A stretch of DNA of 34,978 nucleotides from Candidatus Sulfopaludibacter sp. SbA3 (GTDB taxonomy: Bacteria; Acidobacteriota; Terriglobia; Bryobacterales; Bryobacteraceae), in assembly GCA_945900935.1 (NCBI GenBank), contig CAMDKT010000002.1, forward strand, positions 1-34,978. The letters run 5' to 3'. Shown here one piece after another: positions 1-34,978 of this stretch. The position numbers and the translations under genes are program-made. How positions within the stretch are numbered: the stretch's first letter is position 1; every line of letters begins with the position of its first letter. The notes beneath the pieces are model-generated. The model searched no databases, had not been told where the DNA came from, and saw only the letters and a list, made by a program, of their open reading frames with translations.

Positions 1-186
1 CATGATCATCGCGATTCGTGGCGAGACCGCGATTTATCAGGTCCTGAACGGTCAGGCGGAGAAAGATTCGAGTATCGGTTGCAACGGCGTTATCCCCGTG
101 GGGCCCTTCGTCGAGTTCGAAATTCGCAAATCGAAGGGGCGTGGGGCGCGGATCGGTACGTGCTTGTTGTTCGGTGGAAGATGTAA
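1..186 (+). CDS. possible 3' end of an unidentified CDS truncated by the window edge (frame 1, ends ...YVLVVRWKM*)
   Basis: Open frame 1 from the window start to TAA at 184-186. No recognisable domain. A competing frame-2 ORF (2..418) overlaps smc. Confidence 0.2.
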   Translation, partial: HDHRDSWRDRDLSGPERSGGERFEYRLQRRYPRGALRRVRNSQIEGAWGADRYVLVVRWKM

Positions 187-333
187 CGCGATATATAGTG
201 GTGTGCCGAAAAGCAATACAAAGGAGAGTGGGTACGGTGCTTGCGTTTCGGATGGATTGCACGTATTATTGAATCTCCCCCCGAGCGTTATGGCAAGTGC
301 TGTAGCGAACTTTATGTATGAGGGGAACTCGCG

Positions 334-3300
334 TTGCTTAAACTCAAGCGTGTTGAAATCCAGGGATTCAAATCCTTTGCGGACCGCCAGGAACTGCGAT
401 TTAACGGTGTCGGCGTAGTCGCCGTGGTTGGTCCGAACGGATGCGGCAAGTCCAACCTCAGTGATGCCATCAGTTGGGTTCTCGGCGAGCAAAGCGCCAA
501 GAGCCTCCGCGGCGCCCGCATGGAAGATGTGATCTTCGCCGGGACCCGCGACCGCAAGCCGCTGGGCATGGCGAGTGTCACGATGACGCTGTTCGACCCG
601 ACGTATGAAGTGGAACTCCCCGCGCTGGAGCCGCAGCAGCCGGTGGAAGGCGAATCGGCCTCTGTTACCGCCGCCAAAGTGCAGCACGCGCAGAAAGAGC
701 GTCGGCACGAAATCACCATCACGCGCCGCTTGTTCCGTTCCGGCGAAAGCGAATATCTGATCGATGGAAAGAACGCGCGGCTGCGCGACATTCAGGACAT
801 CTTTATGGGTACGGGCCTGGGCCCGGAATCGTACGCGATCATTGAGCAAGGCCGCATTGGGCAGATTCTGAGTTCACGGCCGCAGGACCGCCGCGCGGTG
901 ATCGAAGAGGCCGCCGGTGTCACGCGATTCAAGACTAAGCGCCGCTTGGCCGAAGCCAAGTTGGATGGCGCGAAGCAGAACCTGACTCGCGTTTTCGACA
1001 TTCTGGAAGAGGTCACGCGACAGGTCAATTCACTGAAGCGGCAGGCCGCCAAAGCCGAACGCTACGTGAAGCTGCGCGAGGAGATGGTCACCCATCTGCG
1101 CCTGTTGATTGTCGGGAAGTATAAGACGCTGGAACGGGAAGCGTCAAAAGCGGCGATTGAAATGAGCCAGGCGGCGGCGGCGTTTGAGACGCTCGGCGTT
1201 GATCTGCGCGCGAAGGAAACGGAATACACGGCGCTGCAGCAGACCTGCTATCAGCACGAAGAAGCACTGACGGCGCAGCGCAAAGAGCTGGCCGATTTGC
1301 AGATTGAAGCGGAGCGCGCGCGGGGCCGTCTGAACAGCCAATCGCAGCAGGTGGCGTCGATCGAACAGCGGCTGGCCGGGGGCGAAAACGAATCGCAGGA
1401 AGTGGAAAAGCGGCTGGCGGCGATGGAGTCCGACGTCGAAAGGCACCGCGCCTCGCTGGAGGAAGCGTCGGCGAATGCGAATGAAGCGCGCGAACGGCTG
1501 CGCGTGAAAAGCGAAGAGCGCGAACAGTTCCAGGGCCAGTTGCGCATGCGGGAACAGGGGTTGGAAGCGGCTCGTCAGCAAGTGTTGCGTCTGTTGGGCG
1601 AAGCGTCGGCGATGCGCAATCAGTTGGCGCAAATCGAAGAGTACTTGGCGTCCAATGAGCGGGATCGTGTCCGCGCCCGCAAAGAGGAAGAAGGCGCCAC
1701 CGCCGATCTGGCGCGGCTTGCCGAACAGCGCCGGCAGTTGCAGGAAAAGCTGGGCGACCGGCAGATGCAGCTCGAGTCGCTAGCGGATCAAAAGAAGAGA
1801 GTGGAAGAGGAGTTGCTTGGACGCAAGTCGACACTTGGCGAAGCGCGGCGTCAATTGGAAGCCGTTCGCGCCGAGCTTTCGCGTATCAAGGCCCGAAGGG
1901 ATTCGCTGGAAGAAATTCTGTCGCACCGCGCCTACACAACGGAATCGGTGAAGCGCCTGTTCACGGCGGTGGAACGCGGCCAAACCTCGGCGCTGCAGCC
2001 CTCCGGCGTGTTGGCCGACTTCATTGAAGTGGACCCCGCGTTTGAGAAAGCCGCGGAAGAATTTCTGCACGACGAGCTGGAGTACGTGGTGGTGAAGGAC
2101 TGGTCGCAAGCCGACAGCGGTATCGATCTGATGCGCGGCGATCTGGATGGCCGGGCGACGTTCCTGGTGCAGCCCGAACTCGAGGACAAGTACGCCACCG
2201 CTCTGGCGATGGAGCCGCCGATTGGCCCGGAGACCGGGATTATCGGGCGCTTGAGCAACTATCTCAAAATGACCAACGGCCTGACCAAGGCCCCAGCCGA
2301 ACTGCTGCCGCGCCTGTCGCGGTGCTATCTGGTTCAGGACCGCGCGGCGGCTCAACGGCTGGCGGGCCAGTATCCGGATATTTTTTTCCTGTTGCCGGAC
2401 GGCGTTTGTTACCACGGCCACGCCGTCAGCGGCGGACGCAAGACCGGTTCCGGCCCGCTGGGTTTGAAGCGTGAGCTGCGGGAATTGACGGGCACGGTAG
2501 CGACGAAACAGAAAGCGTTTGAGGGTACGCAGCAGCAGATCGGCGAGTTGGAACACGCCATTCAGACGCTGAGCGAAGAGCAGGAAAAGGTTCGTCAGCA
2601 GCAACAGCGGGAAGAGAGAGAAGCGTTGGCGCTGGATCACGAAATGCGCCGTATGGGCGAGGAGACCAACCGTTCCAACGCCCGTTTATCGGCGGCCCGT
2701 TTAGAACTCGAACGCCTGGAGCGAGACGCCCAGCGCTCGGCCGGCCAGAAGGATGAAAAACAACGCCTGCACGCGGAGAAGGAAGAAGCACGCTCCCTGA
2801 AAGAGAAGGAATTGGAGAGCGGCCGCGGCGAACTCGATTTGCTGCGGGAGTCGGTCCAGCAGGTGTCGGAGGAGCATTCGGTTTTGCGGGTGCAATTGGC
2901 CTCGCTGGACGAGCGGCAGCGCAGTGAGGCGGCCGCCCGGCAACGGGTGGAATCGCAGATTGGCGAATTGACTCGACGCCGCGGCGCGATTGCGGCGGAG
3001 TTGGAGCGCCTTGGCTTGGATCGCACGCGCCTGTTGAACGACAACATGGAGTTGGACTCCATGTTGAATCTGCTCCAGGAAGAGATTCTGCGGTTGCAGG
3101 GGCTGGTGCAGTTGGCCGCGCGGCAGGATCACGAGATGCGAGCGCGGCTAGCCGCGATTGACGAGGCGTTGAAGGCGCATCGCATCGCGGTGCAGGAAGC
3201 GCAGGATCGGCGGACGCAGATTGAAATCCATCTGGTTCAGTTGCAGTCTGATTTGAGGCATTTGGACGAAAATGCGCGGAAGGATCTGGGGGCGCTGGCC

Positions 3301-4050
3301 AGCGAACTGGTTCGGGATGACGATCCGGAACTGGATGAACTGGCGTTGGGCGAACTCGACGCCAAGTATACAGAGGTGCGCGGGCGGATTGAGGCGCTGG
3401 GCGCAGTCAACCCGCAGGCGTTGGAAGAGTACACCGAAGCCGAGCTTCGCTTCAATTTCCTGAACACGCAGCGGCAGGATTTGCTCGACTCCATTCGCGA
3501 CACGGAGAAGGCGATTCAGGAGATCGACGTTGAATCGCGCAAGCGTTTCGCCGAGGCCTTTGAAGCTGTGAACGCGCAGTTCAAGGAGATCTTTAAGACG
3601 CTGTTCGGCGGCGGTCACGCGGAGATGCGGCTGACCGATGAAACTAACATCGGCGAGTGCGGCATTGAGATGATCGCCTCGCCTCCCGGCAAGCGGCTGC
3701 AAAACGTTTTGCTGCTTTCCGGCGGTGAGAAATCGCTGACGGCGATGGCGCTGTTGATGGCCATCTTCAAGTATCAACCCAGCCCGTTCTGCATCCTGGA
3801 CGAAGTGGATGCGCCGCTCGACGAAGCCAATACCGGACGGCTCGCGCGGCTGTTAAAAGAAATGGCGTCGGAGACCCAATTCATCGTGATTACGCACGCC
3901 AAGCGCACGATGGAGGCGGCTCAGACGCTGTACGGAGTCACGATGGAGGAGCCGGGCGTTTCCAAGCTCGTCTCAGTGAAATTCCATCCGCACAACCAAG
4001 TTCCGCCACTCTCCCCCGAGTCTCGCAGGACCCCGGCGATGGCCCAATAA
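334..4050 (+). CDS. smc: chromosome segregation protein SMC
   Basis: 1238 aa. N-terminal 'LKRVEIQGFKSFADRQELRF...VVGPNGCGKSNLSDAISWVLGEQSAKSLRG' (Walker A), long coiled coils, hinge region, C-terminal 'LLLSGGEKSLTAMALLMAIFKYQPSPFCILDEVDAPLDEANTGRL' (signature and Walker B). TTG start. Confidence 0.97.
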   Translation: MLKLKRVEIQGFKSFADRQELRFNGVGVVAVVGPNGCGKSNLSDAISWVLGEQSAKSLRGARMEDVIFAGTRDRKPLGMASVTMTLFDPTYEVELPALEPQQPVEGESASVTAAKVQHAQKERRHEITITRRLFRSGESEYLIDGKNARLRDIQDIFMGTGLGPESYAIIEQGRIGQILSSRPQDRRAVIEEAAGVTRFKTKRRLAEAKLDGAKQNLTRVFDILEEVTRQVNSLKRQAAKAERYVKLREEMVTHLRLLIVGKYKTLEREASKAAIEMSQAAAAFETLGVDLRAKETEYTALQQTCYQHEEALTAQRKELADLQIEAERARGRLNSQSQQVASIEQRLAGGENESQEVEKRLAAMESDVERHRASLEEASANANEARERLRVKSEEREQFQGQLRMREQGLEAARQQVLRLLGEASAMRNQLAQIEEYLASNERDRVRARKEEEGATADLARLAEQRRQLQEKLGDRQMQLESLADQKKRVEEELLGRKSTLGEARRQLEAVRAELSRIKARRDSLEEILSHRAYTTESVKRLFTAVERGQTSALQPSGVLADFIEVDPAFEKAAEEFLHDELEYVVVKDWSQADSGIDLMRGDLDGRATFLVQPELEDKYATALAMEPPIGPETGIIGRLSNYLKMTNGLTKAPAELLPRLSRCYLVQDRAAAQRLAGQYPDIFFLLPDGVCYHGHAVSGGRKTGSGPLGLKRELRELTGTVATKQKAFEGTQQQIGELEHAIQTLSEEQEKVRQQQQREEREALALDHEMRRMGEETNRSNARLSAARLELERLERDAQRSAGQKDEKQRLHAEKEEARSLKEKELESGRGELDLLRESVQQVSEEHSVLRVQLASLDERQRSEAAARQRVESQIGELTRRRGAIAAELERLGLDRTRLLNDNMELDSMLNLLQEEILRLQGLVQLAARQDHEMRARLAAIDEALKAHRIAVQEAQDRRTQIEIHLVQLQSDLRHLDENARKDLGALASELVRDDDPELDELALGELDAKYTEVRGRIEALGAVNPQALEEYTEAELRFNFLNTQRQDLLDSIRDTEKAIQEIDVESRKRFAEAFEAVNAQFKEIFKTLFGGGHAEMRLTDETNIGECGIEMIASPPGKRLQNVLLLSGGEKSLTAMALLMAIFKYQPSPFCILDEVDAPLDEANTGRLARLLKEMASETQFIVITHAKRTMEAAQTLYGVTMEEPGVSKLVSVKFHPHNQVPPLSPESRRTPAMAQ

Positions 4051-4082
4051 AGGCCTATAAGACCAGCGTCCTGTGAGTATCC

Positions 4083-4118
4083 GCGCGCGCGGCGATTAGC
4101 GCCGCGCGCGCCCAGTTT
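4083..4118 (+). terminator. strong GC hairpin after smc, probable terminator
   Basis: Perfect 12-bp stem GCGCGCGCGGCG (4083-4094) / CGCCGCGCGCGC (4100-4111), 5-nt loop ATTAG, followed by CCAGTTTTG. Confidence 0.65.
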
Positions 4119-4131
4119 TGTATTCTATTGA

Positions 4132-5061
4132 ATGATGCTTATTCGCTCCTTTCTCACCCTCTCCCTATTTGCATTCGTCGTGACGGCGCAGCCGCCGGTG
4201 GACCCGGCGAAGCCGCCCGCGGCCGCCAAGCCGGTCGAGCCGAAGCCGGTCGTGGCCGCTAAACCGGTCGTGGCCGCTAAGCCGGTCGTGGCTGCTAAAC
4301 CGGTCGTGGCCGCTAAACCGGTCGTGGCCGCTAAGCCGGTCGTAGCTGCTAAACCGGTCGTGGCTGCTAAACCGGTCGTGGCAGCTGCTCCCGTCGCGCC
4401 GCCCAAGCCCGCTCGCGACCCCGGCCTATACGGCACGCTCTCGATCAGCCATGGCACGACGCCCATCGGCAACATTGTCTTCAAGTTCTACGAAAAGGAA
4501 TCGCCGATAACGGTGAAGAACTTCGTCGATCTCGCGCAGGGCCGCAAGGAATGGATGAATCCGAAAACAGGCACGCGCGTGAAAGCGCCGCTGTTCAACG
4601 GCCTGACGTTTCATCGCGTGATACCCGATTTTATGATTCAGGGCGGGGATCCGCAGGGCAACGGAATGGGCGGAACGGACGCGATTCCGGACGAGTTCCA
4701 TCCGACATTGCGCTTTGATATTTCCGGACGCTTGGCCATGGCCAACGCCGGTCCCGGCACCGGTTCCAGTCAGTTTTTCATCACGGAAGGAACGCCGAGC
4801 CATTTGAACGGCCGGCACACGATTTTCGGGCAGGTTATCGAAGGAATGGACCTCGTCGCGAAGATCGCCCGCTTCCCGCGCGGCCCTGGCGATAAGCCGG
4901 ATACGCCGGTTCGGATGAGCCGTGTTGTGATCACTCGCTACGCTGATCCGAACGCGCCCAAGCCGCCCGCGCCGGCCGTGAAGAAGGCTGCGCCCGCAGT
5001 TGCTAAGCCGACGGTTCCGGCTGTGAAGCCCGCTGCGCCGGCCGCGGCGAAAAAGGGCTGA
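4132..5061 (+). CDS. secreted cyclophilin-type peptidyl-prolyl cis-trans isomerase with KPVVAA repeat linker
   Basis: Signal peptide-like N-terminus, (KPVVAA)x8, then cyclophilin core 'FKFYEKESPITVKNFVDLAQG...FNGLTFHRVIPDFMIQGGDPQGNGMGG...LAMANAGPGTGSSQFFITEGTPSHLNGRHTIFGQVIEGMDLV'. Pro/Ala/Lys-rich C-tail. Confidence 0.93.
   Translation: MMLIRSFLTLSLFAFVVTAQPPVDPAKPPAAAKPVEPKPVVAAKPVVAAKPVVAAKPVVAAKPVVAAKPVVAAKPVVAAKPVVAAAPVAPPKPARDPGLYGTLSISHGTTPIGNIVFKFYEKESPITVKNFVDLAQGRKEWMNPKTGTRVKAPLFNGLTFHRVIPDFMIQGGDPQGNGMGGTDAIPDEFHPTLRFDISGRLAMANAGPGTGSSQFFITEGTPSHLNGRHTIFGQVIEGMDLVAKIARFPRGPGDKPDTPVRMSRVVITRYADPNAPKPPAPAVKKAAPAVAKPTVPAVKPAAPAAAKKG
4243..4386 (+). repeat. 8 x 18-bp in-frame tandem repeat (AARCCGGTCGTGGCYGCT) encoding KPVVAA
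   Basis: Eight consecutive 18-nt units read directly. Differences are AAA/AAG, GCC/GCT, one GTA and a terminal GCA GCT. Confidence 0.95.
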
Positions 5062-5405
5062 GGCTTACGGCCATGCGCCCAGCAGAACGAGTTCGTGCCG
5101 AAGTGCAAGCCGACGCACGTCGTTCAGGGCAAGTACTTCAACCGTAGCGCGCCCGGTCGGCGTTTTTCCTTTAATCGAAAGGTTCAGAATGCGAAAGTGA
5201 TCGTGCCACCCGTCTCGCCGGGGGTGAGAGAGCGGCACGATCTCATTACTCAAAGGGTCGATTCCTGTGGGGTCCGTCCGGACCGCCATGCTTCCTGGCG
5301 ACGACGTGTTCGATGTGATGCGTGAAAGGACTCAACTGCTGCCGCGGCAGACAGTATTCACAGCGATCACCCGGTACTTGACAAATTCCCGCGTCGCGGA
5401 ACTCG
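5062..5405 (-). pseudogene. degraded HNH endonuclease
   Basis: Minus-strand fragments in different frames: 'LRVASSATREFVKYR', then 'GDRCEYCLPRQQLSPFTHHIEHVVARKHGGPD', then 'TDPTGIDPLSNEIVPLSHPRRDGWHDHFRILNLSIKGKTPTGRATVEVLALNDVRRLALRHELVLLGAWP'. The segment that normally carries '..NLALAC..CN..KGPN' is missing. Confidence 0.8.
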
Positions 5406-5411
5406 CCACTC

Positions 5412-5651
5412 TCAGCCGTTCGACGTCAGCTTCCGCTGTGCCTTAAGCTTTAAGATAGCGATGAAGTCAGCGGCGTTGATTAGTGCTTCGTAATTGGCCC
5501 GCTCCACCGCGGCTAGCACTCCCTTGTTGGCGCGCCGGGCAAGCAGTTCTACCCGTTTCCGCACCGAGGCGGTGATGCCAAATTCGACCACACGTTGGGC
5601 GGACTCCGCGTCAAGGCATTGGGTGAATGGGTCCAGTGCTGTGTGGCTCAT
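5412..5651 (-). CDS. small hypothetical protein of the kind found directly upstream of HNH endonuclease genes
   Basis: 79 aa 'MSHTALDPFTQCLDAESAQRVVEFGITASVRKRVELLARRANKGVLAAVERANYEALINAADFIAILKLKAQRKLTSNG'; directly upstream of and co-oriented with the HNH relic. Confidence 0.6.
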   Translation of the reverse strand: MSHTALDPFTQCLDAESAQRVVEFGITASVRKRVELLARRANKGVLAAVERANYEALINAADFIAILKLKAQRKLTSNG

Positions 5652-6132
5652 AGCAAAAAATAACACAGGATTAGGCCGGAGAATTATCCAACGCGCAATC
5701 ACTGAGCGCGAACCAGATGTGTGAGTTCTTGGAGGGAAGCCTCAGTTTACCGCGCCTCGCACTAGCAATCATCGTATGAAAAGCTGACCTCGTTGCCGAA
5801 AGCCACCGAACTTAGCGATACGGAAGCTGCCGCGCGAACGCAAGTGGCCAAAACACCAAAGCGAGGTCAACAAGGGACGCCAACGCAATGCTGCCGGTCT
5901 CTATTGAGTGGTTCTCGAAAAAGAGTAGCGAGCTATATCCATTCGCGGCACCGCAGTGAAGGTTTTTGGCCAGAAGTCAGCGGATGAGCGATGTATTCCG
6001 CTGTGTCCGGAGAACCATCGACGTACAAGGGATGCGCTCGATGTCGCCTGGCCGAAAGTGGGCTCAGCGTCACGCGCGCCACGCTGAAACAAACAGTCTT
6101 TCGCATTGACTTGTAAGTACACTGTATGCACA

Positions 6133-6142
6133 CTAGATCTAG
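6133..6142. promoter_or_regulatory. 10-bp perfect palindrome CTAGATCTAG abutting the toxin start codon; candidate autoregulatory operator
   Basis: Palindrome read directly. Position immediately before ATG at 6143 suggests an operator. A TTGACT box lies at 6106-6111. Confidence 0.3.
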
Positions 6143-6439
6143 ATGATGTCTGATGACATAAGCCGTTTCAACTGGGACGAGCACAACGCCGGACACATCG
6201 GGCAGCACAAGATCCGTCCGGAGGAAGTTGAGCAGGTACTGCTGAACTCGTCCATGCCCGTTGCTGAGGAGATCCACAACGGAGAAGAACGATTCCTGGA
6301 CATCGGCCATACCGAGACAGGGAAGGTGCTTTGGGTGTGGTGGACGTTACGGGATGGCAGGATGCGGCCAGTGACGGCTTGGGCGGCAAGCAGGCAGGAA
6401 CGGGAAGAGTACTACGCAGAGAAAGGAATGGACACATGA
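6143..6439 (+). CDS. BrnT-family type II toxin
   Basis: 'RFNWDEHNAGHIGQHKIRPEEVEQVLLN...GEERFLDIGHTETGKVLWVWWTLRDGRMRPVTAWAASRQEREEYY' matches the BrnT-like pattern. Confidence 0.85.
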   Translation: MMSDDISRFNWDEHNAGHIGQHKIRPEEVEQVLLNSSMPVAEEIHNGEERFLDIGHTETGKVLWVWWTLRDGRMRPVTAWAASRQEREEYYAEKGMDT

Positions 6440-6774
6440 AGAAGGCAAAGCCAATGACGAAGAAAGAGGTCGCCGCGGAGAAGGCGTTCGCGGAGGACGT
6501 GTATAAACGGCGAGACGAATTTAGCCAGAAATTCAGGGCGGTGATAAAAGAGCGAAACACCCAGAGAGCGGCCGGGCGTCCAGTGATGGCTGGCGTTCGG
6601 CCGGAGGCGCTACAGGCGCAAGTTAAGGCGGCGATCGGTGGGTCTCGGCCGGTGACGATCCGGCTCGATGTTCACGACATCGAGCGCGCCGAGCAACAGG
6701 CGACGGCGAAGGGATTGAAGTACCAGACGTATATTAAGATGCTGCTGCACGAGGCGTTGGGGACAGCCCGATAA
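6436..6774 (+). CDS. BrnA/CopG-like antitoxin
   Basis: ATG overlaps the BrnT stop (ATGA). C-terminus 'PVTIRLDVHDIERAEQQATAKGLKYQTYIKMLLHEAL' is ribbon-helix-helix-like. Confidence 0.8.
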   Translation: MKKAKPMTKKEVAAEKAFAEDVYKRRDEFSQKFRAVIKERNTQRAAGRPVMAGVRPEALQAQVKAAIGGSRPVTIRLDVHDIERAEQQATAKGLKYQTYIKMLLHEALGTAR

Positions 6775-6802
6775 GTGGCGGGGCGCAACGCGCCACATTC
6801 AC

Positions 6803-7062
6803 GAGTTACGTCTGCATGAGTTGTCTTTGGTCGCGGTCCCGGCGCAACCGGGCGCGCAGATTCTCGAAGTGCGAAGTCTGGGCGATGCGGCGCGGGTTAT
6901 CGGCGGGTTCGATGCGGAGCGCATGGGCGGGCCGGAGTTGGCGGCGTTGCGGTCTATTGAAACGCATGTAAAACGGTGCTCGAAGGCCACCACGAACCCG
7001 CGCCGGACGCGGCGATACTTGCAGACCTCCGCGACCTGGCGGCGGCGCTGAGGCCGAACTGA
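6803..7062 (+). pseudogene. remnant of HK97-family phage prohead protease (C-terminal part)
   Basis: 'ELRLHELSLVAVPAQPGAQILEVRSLGDAARVIGGF...LAALRSIETHVK', then a frameshift to 'LEGHHEPAPDAAILADLRDLAAALRPN*'. Confidence 0.6.
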
Positions 7063-7269
7063 AACAACCAACCGGGCCTTTTCGGGTCCAACCTGCGAAC
7101 ATACGGGGGCCGTCCGTTAGCGGCCATCGCCCAACCCCACATAGCTTGCCTGAGCAATTGGGCGGGCTTGCTGGCGCAGACCTCCGACCCATCTTCCCCG
7201 GCTTCCATTATGGAATCTGAAGGCGTCTTTCCATCGAGGTCCCACTTTTTCGTTTTTCATCAGGAGGTG

Positions 7270-7506
7270 TCAATTTTTCGACTTGACCACGACTGAAAAG
7301 GCATCGATTTTACCGCGATCGATTTCGAACGAAACCGTGCCAAAGGGCATTGATATCTGGGCTTGCCGATAAGCTTTTATGGCCTTTTCTATCTCGCTTG
7401 GAAAATCCCATTCGAATTTCCGGAATAGCACTTTTGATACCCGTAAGAGTTTTGTTTTGGCTGCCTCTCTGCTCGACGGGTTGTTGTCGTTTACGAGGAG
7501 CTTCAC
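7270..7506 (-). CDS. hypothetical protein
   Basis: 78-aa ORF 'MKLLVNDNNPSSREAAKTKLLRVSKVLFRKFEWDFPSEIEKAIKAYRQAQISMPFGTVSFEIDRGKIDAFSVVVKSKN'; no recognised domain. Confidence 0.35.
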   Translation of the reverse strand: MKLLVNDNNPSSREAAKTKLLRVSKVLFRKFEWDFPSEIEKAIKAYRQAQISMPFGTVSFEIDRGKIDAFSVVVKSKN

Positions 7507-7524
7507 TTCATTCGCCGCGTCCGC

Positions 7525-8182
7525 CTTGACGCCATTGAAAGGGTTCTTCGAGTATGACCACTATACGGCGCTGTTTGAGTCGCTATCGGATCACGTTCGC
7601 CCCGTTCTCAGTTTTGGGTATTACACGGGATGCCGGAGGGGGGAAGTGTTGGGCCTTCGATGGGACCAAGTTGATCTGATTCGCGGAATGGTGCGATTAG
7701 AACCCGGCGAAACGAAGAACGAAGAGTCGCGGGAAATACCGCTCATCGGCGATCTACTGGCCCTATTGAGATTGCGGCGCGAGGAGCGAGATTCACGTTT
7801 CCTGATTGCCCTTGGGTCTTCTTTCACGACGACGGCAAACAGATTCGATCCATCCGAACGGCATGGGAGAACGCCTGCAAGCGCGCCGGACTGTGGAACG
7901 AAACGACAATGAAACCGACGCGCCTATTTCACGACCTCCGGCGCTCCGGCGTGCGCAACTTGGTACGCGCTGGCGTCTCGGAAAAGGTGGCGCAACGAAA
8001 TCTCCGGCCATAAGACGCGGGACGTTTTTGATCGCTACAACATCACTACGCAGGATGATTTATTCGACGCGGTGCCGAAGCAGCAGGAATATCTGGAACG
8101 GCAAAAGGCGGCACACAAGACGGCGGCCCCGGCAGATTGGCACACTATTGGCACACAACGCGAAAAAGCCGCCAAAAACTAA
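7525..8182 (+). pseudogene. tyrosine recombinase/phage integrase, N-truncated and frameshifted
   Basis: Three consecutive frames: 'FFEYDHYTALFESLSDHVRPVLSFGYYTGCRRGEVLGLRWDQVDL...ETKNEESREIPLIGDLLALL', 'FPDCPWVFFHDDGKQIRSIRTAWENACKRAGLWNETTMKPTRLFHDLRRSGVRNLVRAGVSEKVAQ', 'ISGHKTRDVFDRYNITTQDDLFDAV...'. The R, HxxR, H and Y catalytic positions can be identified. Confidence 0.88.
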
Positions 8183-8195
8183 TGGCGGTTTTCCC
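8165..8195. terminator. hairpin at the end of the integrase relic, possibly bidirectional terminator
   Basis: AAAAAGCCGCCA-aaaactaa-TGGCGGTTTT: near-perfect stem with flanking A and T runs. Confidence 0.5.
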
Positions 8196-8215
8196 TTGCA
8201 ATTTATTGACTTTAT

Positions 8216-8302
8216 TGGTGCGGATGGCCGGACTTGAACCGGCACGCCCGTGAGGGCACTGGAACCTAAATCCAGGGCGTCTGCCAATTTCGCCACATCC
8301 GC
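8216..8302 (-). tRNA. tRNA-Leu, anticodon TAG (CCA encoded)
   Basis: Minus strand GCGGATGTGGCGAAATTGGCAGACGCCCTGGATTTAGGTTCCAGTGCCCTCACGGGCGTGCCGGTTCAAGTCCGGCCATCCGCACCA. Acceptor GCGGATG/CATCCGC, anticodon loop TTTAGGT, long variable arm. Confidence 0.93.
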
Positions 8303-8333
8303 ACGCATCTCTAGTTTAACTCACCGCGGGATT

Positions 8334-9179
8334 TTAACTCACTGCGGCCGCCGTCGCCATTCCAATGGCGGTGCTTCTCCGCACGGTCCGGCGCCGGACA
8401 TCCACCAAGCGCGGCGACGTCTGTCCGCAGGGACAGGGTTCCGTGATCAGGCGGCCGACCAAACCGGTCTCCAGGCGCAACAACGGCAACCGCGGATTCG
8501 CTAGAAAACTGACGACAAGCCGGTCCTGCTCGCAGCTCTCGAAATAGGCCGCGTCCTCGCGCACATGCAAACCGTGATGCATCTCGCATTCCCAGGCCAG
8601 CAACTCGCCGTCCAAGCCCAGGAACTGCTCGAACACCGGAACCTGGTAACGCCGCCAGAACCGGTCGCCATCCTCCGGCGTCAACGGCCCTTCCAAAATA
8701 CCGGTGAAAGCGATTACGGCGTTGCGAAGCGGCGGCGGCCCCTCGGCAACGGCGACGCGCAATGCGTCCAGCGGCGCGGCCAGCGATTGCGGCGCGAATG
8801 CCGGTAATTCGGCGGCGTCGAAACCGGAAAAACATCGCACACGCCGAGTCTCGCCCACGGCCCGCGCCACGACCGCCGTTCGCGGTGCTTCTCCTAACGG
8901 GTAATGGAGCCGCTCCGGCGAGGGCTTGGCATTCGCCACCGCGTACCGTTCCGGATGGCAGAGAAATTCGAGAAGGTCGATTTTTGGAAACTGCTCGAAT
9001 CGATCGGCGTCCCGGTCATAGTCTCGGGCATAGCGTGTTTTGGTAACCGCGGAGCGCAGCACGTGGCGAAGTTTGAAGCGGTGCCGGTCCTCCGGCGGAA
9101 GGCTCCGGGCACGAAGCCACGGCATTGGAAATGTGAAGGTCACAAGGTGGTAGTGCGCGCCGGAGCGGAGTTCTCTCAC
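8334..9179 (-). CDS. CapK/phenylacetate-CoA ligase-like (ANL-superfamily C-terminal-like) protein, uncertain
   Basis: 281 aa. 'KTRYARDYDRDADRFEQFPKIDLLEFLCHPERYAVAN' and 'GLVGRLITEPCPCGQTSPRLVDV' resemble regions of CapK/PaaK-like proteins. Confidence 0.45.
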   Translation of the reverse strand: MRELRSGAHYHLVTFTFPMPWLRARSLPPEDRHRFKLRHVLRSAVTKTRYARDYDRDADRFEQFPKIDLLEFLCHPERYAVANAKPSPERLHYPLGEAPRTAVVARAVGETRRVRCFSGFDAAELPAFAPQSLAAPLDALRVAVAEGPPPLRNAVIAFTGILEGPLTPEDGDRFWRRYQVPVFEQFLGLDGELLAWECEMHHGLHVREDAAYFESCEQDRLVVSFLANPRLPLLRLETGLVGRLITEPCPCGQTSPRLVDVRRRTVRRSTAIGMATAAAVS

Positions 9180-9212
9180 TGCCGCCGCGTTTTTTTCTTT
9201 TACACTGGAATC

Positions 9213-9779
9213 ATGTGCAGACTAATCCGTAAAATTCTTGTCTTCACCGGCTTAGCAGGCATCGCAGCCAGCGCCCAGAACATCGGCTACGGCGTTCGCG
9301 GGGGGGTGCCGCTCAGCGATTTTCTGAAGGCAGAATCGAAAACGGGGGCGTTGACAAACGTCGTCAGAGGCCGCGGCAATGTGATTCTGGGTCCGATGTT
9401 CGAGGTTCGGCTGCCGTTCGGACTCGGCATTGAGGCGAACGCGATCTACCGCCGTTGGAACGCCGATGGCGCTTTGAGCAGGGGTTCGGCCAACACGTGG
9501 GAGTTCCCCGTCTACGGAAAAGTGCGCATGCCCGGCATCGTCGTCCGCCCCTATTTCGGCGGCGGGCTCAATTTTCAAAAGCTCGGCGACGTCACGCGGT
9601 TTCTGGGGGCGGGGGTCATCGCCGATAGCAGCCGCCGCGGGTTTCTGGGCGCGGGCGGAGTGGAAATTAAAGTTCCGTACGTGCGCATATCACCGGAGTT
9701 GCGTTTCACGCGCTGGGGCAACAGCGGCCCCTTGCGCACCACCAATCAGATTGATTTCCTCGTTGGGCTGAGTTTCTGA
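9213..9779 (+). CDS. outer-membrane beta-barrel protein
   Basis: Signal peptide 'MCRLIRKILVFTGLAGIAASAQN', then 'YGVRGGVPLSDF...VRPYFGGGLNFQKL...ISPELRFTRWG', pattern typical of PorT/OmpA-like barrels. Confidence 0.65.
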   Translation: MCRLIRKILVFTGLAGIAASAQNIGYGVRGGVPLSDFLKAESKTGALTNVVRGRGNVILGPMFEVRLPFGLGIEANAIYRRWNADGALSRGSANTWEFPVYGKVRMPGIVVRPYFGGGLNFQKLGDVTRFLGAGVIADSSRRGFLGAGGVEIKVPYVRISPELRFTRWGNSGPLRTTNQIDFLVGLSF

Positions 9780-9787
9780 ATACGCCC

Positions 9788-10354
9788 GTGCGTCTGGCCC
9801 TTTTTGGCGGGACTTTCGATCCCATTCACACCGCCCATCTCGCCGGCGCGCGGGAAGCCGCCGATCATTTTCAACTCGACCGTGTGCTGCTGATTCCCAA
9901 CGCGATTCCGCCTCACAAAGAGCGGCGGGCTACAGCCGGTTACAAGCATCGCCTTGCCATGGTGGAACTCGCGGCGCAAACCGATTCGCGCTTCGCCGCG
10001 TCGCGTCTGGAAGAGGGGCAGACGAAGAGCTACTCGATACTTACGATCGAACGTGTTCGCGGTGAGATCGATCCGAAAGCAGAGCTCTTCTTCCTTATCG
10101 GCGCCGACGCTTTCAGCGAAATCGAGACCTGGTTCCGCTGGCGCGACGTGCTCGAACAGGTCGAGTTTATCGTTCTCTCGCGGCCCGGGTACACGTTCGA
10201 TATTCCCGAAGGCGCCAGGGTCCATCGGCTGGAAACACTCAGCCTCGACGTATCCAGCACCGTCATCCGCCGCCGTCTGGCCGCGGGCGAAACACCGCCG
10301 GAGTTGCTCCCGGCGGTGCTCGAATATATCCGCGCCAACGCGCTCTATATATAG
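9788..10354 (+). CDS. nadD: nicotinate-nucleotide adenylyltransferase
   Basis: 'MRLALFGGTFDPIHTAHLAGAREA...VLLIPNAIPPHKE...FFLIGADAFSEIETWFRWRDVLEQVEFIVLSRPG...VSSTVIRRRLAAG'; GTG start. Confidence 0.96.
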   Translation: MRLALFGGTFDPIHTAHLAGAREAADHFQLDRVLLIPNAIPPHKERRATAGYKHRLAMVELAAQTDSRFAASRLEEGQTKSYSILTIERVRGEIDPKAELFFLIGADAFSEIETWFRWRDVLEQVEFIVLSRPGYTFDIPEGARVHRLETLSLDVSSTVIRRRLAAGETPPELLPAVLEYIRANALYI

Positions 10355-10785
10355 GCGATGACGTCGATCTCCACCAGCGAATCGCCAGGAATTCCGCCGG
10401 CCGCGGCGATCGTCGTCCGCACCGGCGGCTCCTCGCCGAACCGGCCCTTAAACGCCTCGTTCATTTCCTTATAATCTTTCAGATCATTCAGGTACACGTT
10501 GCACTTCAGCACCTTGTCCATGGACGATCCGGCGTTGATCAACTCTTTTTCCACTTCATCCAGCACATGTTTCGTATGCGCTTTAATGTCGCCGGGGAAG
10601 TGCGCGCCCTTGCCGGCAATGAACAGCAGATTGCCGTAGGAGACGGCACCGTTAAACAGCGGCGTCTGCTTGGGCTTTGCGCCTTTGCGGTGCACTTTTT
10701 TCTGGGCGCCCGTCTGGGCCTGGGCGGCACCGGCGGCCGCGGCCACGCCGGCAATGGAGGTAAACAACATGCGTCGATTTGTCAT
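10345..10785 (-). CDS. secreted RidA-family protein
   Basis: Signal-like N-terminus, then 'FNGAVSYGNLLFIAGKGAHFPGDIKAHTKHVLDEVEKELINAGSSMDKVLKCNVYLNDLKDYKEMNEAFKGRFGEEPPVRTTIAA'. Confidence 0.9.
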   Translation of the reverse strand: MTNRRMLFTSIAGVAAAAGAAQAQTGAQKKVHRKGAKPKQTPLFNGAVSYGNLLFIAGKGAHFPGDIKAHTKHVLDEVEKELINAGSSMDKVLKCNVYLNDLKDYKEMNEAFKGRFGEEPPVRTTIAAAGGIPGDSLVEIDVIAYI

Positions 10786-10811
10786 GAAGTCCTTTCGATA
10801 GAATCAATCAT

Positions 10812-11939
10812 ATGCAACGTCGCGACTTTTTGACACTGCCGGCCGCGACAACCGCCGCGCTCGCCGCCGCCAAGGCCGACGAGCTTCCCAAATATCGCGT
10901 CCAATCCAGCTACGCGCCCGCCGCGCTGCCCGGTATGCCCGGTCCCTTCCCCGGCCGCGTCGTCAACGTGCACGCCGCTCATTCCATCAACGTTACAAAC
11001 GACAAAGCCGACCCCGCCGTCGTGGCCGAAATGATCAGGCAGGGCCTGCTCGCGCTCACCGGCGAGAAGGATTACCGCGACGCCTGGCGGCGATTCATCG
11101 CGCCCAATGACGTCGTTGGCATTAAGCTCAACTGCTCCGGCGCGCCGAAAATTTGCTCTCACCCCGTCGTCGTCGCCGAAATCGCCAAACAGCTAATCGC
11201 CAACGGCGTCGCCGCTAAAAACATTACCTGTTATGAGCGATTTCAGGATCAAGTGGTTTCGGCCAAGTACCCGGATTATCTGCCCGCGGGCGTCAATATT
11301 TGGGCCGCCAGCGGCGTCCGCGATGGCATCAACGGCTATGATCCGCGCACCTATGTGGAAGTGGATTTCTTCGGCGAAGACGATACCCGCTCCAACATCG
11401 TGCGCCACGTCAGTGAGCGCTTCACCAAGATCATCAACGTACCGAATATGAAGGACCACGGCGCGGCCGGCGTCACCGGCTGCCTGAAAAACATCGCCTA
11501 CGGCAGCTTTCACAACGTGGCCCGTTCGCATCGCTTTGAGAAGACGAATACCTATTCCTTCATCGGCACGCTGGCCGCCGTGGAGCCGCTCCGCTCGCGC
11601 ACGGTTCTGCAAATCATGGACGGCCTGAAGGGCGTCTGGCACGGCGGGCCCTTTCAACACGCGGACCGCTTTGGCTTCTATCCCGCGCGCATGATGTTCG
11701 GCACCGACCCGGTGGCCATCGACCGCCTGCTGATCGACATCATCGAAGAAAAGCGCAAGGCCGAAGGCGCGATCAGCGTTTTTAACCGCTCCATGGATTT
11801 CGTGAAAAAGGGCGACTTCCGCAAGGATCCCAACACCAATAATTTCATTCGCGAACCAGGGCATATCGAATTCGCGGGCGGCCTGGGCCTCGGCGTCTTC
11901 GACAAATCCAAAATTACGCTGAAGGAGATCCGCCTGTGA
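10812..11939 (+). CDS. DUF362 domain-containing protein
   Basis: 'MQRRDFLTLPAATTAALAA' signal, then 'DVVGIKLNCSGAPKICSHPVVVAEIAKQLIANGV...NVPNMKDHGAAGVTGCLKNIAYGSF...FGTDPVAIDRLLIDIIE'. Confidence 0.85.
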   Translation: MQRRDFLTLPAATTAALAAAKADELPKYRVQSSYAPAALPGMPGPFPGRVVNVHAAHSINVTNDKADPAVVAEMIRQGLLALTGEKDYRDAWRRFIAPNDVVGIKLNCSGAPKICSHPVVVAEIAKQLIANGVAAKNITCYERFQDQVVSAKYPDYLPAGVNIWAASGVRDGINGYDPRTYVEVDFFGEDDTRSNIVRHVSERFTKIINVPNMKDHGAAGVTGCLKNIAYGSFHNVARSHRFEKTNTYSFIGTLAAVEPLRSRTVLQIMDGLKGVWHGGPFQHADRFGFYPARMMFGTDPVAIDRLLIDIIEEKRKAEGAISVFNRSMDFVKKGDFRKDPNTNNFIREPGHIEFAGGLGLGVFDKSKITLKEIRL

Positions 11940-12826
11940 CCGGCGTGCTGCTGCTGGCCGCCGCGCTGCCCGGATTGTTTGTCGATGCCGATCCGTCGCC
12001 AGCGCTGCTCGGTGCGCAGTTAGATTGCGTCAACATCCCCGCCGCCCGCGCCGAAGCGTGGAAAGGCCAGTGCGCCACCGTCGTCGATCCGGCCGCGCTG
12101 ACGAAACTCCCCTCCCCCGGCGTGCGCTATCGCATGAATGAAGCGCGCGCCTCCAGCGCGCCGTGGGTGGATTCCAACGGCGCCCGCTACGCTCGGGGCA
12201 TTAAGGGAACGGCGCTGATCGCCGTCGGCGATGGCAATGCCGCCCTCGCCGCGGCGGAGGCCCACGCTTTCGGCGCGGGCGCGCTGGTCACCGCCGGGCC
12301 GAAGGATTGGAAGGCTTTTGGCGAGATGCGCAAATTCCTGGTTACGCTCCCCGGCGGAGAGCTGCCCGCGCTCGCCAACATCGGCTTCCTGGACGATGGC
12401 TCGCCCGCGGCCCATGAGAACATGATTTTGCTGTTGCGCCGCAATCTGCTGTTCCGCGTTGTCACCACTCCGGACGCCAAGCTCGACGTCAACGTGAAAC
12501 CGAAATCCGGCGATCCCAACGCCGTTGCCTACGAAGTCCGCCAAAAACTGACCGATAATAAACGGCTGCTTCGTCTTTACGGCAGTGAAGTGGTGCTCGC
12601 CCGTCTCTCCGGCAATGCCACGCGCCGCCGCGTCGCGCTGCTCAATTACGGCAACCGTACAGTGGAAGGCGTCCGCGTCCGCATTCTGGGGCGCTGGCCA
12701 AAGGTGACGGCCTATGCATTCGGTGAAAAAGTGGAGGCGGTCGATGTGGTTGTCGAAGCCGCCGCCACTGAATTCTCACTGCCGCGTGTCACCGCTTACG
12801 TCGTCGTGGAACTCACTACCAAGTAA
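11936..12826 (+). CDS. hypothetical protein, coupled to the DUF362 gene
   Basis: 296 aa, GTG start overlapping the upstream stop (GTGA). No recognised domain. Confidence 0.75.
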   Translation: MTGVLLLAAALPGLFVDADPSPALLGAQLDCVNIPAARAEAWKGQCATVVDPAALTKLPSPGVRYRMNEARASSAPWVDSNGARYARGIKGTALIAVGDGNAALAAAEAHAFGAGALVTAGPKDWKAFGEMRKFLVTLPGGELPALANIGFLDDGSPAAHENMILLLRRNLLFRVVTTPDAKLDVNVKPKSGDPNAVAYEVRQKLTDNKRLLRLYGSEVVLARLSGNATRRRVALLNYGNRTVEGVRVRILGRWPKVTAYAFGEKVEAVDVVVEAAATEFSLPRVTAYVVVELTTK

Positions 12827-15548
12827 CGCCGGCCTTCTTAAAGTCCCCGGCGCGGAAATAGCTCATTGTGCCGGGGTTCAGAAATTTGTTCATCGTTTGG
12901 CGGATTTGCGCGGCGGTCAGGGTCAGGACTTTAGCCTCCAGCTCGGCGTCGAAGGCCATGGTCCGGTTATGCAATCGTTGCGACGCCATGCGTCCGGCCA
13001 GCTCGCCGTCCTGCGCCCGGCTGACCTCACGCGACAGCAGCCAGCTCTTCTTCGCCGCCGCCACTTCAGCATCGGAGTACCCATTTTCCAGGATCATTTT
13101 CAGTTCGTCTTTGAACGACGCTTCCACCTTTGGCGCGTTCTGCGGAGCGCAGATCGCAAAGGCGGTGAAGACTCCGAAATCCGTCCCTGGGCTAACGCTG
13201 AAATTGGCGCCCACGCCATAGCTGAGCCCCTCCTTGCCGCGAATGCGCGCAAAGAGCCGGGAGTTCATCCCGCTTCCCAGGATGTAATTGCCCAGAACCA
13301 TGGCTGCGTACTCGGCGTCCGTCTCTTTGAGTGAAACGGTCTGACTCGCTGTCCACACGGCATTGGCCTTGTCGGGCGCTTCAAAATTTTGAACGGTCTG
13401 CGGCAGCGGCATGTATTTATTTTCGACGCGGGCGTACTTCTGCCCGCTCGGCCATTGATTCAACAGCCTGCTCGCTTGCTGTTGCGCGGCTTCCGTGTCG
13501 ACATCGCCGATGAGAACAAGTTCGCCGTTGGATGCGCCGTAGAACTTCCGGTGGAACTCCTTTGTCTCCTCGAGAGTCACCGCTTTGGCGTCGGCGAGCT
13601 GTTCATCAATTGTGGGAACGTAGCGAGGATCGCCTTTGCGATACGCCGCGCTCAAATGCCGCGCCTGGGCCAGCGACGCGAGCATCTGCGGCTCGGATTT
13701 CTGCGCCTCCAGCCCGGCGAGCCGCTGCTGCTTTAGCTGTTCAAATTCGGCGGCGGGGAAGTTCGCTTCCTTCAGGATCTCGACGACCAGATCGAGGACC
13801 GGTTTCAAATTATCCCGTGTCGTCTGGATAATGGCGGTTGCGCCCGTGACGGAGCCGAAAACATTCACTTGCGCTTTCAACCGATCAAATTCGTCTTTAA
13901 TTTGCTGACGAGTGTGTGTAGCGGTTCCGCGCATCAGCATCTGGCCGGCCATCTGGCCCGCCAGCACGCGACCGTTTAAATTTTCCTCATTGCCAAAATG
14001 AAGCGCGAGTTGAACGGTAATCGTGTTCCCGCGCGTTTTCTTGGTAATGAAGCTCAGTTTCAGGCCACCTTGCAGTTCACCGCGTACGGTACGTTTGTCG
14101 ATGTTTTGGGGCGAGGCTTCGAAGGTCTCTCCCTGGCTGATCAAGGCCTGGCCCTTGTAGTCTTTTACTAGCGAATCGACATCGGGCGGTTCGGGTATCT
14201 CGGCCCGAATCGACTTCGCATCGGGACTGAACTCGCCGACCGTGCGATTGGAGGGGATCAGGTATTTCAACGCCGCGGCCTGGACCTGCGCCGGGGTCAC
14301 CTGCCGCAGGCGATCGCGAGTCAGAAACATCATCCGCCAATCGCCCATTGCCTGATACTCGCTCAACTGGAGAGCCACGTCTTGGGAGTCCGAAAGCAGC
14401 CGCTCAAACTGCTTGTCAAACTGGACTTTCTGACGGTCTACTTCTTCTTGCGTGAAGGGCTTGGTTTTGATCTCGTCCAAAACCGCGAGCATGGTCTTGC
14501 GGGCATCTTCGAGAGATGCCTCCGTCCGCACGGTGGCCTGGACAACCAGGACGCCGGGATCCTTGAGTTGGAACGCGAAGGAGCCGACGCCGCTGGCTTT
14601 TTTTGTTTCCACTAGGGCCTTATAAAGCCGGCCGGAAGGGGCGTCGCCGAGAACCCGCGCGGCCAGTTCTATGGCGGGGTACTCTTCATGCGTGCCCGCA
14701 GGAATGTGGAAGGCGGCCATTAGCGCTTGGATGTCGCCGGCACGGCGCAGGGTTACGGAACGCTCGCCGTCCTGTACCGGCTCGACCGTGTACGTGCGGC
14801 GCAGTTGCCGCGACGGTTTCGGAATGGGGCCGAAGTGCCGCTGTACAAGCGCAAGCGTCTTGGGTTCGTCGATTTTTCCGGCGACCACCAGGACGGCATT
14901 GTCCGGCTGATAAAAGTGCCGCCAGAATGCCTGCAGCCGGTCAATCGGCACGCGTTCGATATCGCTGCGGGCACCGATGGTCGACTTGCCGTAGTTATGC
15001 CACAAAAACGCCGAAGAAAGGACACGCTGCATCAAGATGCGCTGCGGGCTGTTTTCACCCATTTCGAACTCATTGCGCACAACCGTCATTTCACTATCGA
15101 GATCTTTCTTCGCAATGAAACTGTTCACCATCCGGTCCGCTTCCATGCTCAGCGCCCACTGCAGATTCTCGTCCGAGGCCTGGAACGTCTCGAAATAATT
15201 GGTGCGATCAAGCCACGTCGTGCCGTTGGGACGCGCGCCGTGATCCTGCAGTTCTTTCGTAATGCTTGGATGGTTAGTGGAACCCTTGAACAACAGATGT
15301 TCCAACAGATGCGCCATGCCGGACTCCCCGTAATCCTCGTGGCGGGAGCCGACCATGTAAGTGATGTTGACGGTAACGGTGTTCTTCGTAGGGTCCGGAA
15401 ACAGGAGCACGCGGAGGCCATTCTGCAACCGGTATTCGGAGATGCCTTCGACGCTCGTGACAAATTGGACACCCTGCGGCAGTGGCGCGGAAGGCTGGGC
15501 CGCAAGCAATAAGAGGGTAAAGAGCGAAATGGATATTGGACGAATCAT
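12816..15548 (-). CDS. M16 family zinc metallopeptidase (fused two-half form)
   Basis: 910 aa. 'MVGSRHEDYGESGMAHLLEHLLFKGS' (HxxEH), second half 'LSYGVGANFSVSPGTDFG...'; signal peptide. Confidence 0.93.
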   Translation of the reverse strand: MIRPISISLFTLLLLAAQPSAPLPQGVQFVTSVEGISEYRLQNGLRVLLFPDPTKNTVTVNITYMVGSRHEDYGESGMAHLLEHLLFKGSTNHPSITKELQDHGARPNGTTWLDRTNYFETFQASDENLQWALSMEADRMVNSFIAKKDLDSEMTVVRNEFEMGENSPQRILMQRVLSSAFLWHNYGKSTIGARSDIERVPIDRLQAFWRHFYQPDNAVLVVAGKIDEPKTLALVQRHFGPIPKPSRQLRRTYTVEPVQDGERSVTLRRAGDIQALMAAFHIPAGTHEEYPAIELAARVLGDAPSGRLYKALVETKKASGVGSFAFQLKDPGVLVVQATVRTEASLEDARKTMLAVLDEIKTKPFTQEEVDRQKVQFDKQFERLLSDSQDVALQLSEYQAMGDWRMMFLTRDRLRQVTPAQVQAAALKYLIPSNRTVGEFSPDAKSIRAEIPEPPDVDSLVKDYKGQALISQGETFEASPQNIDKRTVRGELQGGLKLSFITKKTRGNTITVQLALHFGNEENLNGRVLAGQMAGQMLMRGTATHTRQQIKDEFDRLKAQVNVFGSVTGATAIIQTTRDNLKPVLDLVVEILKEANFPAAEFEQLKQQRLAGLEAQKSEPQMLASLAQARHLSAAYRKGDPRYVPTIDEQLADAKAVTLEETKEFHRKFYGASNGELVLIGDVDTEAAQQQASRLLNQWPSGQKYARVENKYMPLPQTVQNFEAPDKANAVWTASQTVSLKETDAEYAAMVLGNYILGSGMNSRLFARIRGKEGLSYGVGANFSVSPGTDFGVFTAFAICAPQNAPKVEASFKDELKMILENGYSDAEVAAAKKSWLLSREVSRAQDGELAGRMASQRLHNRTMAFDAELEAKVLTLTAAQIRQTMNKFLNPGTMSYFRAGDFKKAGVTW

Positions 15549-15608
15549 AGGTGATTTTGATGTTAGCGGTTTTTGCAGACGCCTACAATGGGTAAGGGAT
15601 CAACTGGC

Positions 15609-17084
15609 ATGACGGGGAAAATATTCTACAAACTCATCGGCGCTGTATTGTGCCTGTTATTGGTGGCCCTGGCGGCGGTAGACTATCTGGCTACACGCGT
15701 GGTGGAGAGCACCTATCAGGAAACGCTGGAGCGGGAACTCTCCGATAAAGGCGCGATGCTTGCCTTGGGCCTGGCCCAGGGACTGAACCTTCGCGATGGC
15801 AATATCGTCGGCGCTTTCGCCGGGAAAACTCGTAGCCGCCTGACGTTGATCGCCAGGGATGGCCGCGTCCTGTCCGATTCCGGCGCCAGCACCGGCCAGA
15901 TGGTGAATCATCGCGAAAGGCCGGAAATCGATGCCGCCCTCGCCGGCCGTGTGGGATCGGCGCGCCGGAAGAGTTCAACCCTGGGCGTCGATTTTCTCTA
16001 CGTCGCCGTGCCCGTCGCCGATGGCGCGCTTCGGCTGGCCGTGCCGCTGGCCGAGATCCAGGGACAGGTCGACGCCATCCGGCGGCGCATGTTGGCCGCC
16101 ACTGCCCTCGCTTTCCTCCCGGCCATTCTCATCGCGCTCTGGTTCGCGCGCGTGATCGCCCGCCGCCTCGGTGCCATCATTGATTACGCCGCCCAACTGG
16201 CGCGCGGCAATTTTCATGCCAGGCTGAAGCGCACCGGCACCGACGAACTGGGGCTGCTGGAAATCAAGCTCAGCGAAACCGGAGAAAAGCTGGAAGGAAT
16301 GTTCCAGGAACTGGAACGCGAACACGCCGAACTGGAAAAAGTCGAGCGCGTTCGAAAGGACTTTGTCATCAACGTTTCCCACGAACTCCGCACGCCATTG
16401 GCCTCCATTCAGGGGTATACTGAGACCCTGCTCGACGGCGCCCTGGACGATCCGAATCACAACGTGTGTTTCCTCCAGATCATCCGCCAAAACACGGAGC
16501 GGCTCGCCAATCTCACCGCCGATCTCCTTACCCTCTCCCGCGTCGAATTGAAGCAGCTGAAGTTCTCCTTCGCCAGCTACAATGTGGACCGGCTGTTGGA
16601 GGATATGGTGGAGTCCATGTCGCCCCTGGCCTTTCGAAAGAACATCAAGCTCACGCGCGTTGAGTCGGGCGGTTTGGTGGAGGCGTTCTGCGATTCGGAA
16701 GCGGTGAATCAGGTGCTCAGCAATCTCGTCGATAACGCACTGAAATATACACCCGCCGGCGGCGAGATCACTGTCGGCACCCGGATTCTTTCCGGCCTGC
16801 CCACGATAGAGGTTTTTGTGCGCGATACCGGCATCGGGATTCCGGCGGACGAACTGCCCCGGCTATTTGAGCGGTTTTACCGTGTGGACAAAGCGCGATC
16901 CCGTGAACTCGGCGGTACCGGGCTGGGACTGTCTATCGTCAAGCATCTCGTCCGCGCCCAGGGTGGCGATGTGCGGGTGGAATCGGTGCTGGGGAAGGGG
17001 TCGACTTTTATATTCACACTGCCAGTTGAAGACCTTGGTATGAGCGAAGATAGCGATATTCGCACACAGTTAACCAATTCGTAA
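15609..17084 (+). CDS. sensor histidine kinase, PhoR/WalK-like
   Basis: Two TM segments, HAMP-like linker, 'VINVSHELRTPLASIQGYTETLLDGAL' H-box, 'QVLSNLVDNALKYTPAGGEI' N-box, 'DTGIGIPADELPRLFERFYRVDKARSRELGGTGLGLSIVKHLV'. Confidence 0.95.
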   Translation: MTGKIFYKLIGAVLCLLLVALAAVDYLATRVVESTYQETLERELSDKGAMLALGLAQGLNLRDGNIVGAFAGKTRSRLTLIARDGRVLSDSGASTGQMVNHRERPEIDAALAGRVGSARRKSSTLGVDFLYVAVPVADGALRLAVPLAEIQGQVDAIRRRMLAATALAFLPAILIALWFARVIARRLGAIIDYAAQLARGNFHARLKRTGTDELGLLEIKLSETGEKLEGMFQELEREHAELEKVERVRKDFVINVSHELRTPLASIQGYTETLLDGALDDPNHNVCFLQIIRQNTERLANLTADLLTLSRVELKQLKFSFASYNVDRLLEDMVESMSPLAFRKNIKLTRVESGGLVEAFCDSEAVNQVLSNLVDNALKYTPAGGEITVGTRILSGLPTIEVFVRDTGIGIPADELPRLFERFYRVDKARSRELGGTGLGLSIVKHLVRAQGGDVRVESVLGKGSTFIFTLPVEDLGMSEDSDIRTQLTNS

Positions 17085-17131
17085 TGTGATTGAAACAGAT
17101 TCCGCGTTAGCGTGATGGCAGGGACACTGGT

Positions 17132-17857
17132 ATGAAGAAAATACTGCTCATTGAAGATGATTCGGACCTTTTCGCGTTGTTGAAATACAATCTCGAAAAG
17201 GAAGGATATGTATTTGCGGGTTCGCAAACGGGTAAAGGCGCGGTGGAGTTTTGCCGGCGTGAGCGGCCGGACCTGATCATTCTCGACATCATGTTGCCGG
17301 ATTCCGACGGCCTGGAGATCTGCAAGTCCATTCGCGCCCATCCCGAATTGGCGGCGCTACCGGTGATTTTCCTGACGGCGCGGGCGACGGAGACGGACCG
17401 GATTGTCGGTTTGGAGCTCGGTGCCAAAGACTATATCGTGAAGCCGTTTTTCGTCCGGGAATTGATCGCGCGAATCAAGATCCAGTTTCGCGGCCAGACG
17501 TCGCCGGTACGCACGCTGAAGGTCGGCTGCTTGGAACTCGACCGCAACTCGTGCCGGGTATTTCTGAACGGCGGGGAGCTGACCCTGACGGCGACTGAAT
17601 TTCGATTGCTGGAATTCCTAATGTCGCGCCCGGGGGTGGTGTTCAGCCGCGAGCAGTTGTTGAACGCGGTGTGGGGCCGTGACCGCGCGGTGACGGACCG
17701 GACGGTGGATGTATACATCCTGCGCCTGCGGCAGAAGGTGGAGCTGGACGCGGCCAATCCGGCGTTTGTCCGCAGCGTGCGCGGTTTCGGGTATTCGTTT
17801 AATGAGACGGGCCGCGCGGCGGCGAGCGGGACGGAATCGATCGCCCAGCCGGCGTGA
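17132..17857 (+). CDS. OmpR/PhoB-type response regulator
   Basis: 'KKILLIEDDSDLFALLKYNLEKEGY...LIILDIMLPDSDGLEICKSIR...GAKDYIVKPF', winged helix 'LTLTATEFRLLEFLMSRPGVVFSREQLLNAVWG...RTVDVYILRLRQKVE'. Confidence 0.97.
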   Translation: MKKILLIEDDSDLFALLKYNLEKEGYVFAGSQTGKGAVEFCRRERPDLIILDIMLPDSDGLEICKSIRAHPELAALPVIFLTARATETDRIVGLELGAKDYIVKPFFVRELIARIKIQFRGQTSPVRTLKVGCLELDRNSCRVFLNGGELTLTATEFRLLEFLMSRPGVVFSREQLLNAVWGRDRAVTDRTVDVYILRLRQKVELDAANPAFVRSVRGFGYSFNETGRAAASGTESIAQPA

Positions 17858-17954
17858 AATCGCGAGCGGATACAGGCGGACTTCCACCCTACCCGAGAAT
17901 TTTCTAACTGACCGGCGCATTCAAAATGGAAGCGGTACGGCTCTGGTAAAACCC

Positions 17955-18176
17955 ATGGTAATGAAGTACCGAATCTATCTGGAACCCGATGAAGACGGAG
18001 TGTACGTGGCAACTTGCCCCACACTTCCCGGATGCGTTTCCCAAGGTCATACCCGTGCGGAAGCAACCGATAACATCCGCGAGGCGATCGAAGGATACTT
18101 GATAAGCCTGCGGAAGCATGGCGAACCGGTCCCTTCCAGCATAATCGAGGAGGTCATTGAGGTTGTCAGCGGATGA
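17955..18176 (+). CDS. HicB-family antitoxin
   Basis: 'KYRIYLEPDEDGVYVATCPTLPGCVSQGHTRAEATDNIREAIEGYLISLRKHGEPVP'. Confidence 0.88.
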   Translation: MVMKYRIYLEPDEDGVYVATCPTLPGCVSQGHTRAEATDNIREAIEGYLISLRKHGEPVPSSIIEEVIEVVSG

Positions 18177-18463
18177 AATTGCCTATAGTTTCCGGCAATG
18201 AGGCAGTGAAGGCATTTCGGCGAGCCGGGTACGAATTTGACGAGCAACACGGTAGTCACATGATTCTCCGGCACGTCGAGTCTCCGCATCGGCGTCTCTC
18301 CGTTCCCAATCACAGAGAACTCGCCAAGGGGACTCTTCGGGCTTTGATTCGAGAGAGTCCGCGGCGATTGCTTCGCCGTCAACCGTCGGCCAGCAACGCC
18401 TTAGGCACCCATCGCTGGAGCGTCTTGGAGAGTAGCGCGAAGTCAATTGGCTTTGCAACATAA
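18173..18463 (+). CDS. HicA-family toxin with atypical C-terminal readthrough extension
   Basis: '[61 protein letters not shown]' is HicA. The C-terminus is non-canonical and runs antisense over the end of the convergent kinase gene. Confidence 0.8.
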
Positions 18464-20168
18464 TCGTCCATCCCGGCAGCGAGACACTCCTCGCGGGACC
18501 CTGCCAGCGCATGCGCGGTCATGGCGATGATGGGTATCCGGCAGCCGGCCGCTTCCTCCCGCCGGATCGCTTTTGCCGCCTCGTACCCGTGTCCATTTCC
18601 GGCATCTGGCAGTCCATTAGGATGAAGTCGTACTGGCCCGCCCGCCACATCCGCAAGGCCTCCTCTCCGTTGCCGGCGGTTTCGGCGGCGCAGCCGAGTT
18701 TCCTCAAAAATGCCACAGCCAAGCGCCGGTTCACCGCGTTGTCCTCGGCCACCAAGACGTTGGCGCTTAGGTTCGGCCATGCAACCCCGGCGGGAGCGAC
18801 GATATCATCCGGCACCGCCACGGCCAGTGCCAGCGGCAGGCGGAGCCAGAACGTCGAACCCTCGCCTAACCGGCTCGCGACACCCACCTCTCCGCCCATA
18901 AGCTCCGCCAGCTTTTTAGAAATCACAAGTCCCAAACCCGTTCCGCCGTACTTGCGCGAGCTCCGCGAATCCAACTGGCTGAACTCCTGGAACAGCAGCG
19001 ACTGCGCCTCCCCGGTGATTCCGATTCCCGTATCCACGACCGCGATCGTCACATCCTCTAATACGCCCGTGTTCTCCACGGTCACCCGCATCGTCACCGA
19101 GCCGTTATCGGTATATTTGATCGCGTTACCCACCAGATTGACGACGATTTGCCGAATCCGGCTCGCGTCGCCGGAGAAGCTCTGGGGCGCGCCGGCAGGA
19201 TAGTCCAACTGCAACGGTAGCCCCTTCTGCCGGGCGCCGGATTGCAACAGTTCAACCACGTCGCCAAGCAGGGCGCGCAGGTTCAACGGCTGCGGGTGGA
19301 CAACGAGCTTGCCTGCTTCAATCTTCGAGAAATCCAGAACATCGTTGATCACTCTGAGTAGCCCGTCGGAGCCCTTTTTCGCGGATTCCGCGTAATCCCG
19401 CTGCTCGTGAGTCAGCGGGGTGTCCAGCAGGAGTTGCGTCATTCCCATCACCGCGTTCATCGGTGTGCGGATTTCATGGCTCATCATCGCCAGGAACGCG
19501 CTCTTGGCTTGCGTCGCGCCTCCGGCGCGCTCTTTTTCCACGCGCAAGTCCGCTTCGTGACGGGCGAACTGCAGCGTCTGCCGCTTCATCAACACCGCCC
19601 AGCACCCGCAAATCGCGACGTGTACGAGCGCGATTCCGAAATGGAAAAACAACTTAGTGAACCCAACATAGCTTTCGGTAAAAAAATAAGGCAGCACGCC
19701 CGTGTTGTGCAGAACCGCAAATAGTATGTGTTGCGCGATGATCAAGAGCGTTCCCGGCCACATACACAGCCAATCCTGATAGACCAGCATCATCGTGAAG
19801 GCTGTGAAAAAGAAAAAGTGCATCTCCGCCATGCCGTGGAGCTGGTAAATATGCAGCGCCATGAACATCTGCAACGCGATCCCCGCGACACACCTTGTTA
19901 TGAAGTGTCCGGGCAGCAGCCGCACGCTGACCAGAAACATGGTTACGGCGAATACGCTGATGCAAACCGTAAGCAGCCAGGTGTCATAGAACGCGGCCAG
20001 TAACATCGCCAATGTCGCGTGGCAGGCCAGGAAAATCGTCATGATCCTGTCGCCGCGAGTTCGGATGCCGTCCATAATCGCGCTTACCTCAGCCTCCGTA
20101 AAGCCGAGTGTTTCATTGACGTAAGCGCGGGTCCGGGTCAAGATATCCCAAGAGCCTGATTTGCTCAT
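18379..20168 (-). pseudogene. hybrid sensor histidine kinase/response regulator with a frameshift in the REC domain (true lesion or sequence error)
   Basis: Multi-TM N-terminus, '[26 protein letters not shown]', HATPase '[48 protein letters not shown]', REC '[23 protein letters not shown]...[11 protein letters not shown]'. It continues in another frame as '[60 protein letters not shown]'. Confidence 0.85.
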
Positions 20169-20797
20169 GTCGGCTGTTTCGCCCCTTTCGCTATTTTGGA
20201 ACGCGGACATCCATACGAGATCGCGGCCCCAGGGTCTTCCGGTTTGGCCGGCAGCCCGGCAAGGATCGACTCCAGCGCGATACGGGCATATTCCGTCCCA
20301 GGCACAACGCAGTAGCGCGAAATGTTGTAGTTACCGCGGAAATAGAGGCGCTCGTTCCTGTCAATTACCACGGCCTGCGGCGTGGCATACACGCCGACTG
20401 CCTCCGCCCAGGCACCAGTCTCATCCACCACCGATTCAACGCCCAGGTTCAGCTTCTCGAACTTGGCCCGCAGTAGCGCGCTCCCGCCTTCTCCCTGCAG
20501 CACCGCAATAAATCGAACATCGCCCCGATGTCGGCGAATCAATTGGCGGACATGCTCCAGATTGAAGCGCGAGCACGGGCAGTCCGGGTTGAAAAAATGC
20601 AGAAAAAGCGGCCTGCTCTTATCCAATGTCAGCCCGGCCAGGGGCAGCAAGATTCGCTCGCCTACGACCGGTTGACGCCAGCCAGCCGGCCTAACCGCGG
20701 GAAGTGAGTATTGCCAATCCTGCTGCCAAAAGACAAAACCGGTCAGCATCAGGAAGAGGATCGTGCTAAACAGCACTACTGGAATTCGCCAATTCAT
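20165..20797 (-). CDS. membrane-anchored thioredoxin-like protein (DUF6436-like)
   Basis: One TM, '[39 protein letters not shown]' (CPC in thioredoxin-fold context), '...[23 protein letters not shown]'. Stop overlaps the kinase start (ATGA). Confidence 0.75.
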
Positions 20798-20953
20798 CTA
20801 GGCCCAAGTAACTTATCGCTGCGAACGACTGCAATGTTAGCACGATTTTCGCCACCCGGCCGATTTGTTAAGCGCGCGTTAAACCATTCTCGGCCACCCG
20901 CGAACGGCGGTGCCGGCCTTCCACGGCCCGCATGAGCAAATCGACCAGCCGCC

Positions 20954-21230
20954 CGCGCTTGATAGGGCATGAACGCAGCGCTCTACTTCCGCTGCCTGGT
21001 CCTCCTGCCGCCAATCGCCGTCTTCGGACTGCTCATCGACTCGCTGGCAAACTTCGGCCTGTGGGAGGTCTTCAAAACGCTAGCCGCGCCGCTTTACGAC
21101 CCTCTCGGCAAAGGAATTTGGGTCGTCTTGCTTTTGCTGGGCCTGCTCGGCCTCGGCGGCGCCGGATTCATCCCCAGCCTCGACAGCATCGCGCTCCGTA
21201 TTTATTGTGTGGTTCGTCCCCTGCGATAAC
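20954..21230 (+). repeat. direct repeat copy A (partner 22241..22634)
   Basis: Starts CGCGCTTGATAGGGCATGAACGCAGCGCTCTACTTCCGCTGCCTGGTCCTCCTG in both copies, ends ATTGTGTGGTTCGTCCCCTGCGATA in both. Confidence 0.92.
20969..21229 (+). CDS. small membrane protein, deleted copy of the gene at 22256..22633
   Basis: 86 aa, near-identical to the 125-aa ORF downstream but missing 39 internal aa. Confidence 0.6.
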   Translation: MNAALYFRCLVLLPPIAVFGLLIDSLANFGLWEVFKTLAAPLYDPLGKGIWVVLLLLGLLGLGGAGFIPSLDSIALRIYCVVRPLR

Positions 21231-21364
21231 CTAAACCCCAAGGGAGAAATTTGAGTCGTGATTGAAAGATTCACCACGGCTATTCTTACAGTATCGTGAA
21301 CCGGACCGCGGTCATCCGGGAGCGCACTCCATTCTGATCGGCTACACTGACGTCTGCCATCCAG

Positions 21365-21595
21365 ATGCCGCTTCAGCCACGCGACAAACTCGGCCCCTAC
21401 GAAATCCTCGCGCCCATCGGCAAAGGCGGCATGGGCGAGGTGTGGAAAGCGCTCGATCATCCGCATTTCTGCCCGATCTTCGATGCCGGCCTTGACTATC
21501 AAGTGTTGGCGTGTGCGGATGGCTCGCCGGTCAAGGGTCCCATGGAGACGGCGGGAGCGAACCGCGGCGGAAAGCGCCGGTGGGGAAATGAGTGA
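21365..21595 (+). pseudogene. Ser/Thr protein kinase stub (N-terminal glycine loop joined to a later hinge segment)
   Basis: 'MPLQPRDKLGPYEILAPIGKGGMGEVWKA' joined directly to 'LDHPHFCPIFDAGLDYQVLACADGSPVKGPM'. The Lys/alphaC segment and the catalytic lobe are absent. Confidence 0.75.
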
Positions 21596-21908
21596 AATCA
21601 TCGGGCTCGTCAGGGCTGCCGCCGGGATCAAGCTCTTGTTCCTGCCCCATGCGGTCCGGCAGATGGCGCGCCCGGATAGAATGATTACAGTGGAGGATGT
21701 TCGAAACTGTATTTTTGACGGGGAGGTGATCGAAGACTATCCCGAAGACGCGCGTGGGCGCAGTTGCCTGCTACTTGGAACCAGGGATGCCGGCCGGCCC
21801 CTCCATGTAGTGTGCGCTCCCAAGGCCGGTTATTTGTCGATCATCACCGCCTATCAGCCGGATCCGAAAGAATGGGAAACCGATTGGAGGACCAGGAGGC
21901 CTTTATGA
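21588..21908 (+). CDS. DUF4258-domain protein (putative toxin-like partner)
   Basis: 'LLFLPHAVRQMARPDRMITVEDVRNCIFDGEVIEDYPEDARGRSCLLLGTRDAGRPLHVVCAPKAGYLSIITAYQPDPKEWETDW'. Confidence 0.82.
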   Translation: MSEIIGLVRAAAGIKLLFLPHAVRQMARPDRMITVEDVRNCIFDGEVIEDYPEDARGRSCLLLGTRDAGRPLHVVCAPKAGYLSIITAYQPDPKEWETDWRTRRPL

Positions 21909-22117
21909 AATGCATGCACTGCCAAGGGACGATGGGCCGCGGCTCCGCGCCATTCCACATTGACCGCAACGGATACCACCTCTCCCTTGATGCCGTTCCG
22001 GCGTGGGTGTGTGGACAATGCGGAGAGCCGTACTTCGAGGAGCGGGAGGTGGAGTCGATTCAGAACCTGTTGATGCGGGTGGACGAACAGATGGCAAGGT
22101 TAGCGCCGGCTGCGTGA
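21905..22117 (+). CDS. YgiT-type zinc finger protein (MqsA N-terminal-like)
   Basis: 'MKCMHCQGTMGRGSAPFHIDRNGYHLSLDAVPAWVCGQCGEPYFEEREVESIQNLL' with two CxxC motifs. Start overlaps the upstream stop. Confidence 0.88.
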   Translation: MKCMHCQGTMGRGSAPFHIDRNGYHLSLDAVPAWVCGQCGEPYFEEREVESIQNLLMRVDEQMARLAPAA

Positions 22118-22196
22118 CGGCTTTCCGATCCTGTAGACTCAGACCGCCTGATCTCGTCGCCTGAATCTGTACTGTTTTGGATACCCGTGAAGCACG

Positions 22197-22217
22197 GCGC
22201 TCTACTTCCGCTGCCTG
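22197..22217 (+). repeat. 21-bp exact stub of the duplicated gene 5' end
   Basis: GCGCTCTACTTCCGCTGCCTG, identical to 22265-22285 and to the matching position in copy A. Preceded by GTGAAGCACG, resembling ATGAACGCA. Confidence 0.8.
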
Positions 22218-22240
22218 CGTGAGTCAAACCGGCGGTCGCT

Positions 22241-22634
22241 CGCGCTTGATAGGGCATGAACGCAGCGCTCTACTTCCGCTGCCTGGTCCTCCTGCTGCCC
22301 ATCGCCGTCTTCGGACTGCTCATCGACTCGCTCGCAAACTTCGGCCTGTGGGAAGTATTCAAAACGCTAGCCGCGCCGCTTTACGACCCTCTCGGCAAAG
22401 AAATTTGGGTCGTCCTGCTTTTTCTGGGCCTGCTCGGCCTCGGCGGTGCCGGATTCATCCCCGCCGCGCGCCCGTTCGGCTTCGGCGCCATCGCCGCGAT
22501 TGGCATCCTTTGCGGCGCCTTCGTCGTGAAAGTCTATCCGAACGATTGGGGCCTCGGATCGGTGCGCCTGTTCATCCCTGGCATGGCCAGCATCGGGATC
22601 AGTACTTATTGTGTGGTTCGTCCCCTGCGATAGG
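22241..22634 (+). repeat. direct repeat copy B (partner 20954..21230)
   Basis: See copy A. Confidence 0.92.
22256..22633 (+). CDS. small membrane protein, full-length copy
   Basis: 125 aa 'MNAALYFRCLVLLLPIAVFGLLIDSLANFGLWEVFKTLAAPLYDPLGKEIWVVLLFLGLLGLGGAGFIPAARPFGFGAIAAIGILCGAFVVKVYPNDWG...'; several hydrophobic helices. Confidence 0.7.
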   Translation: MNAALYFRCLVLLLPIAVFGLLIDSLANFGLWEVFKTLAAPLYDPLGKEIWVVLLFLGLLGLGGAGFIPAARPFGFGAIAAIGILCGAFVVKVYPNDWGLGSVRLFIPGMASIGISTYCVVRPLR

Positions 22635-22795
22635 GTAATCGACGGACAGGGATCGTGGGAGCATGTCCACCATCACATGTTCGCCCCCAATGCCGTGAAC
22701 GCGTTCCGCGCGACCAACGGACCCGAAGGGGGCCTTGACGGACTCATGAGACGAAGGGCAGTGCTCGTCTCCTTACCTGTGTTGCAATAAAGTAA

Positions 22796-23665
22796 GTGCC
22801 GTCACGGAAACACCAACTAACAGCGCTGTTTGATCGATTCGCTATCGACTTATCTTCAGTGGATGGTGTGTCGGAGGATATCGTACGTTGCCCCCTTTGT
22901 TTGAGGACGTTTGGTCGGGGCGCGATTGCAGATCCGAGCGACGACGGCCTCAGCATAGAGCACATTATTCCCTTCTCGCTCGGCGGCAAGGAAATTACGT
23001 TGACGTGCCGTCACTGCAATAATCGCACTGCTTCGGACGTCGAGGCGCACTTCGTCCGAATGGTACGCGCGGCTGACTGGAGCAGCGGTGACGGGTCAGT
23101 GCTAGGGGGAAGATTTCGGATCGGCGAAGATGCGCTTCCGCTAAAAATATCGTGGACCGACGGCAAGCGCCCCGTCGAGTTCAAAGTCCCTGGCGGCAAG
23201 CATGAAGTACTCGAACAGTATCGTCAAAGGCTCGCGAAGTTCGGTCCAGGAGACACTTTCAACTTCACTGTGAAACTCAATTACAAAGAAACCAATGCGA
23301 AGCGAGGATTAATCCGTATTGCTTACCTTACGCTGTTTCACGTCTTTGGCTACAAGTACATTCTCCCAGTCGCAGGAGAGCAGCTTCGAACAATTATTCA
23401 CAAAGGTACCGCAGAAGAACTCAAGCCTTTTGGCATCCGGATCGGTGATGTTCAGGAAGTAAAACAACAACCCACCATCAGGATATTGCCAGTGCCTTTG
23501 GAGGGTGAAAGAGCCGCATTCCTCGTCTTGCTACGCCTCCAGACCGCGCAGACTAGGTATCACGGGATTCTCATGCCGGGGCCGGACTTGCTCAACGACA
23601 CCGACGTTCTCTCGAAGCAGGCAGGAGTGGCGAAGAAACTCAGCGGCAAACGGTTTTCACTATAA
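22796..23665 (+). CDS. HNH endonuclease domain protein
   Basis: 'VRCPLCLRTFGRGAIADPSDDGLSIEHIIPFSLGGKEITLTCRHCNNRTASDVEAHFVRM': CxxC, H..H and CxxCN zinc/HNH pattern, then a ~200 aa uncharacterised C-terminal part. GTG start. Confidence 0.82.
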   Translation: MPSRKHQLTALFDRFAIDLSSVDGVSEDIVRCPLCLRTFGRGAIADPSDDGLSIEHIIPFSLGGKEITLTCRHCNNRTASDVEAHFVRMVRAADWSSGDGSVLGGRFRIGEDALPLKISWTDGKRPVEFKVPGGKHEVLEQYRQRLAKFGPGDTFNFTVKLNYKETNAKRGLIRIAYLTLFHVFGYKYILPVAGEQLRTIIHKGTAEELKPFGIRIGDVQEVKQQPTIRILPVPLEGERAAFLVLLRLQTAQTRYHGILMPGPDLLNDTDVLSKQAGVAKKLSGKRFSL

Positions 23666-24075
23666 GCATCAGAAGAGGAACGGCATCGCTCCGATATTCC
23701 TCCTCGTTAACGGGGTTGGACCCAAAAGCACCTGGGCCGGCCGGCCATGCCCTTGGCAAATGTGGTTTCATCGGACATCTGACAAAATGGCGTGGTTTGA
23801 GGTGTTCTTTAATGGCTGGTTTTGAGGTGTTCCCCGAGGCTTGTGGCCAGTGCGATCACAGGACCTCTTGACAGAAGAGGTCACGTTCAGCCGCGCCAAT
23901 ATCGATAATGGCGCTCCCGGCCCCCTTCGGACGCCTGCACGGTCGCTTGAGGCCATGAACCGCGCCAGCGTCGGCACGGCGCTGCTCTCCTGCGACACTC
24001 CGTTCGGCAGCGAACCAGCCGCCGCGCGAACCGTGGCTGCCGCCCCGGCAAGGCCGGATAGCCGCTCATGGTTGG

Positions 24076-24480
24076 TTAGGACTCGTAGCCGCTTAATAGG
24101 AGGAGGCGATCATAGTCGATGATCCCAATGCGAAGGCGGTTAAGCCAACCCGACCGGCCCAGGAAATTGCGCGTGAACCCCGCGTCTTGAGCGAAGAAAA
24201 CGGCCGCCGGGAACTCGATGCCAAGGGTATGAATCGTAACCTCGTGCTCGTATGCCACAAAAAATCCCGCCATGGTGCGAAACCGTTGTGTCCGGCCCGC
24301 CTCGACATCCAATCCAAGCTCTTCTCCGTACCTGCGTTCGAAGATGCAGTGTGCCGCTCCGGTATCAAGCGTTGCTATCAACGCGACATTTTCATTGCCT
24401 ACGGACAGCTCGGTGGGGATTTCAATCCCGTTCTCGGACGCATAGTGGCACGAAGCCGCAAACTCGATCAGAATGGGCAT
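24076..24480 (-). CDS. single-domain retropepsin-like aspartic protease
   Basis: 'VALIATLDTGAAHCIFERRYGEELGLDVEAG' (DTG active site) and 'FTRNFLGRSGWLNRLRIGIIDYDRLLLLSGYES'. Confidence 0.8.
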   Translation of the reverse strand: MPILIEFAASCHYASENGIEIPTELSVGNENVALIATLDTGAAHCIFERRYGEELGLDVEAGRTQRFRTMAGFFVAYEHEVTIHTLGIEFPAAVFFAQDAGFTRNFLGRSGWLNRLRIGIIDYDRLLLLSGYES

Positions 24481-24807
24481 TTACCAACCCGGAACGAACG
24501 GGAGTGAATCCTCGGGAAGCACATGCACCAGAAACGGAACATCGATTCCGGCGGCCTTCGCCGCGGCAAATGCCTTGTGCCCATCCACGTTCGCGGCAAT
24601 CAAGCGGTCGCCATCCACAACGATCCATTGGTCCGCATATCCGGCGCGATTTTCCCTGATCCAATTCATCTCGCGCCGTCTATCGCGAGACGGAACCATT
24701 TTGACGGTAGGATCTTGCTGAAGGCCGTCCGCGAAGCGCAGTACTTGCTCCTGCTTCGTCGGCGGCAGGCGGCGAACTCTGTCCAGAATGGCTGCTTCGA
24801 GGCTCAT
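24481..24807 (-). CDS. DUF5678-domain protein with a bacterial two-helix N-terminus
   Basis: 'MSLEAAILDRVRRLPPTKQEQVLRFADGLQQ', then 'MNWIRENRAGYADQWIVVDGDRLIAANVDGHKAFAAAKAAGIDVPFLVHV'. Stop is immediately adjacent to the protease ATG. Confidence 0.8.
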   Translation of the reverse strand: MSLEAAILDRVRRLPPTKQEQVLRFADGLQQDPTVKMVPSRDRRREMNWIRENRAGYADQWIVVDGDRLIAANVDGHKAFAAAKAAGIDVPFLVHVLPEDSLPFVPGW

Positions 24808-24881
24808 ACTATTGCTTTCTTGATCATAACCGAGATTGCTTCGTCAAATTCTATGGCGGCGCGGGCAGGGGCTTTGCGGGT

Positions 24882-25379
24882 TCAGGGAGTGGCTCCGTAC
24901 TTCAAGTGAGAGGATAGAATGGCGCATGACTCTTCGGGTTTACTTCGATCCACTCGCACTACGATGGAAAACTGGCCGCTCACACTTCTGACTTTAAGTA
25001 GGTCTGACTCCTTCACCGGAATCGCCCGGCCGGATGCAATCAGCCGGATTATTCCAGCTTCGTCGGTTGGCACGTCTCCCTGGTGCTGCCGAAAGTAGTC
25101 AGCGGTCAAGCACATAGTTTGCCGGTTTGGGTAGGCAAAAACAATCGATGTCTCTGGGTCAACGCTGGTTTTTCCTCCCGAGCTAAACAGCATGACGTAG
25201 ATAATAAAAGCCACGTTTGCGAGGACGAAGATAGCGACGAACTGTCCGGCGGTTAGACCGGATCTCGCCGGAGGTGGCTGGAATCGCTCCTCAAACCTTC
25301 CGAAAAGTTGGCCCCCACAACGCCCACAATGCTGGAAGTTATCCTCCCAGACCATCTGACATTTCCCGCATTGCTTCAT
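24882..25379 (-). CDS. zinc-ribbon, single-TM hypothetical protein
   Basis: 'MKQCGKCQMVWEDNFQHCGRCGGQLFG' (two CxxC), TM 'AGQFVAIFVLANVAFIIYVMLF'. Confidence 0.65.
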   Translation of the reverse strand: MKQCGKCQMVWEDNFQHCGRCGGQLFGRFEERFQPPPARSGLTAGQFVAIFVLANVAFIIYVMLFSSGGKTSVDPETSIVFAYPNRQTMCLTADYFRQHQGDVPTDEAGIIRLIASGRAIPVKESDLLKVRSVSGQFSIVVRVDRSKPEESCAILSSHLKYGATP

Positions 25380-25600
25380 GCTTCTTTCCTTATCGGGCAA
25401 TGTTCCCCCATACCCGCGGCAAATGCCTTGTGCCCATCCACGTTCGCGGCAATCAAGCGGTCGCCATCCACAACGATCCATTGGCCCGCATATTCGGCGC
25501 GATTTTCCTTGATCCAATGCCTTTCGCGCCGCCGATCACGGGACGGGACCATTCTGATTGTGTCAAACGCTCATTTTACCGCCTGCCTGATCATACCGGA
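25380..25600 (-). pseudogene. deleted second copy of the DUF5678 gene
   Basis: Minus-strand translation 'RMVPSRDRRRERHWIKENRAEYAGQWIVVDGDRLIAANVDGHKAFAAGMGEHCPIRKEA*'. 71 bp exactly identical to copy A (25414-25484 = 24561-24631). N- and C-terminal parts missing. Confidence 0.85.
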
Positions 25601-25680
25601 GATTGCCCCGTCAAAATTGCGCCCGCCCCCCGCCATGGTAACTTCCGAAGGGGGCGCGACGTCCTTTACTATAGGTGTAT

Positions 25681-27993
25681 ATGCCGATTGTGTCTCCGCG
25701 CTCCGTGGCCAAAGCCGTATTGCCACTCTGTGCCGCGCTACTGTTCGCTCAGGGACCCGTAAAGCCGACCTTCGACCATTCCGTCCAGCCGTTACTCACC
25801 AAAAGCTGCCTTTCCTGCCATAACGACCGCCTGCAATCCGGCAGCGTCAATTTGACCCCCTTCGTCAACCCCGCCACCGTTCTCGGCAATCGCGAAGACT
25901 GGGAAAAAGTGGTGCAGAAAGTCCGCTCCGGCGAAATGCCGCCCAAGGGACTTCCCCGCCCTTCGATGGACCAGATCACCGCATTCACCGCGTTCATCGA
26001 AAGCGAATGGGAAAGGGCCGACAAGAACGTTAAGCCCGATCCCGGCCGCGTCACGGCGCGCCGCCTGAATCGCATCGAGTACACCAACACCATTCGCGAC
26101 CTCCTCGCCGTCGACTTCCGAGCCGAAAAGGACTTCCCCACCGATGACTCCGGCTACGGCTTCGACAACATCGGCGACGTGCTCACCATCTCGCCTATCC
26201 TGATGCAGAAGTATCTGGAAGCCGCCGAGACAATCTCCTCCCGCGCCCTCGGTGCCGATCCGCTCCCAGCCAAACCCGTCGAATTCGAATATCACACGAA
26301 AACGAAAACCGTCCGCCGGCTCGACCGCTCCAACATTGAGGCTACCCACCGCGTCGATTGGGACGGCGAATACGAAGTCACCATCGGCCTCCCCGGCGAA
26401 CGCGCCAAAGACGCATTGCCCGTCGAAATGGGCTTCTGGATGGACGGCAAGCTGCTCTACAAGCAAATGGTGGAGACCAAGCCGTCGGGTCTCGTCTACT
26501 TCAACCCTTACTCCGAAGAGCATTTCCGCGTCTTCGTTCCCGAAGGCGATCACGTTTTCCGCGTCGGATTCATCGGCGATGAGTTCGCCAAGACCCTCAC
26601 CGACCGCGAAGTGTTTTCTGACCGGAAGACGAAGTTCCTGAACATGATCAAGTTCATCGGCCCCTTCCCCGCCAAGGTCGAGCGGGCCAGCCGGAAACGC
26701 GTTTTGGTCTGCGATCCGAACACCGGGGCCGCCTGCGTGACAAAGATTTTGACCACGCTCACGCGCCGCGCCTACCGCCGTCCGGTCACGCGCGCCGACA
26801 TCGCGCCGCTGGAGGGCTTCGTCGCCATGGCCCGCAAAGAAGGGCAAACTGTCGAACAGGGCATCCAACTCGCCATTCAAGCGGTTCTGGTTTCGCCGCA
26901 TTTCCTGTTTAGAATTGAAAAGCATCCGGCGCCGAACGATCCGTTGCGCGTGGCCAAGGTCTCGGATTTGGAACTCGCCTCCAGGCTTGCTTATTTTTTA
27001 TGGAGTTCCATGCCGGACGACGAACTGCTCGCCCTCGCCGAGGCCGGCAAAATGCGCGCGCCGGGCGTCCTGGACGCGCAAGTGAAACGCCTGTTGGCGG
27101 ACAGCCGCGGCGGCGCGCTGGCCGACAATTTCGCCGGCCAGTGGCTGGAAATTCGCAATCTTGACAGCGTCAAGCCCGACCCCCAGAAATTCCCCGAATG
27201 GCGCCCCGAACTCCGCGACGCCATGCGCGCCGAGACGCGCCTGTTCTTTGAAAACGTCCTGCGCGAAAACCGCTCTATGACCGAGTTCATTAATGGACGG
27301 TATACCTTCCTCAATGAAATGTTGGCCAAACATTACGGCATCGAAGGCGTCACCGGGCCCGATTTCCGGCGCGTCGAATTGACTACCGATCAGCGCGGCG
27401 GCATCCTCAGCCATGCCAGCATCCTCACCGTCTCCAGTTACCCGACGCGCACCTCGCCGGTCATTCGCGGCAAGTACGTGCTGCAGAACATGCTCGGCGC
27501 TCCCCCGCCCGCGCCGCCGCCCGACGTGCCGGCGCTCGATGAAAGCACCGCCGCTAGCTCCGGATCGCTTCGTCAACAAATGGAAAAGCATCGAACAAAC
27601 GCTGTTTGCGCCTCCTGCCATAACCGCATGGATACGCTCGGGTTCGGCTTGGAGAACTACGACGGCACCGGCAAATGGCGAGCGAAAGACGGCAAGTTTG
27701 AGATCGACGTCAGCGGGACCATGCCCAACGGCAAGTCCTTCCAGACGCCCGCCGAAATGCGGGCGCTTCTCCTGGACCAGATGCCGGAATTCACCCGCTG
27801 CGTCACGGAAAAAATGCTGACATACTCTTTAGGTAGAGGCCTCGAGCGCTTCGACCGCCGGACCGTCGATGGCATCGGCAAAAAACTGGCCGCCAACGGC
27901 TATCCCTTTCAATTGTTGATTAACGAGATCGTACAAAGCCTCCCGTTCCAAATGAGACGCGGTGAGGCTCCCAAACAGGTGGCGCAACGATGA
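25681..27993 (+). CDS. planctomycete-type cytochrome-containing protein with DUF1587/DUF1592/DUF1588/DUF1585 architecture
   Basis: 'SCLSCHNDRLQSGSVNL', 'RRLNRIEYTNTIRDLLAVDF', 'LASRLAYFLWSSMPDDELLALA', 'RGGILSHASILTVSSYPTRTSPVIRGKYVLQNMLG', 'CASCHNRMDTLGFGLENYDGTGKWR', 'MLTYSLGRGLERFDR'. Confidence 0.93.
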   Translation: MPIVSPRSVAKAVLPLCAALLFAQGPVKPTFDHSVQPLLTKSCLSCHNDRLQSGSVNLTPFVNPATVLGNREDWEKVVQKVRSGEMPPKGLPRPSMDQITAFTAFIESEWERADKNVKPDPGRVTARRLNRIEYTNTIRDLLAVDFRAEKDFPTDDSGYGFDNIGDVLTISPILMQKYLEAAETISSRALGADPLPAKPVEFEYHTKTKTVRRLDRSNIEATHRVDWDGEYEVTIGLPGERAKDALPVEMGFWMDGKLLYKQMVETKPSGLVYFNPYSEEHFRVFVPEGDHVFRVGFIGDEFAKTLTDREVFSDRKTKFLNMIKFIGPFPAKVERASRKRVLVCDPNTGAACVTKILTTLTRRAYRRPVTRADIAPLEGFVAMARKEGQTVEQGIQLAIQAVLVSPHFLFRIEKHPAPNDPLRVAKVSDLELASRLAYFLWSSMPDDELLALAEAGKMRAPGVLDAQVKRLLADSRGGALADNFAGQWLEIRNLDSVKPDPQKFPEWRPELRDAMRAETRLFFENVLRENRSMTEFINGRYTFLNEMLAKHYGIEGVTGPDFRRVELTTDQRGGILSHASILTVSSYPTRTSPVIRGKYVLQNMLGAPPPAPPPDVPALDESTAASSGSLRQQMEKHRTNAVCASCHNRMDTLGFGLENYDGTGKWRAKDGKFEIDVSGTMPNGKSFQTPAEMRALLLDQMPEFTRCVTEKMLTYSLGRGLERFDRRTVDGIGKKLAANGYPFQLLINEIVQSLPFQMRRGEAPKQVAQR

Positions 27994-29339
27994 TGATTAC
28001 CAGGAAAACACTCTCCCGCCGGACCATGCTGCGCGGCGCGGGCACGGCCATCGCCCTGCCGTTCTTCGACGCCATGGCCCCGGCATTGAATGCCAGTTCC
28101 ATCCCCGGCAAAGCGCCCATCCGCATGGCTTTCGCTTATGTGCCCAACGGCCTCGACATGCGCCACTGGACGCCCAAGGAAGACGGCGCATTCGTTGGCG
28201 ATCTGCCCAAGATCCTCAAGCCCATGGAGTCCCTGCGCCAGGATATTACGATCCTCAGCAACCTCACCCAGAACAACGGCCGCGCCCTGCTCGACGGTGC
28301 CGGCGACCACGGCCGCTGCTGCGGCGCTTATCTCACCGGCGTGCAGCCTCGGAAGAGCTTCGTCGACATCAAGGCCGGGATCTCCTGCGACCAGATCGTC
28401 GCCAATCAAATTGGCAAACTGACCCGCTTCCCATCGCTCGAAGTCGGCCTGGAAGACGCCCGCCAAGCCGGCGATTGCGATTCCGGTTACTCCTGCGCCT
28501 ACACCAACAATCTCGCCTGGCGCTCCGAAACCCAGCCGCTCCCGCCCGTTCTCGATCCCCGCGCCATGTTTGAACGACTGTTCGGCAAGGGCGCGGCGCT
28601 CAACCCCGAAGAGCGCGCCCGGCAGACGAAATACCGCCGTTCGATTCTCGACTTCGTCACTGGCGACACCAAAAAGCTCCAGGGCGATCTCGGCCCCACC
28701 GATCGCCGCAAGCTCGATGAGTATCTTTCGTCAATCCGCGAAATCGAACGCCAGTTGGAGAAGGCGGAAAACGATAACGCCCAAGTCAACCCCGGCATGC
28801 CCAAGCCCTACGGCGTTCCGGCCGACTTCGCCGAACACTTCCGGCTGATGACCGACATGATCACCGTCGCCTTCCAGGCCGACATGAGCCGTGTCGTGAC
28901 GTTCCTGGTCACCCGCGAAGGCACCTCGCGCCCCTACCGCGAAATTGGCATCCCCGATGGCCACCACCCATTGACCCATCACCAGGGCAAGCAGGAGTTG
29001 CTCGACAAGGTGACCCGGATCAACGAGTACCACATGGTGCAGTTCGCCAAGTGGATGGAGAAGTTGAAGTCCATCAAAGAAGGCGATTCGAATATTCTCG
29101 GCAACTCGATGATCGTTTACGGTGCCGGTCTTTCGGACGGCAACCGCCACACGCACGAAAATCTGCCCGTCATGCTCGTCGGCGGCGGCGGGAATTCGAT
29201 CAAGGGCGGACGCCGGATTACGTACCGGAAAGAGACGCCGATCTCGAACCTGTACCTAACCATGATGGACAAAATGGACGTCAAAACAGAGCATTTTGGC
29301 GACGCAACTGGCCGTATTGATGGCTTAAATCTGGCATAG
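27990..29339 (+). CDS. DUF1552 domain-containing Tat-signal protein
   Basis: 'MMITRKTLSRRTMLRGAGTAIALPFFDAMAPA', '...FAYVPNGLDMRHWTPKEDG', 'SSIREIERQLEKAE', 'GIPDGHHPLTHHQGKQELLDKVTRINEYHMVQFAKWMEKLKSI'. Confidence 0.93.
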   Translation: MMITRKTLSRRTMLRGAGTAIALPFFDAMAPALNASSIPGKAPIRMAFAYVPNGLDMRHWTPKEDGAFVGDLPKILKPMESLRQDITILSNLTQNNGRALLDGAGDHGRCCGAYLTGVQPRKSFVDIKAGISCDQIVANQIGKLTRFPSLEVGLEDARQAGDCDSGYSCAYTNNLAWRSETQPLPPVLDPRAMFERLFGKGAALNPEERARQTKYRRSILDFVTGDTKKLQGDLGPTDRRKLDEYLSSIREIERQLEKAENDNAQVNPGMPKPYGVPADFAEHFRLMTDMITVAFQADMSRVVTFLVTREGTSRPYREIGIPDGHHPLTHHQGKQELLDKVTRINEYHMVQFAKWMEKLKSIKEGDSNILGNSMIVYGAGLSDGNRHTHENLPVMLVGGGGNSIKGGRRITYRKETPISNLYLTMMDKMDVKTEHFGDATGRIDGLNLA

Positions 29340-29340
29340 A

Positions 29341-30279
29341 ATGCAGCTTATAGGTCAAGGAAAGCCCAGTTTGGGGGTCATCTTTGACTCCGACATGGGC
29401 AGCAGAGTGGAAACGGCGCTCGCCTTGGCCGTGCTTTATGGGCTCGATGGAAAGAACGAATGCCGCGTCGTTTCCATATCTTCGACGCGTACGAGTCTTT
29501 TATCTGCCGCTTTTTGCGAAGTTGTGGGGCGATTTTACGCGGGCGCGGTTTCGGCGGCCTTCGGCGCGACCGCCCGGACGCTGCCGGTGGGCCTCGCGGC
29601 GGATGGCAAAATCCCCGGGGCAACGCCGTTTTTGACCGGGCCGCTGAGCCGTAAAAACACGGACGGATCATCGACGTACCTGCATGGGATCGACAGCATC
29701 ATCGACACCGCTGAGGCGCACGGCCTGATCCGCAACGCCTTCACCGCGCAGCACGACCAGAACGCCGCGGTAGTCCTGGCCGGGCCGCCCACGAATCTGT
29801 TGCGAGTGCTTACGCTTCCCGGAGCGAAAGAGACGATCGCCGCGAAAGTGAAGCATCTGATATGCTCCACGCCATCAGCGGCAAAGGAGTTAGAGGCCGC
29901 CGGCTGGCCGACTCCCATCATTTCCGTAAGCCCATCCGTCGGCTCGGCGATTCTATTCCCCTCCGCAACTCTGGAAAAAGAGTTCGCCGAGTTTCCCGCC
30001 CACCCGGTGGCGGACGCGTTTCGCGTCTCCGGAAAAGACGCGTCGACCGGCGAATTGGCGGCGGTTTTGTACGCCGTCCGGACCACCGATAAGGCATTCG
30101 CGCTCTCGGAGCCGGTGGGGAAAATCCGCCAATTGATGCTGGAACCGGCTGAAAGGGAGAGACTTCTGGCGAGTTACATCGAATTGGCCACGGCCAAGCC
30201 AGTCGTCCGCCAGCCGCGTATCCGCCGCCCCGTGGTTGAAGAACCGAAAAAGCCGGATACACCTCCGTCTAAGCCGTAA
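29341..30279 (+). CDS. nucleoside hydrolase-like protein
   Basis: 'PSLGVIFDSDMGSRVETALALAVLYGLDGKNECRVVSISSTRTSLLSAAFCEVVGRFY' resembles the IU-nucleoside hydrolase N-terminus. Begins one base after the DUF1552 stop. Confidence 0.7.
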   Translation: MQLIGQGKPSLGVIFDSDMGSRVETALALAVLYGLDGKNECRVVSISSTRTSLLSAAFCEVVGRFYAGAVSAAFGATARTLPVGLAADGKIPGATPFLTGPLSRKNTDGSSTYLHGIDSIIDTAEAHGLIRNAFTAQHDQNAAVVLAGPPTNLLRVLTLPGAKETIAAKVKHLICSTPSAAKELEAAGWPTPIISVSPSVGSAILFPSATLEKEFAEFPAHPVADAFRVSGKDASTGELAAVLYAVRTTDKAFALSEPVGKIRQLMLEPAERERLLASYIELATAKPVVRQPRIRRPVVEEPKKPDTPPSKP

Positions 30280-30345
30280 TTTCCATGAATCCAGGCCCGG
30301 AAGACCCCACCATCACGCAGCCAGGATTGCCCGGCAGCGCGAAGG

Positions 30346-30531
30346 CTGGATCCGAACAATTACAGTGTGTTGTTCTATGCGACGATGGAGTCGCTGCGGA
30401 GGCGCGAACTGGCAGTGCCTTTGCTTCGCGGCGCGAGCGAACAACAGATAAGAGATTTGCGCAGACAGCCGGATTTGCAGGCGTTCGTGCGCGATCCCAA
30501 ATACCAAGCGATTTTCTCAGGAAAGCAATAG
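30346..30531 (+). pseudogene. C-terminal fragment of a TPR-type protein
   Basis: Frame translation 'LDPNNYSVLFYATMESLRRRELAVPLLRGASEQQIRDLRRQPDLQAFVRDPKYQAIFSGKQ*', with no start codon in the preceding sequence. Confidence 0.5.
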
Positions 30532-30543
30532 GGTATGATGGCC

Positions 30544-30820
30544 TCACTATATTCAGACTTGCGCTTTTGAGAACGGAAAGGACGAATCCAACGTCCCAAC
30601 TAACCATCCCCCATTCCCGATTGAATACGGCCCCGTACCAACGAAGGTGACCGTCAAGAAAGGCGACACTTTCCAGTTCATCACTCCAATACCTGGGGTC
30701 TTTCGATTTCGCTACACCACCGGTCGCCCTTATCAATCGGGGATGCCCCTTCTTGTTGACCATCCTGGAGGCGACGAGCGGGAAGCGACGGGCGTACTCG
30801 ATGTTGAACCCAACCCTTAA
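30544..30820 (+). pseudogene. cupredoxin-like or unknown C-terminal fragment, no clear start
   Basis: Open frame '...YIQTCAFENGKDESNVPTNHPPFPIEYGPVPTKVTVKKGDTFQFITPIPGVFRFRYTTGRPYQSGMPLLVDHPGGDEREATGVLDVEPNP*'. Confidence 0.35.
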
Positions 30821-33456
30821 TCGACATAGAGGAACTCGTTCGAGCTAAGCAGCGCCTGCGCGAACGACTTGAACGGCATCTTTTCCAGGAAGCCGGCTGC
30901 GAGTTCCCGCTCGGCTGCCGCCGGCTTTCGGGAGAGTGTCATTAAATAGGCGGCGTCAATGTTATTTTCGGCGCGTTTGGCGAGCGCTTCCGCGGCTTGC
31001 CAGACAAAGTCGTCATTCAGCATTGTTAGTGATTGCAGCGGAGTCGTCGACGGAACGCGGCGGCTGCAGTTCGTGTCGATGATCGGATAATCGAAGACAC
31101 CGAGGAAGCTCATCGGATACGTGCGCCGATGCGTCAGATAGATACTGCGACGCCATTTGGCGTTCTCCGGCTCCTTGCTCGAAACGACCTGCAGGCCATC
31201 CGTGCGCATCTCGAGCAGGATCGGCGGGCCGCCGGCCGTCGTGTCGAGTTTGCCCGCCGCCGCGATCACCGAATCGCGGATCGCCTCAGCATCCAGCCGC
31301 CGCAGGTTCATGCGCGAGAGCAGGGCGTTATCCGGGTCGATTTTATTAGCCTTTTCGCTCTGTCGGCTGGACTGACGGTAGACCGTGGAGAGCATGATCT
31401 GCCTGTGGAGGCGCTTGGCGCTCCAGCCGTTTTTCATGAAGTCGATGGCCAGATAATCGAGCAGCGGCTGGTTCGACGGCGCGGCACCAGTCGTGCCGAA
31501 GTTATCGGGCGTGGCGACGATGCCCGTGCCGAAGTGGCCCTGCCAGATCCGGTTGACGATCACGCGGGCGGTGAGCGGATGGTCCGAGCTGGTCAGCCAT
31601 TCGGCGAAGGCGAGACGAATCCCGGAAGTCTTGCCTTGTGCCGCGGCTGGTTTCACCGCGTCCGTTTCGTTGGGTTTGGAAAGGATGCGCAGGAAACCGG
31701 GCGTGACTTTCGGGCCCGGCGAATCGGCGCTGCCGCGTTGCAGCAGGCGAATATGGGGGGGCGTTCCTACATCCCAGAGGGCTTGGATCTTCCCGAGCTT
31801 CTTGAACTCCTGATCTTTGGCGTACTCTTTTTGAAATGGTTCGTTGAACTTTTTGAAAAGGTATTTTTGGATTTCCGTGCGCGTGTCCACAGGCGTGGCC
31901 AGCGCGGCTTTCAGATCGGCGCGGATGGCCTCCGGAATCGTCTTTAACTGATCTCCCAGGAGCCTGGATTCAATCGCTTCGTGTTGCGACTTCGGAAGTA
32001 CGAAGAGGTGATGATTCTGCGGCTGAATCCAGTCCGTTGGATTGTAAGCCGTAGTGAAAAGAGCCAGGAAGCGGTAGTAGTCGCGTTGGGGGATGGGGTC
32101 GAACTTGTGAGAGTGGCAGCGGGCGCAACCGACGGTCAATCCAACAGTGCTGCTGGAGACTTTGTCGACCAGTTTGAAAAGCGCCTCGTAACGCTCCACC
32201 GGGAGATTGGAAATATCCTCTTCGGTAATATCAAGGATGGTCCGCATGTAGCCGGTGGCGGCCAGCAGCGAGTTGATTTCCGGCGTGTGCTGCTTGGCCT
32301 CGCGCCAGTCGATCAGTTCGTCGCCGGCGATCTGTTCGGTCAGAAACCGGTTCCAGGGCTTATCGCTGTTCACGGCGTTGATGACGTAATCCCGATAGCG
32401 CCACATGCCATCGGCGAACTCCGTTTTCTTGGGGTCGAAGTCTTTTCCCGTGGTGTCGACATAGCCCGCGGCGTCAAGCCATTGGCGGCCCCAGCGTTCG
32501 CCGTAACGTGGAGAAGCCAGCAGCTTGTCGATTAGTTTTTCGTAGTCGCCGTCCTTTTGGAATTCGTCGATTTCGGCGGGCGTTGGCGGTAGGCCGGTGA
32601 GATCGAGATACGCGCGGCGCATCAGCTTTTCATTCGGCGCGTCGGGGCTGAATGTGAGACCCTTCGATTCGAGTTTGGCGAGGACCAGAGAGTCAATGGG
32701 AGTGCGGAGGCGAGCTTTCGATTTGACGCTGGGAATCGGGGCGGGCACTGGTTTTTGGAAGGCCCAGAATTTGCGCTGCGCCTCCGTTATGGGCGGCGCT
32801 TCGAGCGGACTGAAAGGCCGGTCCGCCGGATTGAAAGTGATAATTTCGCTAAAGTCGCCGCGGTCAATCCACTCGGCGATAGCGTTCCGCTCCGATTCTG
32901 TCAACGGCGCGCCCACGCCCTTGGGCGGCATGGTGCCGTTGGAGATTCTACGGACGAGCAGACTGCGATCAGAGAAGCCTTCAACGATCACCGGACCGGT
33001 GGCGCTGCCCTTGAGAACATCGGCGACGGTATGCAATCGAAGCCCGGCGGCGGCGGATTTTTCACCATGGCAGCTCGCGCAGCGGGCAAGCATGACGGAC
33101 GGAACTTGCGCGTTGGCATGGACGGGCGCGTCGAATGGCGCATCGGCTTCAATCCACTGCTTGACGATTTCGATCTCGGCGTCGGGGATTTTTTGGCCGT
33201 AGATGGCCGGAGGCATTTGTCGCGACGATACCTTCTTCCACAGCAGGCTCTCGTCCGGCTTGCCTTTGACGATTACGGGGCCGTTGTGGCTGCCGCGAAG
33301 CGCGCCCGCCGCGGTCCGGAGATCGAGCCCCAGCTTGGGCGAGCTTTGTCCATGACAAGTGAAACAGTACTTAGTGAAGATGGGCAGGACGTCTTTTTCG
33401 TAGCGCGGCGCGGCACCCGCGATTAACGGCAGCGTCAGGAGTGCGAGTAACTTCAT
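30817..33456 (-). CDS. PSCyt1/DUF1549/DUF1553 (PSD1) planctomycete-type cytochrome protein
   Basis: 'FTKYCFTCHGQSSPKLGLDLRT', 'CASCHGEKSAAAGLRLHT', 'IDSLVLAKLESKGLTFSPDAPNEKLMRRAYLDLTGLPPTPAEIDEF', 'VGCARCHSHKFDPIPQRDYYRFLALF', 'LTARVIVNRIWQGHFGTGIVATPDNFGTTGAAPSNQPLLDYLA'. Confidence 0.95.
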   Translation of the reverse strand: MKLLALLTLPLIAGAAPRYEKDVLPIFTKYCFTCHGQSSPKLGLDLRTAAGALRGSHNGPVIVKGKPDESLLWKKVSSRQMPPAIYGQKIPDAEIEIVKQWIEADAPFDAPVHANAQVPSVMLARCASCHGEKSAAAGLRLHTVADVLKGSATGPVIVEGFSDRSLLVRRISNGTMPPKGVGAPLTESERNAIAEWIDRGDFSEIITFNPADRPFSPLEAPPITEAQRKFWAFQKPVPAPIPSVKSKARLRTPIDSLVLAKLESKGLTFSPDAPNEKLMRRAYLDLTGLPPTPAEIDEFQKDGDYEKLIDKLLASPRYGERWGRQWLDAAGYVDTTGKDFDPKKTEFADGMWRYRDYVINAVNSDKPWNRFLTEQIAGDELIDWREAKQHTPEINSLLAATGYMRTILDITEEDISNLPVERYEALFKLVDKVSSSTVGLTVGCARCHSHKFDPIPQRDYYRFLALFTTAYNPTDWIQPQNHHLFVLPKSQHEAIESRLLGDQLKTIPEAIRADLKAALATPVDTRTEIQKYLFKKFNEPFQKEYAKDQEFKKLGKIQALWDVGTPPHIRLLQRGSADSPGPKVTPGFLRILSKPNETDAVKPAAAQGKTSGIRLAFAEWLTSSDHPLTARVIVNRIWQGHFGTGIVATPDNFGTTGAAPSNQPLLDYLAIDFMKNGWSAKRLHRQIMLSTVYRQSSRQSEKANKIDPDNALLSRMNLRRLDAEAIRDSVIAAAGKLDTTAGGPPILLEMRTDGLQVVSSKEPENAKWRRSIYLTHRRTYPMSFLGVFDYPIIDTNCSRRVPSTTPLQSLTMLNDDFVWQAAEALAKRAENNIDAAYLMTLSRKPAAAERELAAGFLEKMPFKSFAQALLSSNEFLYVD

Positions 33457-34829
33457 GCGAGTAAGTCCATGACAGGTTTAGCGCCGGTAACGGTAACGTC
33501 CGACGGCGTTTCCATCCGGCCGCCATTGGCGTACTGGATCTTCTGATGATCCAGGCCCAGTTGACGGAGCACGGTGGCGATCATGTCCGGCACGGGAACG
33601 CGATTGACAACGGCCTTGTAGCCGAAATCGTCCGTTTCTCCGTAAATAAGGCCTTTTTTGAAGCCGCCGCCGGCGAACCAGATAGTGAAAGCGTTGCGGT
33701 TATGGTCGCGGCCGTCGCCGTTTTGCGTGGTTGGCAGACGACCGAATTCACCGGCCCACATGACGATGGTGCTATCCAACAAGCCGCGGGATTTGAGGTC
33801 CATAATAAGCGCCGCCGAGCCTTGATCGACTTCAGTGGCGATCTTCTGCATATCTTTCTTAATACTGTTGTGATGATCCCAGGGCTGGCCGGGGCTGGTA
33901 GTAACTTGGACGAAACGAACGCCTTTTTCCACTAATCGCCGGGCCATCAAACAGCGCAGTCCGTAGGCCCCCGCCTTAGGATCGTCGATACCGTATAACT
34001 TCTTTGTCGCATCGGTTTCCTTGGAAATATCGAGGACTTCGCCGGCGGCCAGTTGCATCCTGGCGGCTAGCTCGAAGTTTTTGATTCGGGCTTCCAGCTC
34101 CTGTTCGCCTGGATGCTGCCTGGAATGACTTTCGTTGATTTTTGCGAGTAAGTCGAGAGTCGCCCGCTGCGCCCCATCGGCCTGTTTTTCCGGCGGATGT
34201 AAGTTATGAACGGGCGCGCCCTTCATGCTGAATTCGACGCCGGAGTAAGTAGCGGGCAGATAGCCATTGGCCCATAACTGTTTGCCGCCGATGGTGTAAC
34301 CCGTCGGGTCCCGCAGGACGACATAGGCGGGGAGGCTCTGGTTCTCGGTGCCAAGCGCGTAACTGATCCACGCGCCCATAACAGGGCGGCCGGGGAAGAT
34401 CTTGCAGGTGAGCAGCATGTTGAGCGCTTCCAAATGGTTGTTGTGCTCGGTGTGCATGCTGCGGACGAAGGTGAGGTCGTCGACGATCCTGGCCGTGTAA
34501 GGGAGCATCTCGGAGATGTCCATGCCGGATTGCCCGTATTTTTTGAACTCGAAGGGGCAAGGAAGGAGGGTGTTGACGTTATTAGGCTGATGAATTTCGA
34601 CGCCGCCGGGCAGCGGTTTGCCGGCGTGTTTCTGGAGCGTCGGCTTGGGATCGAAGAGGTCCATCTGGCTCGGGCCGCCGTTCTGGACGAGTTGGATAAC
34701 GGCGTTCGCTTTGGCGGGGAAATGTTGGCCGTTGAGCAGACTGGAGAGGGCGAGCGAGCCGAAGCCGAGGGTAGTGCGTTCGAGGAGTTGGCGGCGGGTT
34801 AGCGGTGACACGGTGGCTGCGGATAGCAT
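33453..34829 (-). CDS. DUF1501 domain-containing Tat-signal protein
   Basis: 'LTRRQLLERTTLGFGSLALSSLL', 'VIQLVQNGGPSQMDLFDPKPTLQKHAGKPLP', 'RSMHTEHNNHLEALNMLLTC', 'MWAGEFGRLPTTQNGDGRDHNRNAFTIWFAGGGFKKG'. Confidence 0.95.
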   Translation of the reverse strand: MLSAATVSPLTRRQLLERTTLGFGSLALSSLLNGQHFPAKANAVIQLVQNGGPSQMDLFDPKPTLQKHAGKPLPGGVEIHQPNNVNTLLPCPFEFKKYGQSGMDISEMLPYTARIVDDLTFVRSMHTEHNNHLEALNMLLTCKIFPGRPVMGAWISYALGTENQSLPAYVVLRDPTGYTIGGKQLWANGYLPATYSGVEFSMKGAPVHNLHPPEKQADGAQRATLDLLAKINESHSRQHPGEQELEARIKNFELAARMQLAAGEVLDISKETDATKKLYGIDDPKAGAYGLRCLMARRLVEKGVRFVQVTTSPGQPWDHHNSIKKDMQKIATEVDQGSAALIMDLKSRGLLDSTIVMWAGEFGRLPTTQNGDGRDHNRNAFTIWFAGGGFKKGLIYGETDDFGYKAVVNRVPVPDMIATVLRQLGLDHQKIQYANGGRMETPSDVTVTGAKPVMDLLA

Positions 34830-34830
34830 A

Positions 34831-34978
34831 TCAGGTCGCGCTGTCCCGTTTTCCATGCCGGATGAACAGGATTTCGACCAGACGCTTCTTCTCGATCATG
34901 CGGAATATGCTCAGACATCCTGATCTCGCCGGGTTTTCCGGCTGAATAGTGGAAAAGCATTTGAGCCGAAAGGGGTTG
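34831..34978 (-). CDS. possible 3' end of a RelE/ParE-like or unknown small protein, truncated by the window edge
   Basis: Minus frame '...STIQPENPARSGCLSIFRMIEKKRLVEILFIRHGKRDSAT*'; the 'RHGKRD' ending recalls RelE/ParE toxins. Confidence 0.3.
   Translation of the reverse strand, partial: NPFRLKCFSTIQPENPARSGCLSIFRMIEKKRLVEILFIRHGKRDSAT

What the first reader, a model, noticed from the sequence alone, without database searches (positions are those of the whole stretch)
24076..24807. Coupled DUF5678 + single-domain retropepsin-like protease gene pair
The minus strand carries a 108-aa DUF5678 protein followed with no gap by a 134-aa protease of the retropepsin-like fold (one DTG motif, so it would need to dimerise like viral proteases). 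The tight coupling, small size and setting among TA-like modules suggest a two-component module: a regulator, substrate or antidote with a protease. I know of no established function for this pairing. A toxin-antitoxin-like or regulatory-proteolysis role is inference only.
Basis: partly seen in the sequence, partly recalled or inferred. Interest (0 to 1): 0.62.

Follow-up and report, generated by a model that had tools for sequence, protein, structure and literature searches.

The report
Antitoxin-like protein paired with retropepsin
A two-gene unit found repeatedly across Acidobacteriota pairs an HIV-protease-like enzyme with a partner protein built like a toxin-antitoxin antidote, which suggests a protease-based relative of toxin-antitoxin systems that nobody has yet tested at the bench.

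Summary
On the minus strand a 108-aa DUF5678 protein (24481-24807) is followed, stop codon directly against start codon, by a 134-aa single-domain retropepsin (24076-24480). The pairing is not local or accidental. In 396 Acidobacteriota genomes the protease and the independent Pfam DUF5678 model co-occur (P = 4e-24). At least 48 of 50 protease matches have DUF5678 directly upstream, and 52 of 67 DUF5678 matches have a retropepsin directly downstream, including very divergent ones. The median gap is 3 nt. The catalytic Asp is invariant (86/86). Flanking genes are not conserved; copies are patchy (5% of genomes, up to about 8 per genome) and often decayed. Most telling: the partner's N-terminus swaps among known antitoxin domains (AF2212-like, VapB, ParD, RelB/Phd, DUF433, probably AbrB), while DUF5678 and a C-terminal GGW tail stay. 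In the same genome AF2212-like antitoxins precede MazF and a PIN-like gene, so the retropepsin sits in the toxin slot. I read it as a TA-like module: DUF5678 antidote/autoregulator plus retropepsin effector. Function is inferred. AlphaFold of the fused pair gave no confident docking; substrate, toxicity and inhibition are untested. Regulated proteolysis of the partner is the main rival.

The parts
24481..24807 (-). DUF5678 partner gene, 108 aa, first gene of the pair (antitoxin-like)
   Evidence: ORF; PF18929 E 6e-4; 98/102 homologous partners match PF18929
24715..24801 (-). VapB/DUF2281-like helical hairpin, residues 3-31 of the partner; this slot is replaced by other antitoxin-type domains in homologues
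   Evidence: weak NF050009 TA_VapB match, E 0.12, up to E 0.0017 among homologues; two helices in the model
24526..24639 (-). DUF5678 domain core, residues 57-94
   Evidence: Pfam match; beta-beta-alpha-beta in the model, block pLDDT about 90
24484..24501 (-). C-terminal tail PFVPGW of the partner (consensus PFGGW at the extreme C-terminus)
   Evidence: penultimate G 79/86, final W 79/86; GGW ends 59 of 113 partners
24478..24483 (-). TAA stop of the partner abutting the ATG start of the protease (0 nt, same frame)
   Evidence: sequence; median gap in 113 homologous pairs 3 nt
24076..24480 (-). single-domain retropepsin-like aspartic protease gene, 134 aa
   Evidence: ORF; PF13650 E 4e-5; fold match to APRc 5c9f E 7e-6 and HIV-1 protease
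24358..24366 (-). catalytic DTG triad, residues 39-41
   Evidence: Asp invariant 86/86, Thr 80/86, Gly 84/86
24154..24162 (-). hydrophobic-Gly motif LGR, residues 107-109 (second retropepsin signature)
   Evidence: L 76/86, G 84/86, R 83/86
25414..25557 (-). truncated duplicate of the DUF5678 gene segment (remnant of a second module)
   Evidence: 144 nt, 92% identical to 24561-24704; 81% protein identity over residues 33-84

Best explanation
A self-contained, mobile-looking, toxin-antitoxin-like operon. SHOWN by sequence: an upstream small protein with an exchangeable antitoxin-type N-terminal domain, a constant DUF5678 domain and a conserved C-terminal GGW tail; directly downstream, a single-domain retropepsin whose catalytic Asp is kept under selection. 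INFERRED: (1) the N-terminal domain dimerises and binds the operon's own promoter, as it does in type II antitoxins; (2) the DUF5678 domain plus tail binds the protease and holds it inactive, by blocking dimerisation or by lying in the substrate cleft; (3) when the partner is lost (degraded or titrated under stress or infection), the retropepsin dimerises and cleaves cellular or invader proteins, slowing growth or aborting infection. The protease therefore takes the place that an RNase (PIN, MazF, RelE) takes in ordinary modules.
For: Pairing beyond chance with two independent profiles (P 4e-24). Order is always partner then protease, median gap 3 nt, 113 pairs. The partner N-terminus carries AF2212-like (23 of 102), VapB (5), RelB-like (3), ParD (2, best 5e-8), DUF433 (2e-17) or Phd domains while the C-terminus is constant; these classes change at least 9 times on the protease tree. 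In the same genome AF2212-like antitoxins stand directly upstream of MazF/PemK (E 3e-21) and of a frameshifted PIN-like gene. One DUF5678 protein stands directly upstream of a Fic/Doc gene instead (G089:C30). Flanking genes are not conserved. Distribution is patchy (20 of 396 genomes), with several copies per genome and frameshifted or truncated copies. Catalytic Asp 86/86.
Against: No toxicity, binding or cleavage data. The fused two-protein AlphaFold model has two good domains but no confident packing (pTM 0.59, tail pLDDT about 51), although a one-residue linker may have prevented docking. No hits on phages or viral contigs and only one divergent plasmid case, so mobility is inferred from patchiness. 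At least 9 DUF5678 genes have no visible retropepsin. More than half of the partner N-termini (53 of 86) were not assigned to a named antitoxin family, although many look like the helical DUF2281/VapB type. I found no established type II toxin that is an aspartic protease.
Confidence: 0.45

Rival explanations
1. Regulated-proteolysis switch: the DUF5678 protein is the SUBSTRATE. The antitoxin-type N-domain is a transcriptional repressor of this or other operons, and the retropepsin cleaves it (in the DUF5678/tail region) on a signal, changing transcription. No toxin is involved.
For: Cleavable repressors encoded next to their protease have been proposed before (COG2856 Zn-peptidase/Xre pairs in PMC2701414). 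The constant C-terminus and swappable DNA-binding N-terminus fit a substrate tag as well as an inhibitor. Catalysis is conserved.
Against: The constant, folded DUF5678 domain (pLDDT about 90) with a conserved C-terminal tail looks like a binding surface rather than a disordered cleavage linker. Decay and patchiness fit a dispensable selfish or defence module better than a regulator. No conserved target operon is nearby.
Confidence: 0.27
2. Anti-phage defence (abortive infection) pair: same parts, but triggered by phage infection, the retropepsin acting on host or phage proteins.
For: A distant paired protease (L120) matches the PADLOC candidate defence protein PDC-M52B at 2e-5 over nearly its full length; others match PDC-M08B weakly. 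TA-like modules often act in phage defence (general knowledge).
Against: The window protease itself matches only weakly (E 0.007), and no partner matches any PADLOC model. Flanks are not enriched in defence genes. PDC entries are themselves unproven candidates.
Confidence: 0.13
3. Substrate-adaptor module: the partner's N-terminal domain pairs with homologous antitoxins (VapB, Phd, ParD, AF2212 types) of other TA systems in the cell, and DUF5678 delivers them to the retropepsin, so that the unit destroys other antitoxins.
For: The N-termini are antitoxin dimerisation domains of many kinds. The host genome has 26 PIN matches plus AF2212-headed MazF and PIN-like operons, so targets exist.
Against: No closely matching VapB N-terminus exists elsewhere in the own genome (one search found only the window copy), and its free-standing AF2212 copies are only distant, so cognate heterodimer targets are not obvious. 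No direct evidence.
Confidence: 0.1
4. Ordinary housekeeping maturation protease with a folding chaperone or subunit (DUF5678), unrelated to toxin-antitoxin logic.
For: Characterised bacterial A2-family enzymes work with other protein factors (stated in PMC11957791).
Against: Patchy presence (5% of genomes), multi-copy, pseudogenised copies, unlinked flanks and antitoxin-domain swapping do not fit a housekeeping role.
Confidence: 0.05

Closest known systems
Type II toxin-antitoxin systems with AF2212-like/VapB/ParD/Phd antitoxins (VapBC, ParDE, Phd-Doc, MazEF)
   Same: two small abutting genes, antitoxin-type DNA-binding N-domain on the first protein, constant effector-binding C-part, patchy, multi-copy and decaying, unlinked flanks
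   Different: the effector is an aspartic protease of the retropepsin fold instead of an RNase, gyrase poison or Fic enzyme; the C-part is DUF5678; toxicity and neutralisation not shown
APRc (RC1339, Rickettsia conorii), PMC4140852, PDB 5c9b/5c9d/5c9f
   Same: single-domain bacterial retropepsin; best sequence (E 0.01) and fold match in the PDB
   Different: about 20% identity; no DUF5678 partner described for it in what I read (titles and abstracts only)
RimB (PMC11957791) and the secreted retropepsin-like enzymes of Pseudomonas (PMC12239564)
   Same: bacterial retropepsin-type aspartic endopeptidases; RimB works within a protein complex
   Different: RimB trims polyglutamate from RpsF and acts with RimK; no antitoxin-type partner
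COG2856 Zn-peptidase/Xre pairs (PMC2701414)
   Same: small protease encoded next to a DNA-binding partner, treated as TA-like
   Different: metalloprotease, HTH partner, often fused; non-homologous on both sides
PADLOC candidates PDC-M52 and PDC-M08
   Same: candidate systems whose B component resembles a retropepsin
   Different: DUF5678 partners match no PADLOC model; the candidates are untested and I could not read their definition

Membership tests
Retropepsin-like aspartic protease (clan AA, family A2 type) | D-T/S-G catalytic motif | tested here: met
   DTG at residues 39-41; Asp 86/86
Retropepsin-like aspartic protease (clan AA, family A2 type) | hydrophobic-hydrophobic-Gly motif and single-domain retropepsin fold | tested here: met
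   FLGR at 106-109; model matches 5c9f and HIV protease, TM (target-normalised) 0.6-0.7
Retropepsin-like aspartic protease (clan AA, family A2 type) | active homodimer, peptide-bond hydrolysis | not testable with these tools
   no dimer prediction or assay available
DUF5678 (PF18929) | profile match over the curated cut-off | tested here: inconclusive
   window protein 20.0 bits against a cut-off of 23.2; 98/102 homologous partners match at E <= 0.01
Type II toxin-antitoxin system | two small adjacent co-directional genes, antitoxin first | tested here: met
   0 nt gap here; median 3 nt in 113 pairs, same order always
Type II toxin-antitoxin system | antitoxin with a DNA-binding domain of a known antitoxin family | tested here: met
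   met in homologues: AF2212-like 23/102, ParD 5e-8, RelB-like 3e-11, DUF433 2e-17; for the window protein itself only weak VapB similarity, E 0.12
Type II toxin-antitoxin system | downstream protein belongs to a known toxin family | tested here: not met
   it is a retropepsin; so I do not file it as a member of any named type II TA family
Type II toxin-antitoxin system | second protein is toxic and is neutralised by direct binding of the first | tested here: inconclusive
   toxicity not testable; binding: fused model without confident packing, pTM 0.59
PADLOC PDC-M08 / PDC-M52 candidate defence systems | both components match their models | tested here: not met
   protease only: window 0.007, distant L120 2e-5; partner none

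The most novel reading that the evidence does not exclude
A new class of toxin-antitoxin or abortive-infection module whose toxin is a retropepsin, inhibited by a modular antidote in which DUF5678 (a domain with no solved relative) plus a C-terminal GGW tail binds the protease, and in which the regulatory head has been exchanged among at least five antitoxin domain families.
Probability: 0.4. Interest if true: 0.85.

Novelty: new variant of a known kind. Interest (0 to 1): 0.62.

Why it matters
Toxins of the known type II TA families are mostly RNases, gyrase poisons or modifying enzymes; a retropepsin effector held by a swappable antitoxin-like partner would add proteolysis by an HIV-protease-type enzyme to the list. 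It would give DUF5678 its first function (the library held no relevant paper) and would offer a role for many small uncharacterised bacterial 'aspartyl protease' genes. Because the pair is tiny and catalysis rests on one Asp, the idea is directly testable with a catalytic mutant and co-expression.

Tried and rejected
Chance ORF overlap: rejected (conserved in dozens of genomes). A third conserved gene such as a PIN or RelE toxin beside the pair: flanking genes of 82 loci show no recurring family, so a three-component system was rejected. Phage or viral carriage: two scans of viral contigs and a search of phages found no relative. Plasmids: none for the close family, one divergent alphaproteobacterial pair. 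Solved relatives of DUF5678: none by sequence or fold. Docking by folding the read-through fusion (TAA read as Gly, 94-row alignment): good domains, no confident interface. Mantel correlation of partner and protease distances (r 0.49) is given no weight, since linked genes correlate anyway. My first regex classes of N-termini misfiled some AF2212 cases and were replaced by Pfam/NCBIfam counts and improved classes. Searching other phyla by whole genomes was not possible (the centre must be a held genome). Searching the literature for a retropepsin TA or this pairing found nothing.

Full report
WHAT IS THERE. On the minus strand, ORF 24481-24807 (108 aa) ends in TAA and the next three bases are the ATG of ORF 24076-24480 (134 aa), in the same frame. 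The second protein is a retropepsin-type aspartic protease: PF13650 at E 4e-5 above the curated cut-off, one DTG and one LGR motif. In an AlphaFold model (block pLDDT up to 98) the best solved matches are the R. conorii retropepsin APRc (5c9f, E 7e-6) and HIV-1 protease. The first protein matches DUF5678 slightly below Pfam's cut-off (20.0 vs 23.2 bits), but 98 of 102 of its homologues match. It has two parts, a VapB/DUF2281-like helical hairpin (residues 3-31; weak NF050009 match) and the DUF5678 domain (helix, two strands, helix, strand), with a C-terminal tail. The window is a contig of a draft genome (G000, 5.8 Mb, 735 contigs). Its closest named relatives are Bryobacterales/Solibacter-type Acidobacteriota.

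IS THE PAIRING REAL? Yes. The own genome holds two more pairs (C31, C155). Every intact close protease homologue in the genus has a DUF5678 gene immediately upstream; L019 and the fragments L003 and L015, which lack it, are truncated. A scan of 84,980 species with patterns from this subfamily gave 80 loci, all Acidobacteriota, nearly all paired; exceptions are contig ends, truncations and frameshifts. In an even sample of 396 Acidobacteriota genomes, searched independently with the protease profile and with Pfam's DUF5678, the two occur in 20 and 24 genomes and share 18 (hypergeometric P 4e-24). Of 50 protease matches 44 have a Pfam-detected DUF5678 within 400 nt upstream; four more have one below the Pfam threshold (L119, L189, L190, L191); the last two are a contig-edge fragment (C151) and a truncated gene (L192). 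Of 67 DUF5678 matches 44 precede this protease subfamily. Eight more precede very different retropepsin-like genes: DTG types in L143 and L158, DSG in L142, and a DCG/DGG/DAG subfamily in L170, L179, L184, L185, L187 (several of these read by motif only). Two precede protease remnants (L166, L183). DUF5678 thus accompanies retropepsins well beyond one subfamily. A Methylobacterium plasmid has the same layout with a short DUF5678-like ORF, recognised by eye but not by Pfam, before a PF13650 protease. In 113 non-redundant pairs the order is always partner then protease and the median gap is 3 nt.

WHAT THE PARTS SAY. The catalytic Asp is invariant in 86 of 86 intact proteases, with Cys45 85/86, His79 82/86 and LGR nearly so; enzymatic function is being kept. 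The partner's C-terminal half is constant and ends in a conserved tail: penultimate Gly 79/86, final Trp 79/86, commonest ending PFGGW. Its N-terminal half is not constant. Among 102 partners 23 carry the AF2212-like antitoxin domain, 3 RelB-like, 2 ParD (best E 5e-8), 5 VapB, 1 DUF433 (E 2e-17) and 1 Phd; three more look AbrB-like by eye (L038, L048, L123). On the protease tree these classes (with the unassigned ones as a class of their own) need at least 9 changes, and Phd/RelB heads fall in two places. Exchange of DNA-binding heads over a constant effector-binding tail is characteristic of type II antitoxins (established knowledge; PMC2701414 describes AF2212/COG2880 as an AbrB-related antitoxin of PIN toxins). 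In this same genome AF2212-like proteins stand directly before MazF/PemK (C427, PF02452 E 3e-21) and before a frameshifted PIN-like gene (C290). One DUF5678 protein in another genome stands directly before a Fic/Doc gene (G089:C30, PF02661 E 1e-14). The retropepsin therefore occupies the toxin slot.

MODULE BEHAVIOUR. Genes on either side show no recurring family in 82 loci each way, so the pair is a two-gene unit. It is rare (5% of sampled genomes), multi-copy where present (up to 8 protease and 10 DUF5678 matches in one genome), sometimes tandem (L010/L016, L051, L060) and often decayed (L084, L087, L088, L090, L096, L099, L183, L190, L191). The window itself carries the remains of a second copy: a 144-nt piece of the DUF5678 gene, 92% identical, at 25414-25557.

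HOW IT MOST LIKELY WORKS. Shown: linkage, order, coupling, head-swapping, catalytic conservation, retropepsin fold. Inferred: the head binds the operon's promoter; DUF5678 plus the GGW tail binds and restrains the protease; loss of the partner frees the protease to cleave cellular or invader proteins. I give this 0.45. The main rival (0.27) is that the partner is the substrate and the pair is a proteolytic transcriptional switch. A phage-defence trigger (0.13) uses the same parts; PADLOC lists retropepsin-like candidates PDC-M52B and PDC-M08B, matched at 2e-5 by one distant paired protease and only weakly here. The fused read-through model did not settle interaction: pTM 0.59 is about what two independently placed domains would give, and the tail was poorly predicted; a one-residue linker makes it a poor test.

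KNOWN OR NEW? The protease is a new member of the bacterial retropepsins, closest to APRc in the PDB. DUF5678 has no solved relative by sequence or fold and no useful literature in the library held. I do not file the pair as a type II TA system, because the downstream protein is in no known toxin family and toxicity is untested; it is organised like one.

LIMITS. Other phyla could not be searched as whole genomes here, and the species-wide scan used motifs of this subfamily only, so the restriction to Acidobacteriota is not a finding. Partner start codons were chosen by rule. Counts of distant retropepsins and of remnants rest partly on reading the sequences.

Noticed in passing
window 21483-22117 (+): A DUF4258 protein (PF14076, E 1e-20) followed by a zinc-ribbon protein with weak YokU-like putative-antitoxin similarity: a probable separate toxin-antitoxin pair about 2 kb away.
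   Followed up: partly
window 22796-23665 (+): HNH_5 endonuclease-type protein (PF14279, E 7e-9) on the opposite strand beside the pair.
   Followed up: no
window 25414-25557 (-): Truncated duplicate of the DUF5678 gene segment, separated from the intact copy by a zinc-ribbon, membrane-protein-like ORF (24885-25415); remnant of a second module or of a recombination event.
   Followed up: partly
L186 (G089:C30, about 92023-92600): A DUF5678 protein directly upstream of a Fic/Doc gene, with no retropepsin: DUF5678 in a classical toxin's operon.
   Followed up: partly
L170, L179, L184, L185, L187: A divergent paired subfamily whose retropepsin-like protein has DCG/DGG/DAG instead of DTG and whose DUF5678 partner ends near R-I-Y-A/S-C; possibly catalytically altered.
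   Followed up: no
L122, L129 (and overlapping L145/L165): Partners with two tandem DUF5678 domains before a single retropepsin.
   Followed up: no
protease residues Cys45 and His79 (window about 24346-24348 and 24244-24246, -): Almost invariant (85/86 and 82/86) though not part of the retropepsin catalytic signature; role unknown.
   Followed up: no
L120 (1387-1848, +): Distant paired protease matching the PADLOC candidate defence protein PDC-M52B at 2e-5: a possible link between retropepsins and candidate phage-defence systems.
   Followed up: partly
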